From: Thalassia testudinum
Lineage: Eukaryota; Streptophyta; Magnoliopsida; Alismatales; Hydrocharitaceae
NCBI GenBank assembly: GCA_037157565.1
Contig: JAZHRO010000050.1
Location: 41,336,501 to 41,400,500, forward strand
DNA: 64,000 bases
Reading direction: 5' to 3'
Part shown: in pieces, positions 1 through 64,000 of the stretch
How positions within the stretch are numbered: position 1 is the stretch's first letter
Layout: each line of letters opens with the position of its first letter
Translations under genes and position numbers: made by a program
Notes under the pieces: model-generated
What the model was told of the DNA's origin: nothing
The model's database searches: none
The model's input: only the letters and a program-made list of their open reading frames with translations

Positions 1-1
1 T

Positions 2-625
2 AAAATTTTCACTCCTTACCACCCCCAAACCAATGGCCAAGCAAAAGTTTCTAATCTAGAGATAAAAAATATTTTACAAAAGACAGTTAGGCCTGATCGT
101 AAAGACTTGTCCAATAAAATGGATGATGCTTTATGGGCCTACTGTACCGCTTTTAAAACCCTGCTAGGCATGTCTCCTTTCCATCTGATTTTTGGAAAGG
201 CATGCCATCTTCCGGTAGAACTCAAACATAGGTCTTTTTGGGCAATAAAACAATTGAATATGGACTTTTCTAAAGTCGATACCCACAGGAAATTGCAATT
301 AACTAAATTAGAAGAATTACGTAATTTTTCTTATGAAAACATGTGGATTTACAAAGATCGAACAAAGAAGTTTCATGATAAATATATCGTTTGGAAGCAT
401 TTTGACTTTAATCAACGCATTTGGCTTTTTGATGCAAGATTACATATTTTTTCTGGAAAATTAAAATCCAAGTGGACCAACCCTTTTATTGTCCTCAAAA
501 CATATCCATATGGCATTGTTGATCTTCAAGTCAACGGCCAGCGTTTAAAGCCCTATCTTGATAATATTCTTAATCTTCCTTCTGACACACTTGATTTAAT
601 CGACTTACCCACTGATGATCACTAA
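2..625 (+). pseudogene. Integrase C-terminal part of the element C1 polyprotein (partial)
   Basis: The fragment opens inside the integrase core with the HPQTNGQA motif (codons 6-13 of the fragment). It continues through the [16 protein letters not shown] and [13 protein letters not shown] blocks typical of Athila/Tat integrases and ends with the C-terminal RLKPYLDN block and a TAA stop. The glutamate of the DD(E) triad, expected right after the NGQA motif, is a lysine here (QAKVSN instead of the usual QAEVSN), so this copy would be catalytically dead even if complete. The frame is open from the left edge with no ATG of its own; the first in-frame ATG at 107 is internal. Function in life: integration of the retroelement cDNA. 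It is a decayed relic. Confidence 0.85.
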
Positions 626-637
626 TGCACTTCACAC

Positions 638-680
638 TCGACTAAATGGCGTAAAAGATAGCACTGGATGGGAGGTAACC
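638..680 (+). other. Conserved post-pol motif of element C1
   Basis: Just after the integrase stop comes a block with GGCGTAAAAGATAGCAC followed by GGGAGGTAACC. The same block (GGCGTAAAACTCAGCGC, GGGAGGCAACC) follows the A2 polyprotein at 27385-27429, and its first half recurs after the B2 ORF. It is a recurrent feature of Athila-type elements; its role is unknown to me. Confidence 0.6.
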
Positions 681-1661
681 ATCCTTTTTTTCGCTTTCCG
701 CTCTTTTTCTTTTCTTCAGAGGTGATGGGAACAACATCATGAGTCATAACTAGCTTAATTTGGTCTAAAAAGGTTGACAAATTCTCCTACATATCCATCA
801 AAATGTTTGAAGGGCACAATATCCTATTTTGAAAAGAAGAGAAGAATACAAGGATATTTCTACAAAATTAACAGCATTCCACAAATACAGATAACCACAC
901 GTTATTCTAGGGGTCTATTAAAGGTCATATGGTCATTAATGTCTCATAAGTTGGTCAATGCAAAATGAAATAGGTTTTCATGCATTTTAAGAATTAATGG
1001 ACATCTGAAACCCTAAAAATAGACCTGCTTAATTAACTAAGGTTCTAGTCAAGATAAAATTCACCTAAACCTTCTAAAAATCATAGAAAAATATTCCCTA
1101 AGGTTTGATACCTTTGATTGAACCATTGGAACCTATTTTGACCTAAAACAAAGTTGCAGACAGACAATTACCCTAATTTTGGTTTTTGCATAACCTACCC
1201 AGTAAAACTTGGTCAAAACTCAAATCTAACTTCAACATTAGATTCCTTGGATCCAAATTAGATTTGTTTCAAAATTTGGGCCTAATCTGAGATAATCTTG
1301 GCCTAGTTTGCATTTTAATCCTGTTCTAACTCTTTTTCTTACAAAAAGCCCCTCAACTTTCAGAAATACTTGCAAACTGCCCCCAAATTTGTCTTCTTCT
1401 TTGAATTTGGGTCCCTGCCTCCATGGTAGGTGTGAACCCAAAGATCCGAGATTCAAGAGAGAAGATCTCTCTCGTTTCAACTCTAAATCCATCCAAAATT
1501 GGAAGCATGATTGTTTAGGCAATCAGGAATCTATTAAACATCTTTTTAGGGTTTAAAATCAATCCTACAAGCCATGAAAATATTAGTATTTCAAAAACTC
1601 TTATTCCTTGAATTGCAAGCTCCCTCAAGCTCTTTCCTGATCTGAAGCTCAACCCAAGCTC

Positions 1662-1667
1662 TATAAA
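1662..1667 (+). promoter_or_regulatory. TATA box of LTR A1
   Basis: TATAAA in the context CTCTATAAAGCC occupies the same LTR position as the TATATAAG of A2 (19038) and the TATAAAAG of A3 (36977). It is probably the core of the ordinary Pol II LTR promoter. Confidence 0.55.
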
Positions 1668-2563
1668 GCCAAGCCATGCACAGTCTTACCTCCTTAGTGA
1701 GAATTTGAGCCAAAAACATCTCTTCTTCCTCAACCACTAGCTCGCTTCAAGCTCGCTCCGGCGACTCTCCACCTCCGACTTCTTCACCGGCCACCACATA
1801 CAATAGGCGACATGTTCTCCTTCCTCTTGTCTTTCCACACCTCGCAAAATCGGCGAGGTGCCCTCTAACCCTCCATCGTAGCCATTATCCACCTCCGGAA
1901 CACCTTCTTTCTTCGGCACCGGCCATACCAGACCCAACGCTTCCTTCGTCCTCCTTCATCTGCTAACTACCTCCGTCGAACCCTCATCATCTACTCATCT
2001 CTGCAGCATCTTCAGACCATCTTTTCGACCACCGTCGCGCCCTCCACACCTCCGTCTTCCACCTTGCCGGCATACCTCCGGCGAAGCATTCCCACAGCCA
2101 CAGACCATCTCTTCGCCTCCCATCGAGTAAGCGAGCATCACCTCTCTTCACTGATCAAAAGCCCCAAAGAAATTTGAGACTTTGATCATCCGTTCACTCC
2201 ACTGAACTCACACCTCTCTGCTCCATTGTCTAGAGGTAATCAGACCTCTACAGTCGCTCTTTCACCCTTCCACGCACACTACCACATTCGTCGTTCCACG
2301 ACGAAGGTTTTGAACTACTTTGACGTGGCTGAGAGGCCTTATTAGTGATTTCAGTTACGTAGGTTGTTGTGCCATTACCAAAGCTACCTCGAGAAAGCTC
2401 GAAGCATGTTCTTTAGACATCTGAGCCAAGTCTTCATCCCATGTGAAACGGATTCGCCTCAGGAACATTCCCAGGTGATCAATTGGGAGCATTGACCGCT
2501 TCAAGGATGCCAATTGAACAAGAGCTGTTGTTGCTACTGCACGCGAAGAACGGGGACTCAATA

Positions 2564-2605
2564 GTCCGCATCGTGGACTACCAAGCATTCAAAGCCACAT
2601 ATATT
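2564..2605 (+). promoter_or_regulatory. Decayed USE plus TATA module in LTR A1
   Basis: GTCCGCATCG (2564-2573) followed after 26 nt by TATATT (2600-2605) matches the position of the better preserved USE/TATA pair in A2 (19942-19983) and A3 (44048-44088). It lies about 902 bp after the TATA box, against about 904 in A2 and 899 in A3 once element E is removed. The USE has lost one base relative to GTCCCACATCG. Confidence 0.4.
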
Positions 2606-2806
2606 GAATTTGTGAAGAGGGCTTATCGCCCAAGATCACCAAGCGTCAGGTCCCCACTCACCTCCATTCGCACCCTCACCCACTACACCACGCCAGTGGG
2701 TTTGGACCTCTGACTGCATCCGATTACCCGATTAGCCTTGGGTTTGAGAAAAAGAACAAGAGATAGAGGAGAAATTGAGGAGGGTGGGGGGTTTTGCTTT
2801 GCAAAG

Positions 2807-5260
2807 TGATTGCGCAGCAATCATAGGTCTTAATTGACCTAAATTGGGCTAAAATTTAGCGTAAGTTAGGGTAATTCATGCATGCATAAGCATTATCTGC
2901 ATCTTTACTGCTTTACTTTAGTTATGCACAAAATAATGTTATAATGTGCTGATTAAGTGCATTATGTCAATTGTAGCTAATAAGCTAATCTGGAGCTGGA
3001 TCAGGAATAATGAGTGTTGCAGCAGAGCTGGAGTAGAAGCCTTAGATTAGACATAGGAATAATGATGTAAGGGAGTTAAGGTTTGCTATTCTACTAAGTA
3101 GGAATAAAGCTGTGAAGAGCTTAGGTCCATCCTAGCCCTAGGATAGCCTAGAGACTTCCCCAAGCCTTAGCCACCCTTAGATTAGGTCACAGCACCCTAG
3201 GAAGCCCTAAAACCCTAGTTCCAACCCTTATCTAGACGTCCAGATAAGCTATAGGATGTCTAGAACCCTTAGCCAACTCCCGCACACCTTAAATCCACTT
3301 CTGCTGTGTTATTGGACATCTAGACGGTTTGTCAGATGTCCAATTTCTGCAGAATACTGAAAATAGAACCTGGATTTCCCCCTGACTCAGATTGGTCATC
3401 CAGAACTGAAGTCTGGACTTCAGAATTTTGAGTATAAGTCGTCTGATCATGTTTTTGGACATCTGGAACTAGTCTCTAGTCCCTGTTTTGAGATTCAAGC
3501 CTTGATCTTGGATTTCTAGCTGCCTAGACCTAATCCCAACCCCATAGGAACCTAAATTAAGGTGTCCTAACCCTAGCACATCACCTCTAGACCTACCTAA
3601 AGACCTAATTAGGTCCTCACCAAACCCAATTGACTTAGATCAAAGTCAATTACCATCACCTAAGCCAATTGGACTCAACTGACTTAGATCAAAGTCAATT
3701 ACCATCACCTAAGCCAATTGGACTCATTGAGTCCAATTGAGCTCAAATCTCAACCTACACAAGTTCAATTGAACTCTGTGAGAGTCCAATTGACCTAAAC
3801 CCAACCTAATTGAATTTTTTCACTCTCAATTAGGTTTACACTCATTCAATTAAACTTAGGTTAAGTTTAATTGTAATTTCCCCTTAGCAACTAGGGCATG
3901 GAATCCTAATTCAAGGTATACACCTACCCAAACCCCTTAGGACCTAACCTAGACCTCTTAGACACCTAGGGCACGACCACACACACACACACACACCCAT
4001 TCACGCACCCACATTTCTCTAGAGTTCTCTAGAACCCTCTTGAAGTGGCTCCAACTCTTGGTTGCCAAATTTAGCAACCAAGAGGCATTCAATTCTTAGA
4101 TCCACAAATTATGGATCTAAGAACCACTTCTATCCTCTCTTGCCCGGCCACTCTTGGGCTCTCTCTAGAGAGTTCCACACTTCTCTTGACAGAATTCCTT
4201 AGGTCTATAAAAAGACCTAAGGGGTGGCCATTTTCACCCATCCACTTTTTGGCCATACATGCTTGGCTCCATCCACCTCCACTTAGGCTAGCCACCACCC
4301 TCTCCACTCCATCTCCACGAGATGAGCACTATCATGAAGGACACCATGCCAGGATGCTAGATCACTCCTCCAACATCTATCCAAGGGTCGGCCTAAGCTC
4401 CATTGGTCGCCCCTCATTCTCCTCTCTACCACTCCAAGGCCATCGGAGACCACCTCTGAATGCCCTCACTTCTGATAGATTAGTAACTAGCTCTTTACAT
4501 TTACTGCTTTTATTTATTGCTTAGTAGTGTAGTCCTTATTCTCTCCCAATGATGCATGTAAAATCCCCTTGTAGATTCTTGTATGCGATTGTTTTCTGGT
4601 AGCTAGATTTACATTTTAAGCATTTCTATACAAGCTTTCCTCTACAGTTCTTGTTGAAAACACCTCTCAAAATGAATGAATGAAAGATACATTTATATAG
4701 ATATATATATATATATCTGTATGTTTTGAAATCACCATGAGCTTATTGATTTCCTTCTTTTTTGTGTGATTCAAGTTGCCTATTTTCACTCATTTATCTA
4801 TTTCGCAACAAGCATATAGACGCATTTTCTGTAAATAGTCTCCACCTCAATAGAATCATGCACACAGAAACTCACACTTTCACCTTTGTGATCTATTTAA
4901 CACATGTGCACGTAATCAGGGTTCATAATGGAAGTGGTGAAATCTTAATCAGAAGACTGAAAATCAACGTGCGATTTTAAACAGAGTAGAACGGTAAAAG
5001 GTCGAATTCAAAAGTAAAACAAATGCCTCCCAGAGACGAACGACCGAGACTTAAAGTCTCGTTATCTTTAGAAAATAATTTTTGTTTGATCGTATTGCGC
5101 ACTATACTACAATGTTTTCCTATCAACACATGCTCTATGAGATACCAATAAATAAGCCCCAACACTTGGTCGTTGAAAGAGTTGTGTAAAGCCCTTATGG
5201 ATGAAGAGAAGAGAAAGGGTTGAGAGAGAAGAAGTAGAGAATAGTGCCTTTGCACTGTAG
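2807..5260 (+). repeat. Solo LTR B1 (family B); right boundary uncertain
   Basis: It starts with the palindrome TGATTGCGCAGCAATCA, exactly as the B2 LTRs do at 8175 and 15681, and follows them through the GGACGTC-type motifs, the (CA)n tract near 3977, the TATA box and the AT repeat near 4700. The close match ends around 5126. The left flank GCAAAG (2801-2806) recurs at 5260-5265 where A1 homology resumes, which would place the end near 5260. However, the last ~130 bp have no counterpart in B2 and do not end in CA. Either the end is a variant or part of the junction was rearranged. Confidence 0.7.
4206..4213 (+). promoter_or_regulatory. TATA box of LTR B1
   Basis: TATAAAAA in the context AGGTCTATAAAAAGACC. 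The same sequence lies in both B2 LTRs (9565 and 17050). Confidence 0.6.
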
Positions 5261-5661
5261 CAAAGATGAGTTTAAGTCGTCTGATCTGAAGCCTTGTCGT
5301 CTGATATCTCTGATAGTGCACTATGCACTTGAGTTTGCATGGATTAAACTTGCTTGATACTATTCAATTATTTGCTATTATTGTAATTAGTGATTCAAAT
5401 CACCATTTTACTCTAATCTTTTTGCATCATTGACATTTGCTCTTATATATACATCATTATTGGCTGGATTTCTCATTATAAATTGCTCATCTTTATGGTT
5501 ATATTGTGATCCTGAGGTTAATTGCAATACTTGCTACCAGTGAATGACCTCAAACTTTCTTAACGATCTTTAGAGTTACAAATTTTATTTGTTGACAAGC
5601 GATTTCGACTATACTGCAATGCAACAATTTTAAAACATCGATTTCGTGCGTTAACAAGAGG

Positions 5662-6989
5662 TTTTGATTATCCCGATTTTGATTGCCTTCACCAAGGTAA
5701 TCCCTTTTCCCTTCCTTTTGCATGAGGACATGCCACTATTTAAGCATGGCGGTGTTTTTAAATTTTGACGATCAAATCAGGATTTTTGAACCCTAAAAAC
5801 ATGCAATTTTCTTGTTTTATTTTTTGCTTGCATACCCCAACAAAAAATAAAAATAAAAATGTTGAAGACTTTTTAAGGAAATATTGAAATCGAGACTAAG
5901 GTTGAGCATTCACTTTGGGTACAATGGGATTTAATCCTTAACAAACTAGGGATAAGGATACGGATCTAATCATTAGAATTTCAGAGTCAACCTTTAGACT
6001 AGATCAGATATCCTTCTTTAAAATTCCACCTGAACTCAGGATAATTCAAGTGACTTGATCCTCTTTTGTAACGTGGAAAGTATCTAACTTAGTTTCTGAT
6101 TCAAAACTTGCATCTCATGAAAAATTTCTTGTGTCAAAATTCACACACAAGCCAACGCCTAAAGACAATTAAAATTTAGAAAAACCCTTTATTTGGCCTT
6201 AGTAAAAGTCCGAAGCAGATCATTGGTTTAAGTTCCCACCGCCGAGAAGGAGGAAAATGCCTCCTTTGAGGATGCGATGTTAACATGTTACCACCTCAGC
6301 ACCACTCTATATCTATATTTCATATCTTTAGATAGAGCATTAAGGTATACTTTTGTAGCTCAAGTGTCTTGGATGGTGCTCTACCCATAGCGTCGGAACA
6401 AGAGCTTGAGATTGCTTGGAGTGCCCCTCTACACCGCATCGTGTTTTGGAGTTGTGAGCTCCTAGGTGGTGTCACGGATAGTACTATCCCAGAGTACTGG
6501 CGCCAGAGCCCCGTCGAGGATTGGTAACGGGAATGATGATCCCGATACATCTGTTGTAAGACTAAGATAAGAATAAGCATGAGGGAGATAAAAAAAATAT
6601 AGTTTTAAGCCAAAAACACGCCCTTATAAATTTTCACTTTTCACAAGCATAGACACATGGCTTTAAAGGTTATTGCAAATTGCGAATCAGATTCAAGAGA
6701 TAGAAAAATCCCAAGTACAAAAATTTCGAGTCATCTAAATTAACAATGGGTTAATCTATGAATTTTTGGAGGATATATTGATCTTGATTCATCTAATTTT
6801 TGGATCCGAAAATAAATCCTGATGTTTCTCTTTAATAAATCCTTTACCTCCCATGTTTTAACCAACCAAGGTCTCGTGATCTCTTTATCCTTAAAAAAAA
6901 AAGTTGAAACAAATTAATTTTCCCAAAAATTCAGTTTTATAAAAACTTTTGTTTTGCTAAGAGACTAGCGAAAGGTAAGCATGGGGTTG
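5662..6989 (+). other. 3' untranslated region of element C1 with two polypurine-tract motifs
   Basis: No gene is visible. An internal polypurine-tract-like block (GAGGACATG ... AAGCATGGCGG) lies at 5724-5754, and the true tract AAGCATGGGGTTG abuts the LTR at 6989. Positions 6516-6556 (GAGGATTGGTAACGGGAA and following CCGATACA) match a block in the same region of A2 (28517-28562) and D (32866-32912, minus). This supports common ancestry of the three untranslated regions. Confidence 0.65.
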
Positions 6990-7750
6990 TGATAAATGGC
7001 AGTTTATCATCATTCTTATACCCTAAAACAAACCTATCTCTTAGGATTTTGACTACACAAACGAGTTTGTGGGTTGCATTTAGGCATCAATTAGGTTAGG
7101 CATGCATTGCATATTTTATTCTAGTTTTAATATGTTTATTTGAGTGTTAGGGGCAAACAAATAAATAGATCCTTAAAACCCTAGAACTCATGAATGCAAC
7201 TAGTGAAGAGGATGCTCATCCTAGCTAAGACTCAGCCAACTCTAGCTCATCATAGCTGGATACCAGCTCCCTTGGGTTAGGGTTAGCTCCATTCAGCTCC
7301 TCTTAGCTAAATGGCAGCTCAGGGCAGCTCATTTCAGATCAACCTAGCTCAAGTCAGCTCAAAACTAGCTCAACCTAGTTGAATCTAACTCATCTCAGCT
7401 TCAATCAATTCACTGGGAGCTCTAGCTAGCTCAACTAAGTTGACAAGAGTCCACCTCAGATCAAGACCATCTCTCTCCATCTCCACTGAGCTCATGGTAG
7501 CTGAACTCCCTCCAACTTAGCTACTACTTGCCCACTTAGTAGCTAAGCTAGCTTAGGAGTTATCATCAGAGGCAATTCCAGCTCAACCTAACTTCAGCTA
7601 GGTTGAAACTAGCTCAACTTAGCTCAACTACTCAAGCCTAGCTACTAGCATAAGAACTAGCTAGCTTAGCTAAGTAGTTGAGCTCCTCATGAAGACTTCC
7701 TCAGCAGATTCAACTCTAGTGCAGCTCCAATCAGTTGTCCCTTAGCTCCT
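6990..7750 (+). repeat. Truncated 3' LTR of element C1
   Basis: It starts TGATAAA-TGGCAG-TTTATCA directly after the polypurine tract. It shares the AGCT-rich body (many CTCAGCTC/TAGCTAG words) with solo LTR C2 at 55748-58275. It is cut after 761 bp by the LTR end of minus-strand element D at 7751. No promoter is included, because the TATA box of C2 lies about 1580 bp into the LTR. Confidence 0.8.
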
Positions 7751-8174
7751 TGATCGAGCGTGAAACATTGTTCGAAAATATGATCTAAGATTGCGTTGTA
7801 GTATAGAAATCGAGTGGTAAAACATGCAATCAAAATAGATGAAAAATAAATAACCACTCACAAGGGAGCGAGTCATCTCCACAGGGAGGCTTACATCTAT
7901 CAAAACTCGCACACGTTGAAAACAGATGTTTACAAATAATTTCACCAAGAAAAAAAGCCAAAATCCAAGTTAGATATGAGTTTAAATGAAAGTGCAACCT
8001 AATTTGGCAATTATGAGAAAACAAAGGAGACCACCTAAAATTTAACTCAAATAATTTTATCAAAAAAATGAGTTTGGCAATGGCATATCATGTAAAAACA
8101 AATGGAAAGGGAAACAGTGGATTCTCTTCGTGGCATTGGTGCACGTAAAGGACGCGATGATCGACGGTGAGGTG
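7751..8174 (-). repeat. Element D 3' LTR, distal (R/U5) piece
   Basis: Read on the minus strand this ends CACGCTCGATCA at 7751. It contains the CTCCCTGTGGAGATGACTCG block, the counterpart of CTCCCTGTGTTCGACC about 130 bp from the end of the A LTRs. It continues at 17779 after element B2; the bases AGGTG at 8170-8174 and 17774-17778 are the B2 target duplication. Confidence 0.7.
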
Positions 8175-10339
8175 TGATTGCGCAGCAATCATAGGTCTTA
8201 ATTGACCTAAATTAGGCTAGGACTTAGCATAAGTTAGGGTTATTCATGCATGCATACGCATTATCTGCATCTTTACTGCCTTTCTTTAGCTATGCATAAA
8301 ATAATGTTATAATGTGCTGATTAAGTGCATTATGTCGATTGCAGGGAATAAGCTGATCAGGAGCTGGATCTGAAGCTGGATCAGGTATAACGGGAGTTGT
8401 AGCAGAGCTGGAGCAGAAGGCCTAGTTTAGATATAGGAATAATAAAGTAAGGGGGTTAAAGGTTTTCTATTCTGTTAAGTAGAAATAAAGCAGTAAAATG
8501 TGAAGAGCTTAGGTCCATCCAAGCCCTAGGATAGCCTAGAGACTTCCCCAAGCCTTAGCCACCCTTAGATTAGGTCACAACACCCTAGGAAGCCCTAAAA
8601 CCCTAGTTCCAACCCTTCTCTGGACGTCCATAGAAGTTTTAAGACGTCCAGGACCCTTAGCCAACTCTCGCACACTTCAAACCCACTTCGGCAGTGTTAT
8701 TGGACGTCTAGACACTTTGTCAGATGTCCAATTTCTGCAGAATACCCAAAACAGAACCCGAAATCCTTCCTGACTCTGGTTAGACGTCCAGACAACAAGT
8801 CTGGACTTCTAATTTTTGAGTATAAGACGTCTTATTATATAATTAGACGTCTGATACTGCTCTCCAATTCCTGTTTTGAGATTTAAGCCTTGATCTTGGA
8901 TCTCTAGGTCCCTAAACCCAATTCCAACCTCATAGGAACCTAAATTAAGGTGCCCTAACCGAAGTACACCACCTCTAGACCTCCCTAAGGACTTAATTAG
9001 GTCCTCACTAAACCTAATTGACTTGGATCTTAGTCAATTCCATCAGCCTATTCAATTGAACTCATTGAGTCCAATTGAGCCCTGATCTCAGCACACACTG
9101 TCCCATTAGACTCAGTGAGAGTCCAATTGACCTAGACCTGACTTAATTGAGTTGTTTTACTCTCAATTAAGTTTTCACACACACAATTAAGCTTTTATTA
9201 AGTTTAATTGCACTTTAACTTATTGAATTAGGGTTTATAACCCTAATTTGAGATCTACATTGACCTAAACCCACTAGAACCCAACCTAATCAACCTAGCC
9301 ACCTATGTTTTGACCCACACACACCCACACACACACACACACACCATCCACATGAAAATATCTAGCCTAGAGTTCTCTAGAACTCTCTACCATGTGTGGT
9401 TGCCTTGGTTGCCAAAAATAGCAACCAAGAGCCATTCAATTTTTGGATCCACATTTGGTGGATCTAAAAACCACCATCCACCCTCTCTCTCTCACTCTCC
9501 CACGAGCTCCCACCATAGGCCTTCTAGAGAATTCCATAATTCTCTAGAGAGCTTCCCTTAGGTCTATAAAAAGGCCCCTTGGGTGGCCATTGGCACCCAT
9601 TCACTCCCTTGGCAATTACTCACCATTGGTGCCATTCACGCCACCTCCACTTAGCCACTCACTCCACCTCCACGAGCTCACTACCACCACCATGGAGGAC
9701 ACCATGCCGGGATGCTGGATCAACCCTACCTCTCTCCAAGGGTCGGCCTAAGCTACATTGGCCGCCCCTCATTCTCTTCTCAACCACTCCAAGGCCATCG
9801 GGGACCACCCCTGAATGCCCTCTATTCTTCTAGCTCTAGATCATGCTCTTCATAATTTTTATTGCTTTCATTTACTGCTTAGTAGAGTAGTTTCTCTTCT
9901 CCCCCAATGATGCATGCGAAATCCCCCCGTCGATTCTTGTATGCAATCGTTTTCTGGTATCTAGGTTTAATTTAAAGCATTCCTGTATAAGCTTTCCTCT
10001 AGATTTGCTGTACAAACAAGTCTCCCCCAATGAATGAATGAAAAATGCATTTATATATATATATATATCTCTTTATGTGTTTGAAATCACCATGAGCTGA
10101 ATGGTTATTTTATTTGCATGATTTAAGTGCCTGTTCTTTAACTGCCTATATATTCGCACCAGAATACTAAGTAGAGCAGCTTTAAGATCGATTTCAAAAA
10201 TAGAAACACGCCTCCCAGAGACGAACGACCGGGACTCTAGTCTCATTATTTTACAAGACAATATTTTTGACGAATGTTTTTGCACGACTATACTACGATT
10301 TTCGACAACTTTCAAATGCGCGAAAACGGCTTTTTGTCA
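8175..10339 (+). repeat. 5' LTR of element B2
   Basis: It runs from TGATTGCGCAGCAATCA to GGCTTTTTGTCA, with several GACGTC palindromes between about 8620 and 8860, a (CA)n microsatellite at 9313-9344 and an AT repeat near 10050. Relative to the 3' LTR it has extra segments near 8830 and 9600, so the two have diverged visibly since insertion. Confidence 0.92.
9565..9574 (+). promoter_or_regulatory. TATA box of the B2 5' LTR
   Basis: TATAAAAAGG lies in the context AGGTCTATAAAAAGG. It is the best core-promoter match in the LTR, about 1390 bp from its start, with transcription expected some 30 bp downstream. Confidence 0.65.
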
Positions 10340-10341
10340 AA

Positions 10342-10359
10342 TGGCGCCGTTGCCGGGGA
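10342..10359 (+). other. Primer-binding site of element B2
   Basis: TGGCGCCGTTGCCGGGGA begins two bases after the LTR end. The identical 18 bases prime A2 (20721-20738). In plant Athila-type elements this site is generally assigned to tRNA-Asp; I could not check the tRNA itself. Confidence 0.9.
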
Positions 10360-12057
10360 GGCAACATCATTTTTCTTGATTTCGATCTTTTACTTATCAT
10401 TGACAAATCTGCCTCTACTTCATTTTTTTTTGATGTGCAGGATAACACAGAAGAAAAACGGGATCTGCGCACATACCAAGCTCGGCGAAGAAAAATCAGG
10501 TGCACATCATCTATCTTAGATTAGGTTTCTCTTTCTGAATCGTAGGAGTAGATGTACTTGTTGCAATTTCCTTTGAAAAATTCTTTGTGAAAAAAAAAAT
10601 TTCTCATTTTCATGCTAAAGAAAAAAAATAAAAAGAAAAAATTTTGAAAAAAAATCTAGATTAGGTTTTCTATTGAATCTAGGTTAGAAAAAAAAAAGAA
10701 AAAAAAAGAGATATTTCTGTTTGAATCTTTTGAAAAATTCTTTTTTTTAAAAAAATGAAAAAATAGCAAAAAGTGCAAAAGATTTTTTTTTTAAAAAAAG
10801 CATTTTTGGTGGAAGGCTTGAATTTCAAATTCAAACCTCTTCAAAAGCTTTTCCACCACCTTTTGATTTTTGGCCAGATTTCAAATCTCACTTGAAAATT
10901 CGATTGCCAAAAAATTTGCTAGTGAAAAATTCTAAAATTTGGGCAAAACCTTGAATTTCAAACCATCTTTCAAATGCCACCATTACTTTGAAAAAACTTT
11001 AAATATAAAATTTTTAAAAATTCACGAAGTGTATGGGGGTCAGATTGACCCAGATTCAAAAATTTTGAAATTTCAAAAATCGATTCTAAGAAATCTGTGG
11101 ATCTTTTTTGACTAAAAATGGTGGGGTTTGAAAGCTGATCTAATTTTATTTATTTTCCATATTTTTGCCGAATTTTTGAAGATCATTTGATACTATTTCA
11201 AGGCGAAAAATCGTCCAGGGGTCAAAGTTCCAAATCTAAACCCCTGATATTTAGAATTCCCTAAAAATTCGGTTGAAACAGCAAAAATTCCAAAAAAATA
11301 TTCTCTAAAAAAATAATTGAAATAGGAATCAACTCGCAAAATTTCAAATTAATTGGATTCCAATTATTATCAGAGAATCTACATTATTTTTGTGGTCTGT
11401 TGAAATAAAAAGAAAAAAAAACCCTAGAAGTGCATGCAACTTAGGTTGAACCTTTAGGGTCACAACTAGAGACCACACTTTTGGATAACCTAGAATTAAT
11501 CAAGTCTAGTTAGCCGGTGAGCTTGGTCACCTTGTGGGCCACTCACCACAAACCCCACTGAAGAAAATAGGTTAAAAATAATTTTAAAACACGAATTCAA
11601 CCCGAGTTCGTTGTCGTACTACTGAACGAATTTAATCTCTCTTGCCAAACCTGGTGACTAAGCCTGCGGGGTAGTGTCAAACGACCGTGGCTCGGGGGTC
11701 AACGGAACCGGAGGCATAAGCAAAAGGAAGAACCTTCCCCTTAGTCCCCTCGTAACCAGACTGGCTGGGTTAGCTTGAGAGGCGGGATTCACGTTCAGTC
11801 GGTTGTACAACGAACTTACCTTCAGGAATTCAAATCCCTAACGAAAAATCTGGTCACCAGATTTATAAGGACCATTTGATTGACAGGGCCTTAGCCTTGC
11901 TCTGCGTGGCTACACCAACCCAGGGGTTGGGCGGTGTATGCACGGAAGGAGGTCACTTCGACCTCACTTGGTTGGACCTTGGGAGCCACTCCCAAGGAGG
12001 CGAGTCACCTCGCCTGGACCATCTTCTCACCCCATTTCTTCTATCTGCTGAGCCGCA
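10360..12057 (+). other. Leader of element B2, no gene seen
   Basis: The first kilobase is very A/T-rich with long A runs (10600-10800). It holds an imperfect inverted repeat at about 10808-10860 (GGTGGAA ... TTCCACC). The second part (11440-12050) is more balanced and lacks long frames. Short frames here are not supported by anything else. Confidence 0.5.
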
Positions 12058-13695
12058 ATGGCTAACATTGGATCTGGACCTAATCAGGATCCAGAAGAGC
12101 TGGACCCACGAGCTTATCTGAGAGCTTGGGTCACTGAATCAGCTCAACCTTGGGATCAGAACCCAAGGTGGTGAAGATGACTTTTCACTTCGCTTGATCC
12201 TTCTCCTCGGGTTACCAAAATGGTTAACCCATATCCTAACCCTGGATATTGTGACCCATACCAGTCGGTCCCTCAAAGGATCGTATCTTATAACCCAGGA
12301 TATGGATTTCATACTCTTGCTTCTCACCCATGGAACATGGGTAGACCTGATTCACCCCCTGGAACCCCTGAAGAGCTACTGGTGCATATGCGGACACATT
12401 ATAGAATACAGAGAGCTATAGCGAGCGCTAAGGAAAAGGCCGCATCCTATCTACGCGAAATCCAGGCTATCATTGAGCCAAACCAAAGACAAAGTCGGAT
12501 TCTGCATCAACAAGCTGTGATGGAGCTCCTTCAGGAAACAGCAGAGATAACAAGGTGAATTGGACAAAATCGGGAAACTCAAGAACTGTTGCTTTTGAGA
12601 TATCAAGTGGAAAATAGCATTGAAGACCTCGAAGAATCTGAAACAACTATGCCGGAAGAACACACAGAAGATTCTCGGGAGTAGATGCCCAAAAACCACT
12701 CAAGGGAAAAAGAATCTATCATGGATATGAGATAGGAGCAGGAAGTATGCCTAATGGGTTCATCTAAAATTGAGGAGGAAAGGACTGATATCCCCAGGAC
12801 TGAGCCGCAATCAGATTATCCTGAATCCTGGGAGACACCTTTTGGGTTGGATAACCCAATTGAAATAAGGGAAGCGGATCCAATTGAGGATATGGATCCT
12901 AAGGCAGACATTACATGCGACACTACTGATCAATCTAGACCACTTCCCATTGTAGGTGAACCTGTACTAGAGCCAACATCTTTTGATCTGCACTCTTCTT
13001 CTTTCACCTACGTCCCTAATTCAGGTGCTAGAGATTTTGAGACGACACTTCCTATCCCTGATCCTGACATCCAAAAACCAGAAGTAGCTATGGATAACTC
13101 GAATAAAGAAATAAATATGCTACCTGCAGTAGGAATTGCTGAGGAGCCCAATGCATATGAGGGTGAAGCTTCAAGCAGAATGAGCTGGGGATGCACCTAT
13201 CATCCTAGTCAATCTAATAGATTGCTCGACCCTAAGCCTCAAGAGTCAGCCTTCGATGAATCAGAGATGGGTACTAATGAGGATGAAGTAATTTCTGATG
13301 AGGATTTCAATGACCACCCCACAGATCTTCTACTTTCACGGATACCCCCATATGACCCAGAGCCTAGAGAGGGCATGATCTTTGATGTCAATTATCATTA
13401 TGAGGATCCTTATGACTCAGATTCTGGTTCTGAGATACATGTTGATCTAATCCCTCAGCAACTTCCTGCTGAATTGTGGGACATGATAAATCAGCTGAAT
13501 CAACATCATGATCCCCCCTCTGATTATCCTCTATTTTCCACCACCACTCCACACTTTCTTATAGCTAGGCTTTTTGGAGTAGGGGTGCATAATCAGCAGG
13601 TCCGCATCTCTGGACCACTGATTCTGGGAGCAAACGAGCATATCTTTCTCTTAATCTTAGCTGGCTCCTATGCTAGAAATGACACATCTGATTGA
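12058..13695 (+). pseudogene. Single ORF of element B2, function unknown, broken by five nonsense codons
   Basis: One reading frame (546 codons including the stop) runs from the ATG at 12058 to the TGA at 13693-13695 without any frameshift. It is interrupted by TGA at 12172, TGA at 12178, TGA at 12556, TAG at 12682 and TAG at 12730. Each could come from CGA or CAG by a C-to-T change. The intact last segment (12754-13695) gives 313 residues. The first part (12220-12690) has a helical, probably coiled-coil stretch (AKEKAASYLREIQAIIE). The rest is acidic and proline-rich, with no zinc knuckle, protease, polymerase or integrase motif. I do not recognise it. Its position, ending just before the post-pol motif at 13702, is where gag-pol ends in A2. 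Confidence 0.7.
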
Positions 13696-14059
13696 GTTTT
13701 CGCCCAGCTGGAGGCGTTAAACTCAGCACGTATAAATACCATTTCACCATCATCTATACATAACCATTTTTATACATAGCATATTTTTGTTTTAGCATAT
13801 TTCCCTTTTCTATATTGCATGTTAAATAGGTTGGCTGGTGCTGAATATAATTTCAAGAGCAATTACAGGTGATTTCTACCCATTCTCTCCCTGCAGCATT
13901 TATTTTCTTTTACATTCATGCATGAGGACATGCAAGAACTTAGGCATGGGGGGTAGATACAGAAAAATTGAAAATATTTTATGCCAACACTTAGGAAAAC
14001 CTCGGAGCTGCATGCAAAACATACTTTAGGACCTTAAATAAAAGAACAACCGACTCCAC

Positions 14060-14079
14060 CTCCAATGCTCTCATTGGAG
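14060..14079 (+). ncRNA. Conserved hairpin in the B2 transcript (cis RNA element)
   Basis: CTCCAATG-CTCT-CATTGGAG forms a perfect 8-bp stem with a 4-base loop. The flanks (GAACAACCGACTCCAC before, TAGAAATCGTTCGCAACAA after) are nearly identical to those in A2. There a different stem sequence, also 8 bp with a 4-base loop, occupies the same place (27523-27542). That pattern suggests a conserved RNA fold, perhaps for dimerisation, packaging or translation; the role is inference. Confidence 0.6.
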
Positions 14080-15645
14080 CTAGAAATCGTTCGCAACAAC
14101 CAATTACGACTCACCCGCTCACCTTTTGTTCTAAATTTAGGGTCAAGCTGATTGTAACCCGATACGGGAAATTCACGAAGTACAAATTATGCGAGGTTAC
14201 ATGTTTATAGCATATATAGATATTGCATTCATGAATAAGATTATTTTATTAACAGAATGCATTAGGGATTTTATCCTTTAGTTGATTCCTATAATCTGGA
14301 ATCCAGTACAACTTTTCACACACGTAGAATTTGCAATGGATTCATGGTGAAGGCTGATAAATGTCTTCAGTTTGTCGAGAAGAAGCAATGCTTCTTTTCC
14401 TGAACCCTTGAACAGTGTTTTGGGAGTCAGGCTGATTTTCTTCCAAAAATCCACCAAATGGTGTGAGATGAGAGTAGAGTGTATTGGTGCTCTAAGATTA
14501 GTGCAAGGAATCTGGAATCCTAGATAATTAGGTAATGATACTCTGAGTTTAGACAGTTGTCGCTCTTGGTTCCCGCGTATACATTTTTGTGCGAAATTTT
14601 GAGAGCTACCAAATAAGGCAAATACGCGGAAAGCGAGTTTTCATAAAACCAGGGCTAAGGTGGATGGTTATGACCATTCTTTACGGAATCCTCGGCTGAA
14701 TGAGGGTATTGATGTCAAGGTCAGAAATACACCATCCTATCCGTCTCTCCCGGTGCCATGAGTAGGCACTTCCACCAAATAAGCCACCCAATGTCTCTTG
14801 AGTACCACCAATCCCCAATAATGCCTCCTTAATAAAGTTCATGGATGTATGCCAGTTGTGCTATGCTGAAAAAAAAAATGATGAAACGGAAGAAAAATTG
14901 AAAAAAAGAAAAAGAAGAAAAAAAAAATTTTGACGAAGAAGAAAAAAAGTTTGTGAATATTTAGTTTTCATCGAGGCAATACCACCAAATAAAATTGAGC
15001 TCCACCAAATATGGCCTTAACCTATTTTTCTTGTGTTTCTGATCGCCTGAATACTGGCTGAGGAATCCCGACTTAGTGTTAGGGTTATGAGAACTCAATT
15101 AAAGTGTTAATGCCTAGTGAGACCACCAAATACAGATCCTATGTGTGAATCTGGTGAGGTTGTGAGCTCTAAGAAAAAGAAAGAAAAAGAGTAAGAGAGA
15201 ATGAATACAAAGGAATCAAAGAGAGCATAGTTTTTCTCGTCTTCCTCTAAGTTAAGTTACTTAGTAATTTGGGCATCTGGATTCTGTAGTACTAGTCTCT
15301 ATGTAGCACCAAGTGAGAATGAGCCACCAAATATATAATCCTTCCCCTCAAAGATTCTCTAGCTAAGCCCAAAGCCGGGGTGAAATTCATAGAATATATT
15401 GAATACCCCGAGGGAAGAAATCCGCCTATCCCGCTAGGATTTTTATTAGTGGTCAAGTACAGGCTTTAGAGGTGAATTAGTTTTTCACTTGAATCCATTG
15501 CAAAAGCTACATAGCTGAACTTTCACGATTGTCTGGATTTCTAGAGCATAGGATGAAAACAAAAAGGAGAAAAATATCTATGCAAACACTTGATAAAATA
15601 ACTAGTCCCTTAGGGACCCTTGCTGTAAATAATTTAGTCTTGCAT

Positions 15646-15680
15646 TTGCTAGGGACTAGCAAGATTTAGGCATGGGGGTA
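15646..15680 (+). other. Pre-tract inverted repeat and polypurine tract of element B2
   Basis: TTGCTA-GGGAC-TAGCAA (15646-15662) precedes the tract GGCATGGGGGTA, which ends directly at the 3' LTR. The tract primes plus-strand DNA synthesis. The inverted repeat is also found in A2 and D. Confidence 0.8.
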
Positions 15681-16797
15681 TGATTGCGCAGCAATCATAG
15701 GTCTTAATTGACCTAAATTAGGCTAGGACTTAGCATAAGTTAGGGTTATTCATGCATGCATACGCATTATCTGCATCTTGACTGCTTTTCTTTAGCTATG
15801 CATAAAATAATGTTATAATGTGCTGATTAAGTGCATTATGTCGATTGCAGGGAATAAGCTAATCAGGAGTTGCATTTGAAGCTGGATAAGGAATAACGGG
15901 AGTTGTAGCAGAGCTGGAGCAGAAGGCCTAGTTTAGATATAGGAATAATAATGTAAGGGGGTTAAAGGTTTTCTATTCTATTAAGTAGAAATAAAGCAGT
16001 AAAATGTGAAGAGCTTAGGTCCATCCTAGCCCTAGGATAGCCTAGAGACTTCCCCAAGCCTTAGCCACCCTTAGATTAGGTCACAACACCCTAGGAAGCC
16101 CTAAAACCCTAGTTCCAACCCTTCTTTGGACGTCCAGAGAAGTTTTAAGACATCCAGGACCCTTAGTCAACTCCCGCACACTTCAAACCCACTTCTGCAG
16201 TGTTATTGGACGTCCAGACACTTTGTCAGATGTCCAATTTCTGCAGAATACCCAAAACAGAACCCGAAATCCTTCCTGAATCTGGTTAGACGTCCAGACA
16301 ACAAGTCTGGACTTCTAATTTTTGAATATAAGACGTCTGATACTACTCTCCAATTCCTGTTTTGAGATTTAAGCCTTGATCTTGGATCTCTAGGTCCCTA
16401 AACCCAATTCCAACCTCATAGGAACCTAAATTAAGGTGCCATAACCCAAGTACACCACCTCTAGACCTCCATAAGGACTTAATTAGGTCCTCACTAAACC
16501 TAATTGACTTGGATCTTAGTCAATTCCATCAGCCTATTCAATTGGACTCATTGAGTCCAATTGAGCCCTGATCTCAGCATAACTATCCAATTGGACTCAG
16601 TGAGGGTCCAATTGACCTAGACCTGACTTAACTGAGTTGTTCTACTCTCAATTAAGTTTTCACACACCCAATTAAACTTGTATTAAGTTTAATTGCACTT
16701 TACCTTAGTGAATTAGGGTTTATAACCCTAATTTGAGACCTACCTTGACCTAAACCCACTAGAACCCAACCTAATCAACCTAGCCTCCTAAGTTTCG

Positions 16798-16829
<32 letters not shown>

Positions 16830-17773
16830 CATCCACACGAAAATATCTAGCCTAGAGTTCTCTAGAACTCTCTACCATGTGTGGTTGCCTTGGTTGCCAA
16901 AAATAGCAACCAAGAGCCATTCAATTTTTAGATCCACATTTGGTGGATCTAAAAACCACCATCCACCCTCTCTCTCTCACTCTCCCACGAGCTCCCACCA
17001 TCGGCCTTCTAGAGAATTCCATAATTCTGTAGAGAGCTTCCCTTAGGTCTATAAAAAGACCCCTTGGGTGGCCATTGGCACCTCCACTTAGCCACTCACT
17101 CCACCTCCACGAGCTCACTACCACCACCATGGAGGACACCATGCCGGGATGTTGGATCAACCCTACCTCTCTCCAAGGGTCGGCCTAAGCTACATTGGCC
17201 GCCGCTCATTCTCTTCTCAACCACTCCAAGGCCATCAGGGACCACCCCTGAATGCCCTCTATTCTTCTAGCTCTAGATCATGCTCTTCATAATTTTTATT
17301 GCTTTCATTTACAGCTTAGTAGAGTAGTTTCTCTTCTCCCCCAATGATGCATGCGAAATCCCCCCGTCGATTCTTGTATGCAATCATTTTCTGGTAGCTA
17401 GGTTTAATTTAAAGCATTCCTGTATAAGCTTTCCTCTAGATTTCCTGTACAAACAAGTCTCCCCCAATGAATGAATGAAAAATGCATATATATATATATA
17501 TCTCTTTATGTGTTTGAAATCACCATGAGTTGAATGATTATTTTATTTGCGTGATTTAAGTGCCTATTCTTTAACCGCCTATATATTGTGCACCAGAATA
17601 CTATGTAGAGCGGCTTTAAGATCGATTTCAAAAATAGAAACACGCCTCCCAGAGACGAACGACCGGGACTCCAGTCTCGTTATTTTACAAAACAATATTT
17701 TTGACGAATGTTTTTGCACGACTATACTGCGATTTTCGACGACTTTCAAATGCGTGAAAATGGCTTTCTGTCA
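15681..17773 (+). repeat. 3' LTR of element B2
   Basis: It runs from TGATTGCGCAGCAATCA to GGCTTTCTGTCA, followed by the duplication AGGTG (17774-17778). It carries GACGTC motifs (16127-16340), a pure (CA)n tract at 16800-16828 and a TATA box TATAAAAAG at 17050-17058. It is about 70 bp shorter than the 5' LTR. Confidence 0.92.
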
Positions 17774-17778
17774 AGGTG

Positions 17779-18099
17779 CTCGAAGAAGAATCTCTAGGCC
17801 GAGGTCTTCGCGATGGCGGTCGCTGTGAAGTGTGGGGCAGCCCGAGGTGGCCAGATGGAGAAACAATGGTTGTGGGTTTCGACGATGGCTACTGCTGCTA
17901 TTGGAGCTACTCTACGTGTGGGCTACAGCAGAGGGGCACGTGCAGTGGCTGCTGCTACTGTGCACACATGCAGAGGTGCATGAGTGCGGACAAAGGTGCA
18001 CTGAGGGGGCTGCTGGAGGTGGCTACGGTGGTCTGCTGAAGGTGACAAGGTGGGCAGTGCAGCTGTGCGTGTGCGTGGGAAGCTGTAGCGAGAGAGGTA
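17779..18099 (-). repeat. Element D 3' LTR, middle piece between B2 and A2
   Basis: This G-rich stretch connects with 8170-8174 on one side and 31583 on the other once B2 and A2 are removed. Bases 18095-18099 (AGGTA) are one copy of the A2 duplication. The overlapping frames here (17776-18119) have no recognisable product. Confidence 0.65.
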
Positions 18100-19037
18100 T
18101 GATGAGAGCCTCATCATGAGCCATAACTAGCTCATTTTGACCCAATAAAGAAGATAAAAGCTCCTACATAACCTGGAAGAAGGCCTAACTGAAGGAACAA
18201 GTGCTCTGAGAAGAAAACATGAAATAAAGGTTAAAACTGCAATTTTACCATTGTAGTACGTAAACGGGATTTCTCAGAGGCAAAACAGAGGTCAAATGGT
18301 ATAAATGAGATAAAAAGTGGGTTGACTCAATCAGAAATGGGTTCATGTGCAATCTAAGAACTAAATGACACTTGGTAACCCTAAAACAGACCCGCTTAAA
18401 TTAACAAGGTTCTGATCAGAAAAAAAAGCAAGTAAACCCTCTACAAATCATGGAAAAACATACTCTATGGTTTAGAACACTTAATTTGGCCTTTGGAACC
18501 TAGTTTGACCTAGATTAGGGTCCTAGCTCTTCAATTAACCTAATTTGCGTTTTTACGCAAAATGTCCAGTCAAACGAGGTCAAACCTAAAATCCAACTTC
18601 ACCATTGGATTCCTTAGGTCAAAATTAGGTTTGTACCAAAATTTGGACCTAAGGAGAGGTCATCTTGACCTACTTTGCAATTTAGTACACCCAAATCACA
18701 AATTGGTCCCTATCTTTTGAATACCGTTGCAGAGAACCCCCTAGGTTCTTCGCCTCCTTTGCAAACCGGTCCTACCGCCATTGCTAGGGCAGAACCGAGC
18801 TCCGGCGAGGTTCGGAGAAGGATTGCTCTCTAATCCCTCAGAGATTCCCTCCCAGAAATGGAAGGAGGATTCTCTGAGGAATTCCCTTCCTTATAAAGTC
18901 AATTACAATCGCTGGTGTGAACTCAATCTCTCGTGCGAACGCACGAGAGATTTGGGTATCCTAACTCCTTTCCATCTCCGGCAACCAACCTCAGGCAATT
19001 ACGTGCCCTTCACGCCCTGCACACCCAGTCCAGCGCC

Positions 19038-19045
19038 TATATAAG
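19038..19045 (+). promoter_or_regulatory. TATA box of the A2 5' LTR
   Basis: TATATAAG in the context GCGCCTATATAAGAACCC is a strong plant TATA match. The same box is in the 3' LTR at 29895-29902. Transcription should start near 19070. Confidence 0.65.
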
Positions 19046-19941
19046 AACCCACAACTCCGGCCGAAGAGGCGAAGCTTGATTTTGACGGAGATCCCTTCCA
19101 AATTCCTCCCTCTCCCATCTCCGGCCAAACGACCCACAAGCTCCAGCGACCTCCTTCCCTCCTTCTTGTCGCTTTGCTGCCATACCAGCAGCAGAGTCCT
19201 CTCCGCCGCTTCCTCCCGCATCGCGCTGTACCCCACGCGCGCGCTTCTGACCTCGTCTTCGTCGCCGCTTCCTCCCTCAGGGTCTTTCTTCCCCGACGAC
19301 GGTAGTTACGAGCCGTCCTCTCCGCCGCCTCCCTTCCCTCCAGACAACCCCATATACGTTCTCCACCCTCTCCTCTCTCTTTTCCCCCAACTATTTTACT
19401 TGATTACCCCTCGACAGTACCTAACCGCCTTCATCTTCCTCGCCTCCGACCGCACTCCGGCGAGCCGCCCACACCACTCCGCCACTCCACACGACTCGCC
19501 AACCACCTCGGGAGCTCCGCCTCACCACCAGGAACTCGCTCCACCCCACAACTGCCACTCCAGACCTCCATAACCACCCCCCGAACAACCCACCATCTCC
19601 GGCCACAGGTTGACCTAGGCGTGCACGCCTTGGCCGACCGACAACCTGTAGCATCACCCACCGCCTTCGCCGTGCTACGGCGAAGGTTTCCAGCTATTCT
19701 GATTGGGCCAATAGGCCATTCTGTGGAATCTCAGGTGAACGCCCCGGCCGCCATTAACAGCCGAAGCAGCAGGAAGCTTGGAGCAGCAGCAGGCGTCAGG
19801 CTTCCCAGGCGGCAGGTGCAGCAGACTCTCGCAAGTATCGCGAGGTGACTGAGTTCAGCGAGGAGCACCAGCAGGGCCTTCAGCGTGGGCAATTGCACAC
19901 GAGAGTCTGCGGGCGCGCGCAAAGGAAGGGCGGAACGTTTA

Positions 19942-19983
19942 GTCCCACATCGTGGAATCTCAAGGCACAGGTATGGTATAAAG
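19942..19983 (+). promoter_or_regulatory. snRNA-type promoter module (USE plus TATA) in the A2 5' LTR
   Basis: GTCCCACATCG (19942-19952) equals the upstream sequence element of plant U-snRNA genes. It is followed after 24 nt by TATAAAG (19977-19983). In plant snRNA genes about 24 bp between these boxes is typical of Pol III promoters and about 34 bp of Pol II. The same pair with the same spacing is in the 3' LTR (near 30800) and in A3 (44048-44088). What it transcribes is unknown; I recognise no U6, U3 or 7SL sequence downstream. Confidence 0.5.
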
Positions 19984-20720
19984 AGTTTTTGTGATATAGC
20001 TTTACTGCCTCGAAAGCACAGGGGTGAGGTCCCTCGTTGACCCCACACCCGCCTCGTCCGCGACCTGGCCACGCGGACTTGGCAGATCCGACCCGACCTA
20101 GACCTACGCACTCCTCGCGCATCACACCACCTTCAGGTGCGCCTGGTCCCAGGTACGATCTGACCCGATTAATGCCTGTGGCTCTGGGAGAGCAGCTCCG
20201 AGTGAATTGCTTGAGAGAGAGAGACGCGCGGGTAGAGGGAGAGGGGTTAGGTTTTGCTCCTGTGCAGGCAGGCTAATCGCAGGAGAAGGACTTGGCCGCT
20301 GCAGAAGAAGAAGAAAGAAGCCTTCGCAGGAGAAGGAAAGCAGAAAGATTAGAAGTCTTCGCAAAGAAGAAGAAGGACAAAGGAAGATTGCAAAGAGATC
20401 AGAAAGGCAAAGCAGAAGGAAAGATACAGAAGCAGAAAGGAGAAGAAGGAAGAAAGAAAGAAAGATCACATTTAAGACGTCTGATACATAAATCAGACGT
20501 CTAATTCTACTTTTTCTAAAAACTCTTTGAATCAATTATATTTGCATGTAACAGTTGTATTCTTGGGTTTTACAAAGTACTGAGATTGCTCCCTGTGTTC
20601 GACCTTGGATACTCCGATTTTCGAGTAATACAAATCTTTATTTGTTTTGAACGCTTTAGCGGCTATATTACAACGCGATATTATCTTTTAGCAAACCACA
20701 CAAAAGCGCGACGAACATTT

Positions 20721-20738
20721 TGGCGCCGTTGCCGGGGA
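20721..20738 (+). other. Primer-binding site of element A2
   Basis: TGGCGCCGTTGCCGGGGA lies three bases after the LTR end and is identical to the B2 site. Confidence 0.92.
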
Positions 20739-21677
20739 GCAACGGCCACTTTTAAAACTTTTGAGTACAACTTTTCTATCTAATATCCGACTTGACTTCT
20801 CTCTTTTGCTGTGTTCATTCAGGGAAAGCAAAACAAAAAGGAAAGAATAGCAACTGCACAACAGACTCTCCAAGGAACAGGTAATCTCCATAAGTCCTCT
20901 CTCTTAACCCTCTCACAATCTAAAAAAAGGAGGGAAATCAACTTAGGGCTACCTGTCTCATATTTAGTAACTCATCAAGTTGCCTGATTTTCATTTCAAC
21001 ATATTTTTATCTGTTCATCCAACTAAGGCAACTAGGGCTAAAACTTTCTTGATTGAGCCCTAGGTGCTAATTTCTACGGCAACTATATTGGACCCACTAG
21101 AGCCAAGTTAGGGATTGCAAAGCTAGGGTTTTTAGAGACACATCTTCTCTAAAACAAAGAAACAAACTTTCCAAAAAGAGGTGTGCCTAAACCGTGTTTG
21201 AAAAGATTTATACAAGAGGAACCCTAAGCAAATCAGGCTGATAATCCATTTGAACCATAAAAGGAAGGACCTAAAAGCTCTCAAAGGAACAAGAGGTGAA
21301 GTTGATCCCTCGGGTCAACCAACCTTAATATTAGGTCACTTTTGCACTCAAAATACTTAAAAGTTCAGGTGGAACATTAAGCACCTTGATCTTAAAATAA
21401 AAAAAAGTAGACTTAAGAGGTCAAGATCCCCATTCTGGTTTACCTGGAACCGCAGTGACAAGAGAGGTCGGGTGGGGGAAACCCTGTAACCCGTGGGGAC
21501 GCTGTACCGTGTAGGGGTCTTTGCGGGACTCTCCCTCTCTGGCTGCCCAGGTATTTCTCAGGTGGACGATCTTCTGATCCAAGGGTCCATCTGCCCCGAA
21601 CCTCTATAGTCACCCAACAATTCTTGGGTGTCTTGATTGGGTCCAGCACCTTCTAATCTCATCACATCTTTCAGTGC
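20739..21677 (+). other. Leader of element A2, no gene seen
   Basis: About 940 bp lie between primer site and gag ATG. There is no long frame. The last 250 bp (21430-21650) are G/C-richer and may hold packaging or ribosome-entry structure, but nothing specific is recognised. Confidence 0.5.
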
Positions 21678-24600
21678 ATGTTCGGTAGGAGGTCCTTAAG
21701 ACCACCTTTAAGACCTCCTTTAGAAATTCATTCTCGTCGAGGCCAAGCCTCGACACCATTGTTTGTGCAGCAACCCCACCACATAAATCTTTCATCTGAC
21801 TCAGACCCTGATTCTCCTTCTTCTCCCATCATGGCACAACCCATTGAAGAGGAGAATAACCTTGAACACCAACTTCAACGCTTGAACGATCTCTTTCAGA
21901 ACATTGTAAACCCACCGCAGCGACCTATGATGCGAGATCACTATAATCCTGCTGCGGTGGCAATCGAACCCCGAGTACGAATCCCAATTGGAGGACCCGA
22001 TTCTGATCTGAAGCCCAATATGATTCATGCCATACCGAAGTTCCATGGGCTTAACTCTGAGGATCCATTCCAACACATTAAACAACTCCAGCATTTGGCC
22101 CAGACCTTCGGGTCAGATGTACAAAACTGGGATATCCTACTCATGAAAATGTTTTCGTTCTCCCTCTTGGACAAGGCTGCACACTGGTATCAGACTCAGA
22201 CCCGCCCCATCAACACATGGGAGGAATTACAGTCTGAATTTTTGAAAAAATTCTTCCCTGTTGGCCAGACAAATGCCTTGCGCCACCAGATCACTCATTT
22301 CACTCAACAACCGGGAGAACCTCTTCATGAAGCTTGGGATCGATTCCTAGATCTCATGCGAAAGTGCCCCCATCACGGAGTTCCAAAGTGGGAACAAGTC
22401 CAGTCTTTTTACCAGGGACTCCGTGAGGATATTCGTCTATTCGTCAATGCAACATGTGGAGGAAACATCATGGGCCAACACGAGGACACGGTATGGGAGA
22501 TTCTCGAAAACATGTGCGAGAACTCCATAAACAATGACTCCTTGGGCTTATTCGACAGGACGAATGCCCGCGCATCGACGAATCTAAGAAGGACACATGA
22601 GACGCAGGACCTGTCCACTTCTGTCGACCTGGAACTGATGGCCAGTCGGTTGGACAAGGTCTCTATCATAGAAAAGAAGGTGGACGAGCTAACTCGACAT
22701 TTGCAGCAAGCCACCTCTGCACAAAATTCTTTTACACGACCTCCTCTGGCAAGGGAAACAGTGCAAAACATTTATCACCAACCTGCCAAGGGGATGGACC
22801 CATATCCACCCTCGTCTACCTCTCGGACCGGAGTGACCTCTGATCCCTTCTATTCGAGTTGGGGGAACTCTGAACCCTCGTATTCTGACTTTCCTGAGGT
22901 TCCTCAGAACTACGAGGACCTCAACGCCATCCAGAATGACCCATACTCCAATACCTACAACCCTGGATGGCGAAATCATCCTAACTTTCAGTGGGCAGGA
23001 AATTCTCAAAAACCACCATATCAACCCCGCCCACAAGCTCCTCGTCCATATCAGCCGCCTCAGCCTCGGCCCAATCCCACCTACCAATCCGGGCAAAATC
23101 AGGATCAACTGACTCTTATCCTTCAAACACTGGCTGACATTCAAAAGACGAATGCGGCAATGCAAAAACAGCACAAGGACGAGATCACAGAGGTTCGCAA
23201 CCAACTGGCCCAGATGGCAAATTCCCGCCAACCTGGCACCCTTCCTTCGCAACCTCTGCCCAACCCAAATAACGTGCCGACCCAGAGGCGCGTTATGAAT
23301 CCAAATCCAGGCCACGCACATTTGATTTATCAGGCCCCTGCTACTCCATCACCAGACGGGATGGAGGCATCAACATCTTATGCAGGATTGCAGCAGCAGC
23401 CACCCCTCCTACCTAACCCAAACCAAAGTCAGGCCGGATTAAACTCTGTAACAACACGCAGTGGTAAAACAACACAAGACCCACACTATCCGAACCACTC
23501 CAAGCCTGATAATCGCCAAGACCCTAGGGTAGTCATCCAAGATACTACTGTCCCAGATCAAGAACCTGGACCTATCCTAGAGGAACCAGCTAGGATCCCA
23601 TTTCCTGAGGCCTTGACCAAAGGAAAAAGGACAACCAAACCTGTGGCTCCTAAGGAGGATCTGGTCAAGCTCTTTGAACAGGTCCAGATAAACATCCCGT
23701 TGATGGATGCAATCCGCCACATACCGGCTTACGCAAGGTTCTTGAAAGACATATGTACACCTAAACGTAAGCCGCGAACCAAGGATGGGAACCCAATCGT
23801 ACTATCAGAGCAAGCCAGCTCTGTCATCTTGAGCAAACTCCCACCTAAGGCTAAAGACCCAGGAACTCCCTTGATTTCTTGTAAAATTGGTGAAACCCAA
23901 CTTGATAGAGCCCTACTAGACCTAGGTGCCTCCATAAATTTAATGCCTACATCCCTCCTTGACCACCTTGAAGAATCTGAACTTAAACCCACTGAGGTGA
24001 CATTGCAGTTAGCCGATCGATCCATCAAGTCACCCAAAGGAATACTCGAGGATGTCATTGTTAGGGTACGAGATTTTTATTTCCCAGTGGACTTCATAGT
24101 ACTGGACATGGATGCACCTAAGAACCCAAGGGACACACCAATCATATTAGGGAGACCCTTTTTGGCCACTGCTAGGGCCAATATAAACTGCGAAGAGGGC
24201 CAGATAGAATTAAAATTTGGGAATCAAAATCTGAAGATTGACATTTTCAAGGCCCATCAAGGGATTAATTGCGGGGTGATAGAGGAAATTTGTGATGTCG
24301 AAGCCGTGGTTGATGAACTGCACATAGAGGACAACCTGATTATTCCTGATCAACCACTAGAGAATCAAAAACCGCTAACAGAGGAGTGCGGACATGATCT
24401 AGACACACCTATGACTCCTACCATTGCTCCCGATACAAACCCCGAACCACCCGCTACTGCTGACAATCCTGTCACGGAACTCAAGCCCCTTCCTGAACAT
24501 CTAAAATACGTCTTTTTGGATTCAAATCAGACGTTTCCTGTGATTATCAATTCTCAACTCACACCTGACCAGGAACTCCGTTTGATTTCTGTTCTCCAAC

Positions 24601-27374
24601 AACATCGTAGAGCCATTGGATGGACTCTAGATGATTTAACTAGTATAAGCCCTTCATACTGCACACATCGAATCTACACGGAAGAAGGCTCACGACCTTC
24701 AAGAGAAATGCAAAGACGCCTAAACCCTAACCTACAGGAGGTCGTGAAAAAGGAGATCATTAAGTGGTTAGATGCAGGGATCATCTACCCGATCTCCGAC
24801 AGTCGTTGGGTGAGTCCAACACAAGTGGTACCTAAGAAGGCAGGACTTACCATCATCACGACTGAAACCGGGGAAGTCATTCCTACCCGAATAGCTAATT
24901 CGTGGAGAGTCTGCATTGATTATAGAAGACTAAATTCCTCCACGAAGAAGGATCATTTCCCACTACCATTTATTGATCAGATCCTCGAGAAACTAGCGGG
25001 AAATAAATTCTTCTGCTTTCTTGACGGGTACTCCGGTTACAATCAGGTGGCAATCCATCCAGAGGACCAAGAAAAGACCACATTCACCTGCCCCTTCAGG
25101 ACGTACGCGTTCCGAAGGATGCCGTTCGGTCTCTGCAATGCACCTGCAACTTTTCAGCGGTGCATGCTTGCCATATTCTCAAATATGGTAGGTGATTATC
25201 TAGAAGTCTTCATGGATGACTTTTCAGTTTTTGGACAATCATTTGACGATTGCCTCCAACACTTGGTCCATATACTCAGGCGGTGCGTTGAGGTGAATTT
25301 GGTTCTTTCCTGGGAAAAGAGCCATTTCATGGTGCCTGAGGGAATTGTCCTGGGACATTTAATCTCAGAGAAAGGCATCCAAGTGGATCGAGCTAAGGTT
25401 AACCTGATTTCCAAGCTCCCTATGCCTAGCTCGATTAAGGACATCCGATCTTTTTTGGGGCACGTCGGTTTCTACCGTCGATTCATCCCTAATTTCTCCA
25501 AGATCGCGCGCCCCCTGACCAATCTTCTCTCCAAGGATGTGCCTTTCGAAATTTCCAAGGAATGCACTCAAGCATTTGAGATCCTACGTGACTGAGTCAC
25601 CCAAGCCCCAATCCTACAGTCCCCTGATTGGTCTCAACCCTTTGAGATCATGTGCGATGCATCTGACTTTGCTGTAGGAGCGGTTTTGGGGCAGAAAATT
25701 GACGGGATACCTGTGGTCATTTACTACGCCAGCAAAACACTGGATGAGGCTCAGCGTAACTATACGGTTACTGAGAAAGAGCTGCTGGCCGTAGTATTTT
25801 CCCTGGAAAAATTCAGATCATACCTTCTGGGTTCCCGTATTATCGTATACTCGGATCACACAGCTGTAAGGCATCTCCTTGCCAAGAAAGACGCGAAACC
25901 TCGACTAATCCGCTGGATCTTGCTATTGCAAGAATTTGACCTCGAGATTCGCGACAAGGCAGGAAAGCACAATGTGGTAGCTGATCACTTGTCCCGCCTT
26001 CCTTCTGAAATTATTGATCCTTCCGGACCTATTACAGAACATTTCCCTGATGAGCACCTCCTGACTATCAGTACAAGTCTTCCATGGTTCGCCGATATTG
26101 TTAATTACCTGGCATCACATCAGATTCCGCCTGATTGGTCGAAGGCCAAAAAGGACAAATTGTGTTCCGATGCCAAGTATTACCTATGGGAAGACCCGTA
26201 TCTTTTCCGCATTGGTGCTGATCAGATAATCCGACGGTGCGTCACGGAAGTGGAAATCAAAGACATACTCTCATTCTGCCATGACCAGGCATGCGGTGGA
26301 CATTTTTCTGGACATAAAACCGCATCGAAAGTCCTCCAGTGTGGCTTCTACTGGCCCACAATTTTCAAGGATGCATACGATCACTGTAAGGTATGTTCCC
26401 ATTGCCAGACTCTGGGCAACATGAGCCATAGAGACATGATGCCTCTACAGCCGATCTTGGTATGCGAAATTTTCGATATTTGGGGGATTGATTTCATGGG
26501 ACCCTTTCCAAACTCGGATGGCTTCGAATACATCTTACTCGCAGTTGACTATGTGTCCAAGTGGATAGAAGCCATTCCGACCCGAACCAACAATCATAAA
26601 GTCGTTATAAAATTCCTCCATCAAAACATTTTCTCAAGGTTTGGGATTCCGCGTGCTATAATTTCCGATGGAGGGACCCATTTTACGAACGCTCAGTTCA
26701 GGTCACTGATGACCAAATACGGGGTGTCACACCGAATCTCTACTCCTTACCACCCCCAAACTAATGGTCTAGCTGAGCTATCTAACCGAGAGATCAAGAA
26801 GATCCTTCAGGTTACTGTTCGACCTGATAGAAAAGATTGGTCTTCTGGGCTTCCGGAAGCATTGTGGGCCTATAGGACCGCCCACAAGACCCAATTAGGA
26901 ATGTCTCCCTTCAGACTAGTGTACGGGAAGGCATGTCACCTCCCCGTCGAATTGGAGCATAAAGCCTATTGGGCAGTACGGACCTGTAATCTCGACCTTT
27001 CTAAGGCTGGAACCCACAGAAGATTTGAAATGAGCGAGATCGATGAATTACGCCACGACGCGTATGAGAACTCGCGAATTTACAAAGAACGGGTTAAAGC
27101 TTTTCACGACAAACACATTTCTAGAAAGGTCTTTCATCCTGGTCAAAAAGTTTTACTCTTTGATGCTCGACTCAAACTATTCCCAGGAAAGCTAAGATCC
27201 AAGTGGGTCGGACCCTACCTAGTCCGCCAAATCTTCGGAAATGGAGCTATTGAAATCAGCCCACTCAGCCACGATTCTGAACCCTTTGTCGTGAACGGGC
27301 AGAGACTCAAGCCGTTCATTGACATGACCGATATAGATTTGACTGAGTCATCCTTTACCCTCCATTCCTCTTGA
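21678..27374 (+). pseudogene. Gag-Pol polyprotein of element A2 with one in-frame stop
   Basis: This 1899-codon frame encodes all enzymes for retrotransposition. Gag is at about residues 118-261 (IPKFHGLNSEDPF to VNATCGG), followed by a proline-rich linker near 446-470 with no CCHC knuckle seen. The aspartic protease motif DLGASINLMP is near 747. Reverse transcriptase has WRVCIDYRRLN near 1076 and the catalytic FMDD near 1178. RNase H starts at CDASD near 1326. Integrase has a His/Cys finger near 1535-1576, the DDE aspartates in WGIDFMG and ISDGG, and the glutamate in LAELSN. The only break is TGA at 25593-25595 (codon 1306), between reverse transcriptase and RNase H, explainable by one CGA-to-TGA change. 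The start MFGRRSLR matches the D gag start MLGRRSLR, which supports the ATG at 21678. Confidence 0.93.
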
Positions 27375-27384
27375 GCTCATTGTG

Positions 27385-27429
27385 CCCAGCCGATGGCGTA
27401 AAACTCAGCGCTTAACGGGAGGCAACCTG
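27385..27429 (+). other. Post-pol motif of element A2
   Basis: GGCGTAAAACTCAGCGC followed by GGGAGGCAACC sits ten bases after the integrase stop. It is the best copy of the block also seen at 638-680 and, in part, at 13702-13730. Confidence 0.6.
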
Positions 27430-27522
27430 TCATTCTTTGAAAAACCTGAAACCATTTCTGACATCTCTATGCGGAACTCATATTGCACTTTAGGGTTCAT
27501 CCATTAGAACAGCCGACTTCAC

Positions 27523-27542
27523 CTCAGGTATACCTACCCGAG
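27523..27542 (+). ncRNA. Conserved hairpin in the A2 transcript (cis RNA element)
   Basis: CTCAGGTA-TACC-TACCCGAG pairs in 7 of 8 positions (one A-C mismatch) with a 4-base loop. It is bordered by the same sequences as the B2 hairpin at 14060-14079 but has a different stem. Confidence 0.55.
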
Positions 27543-28956
27543 ATTAGAAATCGTTCGCAACAAGTCGCTTCGACCCATTCACTCACCACACACCTGTCCT
27601 AATACATGAACTAAGCTGAATTCGAACCCACCTAATTTACAATGGGGACATTGCAAATCTTAGGCATGGGGGGGTATGAAAGTGCAAAATGTCAGAAAAT
27701 TCATATCAAGAAAGGGTTTCACATAAAAAAAAAAAAAAAGACTTGATAGAGGGGAGGAACAATTCAAGGTCATACAAATGAGAGGAGGAAAAGAAGAAAA
27801 AATGACAAAAAGGAGCACAAAATGAAAAGAAATAGTCATTAGTAAAAGATTAAGGGGTTAACTGAAGTTCTAGACCGAATCAAGAAAAAGAAAAGAAAAG
27901 TGCCACGGAGATATAACAAGAGATTAGCGGGAACGCTGGTCTTAGGCTTTTTGGGCTAGTACCTTTAGCTTAAAAATTCACGTATCCATTAAAATCTAGA
28001 TAATCCTCAAGAGGTTGAGGAAAATGCGAAGCTTGAGTATTAGGTCTAAGGCTTAGGAAGTATTCGGCCTCGTTAACTGACCTCCGGCTTGCGGGATTCG
28101 GTAACCTAAGCACCCAAATTCACACACAGTCTGGTTCAGTGCGCATAAACATCCAAATCACGCGAAAAGCGTTTAATGTTCTGAAAAAGTCACCTAGATT
28201 AGGAGCGGTCAATCAACACAAATTGATTTGGATGAGTTCCCAGTGCGGAGAGGCGGGAAATTCCCCTCGAAGAAGCGTAACAACATATCGTCTCCTCGGT
28301 GCTTATCTCTTGGGATATTTAAATATCCCACCGGGGGCATGTAAGCACTCTGCTGGTTCAGATACCATGGGCGGCATTATCACGAAATGTCGATCGCCAG
28401 GGTCTGGATTCTGCCACGGAACGCCATGGGCGGGATTATCTCGAAATCTCGAAAGCCAGGGTTCCGGGGGTTGCCATGGGCGGGATTATCTCGAAATCTC
28501 GAAAGCCAGGGACCCTTGAGGATTGATGATGGGGACGAGGAATCCGATACAGACCGTGTTGAGAAGCTAATCCGAAGCTAGAAATAAAAAGAAAAGAGAG
28601 AGAAAAGCTCTCCAAACAAATAAATCTTCTATCTCTCTCTTACAAAAAAAACGCACTGCAAACTGAACTTAGGGTAAACATATCTCAAGCACGGGTGCTT
28701 TAACCGCGGAGTCCAACAAACCTTAGGTTAGTTTCTGTGGGCCGTAGAAACCTTTGCGAAGGACTGAGGCTAAAGCGGAACAGGTCTGGATTTTGGTTGG
28801 TACTTGAGTACCTCTAGGCCTATTATCAGCATTCCTACCTAATCACAAAAGAAAAGGAGAAGCACTTATCATTGTTGACAGATATTCAGGGTCTAGAACG
28901 GAAGTTAAAACTTTGAAATTTTGCTAAGGGACTAGCAAAAGCTAGGCATGGGGGTA
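27543..28956 (+). other. 3' untranslated region of element A2
   Basis: Contents in order: an internal polypurine-tract-like block (27644-27676), a purine-rich stretch (27720-27910), the perfect palindrome GGGATATTTAAATATCCC (28312-28329), three CCATGGGCGG repeat units (28365-28511), the block shared with C1 and D (28517-28562), the inverted repeat TTGCTA-AGGGAC-TAGCAA (28921-28938) and the polypurine tract GGCATGGGGGTA ending at 28956. A 126-codon frame at 28139-28519 spans the repeats and is probably fortuitous. Confidence 0.7.
28365..28511 (+). repeat. Short tandem repeat in the A2 3' untranslated region
   Basis: Three units start with CCATGGGCGG at 28365, 28424 and 28474, each followed by ATTATC, CGAAAT and a GCCAGGG end. 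The last two are nearly identical over about 40 bp. The same region of D (32920-33075, minus) has three more diverged units. Confidence 0.75.
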
Positions 28957-31577
28957 TGATGAGAGCCTCATCATGAGCCATAACTAGCTCATTTTGACCC
29001 AATAAAGAAGATAAAAGCTCCTACATAACCTGGAAGAAGGCCTAACTGAAGGAACAAGTGCTCTAAGAAGAAAACATGAAATAAAGGTTAAAACCGCAAT
29101 TTTACCATTGCAGTACGTAAACGGGATTTCTCAGAGGCAAAACAGAGGTCAAATGGTATAAATGAGATAAAAAGTGGGTTGACTCAATCAGAAATGGGTT
29201 CATGTGCAATCTAAGAACTAAATGACACTTGGTAACCCTAAAACAGACCCGCTTAAATTAACAAGGTTACGATCAGAACAAAAAGCAAGTAAACCCTCTA
29301 CAAATCATGGAAAAACATACTCTAGGGTTTAGAACACTTAATTTGGCCTTTGGAACCTAGTTTGACCTAGATTAGGGTCCTAGCTCTTCAATTAACCTAA
29401 TTTGGGTTTTTACGCAAAATGTCTAGTCAAACGAGGTCAAACCTAAAATCCAACTTCACCATTGGATTCCTTAGGTCAAAATTAGGTTTGTACCAAAATT
29501 TGGACCTAAGGAGAGGTCATCTTGACCTACTTTGCAATTTAGTACACCCAAATCATAAATTGGTCCCTATCTTTTGAATACCGTTGCAGAGAACCCCCTA
29601 GGTTCTTCGCCTCCTTTGCAAACCGGTCCTGCCGCCATTGCTAGGGCAGAACCGAGCTTCGGCGAGGTTCGGAGAAGGATTGCTCTCTAATCCCTCAGAG
29701 ATTCCCTCCCAGAAATGGAAGGAGGATTCTCTGAGGAATTCCCTTCCTTATAAAGTCAATTACAATCGCTGGTGTGAACTCAATCTCTCGTGCGAACGCA
29801 CGAGAGATTTGGGTATCCTAACTCCTTTCCATCTCCGGTGACCAACCTCAGGCAATTACGTGCCCTTCACGCCCTGCACACCCAGTCCAGCGCCTATATA
29901 AGAACCCACAACTCCGGCCGAAGAGGCGAAGGTTGATTTTGACGGAGATCCCTTCCAAATTACTCCCTCTCCCATCTCCGGCCAAACGACCCACAAGCTC
30001 CAGCGACCTCCTTCCCTCCTTCTTGTCGCTCTGCTGCCATACCAGCAGCAGAGTCCTCTCCGCCGCTTCCTCCCGCGTCGCGCTGTACCCCGCGCGCGCG
30101 CTTCTGACCTCGTCTTCGTCGCCGCTTCCTCCCTCAGGGTCTTTCTTCCCCGACGACGGCAATTACGAGCCGTCCTCTCCGCTGCCTCCCTTCCCTCCAG
30201 ACAACCCCAGATACGTTCTCCACCCTCTCCTCTCTCTTTTCCCCCAACTATTTTACTTGATTACCCCTCGACAGTACCTAACCGCCTTCATCTTCCTCGC
30301 CTCCGACCGCACTCCGGCGAGCCGCCCACACCACTCCGCCACTCCACACGACTCGCCAACCACCTCGGGAGCTCCGCCTCACCACCAGGAACTCGCTCCA
30401 CCCCACAACTGCCACTCCAGACCTCCATAACCACCCCCTGAACAACCCACCATCTCCGGCCATAGGTTGACCTAGGCGCGCACGCCTGGGCCGACCGACA
30501 ACCTGCAGCATCACCCACCGCCTTCATCGTGCTACGGCGAAGGTTTCCAGCTATTCTGATTGGGCCAATAGGCCGTTCTGTGGAATCTCAGGTGAACGCC
30601 CCGGTCGCCATTAACAGCCGAAGCAGCAGGAAGCTTGGAGCAGCAGCAGGCGTCAGGCTTCCCAGGCGGCAGGTGCAGCAGACTCTCGCAAGTATCGCGA
30701 GGTGACTGAGTTCAGCGAGGAGCACCAGCAGGGCCTTCAGCGTGGGCAATTGCACACGAGAGTCTGCGGGCGCGCGCAAAGGAAGGGCGGAACATTTAGT
30801 CCCACATCGTGGAATCTCAAGGCACAGGTATGGTATAAAGAGTTTTTGTGATATAGCTTTACTGCCTCGAAAGCACAGGGGTGAGGTCCCTCACTGACCC
30901 CACACCCGCCTCGTCTGTGACCTGACCACGCGGACTTGGCGGATCCGACCCGACCTAGACCTGCGCACTCCTCGCGCATCACACCACCTTCAGGTGCACC
31001 TGGTCCCGGGTACGATCCGACCCGATTAATGCCTGTGGCTCTGGGAGAGCAGCTCCGAGTGAATTGCTTGAGAGAGAGAGACGTGCGGGTAGAGGGAGAG
31101 GGGTTAGGTTTTGCTCCTGTGCAGGTAGGCTAATCGCAGGAGAAGGACTTGGCCGCTGCAGAAGAAGAAGAAAGAAGCCTTCGCAGGAGAAGGAAAGCAG
31201 AAAGATTAGAAGTCTTCGCAGAGAAGAAGAAGAAGGACAAAGGAAGATTGCAAAGAGATCAGAAAGGCAAAGTAGAAGGAAAGATACAGAAGCAGAAAGG
31301 AGAAGAAGGAAGAAAGAAAGAAAGATCACGTTTAAGACGTCTGATACATAAATCAGACGTCTAATTCTACTTTTTCTAAAAACTCTTTGAATCAATTATA
31401 TTTGCATGTAACAGTTGTATTCTTGGGTTTTACAAAGTACTGAGATTGCTCCCTGTGTTCGACCTCGGATACTCCGATTTTCGAGTAATACAAATCTTTA
31501 TTTGTTTTGAACGCTTTAGCGGCTATATTACAACGCGATATTATCTTTTAACAAACCGCACAAAAGCGCGACGAACA
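28957..31577 (+). repeat. 3' LTR of element A2
   Basis: It starts TGATGAGAGCCTCATCA and ends GCGACGAACA. It has the TATA box TATATAAG at 29895-29902 and the USE/TATA pair near 30799-30840. Differences from the 5' LTR are scattered single bases plus a 3-bp length change in the purine-rich stretch near 31225. Confidence 0.95.
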
Positions 31578-31582
31578 AGGTA

Positions 31583-32490
31583 CATGCGGCGAGCTACTCA
31601 AGCAGGTGGTGCATGCGTAACGATGGCCGCACGTGGATGGCATGACGAGGTGGTGGAGGGTGGTGCTGGTGCTGTTGGAGGTGGTGGTAGTGGGTGGTAG
31701 TTTGGGTTGTTTTTGGTGGAGGAAAACAAAACAGGGGAAGAAGAAGAAGATGAACTGTGGTAAAATAAAAGGAAGGTGGTGGTGGGTTTTGGTCTTCACA
31801 TGAAAGATGAAGATGAATAACAAGATAAGGTGGGGTCATGGATGGCGGAGGTGGTTGTTATGGTCACAGTGGTGTTGTTGGGTTGCTGGGAAACAACGAG
31901 CATGGAGGTGGTGGTGAAGGTGGTCTCCTATGATGAACAGGAGGGCACTACGATGGTATTGCAGGCTGTCACCCTGTATGCCCACGATGGCAAAACTTCG
32001 CCGCAGTTGAGGTTTGTGGTGATGAGAGGATGAGAGTTTGAATTCTCTACATGGTAGTGAAAGGGGTGGGATGGTGGCCTCCTTCGCATGGTAGGCCCTC
32101 CCCCTCCGTTGTCGCTATGGCTGCATGGATTTGAAATGGGAGAGGTGGGAGCAAATCTGCTTCTCATGGCCATTAAGGATTTCATGGATGGTGGAGGAGG
32201 AAGCGGGGCCGTTTCTTGAGAAGAAGAGAAACAAAATAAAATAAAATATTAGGCTTATTTATACACAAACCCTTAACTTCTATGTTAAACCCAAAATAAT
32301 GCATGTAATACACCTAATTGGTTAACTAGGTCAATTCTAAATGCATATGAATGCAATGCATGAATTATGCAACCAAGCTAAAAACATAAATTAATTTATT
32401 TACATCCTAATGCATGTTAACTAAATCTTAAAGATATCTTAATGTCTAGGCACTCACATACTTAAATAGCCCATAAATATGGGATAATCA
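31583..32490 (-). repeat. Element D 3' LTR, proximal (U3) piece
   Basis: On the minus strand the LTR starts near 32490 with TGATTATCCCATA, or at 32495 if TCAT is a mutated TGAT. TATAAATA is at 32256-32263. The piece continues into a G-rich section next to A2. The GGTGGTGG-rich plus-strand stretch at 31630-31960 is low complexity and gives several spurious frames. The preceding tract and inverted repeat are at 32496-32530. Confidence 0.7.
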
Positions 32491-33850
32491 AATGACCCCA
32501 TACCTAGTTTTTGCTAGTCCCTAGCAAATTCAAGCATGACTTAATACTCCAAGTTATCCAGGCTAACTCAATTGACCTTTACATAGAAATTAGGTTGAAC
32601 TATCTAACTCTAGATCATAAGGTACCCAAGTAGTTGCTATGTTATAGACTAGGTCAGCAAAGGACAAGTTACAGGTACAGGTTTCTTTGATTTCTAACTC
32701 TACCCTAGGGTTTATTGGTCCCAGAGATTAAAGTATCCGTGCATGTGCATTGGTCTGATTTATTTGAGTTAGTATGTTTGCCAACCTAGAAAGAGAGTAA
32801 GAGGGATTTTTTTTAATATATATATATATTTTATGATTCCTCTAAGTCTAACCATGGATCAGCTATCAACACAATCTGTGTCGGATTCATTGTCCCCATC
32901 ACCAAATCTTGAAGGGTGCCTGGCTTTCGATGCTTTGAGATAGCACTGTCCATAACGACCCCTTGAACTCCTGGCAATAGACACTTCAAGATAGTATCGC
33001 CCATGGATTTCTTAAGCGAATTTAGGCCTGTGACAATTGGCACTTTGAGATAGGGCCACCCATGGTACCTGAACCGCACAATGCGCTTACATGCCCCCAG
33101 TAGGATGGATATCCTAAGAGACAAGCGTCGACGAGGTGACATGTTATCATCGTGTCAACAAGGTGAGTATATACTACACCTCTCGTGTGGCAGGAACTCA
33201 TCCAATCAAATTATGTTTTCAAGCTTCTCGTAAGTCAGAACTAAGAGAACCAAATTTTCTTCACGAAAGAAAATAAGGTGATCACTATCTACACAAGACC
33301 AAGTGTGAGTGATGTGGATACTTAGGTTATGAGGACCCATAAACTAAAACGTAGAAAAAGACACCAGGTACTACCCAACCTTTAATTCAATCCCTAGCTT
33401 TCCTTCCTCAACCTCTTGAGGAATGGTCCGTAACTTAACTCATACTTGTATTTTTAAGTCCAAACGGGCCCTAGAGTTCTAAAGTTAGTAGTTCAACCCT
33501 AATTCCTATAATTAGGCATCTAAAGTCTACTTAACAAACCTAAAGTCTTGATCTCATGCCTAAAGATGCAGAGCCCAGCCAGTTAAGCATAACAACATGA
33601 CCTAAATTTTTTTTTAATTTTATTTTATTTTTTTATTTTTTTTAATGCAATATGCATGCATAAATGCAAAAAGTTGACATGCTATAAACAAATTCCTTAG
33701 GTCCTATCCCCCATGCCTGGTTCAAACAATGTCCTCATTGGAAGTAAAATAGCCAAGGGAAGATGTTACCTGAGGCAGAGAATGACAAGAGCTAAGGCTT
33801 CTCAAGAGTGACCTCGTCAACCAGATGACCATCCAAAGTAATATACGATT
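32491..33850 (-). other. 3' untranslated region of element D
   Basis: Read on the minus strand: an internal polypurine-tract-like block (33705-33741), a low-complexity A/T stretch (33600-33650), degenerate CCATGG-type repeats (32920-33075), the block shared with A2 and C1 (32866-32912), an AT repeat (32815-32830), and the inverted repeat TTGCTA-GGGAC-TAGCAA with the tract next to the LTR. No gene is supported. Confidence 0.6.
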
Positions 33851-34970
33851 TCAACCATTGGCCATTACGGTAAAGGGCATTGCTGAAGAGGAGGGACTCT
33901 TGATCTCCACAACCCCATGTGGAAACACTTTAGTGATTATGTATGGCCCATCCCAATGAGATTTTAATTTCCCAGGAAAAAGCTTAAGTCTATAATTGAA
34001 AAGCCAGACTTGTTGGTTTGGCTCAAAGGTCTTTCTAAGAATATACTTATCATGCAAGACCTTAGTTCTCTCTTTATAGGCTTGAGAGGTGTCATAAGCA
34101 TCATTCCTCAACTCCTCAAGCTCACTTAATTCTAGAAGTCCTGCCTTACCCGCCTTTTCTAAATCCATGTTGACACTTCAAATAGGCCAAAGTGCTCTAT
34201 GTTCCAACTCAACGGGTAAATGCACACTTTCCTGTATACTATCCAGAAGGGAGACATACCCAAAGGGGTTTTGTAGGTTGTTCGATAAGCCCATAAAGCA
34301 TCATCCAGCTTTTGGGACTAGTCCTTCCTATCAGATCTAATGGTCTTTTCCAAAATGTTCTTTATCTCCCTATTCGACACTTCAACTTGGCCACTCGTCT
34401 AAGGATGGTAAAGGGTAGCAATCTTGTAGGTGACCCTAGACTCTGGAGTAACCTATTGAAGCGATGATTTCGGAAATGAGGTCCCCCATCACTAATAATA
34501 GTGTTAGGGCAGCCAAATCGGAATATGATATTGGCCTTCACAAATTTCAATACCAACGAGTGGTCATTTATGCATGTAGGAATGGCCTCTATCCATTTAG
34601 AGACATAGTCAACTACCACTAAGATATACTCATAACCTTGGGATGAAAGGAAGGGACCCATAAAGTCTATTCCCCAAACATCAAAAATTTCGACAGGTTG
34701 GATCAGGTGTTGAGGCATCTCATGCCTCTTCGAAATTGTTCTAGTCCGTTGACATCTAATACAAGCCTTAACAAAATTATGAGAGTCCTTAAATAAGGTA
34801 GGCCACCAAAATCCAGACTGAAGAGCCTTATTATGAGAGTCCTTAAATAAGGTAGGCCACCAAAATCCAGACAGAAGAGCCTTAAAAGTTATTTTCTTAG
34901 CACCAAAGTGTCCTCCCCAATGAAATTTATGGCAAAAACTCAACACACTTTGTTGCTCCTCTTCAGGCAC
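33851..34970 (-). pseudogene. Integrase of element D, broken, with an internal duplication
   Basis: Two pieces remain. The first (34362-34970) has the His/Cys finger (HFGAKK ... CIRCQ), the core motif WGIDFMG and ISDGGPHF. The second (33851-34168) has the C-terminal part with the LFPGKLKSHWDGPY block. Between them the frame is lost near 34200-34390. The catalytic glutamate region after HPQ is shifted out of frame. A 54-bp tandem duplication lies inside the finger (34781-34888) and repeats 18 residues in frame (SGFWWPTLFKDSHN twice). Confidence 0.85.
34781..34888 (-). repeat. 54-bp in-frame tandem duplication in the D integrase
   Basis: GAGAGTCCTTAAATAAGG starts at 34781 and again at 34835, and the two 54-bp units differ at very few bases. 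The duplication separates the His pair from the Cys pair of the integrase zinc finger by 18 extra residues. Confidence 0.85.
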
Positions 34971-34973
34971 ACA

Positions 34974-35558
34974 TCATCTCACTACTTGTTCTTGTCCAAT
35001 TCTAAATAATTCAGGCTCTTCCCAATGAAAGTATCTAGCTTGGGAAATGAATCTCTTCCCTTTCTGCTCATCCGAAGAGCCAAGAGTCTCTCTAGTGACC
35101 AAGTAATTTACGATATCAGCATACCAAGGTGAAGTCGTTGTTACCGCCATAAGGGTTTCATTGGGAAATGTCTCGCGGATGTCTCCAGATGGAGAGTCAT
35201 CAAGTGGGAGGCAAGATAGGTGATCAGCCACTACATTTTCCACTCCTTTCATTGCACGAATCTCTAAGCGAAACTCTTGAAGGAGTAGAATCCACCTAAT
35301 AAGTTGTGGCTTAGAATCTTTCTTGGCAATGAGGTGTTTCACTGCCGCGTGATCAGTAAAAATGGCCACCTTAGACCCAAGATGATAAGACCTAAACTTC
35401 TCCAAAGCAAATACTACGACGAGTAATTCCCTTTTTGTCACAGTGTAGTTTTGCTGTAGGTCAGTTAAGGTTTTGCTAGCGTAATGTAGCACATGAGGTC
35501 TCCCCTTAACCCTTTGTCCAAGGACAGCTCCCACGACATAATCTGAAGCATCACACAT
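34974..35558 (-). pseudogene. RNase H of element D
   Basis: An open segment of 194 residues begins [15 protein letters not shown] and includes [15 protein letters not shown] and VADHLSCLP, the usual acidic residues of retroelement RNase H. It ends at a stop between RNase H and the integrase finger. It belongs to the same polyprotein as its neighbours, not to a separate gene. Confidence 0.85.
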
Positions 35559-35588
35559 TAGCTCGAATGGGAGAGTCCAATCTAGAGC

Positions 35589-36039
35589 TCAGAGAATAGG
35601 TGCAGAGATCAAGGTACACTTTGAATCAAAATAGAAGGAAGATTCCTTCGCCAATAGGTCGCAAAGTGGCTTAGAAATTTTACTAAAATTTTTAATAAAA
35701 CACCTATAAAAGCCTATATGGCCTAGAAAGGATCTAATTTGTTTGACATTCGTGGGCACTGGGAGTTTCGAAATAGAATCAACTTTAGCCTTATCTACTT
35801 CTAAGCCCCTTTCAGACACAACGTGCCCAAGTACAATACCTTTCTATACCATGAAGTGACTTTTCTCCCAACTGAGGACTAAACTAGTCTCCTTACATTG
35901 CTTTAAGAAATTCTCTTTTTACAGGAGACATTGGTCTAAAGATCAGCCGAAAATAGAGAAGTCACCCATAAACACTTCAACACACTCATCAATCATGTCC
36001 GAGAAAATGGACATCATACATCGCTAGAAGGTTGATGAT
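35589..36039 (-). pseudogene. Reverse transcriptase of element D, C-terminal part
   Basis: The minus strand from 36039 gives the thumb-side part of reverse transcriptase. A TAG replaces a codon in the TFQRCMM block (near 36022). FMGDFS stands where FMDDFS is expected, so one catalytic aspartate is lost. Then come the SERGLEVDKAKV and RSFLGHIGFYR blocks. It is separated from its N-terminal part by solo LTR A3. Confidence 0.8.
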
Positions 36040-36976
36040 TGATGGGAACACCATCATGATCCCTAACTAGCTCATTTTGACCTAGAAAAGCGAACAAATG
36101 CTCCCACATAACAAGTAAAGGGCCTAATTCAAGGAATAACTGTTCTGAGAGGAAAATAAGAAACAAAGGGTAAAACTATAATTTTACCATTGTAGTGCAA
36201 CAATAAGATTTCTCAGGGGCTAACCATAGGCCAAATGGTCTTAACAAGATAAAAAGTGGGTTGGTTCAATCAGAAATGGGTTAATGTGCAACTTAGTAAT
36301 TAAATGATTTCTTGTAACCCTAAAACAGACCCACTTAATCTAACAAGGCTTTGGTCAAGATAAAATTCAATTAAACCCTCTAAAAGTCATGGAAAAATCT
36401 CCCCTAGGGTTTAGAACCTTCAATTTGGCCTTTGGAACTTATTTTGACCTAAATTGGGGTCCAAGGTAATTATTTGCCCTAAATTAGGTTTTTATGTAAA
36501 ATGCCCCATCAAATGTGGTCAAACCTAAAATCCAACTTCACCATTGGATTCCTTAGGTCCAAATTTGGTTTATACCAAAATTTGGACCTAAGGGGAGTTT
36601 ACCTTGACCTACTTTGCAAAACAGTCCAACCCAATCACTTTTAGACCCATAGCTTTTGAAAACCTTGCAGAGACCCCCCTACCTTCCTCGTCATTCTTTA
36701 CAATTAGGTCCCTCCACCATTACAGTGGAGGAGTCTTACTCCGGCAAGGATTCAAGAGGGGTTTTCTCCCTGGTTCCTCAAAGACTCCCTCTCAAAATTG
36801 AAAGGGAGATTCTCTGAGGAATTCCCAATCGTCTGAACGCAATTTCAAGCCCTAATTGTTACCCAATCTCTCATGTGAATGCATGAGAGATTTGGGTATC
36901 TCTCACAATCCTACTCTGGCGAGGATGCCCATGCTTGGAAGCTTGCCTTCCAAGCACAAGGCCCTCCGCCTGTGCC

Positions 36977-36984
36977 TATAAAAG
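36977..36984 (+). promoter_or_regulatory. TATA box of LTR A3
   Basis: TATAAAAG in the context GTGCCTATAAAAGCTTCC, at the same LTR position as in A2. Confidence 0.6.
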
Positions 36985-37546
36985 CTTCCCCTGATCCGGT
37001 CTCTCATTCCCAACTTGGTTTGGCCAGAGACAACCCCTCAAATTCGTCTCTTCTCCTTCGGCCAAACATCCAGCGAGCTCCAGCGACTCCTCCTCCCTCT
37101 TCTTGTCTCTCTGCCACAATACTAGTGGCAGAGTCATCTTCGCCTCCTTCGTTCGCATCGTGCCATACTTGCGCATGTGCCAACTACCCTCATCATCACC
37201 GTCCCCCTCCACTGGAATCTTCGTCTTCGACGGTGGCAAGTACCCGCCGACTGCCATCTCGCCCCCCTTCATCCTTAAACTAGGTTAGGTATCTTCCCCT
37301 CTCTCTACTCTTTATTTTTCCCCTCTTTATTTCCCAAAACACCCCTCGACAACCACAGACCACCCTCACCTTCTCCACCCCCGGCAGACCACCGGTGAGG
37401 TGTCTCCGTCACTCCACACACCCATCCACCTCGCCAAACCCCTCAAAAGCTCCGCCATCATCAACTGATCATTTCCCCCCTCTCCATCGACCACCATAGC
37501 CTCCACACATTGCCCCCAAATAGACCCATCTCCACGGCCACAGACC

Positions 37547-39244
37547 TGAAAGTTCCCTACTAGGAGGGGGTGACGTAATAATTGCGGAAATAAAATAAAC
37601 AATCTCACAAATAAGCAATCACATGAGTACACAATTATTTTTAGGTGGAAACCCAAACCGGGTGAAAATCACCTCCTAACCCTCTCGAGTTAGGATTTTC
37701 CGATCAACCAAGTTCATCAAATCCACTAACCGAATCACTTTAAAACGAGGGTGATTCAACCTCAGTACAACCATGCTACAAGTACGAGGGTAGCGTTCCT
37801 CAACCCCTTCTCTCCACGAGAAGGATTTTGTCCCACGAAGGAGACGGGAATTCGCAAAGCGAATACCCAACCAAATAACAAAGATAAAAGAAACAACATG
37901 TCCTATAGAGCCAACAAAGTAATTATCAACCTAGCTTCTATAGGAATTAGGAAACTCCCCTTTGCAAGGAGTGCGTCGAGTTGATGACGCGGTGCGTGAG
38001 CCACGCGATGGTGCAACTTCGCTCTCCTAAACAACGACGGGAGAGCGGGTGCGCAAAGCTTGATGCTCTCAAGAGAATGGAGCTTGAGCTTGGAGAGCAA
38101 GAGCTATCTAGGACACAAGAGAGTGGAACCATGTTGCTTAAGTGTGTCTTGTGTTTCTCTTAGTGTGTATTTTTGTGTGTTTGTGTTGCAAAGGCTCCCC
38201 TCTATTTATAGAGGCCTTAGGAAGGCTTTGGAAGGCTTGGAAAAGCTTCCATAGCCGTTGGGTGCAAAGCCCAAGAGAATCAGGCTGAAATCAGGACAAT
38301 GATTGCATTTGACAGGGTCATCAGACGTCTAATTCTGGCATCAGACGTCTGGAAGACCACTTTAAGACTTCTGATTTAAAGGTCAGACGTCTGATTCTAT
38401 GCGGGTTTCCTCCTGACTTGAATCAGATCTAAACAGGGTTATTGTTCAAGTCGATCAGACGACATACAGGACGTCTGGCACTATGCCTAGAAGTCTGGAA
38501 ACCAACTTTTTCTACGGAATGGATTTGCAACGGCTAGAAAATCTCTGAGAAGAGATTTTCGGGTCAGTCGAGGCAAAACGGTCAATTATCAGACGTCTGG
38601 GAAGACCTATGGACGTCTGATAAGGCTCTAACGGTCATATACTGCCGTGCTTGCTAAGTTAGCCAACGGTCCACTATCTGGACGTCTGGCAAGTCCATCA
38701 GACGTCTTCTAAGACGTCTGGACTAAGGTCTGGATGTCTGATTTCATCAGACAGAAAACTATGTCCAGCCTAAATGGTTATCAGACATCTGAAACAACAG
38801 TCAAACGTCTTAAAATACTTTATCAGACGTCTGATTTGGGAATTAGTCGTCTGGAAGTGCTGTTTGAGCCCTATATTGGTTTTCTAAGTATTCTACAGAA
38901 AACCTAAGTATCCTAGGACTACTTTTAGGGTTCTTTGAGGCTCTTTAACATAATATTCTAAGGAAAATAAAAAGAGCAAGAAAAATAAAGACAAGAGATA
39001 CATGAAAGGATAAAAAAGAATCTATCCTATTCTTCTTGTCTTATAACTTCAATCTGTCGCTCCACGCGAACCTCCTCTATTTTCCGTCAAGCTCCTCCAA
39101 TCCGTCCTGGATGCGAGCTCGAGTTCCGTTTAAGCACGTCTACATTTGCAATTGACCTGAAATCTAGGACTCAAATTGCAAATGTTAAATAACACGCGTT
39201 TTATTATCATCAAAACAAGTGATCGTGGTGTGCTAGCACCAACA
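37547..39244 (-). repeat. 3' LTR of element E
   Basis: On the minus strand it starts TGTTGGTGCTAGCACACCAC and ends CTTTCA. TATAAATA is at 38203-38210. About ten GACGTC palindromes lie between 38330 and 38840, upstream of the TATA box on this strand. It lacks a 20-bp segment present near 43365 in the other LTR. Confidence 0.92.
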
Positions 39245-39563
39245 ATCTCCCCCTTTTTGATGATGACAAAATCGTAAATAATAATGCATAAAATCCTCCC
39301 CCTTTTTGACATTATCAAAAATGTTTGATTTTAAATTTCCTATAACTCCCCCTTAAAACATGCTCTTCTATTTATTTTAACAAAGGTGATGTCCTCCCCC
39401 TTTTTATAACAACAAGATAGTTATTATTTTTCTCCCCCTTACTAAAGGAAATTTAGCTAACTTGCATCTCCCCCTTAAAAATTGACAATTAGCTCATCAT
39501 TTTTTTAACTCCCCCTATCTAAATGCTTATGATAAAAAGATAGGGTTCAGAATTTTACCTCAC
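39245..39563 (-). other. Multiple polypurine tracts of element E
   Basis: On the minus strand GGGGGAG occurs seven times (plus-strand CTCCCCC at 39247, 39296, 39346, 39394, 39432, 39468 and 39509), mostly preceded by an A run. The copy next to the LTR is AAAAAGGGGGAGAT. Repeated tracts are a known hallmark of Sireviruses. No gene lies here. Confidence 0.85.
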
Positions 39564-41300
39564 CTACCATGGCCAATAAAATGGCCCGAATGGTGGTGGT
39601 GGATGCCACATCGGATGGGGCTCCCATCCGTAGCTTGGAGGCCCGGGCATTGGCACTGGTCTCCAATCTGGTGGTCGACGTGCGGTGGGTCCGTCGTTTG
39701 TTCGCCGTTTCGTCGGTCTTCTTGTTCTCCTCCTTGGTCTACTCCTTGGTTCTCCCAACTTGAGTTGACCAGCTTTGAGCTTGTAGGTCCAGTCCTTTAT
39801 GTTGTAATTATCCCTGAACCCTACAAAACAAGATTCTAATTCTTTTTTCTGTATCCAAGTGGGCTTGGATCCGGATCTGTTAGCGGGTCTCCTTGATGGA
39901 GATCCTTTCTCAATCTTAGGGCTATAAAAATTATCTACTTTATTGATTAATTTGTTAGAGTTTTCCCTAAGACATGCAATTTCTTTTTCTATAATACTCA
40001 TCTTAGTCTTTAAATTAGAGATTTCTAACTTTATACTATCATTTTCCTCAATCAATTTATTATTTTCATTGATGAGGTCTTGATTTTCTAATAATAGGTT
40101 ATCAATTCTAGGACTAGCTTCTATGTCCTTAAGTTGTTTTTCTAAACTATTATTTTCATTTTTAAGAAAACTAAGGTTCTTTTTCATACTTTTGTTTTCT
40201 ATTTTAAATGATTTACTAATCTCAAATAGTTCATTAAAAGCTTCTTGTAAATCGAGATTTACCTCATTGTCGCTGTCGTCGCTTCCGCTTTCGCTATCGC
40301 TGTTGCTTCCTCTGGCCATGAAACCAAAGCAAGCGGTTTCTTGTTTTTCTTCTTCTTCTTCCTCCGAGCTGGAATCGTCCCAAGTGGCTTAGAATGCCTT
40401 CTTCTTAGATTTCTTCTCCTTTTCCCTTTTCTTCTCCTTTTTGAGAAGCGGGCACTCTGGTCGTAGGTGCCCTTTCTCGTTGCAGTGGTAGCAACGTCTC
40501 GGGCTTTCCTTCTTCTCCTTTTTCTCTTTCTTTAATTCCCTACAAAATTTGGAAAAATTTTTAAGTAAAATTCTAAAGTCTTCGTCGTCGGAACTTACCT
40601 CGCTATCCGACGCGGCTCTAAAGGCAAGAGTCGTCTTCAATTTGGGCTCCGGTGTATCCTTCTTCTTCTGCTTCAACTTTGTCTCGTAGGCCATTAGATT
40701 GCCTAGGAGATCTTCCATGTTGAGCTCCTCTACTTTGTTCCCCTCCTCGATGGAGGTGACTTTCTGTTCCCACTCCGGTCCAAGGGAACGAAGAAGCTTT
40801 CCTTGAAGCTCCCCCTTGATGAAGGTCTTCCCTAATGCTTTCAAATTATTTACAATGAGAGTGAACCTAGTGTTCATCTCACTTAAAGACTCGTTAGGTT
40901 TCATAGAAAAAGATTCATATTCTTGAGAAAGTAAATTAATTTTAGAAGTTTTTACCTTAGAGGTACCATCGTGAGTTACCTCAAGTGTGTGCCAAATCTC
41001 GTATGCGGTGGCGCATTGCGAGATTCTGTTGAACTCCTCCGGGCTGAGTGCACAATACAACGCATTCATTGTTTTCGCGTTGAGAGAGAGCTCTCGGATC
41101 TGCTGCTGCGAGTAGCCTCCCGCGGGTTTCTCTGGGATGTCGAAGGGGGTCTCGCACCTGGCCCAGACTGTGAAATCGGTGGCTTGAAGCCAGGTCTTCA
41201 TCCGCAACTTCCAGTAGCTGTAGTTGTTCCCGTCAAAGTAGGGTGGTCGGACGGTGGACTGCACTTCGGAGATTCTGATTGCGGCTATGCTTCCCTCCAT
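39564..41300 (-). pseudogene. Gag of element E with one nonsense codon
   Basis: The 579-codon frame starts at the ATG at 41300 (MEGSIAAIRISEV) and is broken only by TAA at 40389-40391; the frame continues unchanged to 39564. Residues 25-230 are the copia Gag core (RPPYFDGNNYSYW, MNALYCALSPEEF). A CCHC knuckle CYHCNEKGHLRPEC lies near 270-283. An acidic serine-rich patch and a long coiled coil follow. After the usual WIQKK region the end is unusual: arginine-rich, then proline- and tryptophan-rich, ending FGPFYWPW. Gag normally forms the particle. With pol absent, enzymes would have to come from another Sirevirus. Confidence 0.88.
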
Positions 41301-41872
41301 GATCTTCTTGCCTGGTTGTTACGTCGAAACAACAAAACATCTTTCCGTGCCAGATCAAGACGATTCCATATGACCATCAAAACCAGTTCAGTAAGTTCCC
41401 CTTTCTCAGCTGCCTCCTCTATTCTCTCTTCAATTTCTTCACCAGCTAGAATAAAATTTGACACTAACTTTCTTGCTTTGCGAACTTCTCTCTCAGGGAA
41501 TCCCTTCAGCCGCATGCCTATTTCACGATATTCCTCTATCTTTCTCCTCTCAACTTCTTTTTCTTTCTCACGGTAAGCATGCCACTCCCGAGTTTTTTCT
41601 CTTTGCCGGGCCTGCCATTCCTCGTCATAGAACTCGTCTGGCATTCCTTCTGGCAGTGCTTCCATTTTGCAGTCCGCTGTTCCCGCCTTCTTCTCGACTG
41701 AGGTATGCGAAGGGGCTGATTCCGAAGTGGTGAACGCTGGGGACCACCGCCTAACGAGCGCTGCTGGTGGCACCGGAAGTAGCCGTTTGGGTGGAAGGAA
41801 CCAGTTGTGGTGGCGGCGATGGTGGTGGAGGCAGTGGAGACCGAAAGGATGCACTCCGGTAACGGAAGACAT
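41285..41872 (-). pseudogene. PAC: Captured PALE CRESS-like host gene fragment in the leader of element E
   Basis: The 195-codon frame lies between primer site and gag. Residues about 60-178 (41339-41695) read EGMPDEFYDEEWQARQREK, then a charged helix, RLKGFPEREVRKARKLVSNF and GELTELVLMVIWNRLDLARK. I recognise this as the N-terminal half of PALE CRESS, a nuclear-encoded chloroplast protein needed for plastid 23S rRNA maturation. The preceding 60 residues (FLPPKRLLPVPPAALVRRW) are compatible with a transit peptide. There is no intron in the piece, which suggests capture through RNA. Similarity stops at 41339, after which element sequence resumes (LLFRRNNQARRSW) and the frame ends 16 bases inside gag in another frame. 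The C-terminal half of the protein is absent. The name is from memory of the family and needs a search. Confidence 0.75.
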
Positions 41873-41981
41873 GACACTAGTACATAGACGTTACCACTTC
41901 TTGAGAGGAAGCGCTCCGGCAACGGAACGGGAGAACTGCCTCGGCGAGGGAATCGCTGTCTCCACCACCATCGTCGCCACC

Positions 41982-41993
41982 GCTCTGATACCA
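41982..41993 (-). other. Primer-binding site of element E
   Basis: The minus strand reads TGGTATCAGAGC two bases after the 5' LTR end, the standard copia site for initiator tRNA-Met. Confidence 0.92.
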
Positions 41994-41995
41994 AT

Positions 41996-43713
41996 TGAAA
42001 GTTCCCTACTAGGAGGGGGTGACGTAATAATTGCGGAAATAAAATAAACAATCTCACAAATACGCAATCACACGAGTACACAATTATTTTTAGGTGGAAA
42101 CCCAAACCGGGTGAAAACCACCACCTAACCCTCTCGAGTTAGGATTTTCCGATCAACCAAGTTGATCAAATCCACTAACCGAATCACTTTAAAACGAGGG
42201 TTATTCAACCTCAGTACAACCACGCTACAAGTACGAGGGTAGCGTTCCTCAACCCCTTCTCTCCACGAGAAGGATTTTGTCCCACGAAGGAGACGGGAAT
42301 TCGCAAAGCGAATACCCAACCAAATAACAAAGATAAAAGAAACAACAAGTCCTATAGAGCCAACAAAGTAATTATCAACCTAGCTTCTATAGGAATTAGG
42401 AAACTCCCCTTTGCAAGGAGTGCGTCGAGTTGATGACGCGGTGAGTGAGCCACGCGACGGCGCAACTTCACTCTCGTAAACAACGGCGGGAGAGCGGGTG
42501 CGCGAAGCTTGATTCTCTCAAGAGAATGGAGCTTGAGCTTGGAGAGCAAGAGCTATCTAGGACACAAGAGAGTGGAACTATGTTGCTTAAGTGTATCTTG
42601 TGTTTCTCTTAGTGTGTATTTTTGTGTGTTTGTGTTGCAAAGGCTCCCCTCTATTTATAGAGGCCTTAGGAAGGCTTTGGAAGTCTTGGAAAAGCTTCCA
42701 TAGCCGTTGGGTGCAAAGCCCAAGAGAATCAGGCGGAAATCAGGACAATGATTGCATTTGACAGGGTCATCAGACGTCTAATTCTGGCATCAGACGTCTG
42801 GAAGGCCACTTTAAGACGTCTGATTTAAAGGTTAGACGTCTGATTCTATGCGGGTTTCCTCCTGACTTGAATCAGATCTAAACAGGGTTCTTGTTCAAGT
42901 CGATCAGACGACATACAGGATGTCTGGCACTATGCCTGGACGTCTGGAAACCAACTTTTTCTATGGAATGGATTTGCAACGGCTAGAAAATCTCTGAGAA
43001 GAGATTTTCGGGTTAGTCGAGGCAAAACGGTCAATTATCAGACGTCTGGGAAGTCCTATGGACGTCTGATAAGGCTCTAACGGTCATATACTGCCGTGCT
43101 TGCTAAGTTAGCCAACGGTCCACTATCTGGACGTCTGGCAAGTCCATCAGACATCTTCTAAGACGTCTGGAATAAGGTCTGGACGTCTGATTTCATCAGA
43201 CAGAAAACTAAGTCCAGCCTAAATGGTTATCAGACGTCTGAAACAACAGTCAGACATCTTAAAATACTTTATCAGACGTCAGATTTGGGAATTAGACGTC
43301 TGGAAGTGCTGTTTGAGCCCTATATTGGTTTTCTAAGTATTCTACAGAAAACCTAAGGATCCTAGGGTTGTGCAGGTGTTCCTAGGACTACTTTTAGGGT
43401 TCTTTGAGGCTCTTTAACATAATATTCTAAGGAAAATAAAAAGAGCAAGAAAAATAAAGACAAGAGATACATGAAAGGATAAAAAAGAATCTATCCTATT
43501 CTTCTTGTCTTCTATCTTCAATCTGCCGCTCCACGCGAACCTCCTCTATTTTCCGTCAAGCTCCTCCAATCCGTCCTGGATGCGAGCTCGAGTTCCGTTT
43601 AAGCACGTCTACATTTGCAATTGACCTGAAATCTAGGACTCAAATTGCAAATGTTAAATAACACGTGTTTTGTTATCATCAAAACAAATGATCGTGGTGT
43701 GCTAGCACCAACA
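41996..43713 (-). repeat. 5' LTR of element E
   Basis: It has the same ends as the 3' LTR. TATAAATA at 42652-42659 (minus) would drive the element and thus the PAC-like frame and gag. It has about thirteen GACGTC palindromes between 42770 and 43310, several of which are changed by single C-to-T or G-to-A differences in the 3' LTR. Confidence 0.92.
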
Positions 43714-44047
43714 AGACCAACCTAGGCATGCATGCCTAGGCCGCCCCGTGCCACACCAACCATCTAGCCACCTTTGTCGTGTCACGGCAAAGCTTTCTAA
43801 GTGTTTTGACAGGGCCATGAGGCCGTATTTGTGGTGACAAGCTTTGACCCCTATCCACCATTGAAGCAAGCTGAAGAAGCTTGCTATCTTCGCAAGTAGC
43901 TTCCAGGTACTAGGAGACCAAGTCCCAGGTGCGCGGCTTTCCTCCGCAAACAGCATCAGCCATTTATCGAGGGCCAAAGCACTCTGCAGCAACTACGATT
44001 GAGAGTGAGCTCCTGTGAGTGCGCATGCAAAGCAGGTGGGATGTTTA

Positions 44048-44088
44048 GTCCCACCTCGGTAACTTTGGCAGAGGCTGTGCAGTATAAG
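44048..44088 (+). promoter_or_regulatory. snRNA-type promoter module (USE plus TATA) in LTR A3
   Basis: GTCCCACCTCG (44048-44058) and TATAAG (44083-44088) are separated by 24 nt, exactly as in A2. Surrounding sequence differs considerably from A2, so the pair stands out as conserved. Confidence 0.5.
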
Positions 44089-45236
44089 TTGAATTTGTGT
44101 TAGGGGCTTATCGCCTCCTGACACGGGGTGAGGTCCCCTCGCCCACTCATGCCTCGTCTGCGATTCACCACTCCGTGGACCTGGCAGCCTAACCCGTTTA
44201 CCCCAGCACTCCTCGCACATCACCCACATCAGTGCACCTAGACCTGGGCATGCTAACCCGACCCATTTACCCGAGAAAGGCTCTGAGAGAGCAAGCCTAA
44301 GGGAGAAAAGAGAGAGAGTTTGCGGGGGTGGGTAGGGGTAGGTTTTGCACTTATGTGCAGGAAAAGGAAGAAGGAAGAGGAAGCTGAAGGAGGAAGCTGA
44401 AGAAGCTAAGGAAGAAAGAAGGGCGAAGCCAGGGAAAGGCAAAGGTGCAACTAAGGAAGGAGAAGGCACGGCTGAAGGAGAAAGCGGAAGCTGAGGGAGA
44501 AGTCAGAGAAGAAGAAGGCTACAGGAAAAAGGGAAGAAGAAGAAAGAGAAGAAGAGCCAGAGAAAGAAAGAAGCAGAGGACGCTAAGGAAAGAAGCTAAG
44601 GAGGAGGAAGCTGAGGAAGCTAAGGAGGAGTAAGCTGAAGAAGCTGAGAAGAAAAGAGCCACAGAAGAAAGCTAAGAAAAAGAAGAGCCAAGGAAGGAAA
44701 AGGCACGGCTGAGGAAAAGACAAATCTGAAGGCCAAGAAAGGGGATCAGAAGCCAACGATTAAAGAAGGACCAAAGCTAAAGAAGAAGAGCCAAAGAAAG
44801 AAACCAAGGACCAAGGCTAAAGGCAGAAACCAAAGAAGAACAGGGAAGCTAAAGGCCAAGTCAGAGAAAGAGAAAGAAGCCATTGCCAAAAAAGAGAAGC
44901 CAAGAAAAGCAGAAAAGAAAAGAAGAGAAAGAGAAGAAGAATGAATAGAGAAAAGTCAAACAATTTTAAGACCTTTAATTTTATAGTCCAATTTCCCTTT
45001 GATGCTATATTTTATTATTCATAAACTCTTGCTTTATATTATGAATTAGGTTTTTGAGTAATTTTATGTGTTCAAATTGCATCAATTATTGAGATTTGTG
45101 TATGAATTCAATTTGCTCCCTGTGTTCGACCTCGGACTTAACATTCGAGTAATAAAATTTATTTGTTTTCAAGGTGATTTCAACTATACTACAGTGCATC
45201 ATTTATTTTATAAACTCTATTTCGCTCTTGTCAACA

Positions 45237-45788
45237 CCGATGCATTACATAGTCCAAACAACATATACCTGAATACAAAGGTATCGTAAGGACTCATCAA
45301 ATTCGTCTTCTCCTAGTCAACAGGGAAGACTGCAACCTGGTTGTACCCAGAATATCTATCAAGAAAGCAATAGTACTTATTCCCCTAATAAAAGGCAAAG
45401 GAAAGTGATCTTTCTGGGTAACAGTGTTCAGCTTGCAGTAATCAATGCAGACCCTCCATCCAGTTAAGGGTCTAGTCACCACTTGTTCTCCTTGGTCATT
45501 AATTTTCACAATAAAGCCTACCTTCTTTGGCACCACATGGATAGGACTAACTCATTTACTATCCGCAATGAGATATATAATCCCAGCATCCAACCACTTC
45601 AGAATTTCCTTTCTAACCACCTCCCTCATATTGGGGTTAAGGCGTCTCTGCATGTCCCTAAATGGCTTAATGGAATCATCAGTATAAATGTAATTCATGC
45701 AGAGGGTAGAGTCTATACCCTTAATATCAGCGATGCTCCAAGCAATAGCTTCCCTGTGCTTAAATAAACATTCAATCAGGGCTCCCTC
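45237..45788 (-). pseudogene. Reverse transcriptase of element D, N-terminal part
   Basis: The minus-strand frame 45297-45536 (MVPKKVGFIVKINDQGEQVV, WRVCIDYCKLNTVTQKDHFPLPF) is the finger and palm start of reverse transcriptase. The continuation to 45237 reaches the GLCNA block, where solo LTR A3 interrupts. The matching C-terminal half starts at 36039. Stops and a frameshift near 45297-45350 disable it. The link to the protease (45560-45788) is also broken. Confidence 0.8.
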
Positions 45789-46541
45789 TTATGCCTCAGA
45801 TAGCACAGCCGAAATGATAATGGGGAACGTATCATTGGCACCCAGGAAGATGTACTTGAGAGTGTCCAGGAGGGGTTTCAACTCAAGGTCAAGGGCTTGT
45901 ATGGTTGAGGGTTTCAAAATAGATGTCCCCATCTCAAGTAGCAGAGCTACCTTAGGCAGAGATGATGAGGAAGGAGACTCAGTAGAAACACCAAGCAAAT
46001 CCTCAAGTTCTAGTATATCCCCTTCACAGTCCTCCAAGAGATGGGAATGCTCATTTAGCATGACATGCTGAAGGGGGTCATCACAAAAAATTGTAGGGGT
46101 TGTCTCTTCAATCAGGTCATCTACCACATCAACTTGGGAACAATCCTCAAGCCCGACTTGTTTATAAGCATCAAACACATTAAGCCAAATTTTCTTGTTC
46201 CCAAAGCCCATTTTTAACGCCCCAGTGTTGCAGTTGATCGAAGCATGTGAAGTTCCAAGGAAGGAGCAACCCAAAATGATGGAGGTCATGGTTGGCTTGT
46301 TGATAGGGTCTATGTCCAAAACTAAAAAGTCAACGGGGAAGACGAAGTCCTCCTTTCTAACAAAAACATCTTCTAGCATTCCCTGGGGTGTCTTGAGTGA
46401 TCGGTCTACAACTTGGAGGATTATCGGGCTAGGCTTTAGATTGCCTCCTCCAAGTTGTTCATACACGTAGCTCAGGAGGATGTTTACCGCCGCACCCAGA
46501 TCAAGCAAAGACTCATCTATATGTAGGTCACCAATGACCAC
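45789..46541 (-). pseudogene. Protease region of element D
   Basis: An open segment of 250 residues starts MVIGDLHIDESLLDLGAAV, where DLGAA corresponds to DLGAS of A2 and thus to the active aspartate of the retroelement protease. It continues with LQVVDRSLKTPQGMLEDV and FPVDFLVLD, blocks shared with A2. The tail (DTLKYIFLGANDTFPIII) is the linker to reverse transcriptase. Confidence 0.8.
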
Positions 46542-46628
46542 CGAGATATATGGGCCTCCTGGGTCCTTAAGTTTCAGGGGTGTGCCATGTTGATCTATTG
46601 AGCTAACGGAATCAAGCAGGACAACTTT

Positions 46629-48403
46629 TCATTGGACCTGTTTCCTAGATTGCTGCTTTTTCATGCACAGGTCCTTTAGAAAGCAGGCATGGGATGGAAT
46701 CTGCCTGATAGCCTCAAGCAAAGGCAGGTTAATCTGCACTTGCCTGAAAGTCTCCATGATTTCATCTATGCTATCTTTGGCTCTAGATGAGCCAACAGAA
46801 ATCTCCCCAAAGGTGTATAAGCACTCTAGAAAGAGCACTCTCGATCTTCGGGTGGAAGGGTTGTCATGTCAGGTAAGGGGAGGAGTAGGGACAACCTCTT
46901 TTGGTCAGGTAATTTCAAGCGGAGGAGAGTTGGGCAACTCTTCTCCGGTGGGGGCAAATGTCGAGGTGGATGGGTTTTTAGAAGGCGAGACTATAGGAGC
47001 ATCAGGTTTGGAAATTTCTTTCCCACTCCTCAGAATAGTCACCGCCTGAGCATGCTCCCTAAAGACAATTCCTTTTCCTTTTGGACTCTCCTCAGCAGCA
47101 CTTGGAAGCTTCCCAATCTCCCTCTGTCTAATAACCTCTAAAAGGTGTCCTATCTGTGATTTCATTTCATGTATAGCCTTGTCATGAGATTGGATGATGA
47201 CACTTTGACTTTCCTACATAGTTCTCAACATCGCCTTCAATTCATCCATCTTAGAGGTTTTTGGTTGGGCAAAGGTCTAAGGTTGGTTCATTTGTTGGCT
47301 TTGAAAGGGTTGTGGTTTATAATTTCCTAAATTTGAGACATTCCCTTGTATCCATGAAAAGTTTGGGTGGTTCCTCCATCCCTCGTTATAAGTGTTGGAA
47401 AAAGGGTCATTACGAGATTAGGGATGGGACCCTTGGGTGGCATTCAGGTTCGCCTGTACAAGCTCAGGGAATTGGAAGGCCAAGTGGCAATCCACAGTGG
47501 CGTGCATATTACCTTGGCAAATGGAGCATTCTAAAGCTTGGGATGTGGAGGTACTAGGCGTGAATTGGCCTGGGCTCAACATGAGCCTTTCCATATTTTG
47601 ATTCAGCAATTGGATTTGGTAGGCTAAATTCTGGGTGTCCCTAGCCTCATTTGCCTCCAACTTTCTTTGCATGAGAGTGGGTTTTCTATCCAAGTAGGCA
47701 GAATTCAGGTGAATAGAATTCTCACTCAAAGTATCAAACAGATTCCAAGCTTCATCCTCAGTCTTAGAAAGGTTCCTGCACAAGCCCCATCCACAATCTA
47801 CCTGTGCAAATCACTAAGCCCAGTGTAGAACCTTTAAACCAATTGCCACTTAGGCACTTGGTGATGAAGGCAAAGTCTCAAAAGATCATTAAAGTGCTCC
47901 CACGCATCATAGAAAGCTTCCCCATCCTTTTGAGCAAAACTCATAATTTCCCTCCTAAAGTGATTTGTTTTGCTCATGGGGAAGTACTTCTTCAAAAACT
48001 CCTTCAGGGCATCTCAAGTGTAAATATCATCAAAGGTATGATACCAATACCTGGCTTTGTCCTTGAAGGAGAAAGGAAAGAGGGTCCGCATTTGAGCATC
48101 ATCAGTAACGCCCTGTAACTTCACCATGGAATAGACCTCAGTGAATTATTTTATATGCCTGTAGGGGTCTTCCCTAGCAGTACCATAAAAGGAGGGCAGT
48201 AAGGATATGTTATTGCTTTTGATCTCATAGGGATTGTCCCCTCCAGGTCTACATAGTGCAGAGCCACAGTGATTGGTCGGAATGAAATATTCCTTAAGGC
48301 TCCTTTGACCAGCCATTTCTTCCCTTATTTGGTTTCTTCTTAGGATTATTTCAAGTTCTGGATCAAACACAAGTTGTCTCCTAAGAGATCGCCTACCAAG
48401 CAT
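46629..48403 (-). pseudogene. Gag and Gag-protease linker of element D
   Basis: It starts at the ATG at 48403 (MLGRRSLRRQLV), homologous to the A2 start. The Gag core is readable through stops (LLPSFYGTAREDPYRHIK near 48150, then FPFSLKDKARYWY). Piece 47418-47783 has a CCHC knuckle CSICQGNMHATVDC, which A2 lacks. Pieces 46905-47165 (AVTILRSGKE) and 46629-46838 (FRQVQINLPLLEAIRQIP) are the linker before the protease. At least six nonsense codons or frameshifts separate the pieces. Confidence 0.8.
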
Positions 48404-49439
48404 GCACTAAAAACACAATTCAAAAGGACTTATTAGGCCTTTATAGATTTAGGTTTTCTACTTTAGTTCAGATTGTAGGTGACAATACAAATTACCCAAT
48501 CAATTGCGCACCTATTGTCGACCTACGAAATGCCTTAATAAAGACCTAACTGGAACTTTAGAGATCCTCTCTAAAGACCAAAAAGTTTACTCACTTCCAA
48601 ACATGGCAAAAAGGAATGCAAGTATGGTCAAGTCCTTTCGTTGAAACGGTGCCTCTTAACTACCCTTAATCCACAAGGTTTGGAGGCAACCTCACTTTTG
48701 GAATGTAGTTTGGATCACCTCAGTGTCCAACAATAGGAGGCTCTTTCCTAGAGGTTCCAACCTAGAAGTGTCTAGAGTGCTGCTTCAGTGCAAAAACATG
48801 TCACACACATGTGCATTCACCGAAAAATTTTTTTAACTTTGAACCACAACACAATGTATCAAATCAACTCCTTGGGTTTTAATGTGTTACTCCTTTAATT
48901 AGTCCTTTTCAGAAATTTAATGTGACCACTTATTAGATCATTTCAAGATGAATTATGTGGTCTAGGAATTAAGTCCAAATGCAAATGCATGACCAAGATA
49001 TGGATGCAAAGTAAGAGGATGAGTACCTTGCTTCCAGCAATCAATGATGCGAGAATGCATGCAATATAGGAAATAAAGTCTAGATGCTACTCATACACAC
49101 CTAAATGGTCGTCCTAGGGCAAGCAGCTTCTAGCAGGCAGTTCATGATTTTTTTTTATGTTTTATATCTAACCTACATATGCATAAACAAGAAAGGATAA
49201 ACTCCACAAAAGAAAAATAAAAGCCTAAATCCAAAAAAGAAATGGGAACAAACTCCTGAAAAATTACACATGCAGGGGCCTAAAATAATGACAGGGAACA
49301 AAACCCTAAAATGTACCCCAGAATAAGGGTCTCAAACCAAATGTGTAAGAAAACAAAATAAAGAAAATATAGAAAGTCTGAATCCTAACTACTGCAGATC
49401 GACGGAGATAATAATCACTTCGGGTATCCTCCTCCGACA
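48404..49439 (-). other. Leader of element D, no gene seen
   Basis: About 1 kb upstream of the D gag start on the minus strand is untranslated and holds no long frame. It is cut by the LTR end of copia element F at 49440. The D primer site and 5' LTR must lie on the far side of F. Confidence 0.55.
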
Positions 49440-50852
49440 TGTTGGAACCTAGTTCCATTTCTCTTTTATGTTTTGGTGTTAATAAAACTGTTTTAAATCT
49501 AATGAGTTTATGAAGTGTTATTTTCAGGAAATCACAGGATTTAGGAAGTATGAAAGAAGTGATGATGGCATGAAGAATGAAGACTAATTTCATATTGTTC
49601 ATATATCTTATAATCTAGATTTCGTATGTCTCCCAACAAAAAAAATGATCTAGGAGTTAAAATCAAAATAGAGATAATTAGGAATCATACTCCCATTCTA
49701 TTATTCGTTCGAAAAACTTATATCATTTCTTTGTAAGATTTATCATATATTTGCATTCAAATATAACTTAGATTGATGAACAAAACTTATTCAAGGTACT
49801 TGTTACAAGTATCAATACTGTTCACCAGTGTTAATACCTGCTAGGCACACGTTTGGGTCATAGTCCCAAACTGTGAACAACAAGATGAGTACCGGTACTA
49901 GCTGCTCACAGTCTGAAGACTTGGGAAGTGCCTAGACCTTACAAGTACCGGTACTAATCACCAGTGCCAGTACATGTAGGTCATAGTTTATATCATGACC
50001 CAAATCTATGAGTCACAAGTACCGATACTTATCTTGAGTACCGGTACCTAGTGACTAAGTTGGTACTCAACTGTAAGCACTGAGTGCCGATACTCATGAT
50101 GAGTACTAGTACCCAAGCTTTGTTGGGCTGATTGCTGGTTAACTATGAGCAATCAGTACCAGTTCCACAACTTTAGTACCAATACCAACTAACTGTTGAG
50201 CCCAATCTGAATGGCTATTTTCCAATTAAACCTATCTCTAATCTTCCCATTTTGCCCCTAACGGCTAGTAATCACAGGGAAGGTGTTTAGTGGCTTATAT
50301 AAACACCTTGTGTGTGTCATTTGCACATAACACAAGCATAAAAAATCTCCTTGCTCTCAATTTCATATTTCTTCAATTCAAGCTACAAGGATTGTTGTTT
50401 TGTTGCAGTCTTCTTCAAGGAGATACTCTTTACAACAAATCTTTTCAGGAAATTTCATTCTTCATCGTATAATCTATTTTGAGCTTTAGTGTGCTTTCGC
50501 TAGATTAGTATATAAACTTTCTATTAAGGAAATTCTTGTTGGCAACTTAGGAACTTAGTTGTAAGCTATATTATTGCTTACTTACACCTGTATCTTTTTG
50601 TTCTTATTTAATTTTGTAATTGGGTTGAAGTAACCCGTTAATTACCTCCATTTATAGTAAATTTATTCCCTTTGGGTTGAGGGAATTGAGTTAAAAATCC
50701 TAAGTCGAGAGACATAGGTAGTGGAGTACCTAAGTGAGGGGAACCACTATACATCTGGTGTTATATTTTATGGTTTGCTTTATTTGCATAATTTTTGTTT
50801 ACCATATTGTTTATCCCCCATTCTAGTGTGCTTGTGTCTTTTAGATCCTATA
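49440..50852 (+). repeat. 5' LTR of element F
   Basis: It starts TGTTGGAACC and ends near CCTATA just before the primer site (the usual CA end seems mutated). U3 carries about ten AGTACCGGTACT-like palindromes between 49790 and 50190. TATATAAA is at 50296-50303, followed by a CACAAGC-type start region. Confidence 0.75.
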
Positions 50853-50854
50853 GG

Positions 50855-50866
50855 TGGTATCCGAGC
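50855..50866 (+). other. Primer-binding site of element F
   Basis: TGGTATCCGAGC matches the initiator tRNA-Met site TGGTATCAGAGC with one change. Confidence 0.8.
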
Positions 50867-50900
50867 GAGTAGCAGGAAGAAGTAAAAAATCTCACTCGCG

Positions 50901-51999
50901 ATGACATCATCAACCAAGCACACCGAAGGCCAGTCATCCATACGTCCTCCCTATTTCGATGGGACAGACTATGGGTATTGGAAGAGGAGGATGCAAGCAT
51001 TCCTCAAGGCAATGGATGAGGAGTCGTGGACCCTCATTCAGGAGAAATACACTAATTTGGAGCTGCAGGAAGGAGTAGTATGGATGGTGGATAAGAAAAA
51101 AAAGATCATGAGCAATGTGAAAGCAATGAACGCACTGTATTGTGCATTATCAAAGGAGGAGTTTAACCATATCTCGGCTTGCAAATCTGCATACAAGATA
51201 TGGAATACGATGCAAGTCACCTATGAAGGTACTAACAAGGTAAAAGAAACATGCATATCTATTCTAACAGAAAGTTATGAGTGTTTTAGGATGGAGAAAG
51301 GTGAAATAATCAAGGCGATGTACATGAGGTTTGGGGATATCATTAACGCCATGAAGAATTTGGGAGTGAAGTTCACTGAAGGACAACTTGTAAGGAAGAT
51401 CCCTTACAAGCAATTGGTCTCCAAAGTCAATAGCGATTCAAGAGGCAAAGGATCTTTCAGTCCTTTCTCTTGATGATCAGATTGGAAGCCTCATGGCCTA
51501 TGAGGTCCAACTGGAGAATATGAAGAAAAATGAGGAGAGATCAGTAACCAAGAAGAAAGAGCTTGCATTTAAAGCTCTAAAGGAAGATTAAGATCTTGAA
51601 GATTCTGACTCCAACGAAGAAGAGCTTGCTCTTCTAATAAGATGATTTCAACAATTCATCCAAAAGCAAGGTAAAAGAGTAAATAAATTTTCAAATGACA
51701 TAGTTTGTTTTGAATGCAAGAAAAAGGGGCACGTATGAAAAGATTGTCCAATGATCAAGAAGAAAAAGGAAGAAAAGAAGAAAGATAAAGAAGTTGATTG
51801 CAAGAAGAAGATTTCAAGAAAACCATACAAAGCTACTTTGGATGATAGTAATTCCAACATGGAATCCTCCTCTAAAGAATCCAAGGAAAATGAAGTTGGT
51901 CATCTGTGTTTGATGGCAAACGATGACAATTTGAAAAATGAGGTAGATTCTAAAGTTACTTTTAATGAATTCTTGCAAGCATATGGACTTGTATTATAA
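50901..51999 (+). pseudogene. Gag of element F, frameshifted
   Basis: The ATG at 50901 opens MTSSTKHTEGQSSIRPPYFDG, close to Gag of E (RPPYFDGNNY). The core runs to about 51400, where the frame shifts. It then continues in another frame through LSLDDQIGSLMAYE to a TAA near 51590. The CCHC knuckle (CFECKKKGH ... KDC, 51706-51747) contains a TGA at 51736. The 51751-51999 piece is a lysine-rich tail ending YGLVL. Confidence 0.85.
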
Positions 52000-52111
52000 A
52001 GTTAGCTTAATTTAAAAAGAAAATAAAGTTTTACATAATAACTACAAGACTTTGGAAATAGAAAAATCTTGTTTAATAGAGTTAGATATAGTAAAAGATA
52101 CTAATTCATAA

Positions 52112-53500
52112 TTGCATGCAAAGATAGTAGAATTAGAGGATATTTATGAACATTTTGAGGGAACTTTAAACAACCTTAAAACAACTACTAGATTGAATAC
52201 TGAATTTTGTAATGCATTAAAAGCAAAATTTCATGGTAAAAAGAACACACAAAATAAATCACAAGCACCTAGGCATGCATGGATTTACCAAAAGGTCAAG
52301 AATCCCAAGAATTATAGATCCAACACAAAAGTGATTTATAAATCTAAGGATTTGAAGGGAACTAGCCATCAAGGACACAAAAGAAAATGGGTACCTAAAT
52401 TAGATGTATTAAATTGTTTAGCTGGTCAAGAAAGACAAGTGGATCCTAGACAGTGGGTGTTCGAAGCATGTTACAGGACACTCCGACCTCTTTACCAAAT
52501 GGACAAGAATTCAAGATGGAGGAGACATCAAGTTGGGCGACAACAAACGTGGTCACATTATTGGTGAAGGTACAATAGGTAATTCATCTAAGCAAGCATG
52601 AAATGTACTTTTAGTAGAGAATTTAAAATATAACCTGCTTAGTGTTAGTCAAATATGTGATAATGGTTGTGATGTATTGTTCACAAAAATTAGATTTAAT
52701 TGAAGGCTTTAGATATGAAAATATCTATGCACTTCATCTTTCACAAGATAAATTTGTGAAATGTCTGCTTGCCACCCATGTTGAGGTGGATTTATGGCAC
52801 CATAGGCTAGGTCACATAAATCATAAACATTTAAATAAGCTAGCTAAAAATGAGTTAGTAAGGGGCCTACCCAAACTAACTTATAAAAAAGATGCATTGT
52901 GCAAATCCTGTGAACTAGAAAAAATGCACAAGGCTTCAGTTAAACCAAAAGACTTAGTTTCTACATGTCCTTTAGAGTTGTTACACCTTGATCTATTTGG
53001 GCCAACATGATTTGAGAGCCTAAATGGATCAAAATTTTGCCTAGTTATTATTGATGACTTCTCAAGGTTCACTTGGGTCAACCTGAAACATAAAAATAAC
53101 TCATTTGACTCCTTCCTAGGTCTTGCTCAAAGACTTCAAAAGGAAAATTCATCTTCAATTCTTAGACTTAGGACTGATCATGGGGGTAAATTTGAAAATG
53201 AAAAATTTTCAAGTTTTTGTGTCAACTCTGGCATATCCCATGAATTTTCTTTCCCTTGGGCACCATCTCAAAATGGTGTTGTAGGGCACAAGAATCGCAC
53301 TTTACAAGAATGCTCCCAAACTTTGCTCTTGAAGTCTGGGCTTCAAAAATATTTCTAGGCTAAATCCATTAATACAACATGTTATATTATTAATAGAACT
53401 CTCTTAAGGCCTATTATTAAGAAAACACCATATGGCTTTATTATGTGAAGTCTCCTAGGACTTCATATTTTAAGGTGTTTGGAAGTTGATGTTATTTATT
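52112..53500 (+). pseudogene. Protease and integrase region of element F, decayed
   Basis: Piece 52112-52567 ends at the protease. WVFEACYRT replaces the expected active-site block because of a small deletion and frameshift near 52460, so protease is dead. 52780-53010 holds the GAG-pre-integrase finger (LWHHRLGHINHKHL, CKSCELEKMHKAS). The integrase core follows with a TGA at 53008-53010, DDFSRFTWV, LRTDHGGKFEN and the PSQNGVVGHKNRTL block, in which the expected catalytic glutamate is not seen. After 53360 stops are frequent. Confidence 0.8.
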
Positions 53501-53799
53501 AAACACCCGAGATTGACTTGATAAGTTTGATGCTAAAGGTGATAAAGGCATCTTTATTAGTTAGTCAACAAGAAGCAAAGGTTATCAAGTCTTTAATAAA
53601 AGGACTTTTGTCATAGAAGAATCCCTACATGTTTCATTTGATGAAACAACTTTAGGAGAACCAGAACCAAATCATTTAGAGTCTGATGATGAGGATACCC
53701 ACTTCATCGATGTATCAAAAATGGAAGATACACAAAATGTACATGATCTTCCAAAAGAATGGATACACCACAAGGATCACCCTCAAGGTTAAATTATAG

Positions 53800-54610
53800 G
53801 TGATATTGAACAAGGTGTAAAACTTGATCTCATTTTAGAGCTGATTTTGTCCTTAATGCCTTTGTTTCTCAACTTAAACCCATGAAAGTTGATGAGGCAT
53901 TAAAGGATGAGTCATGGGTTGTAGCTAAGCTGGAGGAGCTACTCCAATTTACAAGGAACAATGTATGGGACTTGGTACCCACTCCTGAGGGTAATTCCAT
54001 TATTGGAACCAAGTGGGTGTTTCGAAATAAATTGGATGAATCTAGTTCAGTAATCAGGAATAAGGCCCGACTCGTAGCTCAAGACTATAACCAACAGGAG
54101 GGAATTGACTTTGATAAGGAATTTGCTCTTGTTGCCCGCTTAGAGTCCATACAGATGCTACTTGCCTTCGCAAGTGCAAAGGGCTTCAAGTTATTTCAAA
54201 TGGATGTCAAGAGTGCTTTTCTTAATGGCTATATTAAGGAAGAAGTTTATGTTCATCAGCCTCCCGAGTTCGAGGACATAGCACACCTAAAGTATGTATT
54301 CAAGCTCAATAAAGCGTTATATGGATTTAGGCAAGCTCCTAGGGCCTGCTATGATAGACTTAGGTCCTTCCTTCTCCAGCATGAATATAGAATTGGAGTT
54401 GTTGATTCAACTCTTTTTGTAAAGGAAGAAGGAAATGACATCCTGTTGGTTCAAATATATGTCGACGATATTATATTTGGATCAACCAAGGAGTCCCTGT
54501 GTCAGCATATTTGTGAGACTATGAACACTGAGTTTGAAATGAGTATGATGGATGAACTCAATCTTTTTAGGCCTCCAAATCCAACAATTAGACATAGGTA
54601 TTTACATTAG
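53800..54610 (+). pseudogene. Reverse transcriptase of element F
   Basis: An open segment from 53882 has the copia RVT_2 features: NVWDLVPTPEG, IIGTKWVFRNKLD, ARLVAQDYNQQEGIDF, QMDVKSAFLNGYIKEEVYV, and the catalytic YVDDIIFG near 54460-54485. One frameshift near 54570 moves the end (LGLQIQQLD) into the next frame. The upstream linker (53500-53880) has many stops. Confidence 0.88.
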
Positions 54611-55410
54611 TCAAACAAAATATGTTCTTGAAATTCTCAAGAAGTTTGACTTTGAAAAAGTAAATGGAAAAGAAACTCCAATTACTCCATCTACTTCTTT
54701 TGGTGAAGATTTATCCAGCAAGAAGGTAGATGAAAAGAAATATCGGGGTATGATAGGTTCACTACTATACCTTACAACCTCTAGACTTGATATTCTTTTT
54801 ACTACATGTTTATGTGTGAGATTCCAATTCGAACCCAAGGAATCTCATTTAAATGCAGTAAAAAGAATATTTAGATACCTAAATAGCCAAAGAGATCTTG
54901 GTCTCTTTTATCCTAAAGCACAGACTTTAGATATATTATCCTATAGTGATGCAGATTATGAAGGGAGTCGAATAGACTGAAAGAGCACTAGCGGCACCTG
55001 TCATTTTATTGGAGAATCCCTAGTTTCATGATTCTATAAAAAATAGACATGTGTCTCACTTTCTACGATCGAAGAAAAATATATTGCTGCTTCACTTGCT
55101 TGCTCTCAGGTCATTTGGATGAGGCAAACTTTGTCCAATTTTGGATTATCTTTTGTGCAATCCAAAATTTTATGTGATAGTACAAGCGTAATTAATTTGT
55201 CTAAAAATCCGGTACATCATTCATGTACCAAACAGAGATGTTTGACATCATTTTCTTAGAGACAATGTGCTACAAGGTACCATTCAATTAGAATTTATAG
55301 ATTCACAAAACCAATTGGCAGACATTTTTACAAAACCTTTTGCAGCAAAGAGATTCTGCTTTATAAGAAGAAAATTGGAACTTTGTACTATCAAAGAAAT
55401 TCAAAATTAA
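54552..55410 (+). pseudogene. RNase H end of element F pol
   Basis: 54552-54980 carries YRGMIGSLLYLTTSR and LSYSDADYEGS, with the first acidic residues of copia RNase H. A TGA at 54978 follows. The rest (STIEEKYIAASLA, then the DILTKP-like LADIFTKPF near 55330) is readable through stops and at least one frameshift. It ends the pol region near 55410. Confidence 0.8.
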
Positions 55411-55747
55411 AAGTCTAATTATTTTATGACTTGCTTATAATTATAAAATCCTTGAGGGCCTAACTGTAATTTACCCACTTTTGTTAAAAAGGGGTATACT
55501 ATAATATTTCCATATTTCTAGAAATATCAGGATGTTATTTACAATATGGTTACTTAACTTAGGATATTGACTACATTATTTTTCAATACCTAAGTTTCTC
55601 ATTAATATTTTCTCAACCACTTAAGTGGTCATGTGACTAGCACATGATCCACCCCTTATAAAATAGGTTAAGTGCAAACACTTGCCTCATTTTGTTCTTT
55701 CCAAAACCTAGTTCCCATTCTCTTCAATATTGTCTCTAAACCCTAGC
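55411..55747 (+). other. Spacer after element F pol with a polypurine block and a TATA-like box
   Basis: TTAAAAAGGGGTATAC near 55485 resembles a polypurine tract, but no LTR follows. TATAAAATA at 55657-55665 (context CCCCTTATAAAATAGG) has the look of a promoter about 485 bp upstream of the third ORF once solo LTR C2 is removed. The last bases CTAGC (55743-55747) are the C2 duplication. Confidence 0.45.
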
Positions 55748-58275
55748 TGATAAACGCTAGTTTTTCATCATTCTTATGCATTAAAACAAACCTAGCTCTT
55801 AGGATTTTGATCCGAAATTGGGTTTTTGGGTTGCATTTAGGCATAAATTAGGTTAGGCATGCATTGCATTTGTTATTTTATTTTTTGATGTGTTTCATGG
55901 TGTGTTAAGGATAAGCAGAGAGTTAGATCCTTAGAAACCAAACACTCGGGAATGCAACTGATGAAGAGGAAGCTCAATTAGGCTAGGACTTAGCTAATTG
56001 CAGCTCATCATCGCTGGATACCATCTCCCTTGGACTAGGGTTAGCTTTATTCAGCTCCATTCAGCTCACCTTAGCTGAATGGTAGCTCAAGAGATCTCAC
56101 CTTAGCTCACCCTATGTCAGGACAGCTTAGATCCAGCTCAACTTAGATAAGTCTAGCGCATCTTAGTTCCCATTAGTTCACAAGGAGCTCTAGCTAGTTC
56201 AGTTGAGTTGACTGGAGTTCACCTCAGCTCAACCCCAACTCATTCTTGCTCTACCTAGCTCATGGCAGCTGGACTCCAAGTTAGTTGAGCTACTACTTGT
56301 CAACTAGTAGCTTAGCTAACTCTAGAATTCTCATCAGAGGCAGTTCCAGCTCAACCTAGCTCTAGCTAGGTTGAAGTCAGCTCAACTAAGCTCAACTACC
56401 CAGGCTTAGCTACTTGCATAAGAACTAGGTAGCTGAGCTCAGTAGTTGAGATCCCCTTGAAGCTGCCTCAGCAGGCCAAGCTCCAACATAGCTTCCATCA
56501 GCTCCAGAGTCTTCTCTCCCAGCTCCTCGTTCATGAAACCCTAACTCCTCCACTCTACTAGCTAAGCTAGCTTAGCTAAGCCCTTAGCTCCACCAAAAAC
56601 TCCATGGCCGTCCACTCTTCAACCCTTAGCCCTAACCAAACCCTAACCCTACCTATCCTTGGCGCCAACCCACACCAACCACCACCACTCACACCCCCTC
56701 ATGTTGGTGCCAAAAATGCCCTAGGCATACCTTCATTTTGGCACCAACATGTGCCTAATTCTTAGCCCTACACCTCATCAACCAAGGCCATCTAAACCCT
56801 ACACCTAACCCCTTCTAGAAGCCCTCCATTGGTGCTAAACCTAACCCCCCATAACTACCCTAAACCCTACCCTAGTTGGCGCCAAAAATCACCCCCTACA
56901 CCCCTTCATTTGGCACCAACACCTCCTCCCATCTACACCCTACATAGTAACACCCAACCTATCCTAACCCTCCATCTAGTGACACCATCTAAACCTCCCC
57001 CTTAACCCAACTAATGTAGCGCTAACTCCCTTAACTCCACCATAACTACCACCTTAAGCAACCTTCCCCTTTGGCACCACCCTATATCTACCCTTCATCC
57101 CATAACCACGACCCAATAACACCATCCTAACCCTACACATAACCTACACGCCACCTAACTCTACCACCATAAAACTTAACCCTAGTCCTCTCTTAGGGTT
57201 GGTGCCAAATACCTAACACCCCCCTATTTTGGCACCAACCATTATCATCCCTAGGATCCCTTAACTACCTCCAACAAGCCATCCTAACCCTCCATCCATT
57301 AACTACCACTAACCCTCTACCATTCCTATATAAACCCCCTACCACCACCATTAAAACTCAACCTTGGCTACATTTTTTCTACCCATATTTCCGCCTACAT
57401 AAAAGGTCAAGAGAAGAAGTAGATTAAGCGGATACTCTGTCCCCTTGGTGCCTTCCCCTCTTCTCTTCTCTCTTGTGCCCACGTCGGCCAAGGGAGGAAG
57501 CCAAGCATTGGAAGACAACCTAGGGTACATGCCTACCCTAGGAAGAGGAGGATTTAAGTGTGGTACACTACCACCCTTGGAGGAAGAATAAAAGGTGGTC
57601 CACGCCACCTTAAGGAGGAGTTCTTGGAGTGGGAGCCATCCACTCTAGGAAGGAGAAGGCACGCCCATCTAGGGTTTGCCTTTGGAGGACGTCAAGGAAG
57701 GAGAAGGAGGAGCCCATTTCAAGCCTAGGAGCAATTAAGCTTGGAGCAAGGAGCTTCCCCTCTTCACCAACAATTCAGGAGGACTTGTGTTTTATTTTAT
57801 TTTTTGCAAATATCTAGTAGTAGAAGAACCATTTACTAGGGTTTTTGTAAAACAGTCTCTCTTTCAATCAAAGTTGCCTTCTTTAATCTTTTTGTTGCAT
57901 AGTCTTGTAGAATTCTTGTTTAACATTTTTCACTCACTGTCCCTAATTACTCTAAGCCTCCATGTGCCTAGAGTGAGCTTAGGGTGAGGCTCTACTTGTC
58001 ACTATAATAGTAGTGTAGTGGATTAGTATAGAGAATTTTCTCATTATCAATAAACCCGCATTGTTTCCATTATTTCAAAACCTATAAAAATCATATATAT
58101 AAAACACCAAAGAGAAAGTTGAGTTCCTTTTAAAGTAAGAGATATGATTTCGCAAATAAATTGGCCTCCTTGGATTACCCTAGATACTCCACTATCTAGG
58201 CTATAAATTTAAGAGTTGATCGGTTTTACACGTTACAACGATGTATTTTTAACAAACCGCGTAAAATCCGTATCA
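55748..58275 (+). repeat. Solo LTR C2 (family C), complete
   Basis: It is 2528 bp, starts TGATAAACGCTAG, ends AAAATCCGTATCA and is flanked by the perfect duplication CTAGC (55743-55747 and 58276-58280). The first 770 bp match the truncated LTR of C1 (6990-7750). It contains an AGCT-rich part, a C-rich part with GGCGCCAA/GGCACCAA words (56640-57260), TATATAAA at 57327-57334 and a purine-rich transcribed part. No gene is supported. Confidence 0.92.
57327..57334 (+). promoter_or_regulatory. TATA box of solo LTR C2
   Basis: TATATAAA in the context CATTCCTATATAAACCCCC, about 1580 bp into the LTR, with no competing match nearby. Confidence 0.6.
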
Positions 58276-58280
58276 CTAGC

Positions 58281-58669
58281 CAAAGAGAAGAAGGATCTCC
58301 TCCAAGTTTCTACTCTAGGTATTCACTTATTCCCTAAGTAGATCTTGATATCATGGTTCATTTTACATCTTGGTTCTCCCTTTCCCTAAATCACTCCTGC
58401 TGCTGCATTGTATTTCACGTTGGGTACCAAATGGTACTGGTACCCATCATCAGTACCGGTACTTTTTGGGTGCAGCAGAGACTACTTTTGACACCAGGTA
58501 TTGATACTAATGATCAGTACCGGTACTCACTCATTTTTCTAGTTGGAACTAAAACTAACTAGTACTGGTACTAATCACCAGTATCGGTACATGAAGGCTT
58601 AAGTGTGTTTTTGTATGAACACATGAAAGGAAATATTTTGATTTTACTCTATTTGTTCCATGTTTACAA
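58281..58669 (+). promoter_or_regulatory. Leader of the element F third ORF with LTR-like palindromes
   Basis: Between 58425 and 58592 there are about six AGTACCGGTACT-type motifs (exact AGTACCGGTACT near 58451 and 58517, others with one or two changes), like those in U3 of the F LTR. They end some 80 bp before the ORF ATG. Whether this is a second promoter or a decayed LTR piece cannot be decided here. Confidence 0.4.
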
Positions 58670-60085
58670 ATGGTACCTAAATCTAAGAGTAAGGGAAAGG
58701 CACCTGAAGATGCATTTCACAAATTTTGCATCAATGAGGATGCCATGTCAAAGTTTGATTGGTATAAGGGCCTTAAGTTTCATCATTATAGGTCGGTTGA
58801 GTGGAAAGACTTCACATTACATCTCTTTAACTTTACTACTCATCTATCTGAACAAAACCTCATGCTTTTCTTTGATAAGTCATTTTTTGCAAATGTTCCT
58901 AGAGTTTATCCTGACATTAATTGTCTATTCTTTGCAAATCTCTAAGAACAAGACAATCAAGGTCATCTTGTCTTAACTTCAAACATTTTTTGTCAAAAAA
59001 TAACTGTTACACCAAAATTCCTATCTACCATAGCACAATGTCCTAATGAAGGTCATGCTTTCAATAATCTTAAGGAGAAATTCACTACTTCAAAAATTCA
59101 TGAAACACACTTGCTCCCTAACTATCAAAGCAAAGCATTGGTTGCCCCAAACATGACCTTATTTGCTAGAGTTCTATTCAGAATTTTAGCATGGAATCTA
59201 ACGGCCAAATACTCGGGATTCCATAAGATCCCTGTAGATATTTTACCCTTAATCTATGCTATTATCATAAGTTTCCCTATTAATTGGAACACGGTTTTTA
59301 TCCACTTCTTAAGACCTCATTACCGTGCTTCATCTCTTCCTCTTGATATTCTTGTATCTCACATACTTATCAAGAGTAAAATTGATCTCTCTAACTTTAC
59401 TCCGCTTAGAAAAGTGGTCTACTTCAAGTGTTACACTCTCTGAAAAATGGGAGTAAAATTTGCTAGAGAGGAATCATCCAGTGATGATGAAGAAGAATAA
59501 GTTGATCCAAATGCTCAATCTAATTCTCATCCAGCTCCTGTCTCATCCTTAGCATTTGATCCCATAACTTATCCATATCCAGAAGCTGAAACACCTTGGG
59601 TCAATTTGTCTCATGTATCTAGAATTGATCCTAATATGATTAATACTTTTAATTATATTGGTCAAAATCTTTCAAACCTCAACTTTGCTTTCCGTCACAT
59701 GGAATGCAAGTTCCATGATCTTTCACTTTCCGTTTGGTCCTCTCATCTTGCTTCTTCCACTCAACATCCTAAGCAAAGGAAGCACACTCAACCAAAGGCA
59801 CCCAAAGAATACAGTTAGAGAGGGCAAAAGCATTTTCAAGAACCATCTCATGTTTTCTCTCCAATGGCAGAACATATTCTTCATGATGATGTAGAGGAAG
59901 AAGACAATGAAGGCGAAGAGATTTCTTATGCCGAAAGTGAAGATGATGATGAAGCTGAAGAAGATGATGAAGTTGAAGATGATGATGAAGATGATGAAGA
60001 TCAAGATGATGATGATGATGATGATGGTGGTGATGATGGGGGTAGAACAAGCAGAAAACATGCTCAAAAGTACATCAGAATGTGA
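58670..60085 (+). pseudogene. Third ORF of element F (env-position, plant-transposon-protein-like), broken by four stops
   Basis: One frame of 472 codons runs from the ATG at 58670 to TGA at 60083-60085 without frameshift, interrupted by TAA 58943, TGA 59441, TAA 59498 and TAG 59816. The N-terminal part is basic (VPKSKSKGK). The core (VYPDINCLFFANL near 58910, AWNLTAKYSGFHKIPVDILP near 59190) resembles the putative plant transposon protein domain found in many plant retroelement ORFs. A hydrophobic stretch (LPLIYAIIISFPI) is part of that domain and need not span a membrane. The C-terminal 70 residues are extremely acidic (D/E runs). I see no signal peptide. Role unknown; the env label rests on position only. 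Confidence 0.65.
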
Positions 60086-60197
60086 CCTCGCAATTAGTTT
60101 GTTTTACATTTTCTTGAATTAAACATTTGAACATGTTTCCTTAATTGTTATGACTTTTCAATATCTTCATGTTTGACTTCATGCTCTTTACGATGTA

Positions 60198-61990
60198 TGA
60201 TCGCGTCAGATTCATCGCGGAAGGGTTCGAGTTTGGAAAACCCGTTGTCATAGTTCGATTCATGGGAAAAGTCGTTGATCAGATAAAATTTATAATTGAA
60301 ACTCAAAAAGTGAGTCCCTGGTCGAACATGGGGAGGCAAATGTTTGGTTTTGGGAGATACGCATTTCGCTTTATTTTTTTTTTCATTTTTATGTTTTACA
60401 ATTTTTTTTGGAATTTATTAGAAAGTAAGAGATCAAATCGATAATTGCTTATCTAACTAATCTACTTGCAAAATATAAGAGAGAGAGAGAGAATCACATA
60501 TATTTCTAAATCAAATGTTTGCTACAACTAGGAAAGCGAGAAATATTACACTACGAAAGAAATAAAGATAGAAAGAGGTGAAAGAATCCCCCTCGATGGT
60601 TGCTCGGAGGATGACTCGCTCTGATGTTGCCTGGAGGAAGGTCGTGAGGAGCGGGACGAGCGAGGATGGAGCCGGAGGCTGGAGGGTGGGGTAGGACGGT
60701 GTCATGGGGAGGATCTTCTTCCCGAAGGATGGTGAGAAGATGGCCACAGGATGCTCCACGAAGGGGGATGAGAGGCAGGAATAGATATTTGATTTCTACT
60801 AAAGAGGAGCATCCCGGGCTTGGGATAAGCTCTCTCTAGAGCCTTAGAGGTGGTGAGAGGAAGAATGGAAGAGATGGTTTGGAATGGAGGGAGGTAGGTC
60901 CTTTTATAATGGAGCAGGAGCGATAAAATCGTCCATGGGAAATTAGTGACAGCTGTAATCGTCGCTGAAGATCTGCCCAACTGTCGTTGAAGATCCGCGC
61001 CCTTCAATTCTGCTACTATCGCATGCATAGCGCAGGACATTAGTGACAGCTACAAGAGTCACTAAAGGCCCACCCAACTTTTACTAAAGATCGCACCCCC
61101 ACCACTCATGCTCACTTGCAACTGTGGCGACGTGCCCACATTGTCACTGTCAGATGCTCAATCGACAGTTGCGATCGCATGCTCAGCTGGCGTTAGATGG
61201 TGTAGGCGTATTCGCAATAATCCATGCGTCCACGTGGAGACTCTTACGTCGTTCGATGAAGATTGTGTGGTCCAATTTGGCACTCGCGCTCGGGCTGTTG
61301 ATTGTGTGCGCCCATACGGATTCGACCACACGCTTGCAACTTGAGAGTGCCCTCGCAACCAACGCGCTGCAGGCACTTTTGTGTCTCAAAGACAAATTGA
61401 GTGCTGCAGGCGTGGAGGCATCCCAGTCGTTGGGTCTTTATCCAACAGCTAGGATTCGAAGGTGCGGAAGATGAAGGGTGTGGCTGGTTGCTGCTGGCCG
61501 GTGTTGGACAGCCTAGATGGTGCCACGTGGTGCCATCTGGGCCATCCATCTTCTTTTTGTTGCATATGGTGCCACGGTGATCGGATCGAGGTGATTTTTG
61601 CATTATCAGACTGCAATCGTTACTCTAGATCCATTCGTACGATTGGATTTTCCATCTGAAACCCATATGGATGTCTCATTGTCCTCCTGGATGTTGATCT
61701 TCCTCGGACTTCATATGACACTACTGGATTCCGATCTAGACGATTTCTAAGTCATTAGACTCCAATCATCATATTGAACAGATCCATACAATCGGATCAT
61801 CCATCCAAGGACCTAAAATAAATCTCCTTCTCTCCTGACCATAGAAAGGACCTAATTAACCTAAACTATATACAACTACTCTAAATGCAGAATGATGCAT
61901 GCTATGCAATATTTATAACATGAAATGCAAATCTAAGCCTAGGAGCATGCATGAATAGGCATTTTAACTTAAATGATTGTATCTACATCA
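60198..61990 (-). repeat. 3' LTR of element G
   Basis: On the minus strand it starts TGATGTAGATACAATCA (61974-61990) and ends near GACGCGATCA at 60198. TATAAAAG is at 60901-60908 (minus). A CCCCATGTTCGACCAGGGAC block about 130 bp from the end is the counterpart of CTCCCTGTGTTCGACC in A. The overlapping frames at 61108-61603 are not supported. Confidence 0.7.
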
Positions 61991-63798
61991 TACCCCCATG
62001 CCTATCTTTTTCTAGTCCCTAGCAAAATTAAACTACATGCTATGTATAAAATCAGAATTAGGATTAGATCACTTAGACCTAAGTTGTTTATTAGCAACAG
62101 AAAATTTCAAGTAAGGGTCCTAAACTACGAAGACTCAACAGTACCCGAGTGTCTACCAGAATGCAGACTGCCTAAGTCCTCGCCTTATTTGAAAAGGGAA
62201 GATACATTTTTTTTTTCATTTTCTTTTTTTCTAATTTTTTTGGACTTTTGGAATTTGAGAGTTTCGGGATAACTTTTTATGGCTACCCGACCTGCCCAAA
62301 ACTCAAAAAGGACTCTAAGTGCTAAGCATCTAGTGAAAAGAATGAAAGACTCATTAGGTAGTTGTTAAAACAAACTTCGGGTTTCTATGACCCTAAGTGA
62401 CTTTGCCTAAAGGTTTATCTTTTCGAACGGTAACTTTCTCCCTACTTCTCTTATTTATGGGGTCAACATAAGGGCGAACCCAGTGTAGATCTCTCTAGTT
62501 TATTCTACTTCCCCGTTCTTCCCTAAGTTTTTTAGGCATTATTGTGCATTTTTGTGAGCTGGGCTCTTGACAACCAGCCAATGGACTGTTACCTGCGACA
62601 ACTTTCTAGCCATACTCGTGCGATGAAGTGTGGTTTTATTTATTTATTTTTTTATGTTCTTTTTCTATTTTTTTCTTTCTGTGTTTTTTTTTAAAGTAGG
62701 TGGCTTCCCTAATTTAAGATTTACCTAAAGGCAGTACGAAGAAAATGGTCATGTGGCTGGGCTCTGGACAACTAGCCAATGGCTGCTACTCATGACAACT
62801 TGCCAGCCATACCACCCTAGATAATTCATTAGCTACCCAATTTTCAAAGAAACCATCGAAAAGTTAGTCAATGCAAATAGTGTGTAGATGCTTAGGCTTA
62901 AAGTCTCCTTAAATCTGAGAGCGAGTTGATAAGCCATATACTTATCACCCTAATTTATTGATTAATTTAAAATAGAATTACTTAGCGAGGACTCGAGACT
63001 AAGTCCACATTCGAGTAGACACCCGATCTAATTAAGCCCGAAGACCTGAAGAGTCTAAGTGTTCAGGTCCTATCGTATCATTTCCTAAAGTTAATAACTT
63101 CCAAATGCCTAAGTTCTCTTCTTCCTAATCTCTTTCTCTTTTATCTTTTTGAATTTTCATTTTTTTTAAAGAAACTAAAAGAAATTCTATGGAGTTAACA
63201 AAATGATTTCAGGAATTAATTATCCACCCCCATGCCTAAATGATGCAATGTCCTCCTTGAAAAAATAAAGACATGAAAAGGACAGAATAAACGGAATATC
63301 ACCTGAATTACGTGAAAATCCAGTTAGCTCTGCAAAGAACGTGGAATATAAACACATGCTAAATTTAATGCCTTCAGCTAGGAATAACATACATATGAGG
63401 AAAAAATTGAGAATTCACAAGTGCATGTCAGAATCAAAATCAAAAGATTAATCCTCAGACCCACCAGCATAAGATGTCCACAGACGTGGACCAGATTATG
63501 ATGGAGACCCATACCCCAGGGTCGAGTGATTCTCAAGTTTTGGATGAAAATCACCCATAACAGAAGGTTGTTAAGCTTGCAAGGCCGGGCCTGTGGTTTT
63601 ACGGTGTGCAACCCAAGACCAAAGTGTCGGACAATGGGTAAAGATGGTTCAATAGGTGCAGATGTCCACTTAACATTCAGCTCAGAAAAATAATCAGTTA
63701 TTTTGAGATAGGGTTGCACGTGAAAGATATCGTTTAGGTGGTTTTAGGTCAACAGGAACCCTTAAATCCAAACTTGGTTTTCCCTAAGAATTAACCTC
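61991..63798 (-). other. 3' untranslated region of element G
   Basis: Two polypurine-tract motifs are present: the true one at 61991-62030 and an internal one at 63224-63256 (minus: GAGGACATTGCATCATTTAGGCATGGGGGTGG). T-rich low-complexity runs lie near 62200-62240, 62640-62700 and 63150. Two similar blocks with GGCTGG ... TTGTC ... AGCCAATGG near 62550-62610 and 62750-62810 form a decayed direct repeat. A 113-codon frame at 63378-63719 is unrecognised. Confidence 0.5.
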
Positions 63799-63999
63799 CT
63801 AAATTTTCATTTCAACATTTCTATCCTCCAAAATCAAGTGCCCAAGCTCCGGGACCTCTAGCATATTGTTCGCCCCATAAGATTTACCCAAGTTCAGAAT
63901 TCGTGACTGAATCAAGATTGGCTTGGGCACAATGATCTCAAAAGTCAGCTCTTCAAGGTGCGATTGAGGAATGGGGTTACTGATTGAATCATCAGGATT
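63799..63999 (-). CDS. End of an unrecognised ORF of element G (partial)
   Basis: The minus strand is open from the window edge for 66 codons to TAG at 63799-63801, ending EVPELGHLILEDRNVEMKI. There is no start in the window. It lies about 540 bp upstream of the internal polypurine motif, where pol ends in A2, but it does not look like an integrase C-terminus. It may be an element-specific ORF like that of B2, or chance. Confidence 0.3.
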   Translation of the reverse strand, partial: NPDDSISNPIPQSHLEELTFEIIVPKPILIQSRILNLGKSYGANNMLEVPELGHLILEDRNVEMKI

Positions 64000-64000
64000 C

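Follow-up and report, generated by a model that had tools for sequence, protein, structure and literature searches.

The window, a 64,000-nucleotide stretch of Thalassia testudinum DNA, contains on its reverse strand an LTR retrotransposon, element E, which carries spliced sequence of a host gene between its primer-binding site (PBS) and gag (Table 1). The two LTRs of E are 96.2% identical by blastn (K2P 0.0276, i.e. a divergence of 2.8%), and the insertion is flanked by a 5-bp target-site duplication (TSD), AGACC, whose copies match perfectly. The PBS, TGGTATCAGAGC, presumably pairs with the initiator Met tRNA. Pfam recognized Retrotran_gag_2 in the gag region (E 5e-26) and found no pol domain in E. 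Several CTCCCCCT runs, seen by eye and unscored, lie near 39246-39520. Repeated polypurine tracts before the 3' LTR are a hallmark of Sireviruses, the label first attached to E; the element itself lacks pol, and the family to which it belongs looks non-autonomous, with gag only.

Between the PBS end and the gag ATG, E has 681 bp, compared with 40-44 in the 20 PAC-free family members that we read and about 34 in element F; the first-pass annotation had given about 690 bp for E and about 35 for F. Element F (50901-54980 of the window), a copia element in a decayed state, has gag and a reverse transcriptase (RVT_2, E 4.6e-57). Two pieces of its gag match that of E at only 44% and 31% identity, which makes F a distant comparator. 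As had been proposed, the additional sequence in E sits between both LTRs; these belong to one TSD-flanked insertion.

Table 1. Features of element E, in positions of the window.
Feature	Position	Strand	Basis or remark
5' LTR, 1,718 bp	41996-43713	-	blastn of LTR against LTR; ends and TSD read
3' LTR, 1,698 bp	37547-39244	-	blastn of LTR against LTR; ends and TSD read
TSD AGACC, copy 1	43714-43718	.	Read from flanks
TSD AGACC, copy 2	37542-37546	.	Read from flanks
PBS	41982-41993	-	Comparison with 20 relatives; element-derived part of 5' leader stops here
20-nt filler, inverted copy of PAC exon 1	41962-41981	-	Match spans 41956-41981, 24/26
Spliced PAC exons 1-4 as captured, 623 nt	41339-41961	-	Comparison with host gene
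Captured PAC exon 1 (5'UTR and start)	41698-41961	-	Native C52:65393795-65394058; 8/264 differ
Captured PAC exon 2	41621-41697	-	Native C52:65394168-65394244; 1/77 differs
Captured PAC exon 3	41426-41620	-	Native C52:65405833-65406027; 195/195 identical
Captured PAC exon 4	41339-41425	-	Native C52:65488715-65488801; 1/87 differs
195-codon ORF: PAC residues 1-178 and 17 codons of element leader	41285-41872	-	
Exon-1 arm copied inverted by the filler	41809-41834	-	
Remainder of family leader	41301-41338	-	Starts directly after the position of the relatives' post-PBS CAG
gag, first 303 codons, up to internal stop	40389-41300	-	
251-codon ORF, rest of gag region	39564-40319	-	Pfam: weak coiled-coil matches only
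Polypurine-tract-like run adjoining 3' LTR	39246-39258	-	Read from sequence

The captured piece was identified as PALE CRESS (PAC) by protein and genome searches, on which its identity rests because Pfam assigned no family to the 195-codon ORF. A search of 5.8 billion proteins with this ORF gave 375 matches at E <= 1e-3. In the best 120 of the 375, which span E 1.3e-47 to 3.2e-41, those with a name other than 'hypothetical' or 'unnamed' were nearly all PALE CRESS; the top-ranking one was a PALE CRESS protein from Zingiber officinale (E 1.3e-47; 57% identical across 91% of the query), and the top identity among these 120 was 82%, over 53% of the query. A PDB search with the ORF yielded only two non-meaningful matches (E 0.62 and 0.68). 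In the host genome (G000, 4.26 Gb), a 108-residue core had three matches, with all 32 candidates scored: one was E itself (100%), and the other two were exons of a single gene of contig C52. A full-length PAC query recovered two more exons of the same C52 gene. The captured piece and the host PAC were sisters in a tree of 29 rows with support of 100/100, the branch of the captured piece having zero length; the placement of the host PAC within this tree was weakly supported, on a long branch.

The ORF of E contains the conserved core of PAC, and it is a fragment, comprising residues 1-178 only of a protein whose full length is about 310-325 aa. This amounts to about the first half (178 of ~320 residues), as the first-pass annotation had described it. 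The first codon of the ORF, at 41872, is the native start of PAC, and the plausible transit peptide that had been noted ahead of the core is therefore the host's own PAC N-terminus. The last 17 codons (41338-41285, including the stop) are element leader, and the captured DNA (41339-41961) extends beyond the ORF.

Compared with the host's own PAC, the captured DNA corresponds to four exons of the one C52 gene (264, 77, 195, and 87 nt), with 613 of 623 bases identical. The three intervening introns, of 109, 11,588, and 82,687 bp, are all GT...AG and have been excised exactly, i.e. the junctions fall at exon borders. The first-pass annotation had recognized an intronless PALE CRESS frame and taken the lack of introns to indicate an RNA-level event; the protein matches, the tree, and the direct comparison with the host gene substantiate both points.

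The ten differences between the captured and host sequences consist of six in the first 65 nt (41961-41897 versus C52:65393795-65393859; P 1.9e-4 for this cluster) and four coding differences, all of which change an amino acid. Outside the cluster there are four differences in 558 nt (P of four or fewer = 0.12). Ten differences in 623 nt compare with ~8.6 expected on E's side alone, from half of the LTR divergence. As these counts fit the expectation from LTR divergence, the capture of PAC and the insertion of E were probably close in time. An alignment of 12 rows (E plus 11 further PAC proteins) shows an invariant leucine at residue 163, where the host gene encodes valine; this host codon (exon 4, C52:65488715-65488801) reflects a recent host change, an allele, or an assembly error.

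The host gene is large, spanning at least 228 kb (C52:65393795-65622454), with introns of 11.6, 82.7, 36.6 kb and more, and its exon 5 lies at C52:65525443-65525493. An E-family LTR (C52:65380405-65382112) is located ~12 kb upstream of exon 1 in sense orientation, is 88% identical, and is followed by what appears by eye to be gypsy polymerase sequence. Another (C52:65534717-65536303; 73%) lies antisense in the intron after exon 5. The upstream LTR was set aside as a promoter of a chimeric RNA, as no PBS or leader follows it and the filler described below would be left unexplained.

We then compared E at its 3' seam with the host gene and with an uncaptured leader (a slash marks the boundary). 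At the exon-4 donor the host gene reads ...CGGAAAGAT/gtaagttc (AAAGAT/gtaagt). The closest uncaptured leader, L045, reads ...TATCAGAGCAG/GTTTTGTTGTTTCG, i.e. ATCAGAGCAG/GTTTTG, and E reads ...CGGAAAGAT/GTTTTGTTGTTTCG (AAAGAT/GTTTTG). On the PAC side, the seam is the exon-4 splice donor, which coincides with a codon border; on the element side, it falls directly after the CAG at the PBS edge, a CAG followed by GTTTTG in L045 and by GT in all 20 leaders read. This putative acceptor is the second AG of CAGAGCAG, with another AG ahead of it. The GT common to both sides leaves a 2-base ambiguity, and one of the three possible placements fits both splice signals exactly. Taken as it stands in the sequence, the 3' seam speaks for exon trapping by splicing rather than for a random template jump, although a jump with 2-nt microhomology at the common GT would be possible.

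At the 5' seam, the element sequence ends at the PBS and is followed by 20 nt, GGTGGCGACGATGGTGGTGG, that do not belong to the element leader. A BLAST search against 220 kb of host sequence aligned nucleotides 15-40 of the E interior with the reverse complement of native exon 1 (65393922-65393947) at 24 of 26 positions (E 1.3e-4). Because the composition of this filler is simple, shuffle controls were needed: the observed score of 17 was reached by none of 5000 dinucleotide shuffles of the filler (best 16), and 2000 shuffles of the exon came no higher than 11. A stronger control is the genomic count of the 22-mer GGTGGCGRCGATGGTGGTGGAG, which occurs three times in 4.26 Gb, namely in the filler, in E's copy of exon 1, and in host exon 1. 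With no further genomic copy of the 22-mer, an upstream alternative first exon was rejected as the source of the filler. A reading in which the inverted copy lacked 9 nt was also replaced, since the BLAST match requires no deletion.

The inverted orientation could derive from the cDNA itself. Apart from one G-T mismatch, a cDNA end CTGTCT could pair with an AGGCAG in the exon-1 region of the same strand, and extension of this pairing would give the present filler but for one base; such priming would explain one of the two mismatches as the primer's own base. Filler and PBS meet with zero overlap, as would result from joining strong-stop DNA end to end. These features are consistent with the filler being the product of a snap-back of the cDNA end.

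Reading the two seams together, we consider it fairly likely that E is a gag-only copia-type element in which spliced host PAC exons were trapped and then rescued by snap-back. A family member would have resided in sense orientation within PAC intron 4 and been transcribed from the PAC promoter. Splicing in cis of the exon-4 donor to the CAG abutting the element PBS would have produced a capped RNA consisting of PAC exons 1-4, leader, gag, and LTR. This chimeric RNA may have been packaged with a normal element RNA, which would have supplied the minus-strand start. Minus-strand cDNA would then have run through gag and the PAC exons to the RNA 5' end, where the PBS was absent. There the cDNA 3' end would have folded back, CTGTCT on AGGCAG, and been extended by 20 nt with its own exon 1 as template, and the folded cDNA would have been joined end to end to plus-strand strong-stop DNA ending at the PBS. 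The resulting two-LTR DNA could have integrated, giving one insertion. The order proposed for the strand transfers is modelled on textbook LTR reverse transcription, and the first captured base is assumed to be the mRNA start. Splicing and snap-back leave the clustering of six differences within the first 65 nt unaccounted for, which counts against them.

The route rests on one case. As a general path of 5'-transduction in plant LTR elements, it would require that the PBS 3' edge of the family serves as a splice acceptor, that sense insertions in introns trap upstream host exons, and that RNAs lacking a PBS are rescued by snap-back and end joining; this extension is tentative and, in our view, somewhat doubtful.

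An unlikely alternative is plain template switching, in which reverse transcriptase jumped from E RNA to a (partly) processed PAC RNA and back, without any splicing between PAC and the element. According to a 2026 review (PMC13317346), abnormal switching is among the routes accepted for LTR elements of plants, GT is found on both sides of the 3' seam, and the 5' seam is itself a strand switch. However, the jump would have to land exactly at the exon-4 donor and exactly after the CAG, and the GT overlap requires an RNA that kept intron 4 with introns 1-3 removed. By a rough estimate, random jumps would give both seam positions by joint coincidence in about 0.1-0.5% of cases.

The location of the donor insertion bears on a further alternative. 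Intron 4 of the host PAC (65488802 to about 65525442), read whole, contains no sense E-family remnant in this assembly, so the donor insertion was lost, is allelic or on another haplotype, or was never in cis. In the last case, exon 4 of the PAC pre-mRNA could have been trans-spliced onto a separate, abundant family RNA with no insertion in PAC. Such an event predicts the same exact seam as splicing in cis, and the family is large. Unlinked nuclear genes are rarely trans-spliced to each other in plants, however, and a low-frequency insertion in the 36.6-kb intron would be an easier source, which makes this explanation quite improbable to us beside cis splicing followed by snap-back.

The size of the family was apparent from the gag search of the host genome, which produced 45,538 first-look candidates; the 130 scored comprised E and 129 others at 92-96% identity. 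Most of the 129 have longer open frames, commonly of 577-584 codons. The gags of several relatives stand in tandem ~3.8-3.9 kb apart, a spacing too short for pol between them, which suggests arrays of gag-only elements with common LTRs. At C52:33530968-33549136, gag relatives are spaced at 3,884 bp, four of them consecutively and a fifth farther away. As judged from these copies, the E family looks abundant, gag-only, non-autonomous, and copia-type.

The PAC piece was absent from all 20 relatives read among these 129, each of which has TGGTATCAGAGC (TAGTATCAGAGC in L041) followed by a leader of 40-44 nt that opens AG/GT and then by gag. A DNA search of the genome with the 623 nt returned six matches: E, the four host exons 1-4, and a fragment on contig C29 (79%). 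PAC capture in E is the sole such copy found in the 4.26-Gb assembly. E's leader type has 156 exact genomic copies with the normal GAGCAG in front, and a pattern requiring other bases at two GAGCAG places had two matches, E and a GAGCCAG copy, a 1-nt variant of the normal PBS. This pattern covered E's leader type only (the second leader type of the family is GTCTCGCG...); it passes over exons with G at either place and altered leaders, roughly half of such cases, and within this range revealed no second capture beside E's leader type. Viral contigs scanned with E's gag and a PAC alignment contained no confirmed relative. The proposal that other family copies be examined for the piece thus left E as the only carrier found. 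As for the idea that PAC is mobilised with the element, the piece does lie within a TSD-flanked insertion, but with the capture found once this amounts to one insertion.

The C29 sequence (C29:49101794-49101989 and 49103254-49103289, i.e. L051:1995-2190 and 3455-3490) is an older processed PAC fragment comprising exons 1 and 2 without intron 1. It ends exactly at the 3' end of exon 2, after which a frame with CCHC knuckles can be seen by eye, and it is split by ~1.26 kb with 87% direct repeats near its ends, resembling a TRIM. It is possibly a second capture of PAC exons at an exon end.

It is very improbable that the PAC-like ORF is a selected gene of the element, or that E makes a working, plastid-targeted truncated PAC. 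The frame does stay open for 195 codons, with the native start and N-terminus, but chance suffices to keep a young copy open, each of the four coding differences from the host alters an amino acid, a single genomic copy was found, and 20 of 20 relatives read lack PAC. Pfam found gag in none of the four long PAC-bearing database proteins (429-1365 aa): two had nothing, one a sub-threshold DUF659, and one PPR repeats. The idea of an element gene was dropped on the single copy, the PAC-free relatives, and these gag-less proteins. Nor did the best 120 of the 375 protein matches include, in the length range of 107-341 aa, a close element copy near 97-100%, the DNA identity of the host exons. Capture of the PAC segment at the DNA level, by recombination or nested insertion, has nothing in its favour beyond the presence of the piece and was dropped as hardly credible once three introns, ~94 kb in total, were seen to be absent exactly at GT/AG; only an older intronless donor could save it, and the sole older fragment found, that on C29, has 79% identity and reaches no further than exon 2.

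The literature with which we compared E comprises the papers cited below together with PMC4838847 and PMC7264820. Captured host genes in LTR elements number 672 in rice, 1,343 in sorghum, and 424 in maize (PMC3726574). For 5'-transduction, the 2026 review states that plants have provided no example (PMC13317346), and the titles and abstract openings of the literature searched do not mention any plant LTR element in which spliced host exons precede gag. The first-pass annotation had regarded the capture as undescribed. Host-gene capture by plant LTR elements is in fact of a known kind; what appears new, judging from the seams, is the splicing and snap-back route in such an element, and this part may indeed be undescribed.

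In maize Bs1, the transduced segments are intronless and lie beside remains of gag. Like E, Bs1 is an LTR element into which segments of host genes have been transduced (PMC13317346; PMC8764390), and E likewise has its fragment between LTRs with a TSD, without introns, and with fragment-free relatives in existence. Bs1 drew on three donor genes, whereas E drew on one. The seams of E consist of a splice donor joined after the PBS-edge CAG and of an inverted filler. In tomato Rider/SUN and a TRIM with a P450 fragment, host sequence was also transduced by a plant LTR element; both are classed as transduction, the TRIM case as 3', while the exons in E are upstream of gag (PMC13317346). TR-GAG elements resemble E in having two LTRs and gag without pol, and movement of one has been shown in Arabidopsis ddm1 (PMC8704663). 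The passages of that paper describe no host exon capture, and E departs from the intact gag of these elements by its internal stop after 303 codons.

A parallel to the proposed route is found in the SVA groups SVA_F1 and pt_SVA_D6 (MAST2, STK40), in which, as in E, the 3' end of a host 5' exon was spliced into the interior of a retroelement and then retrotransposed (PMC6139936). The captured sequence of E ends at the 3' end of a host exon, and the uncaptured element has an AG at the join; a source insertion downstream of the trapped exon is absent from this assembly. Because intron 4 holds no source insertion, we say that E works like, and not that it is, exon trapping of the SVA_F1 type. SVA is a non-LTR element, whereas E, as an LTR element, must also regain a 5' PBS and LTR, and the SVA groups reached 84 and 94 copies (PMC6139936) against one for E. 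The donor gene, the uncaptured element, and both seams of E are legible nearly base for base in one genome, and this legibility allows splicing to be separated from template jumping, which is seldom possible in older, blurred captures. If the proposed route is true, it suggests that self-priming of a cDNA hairpin can rescue element RNAs that have no primer site of their own, it predicts spliced reads running from host exons to the CAG beside the PBS, and E would be a plant LTR counterpart of SVA exon trapping.
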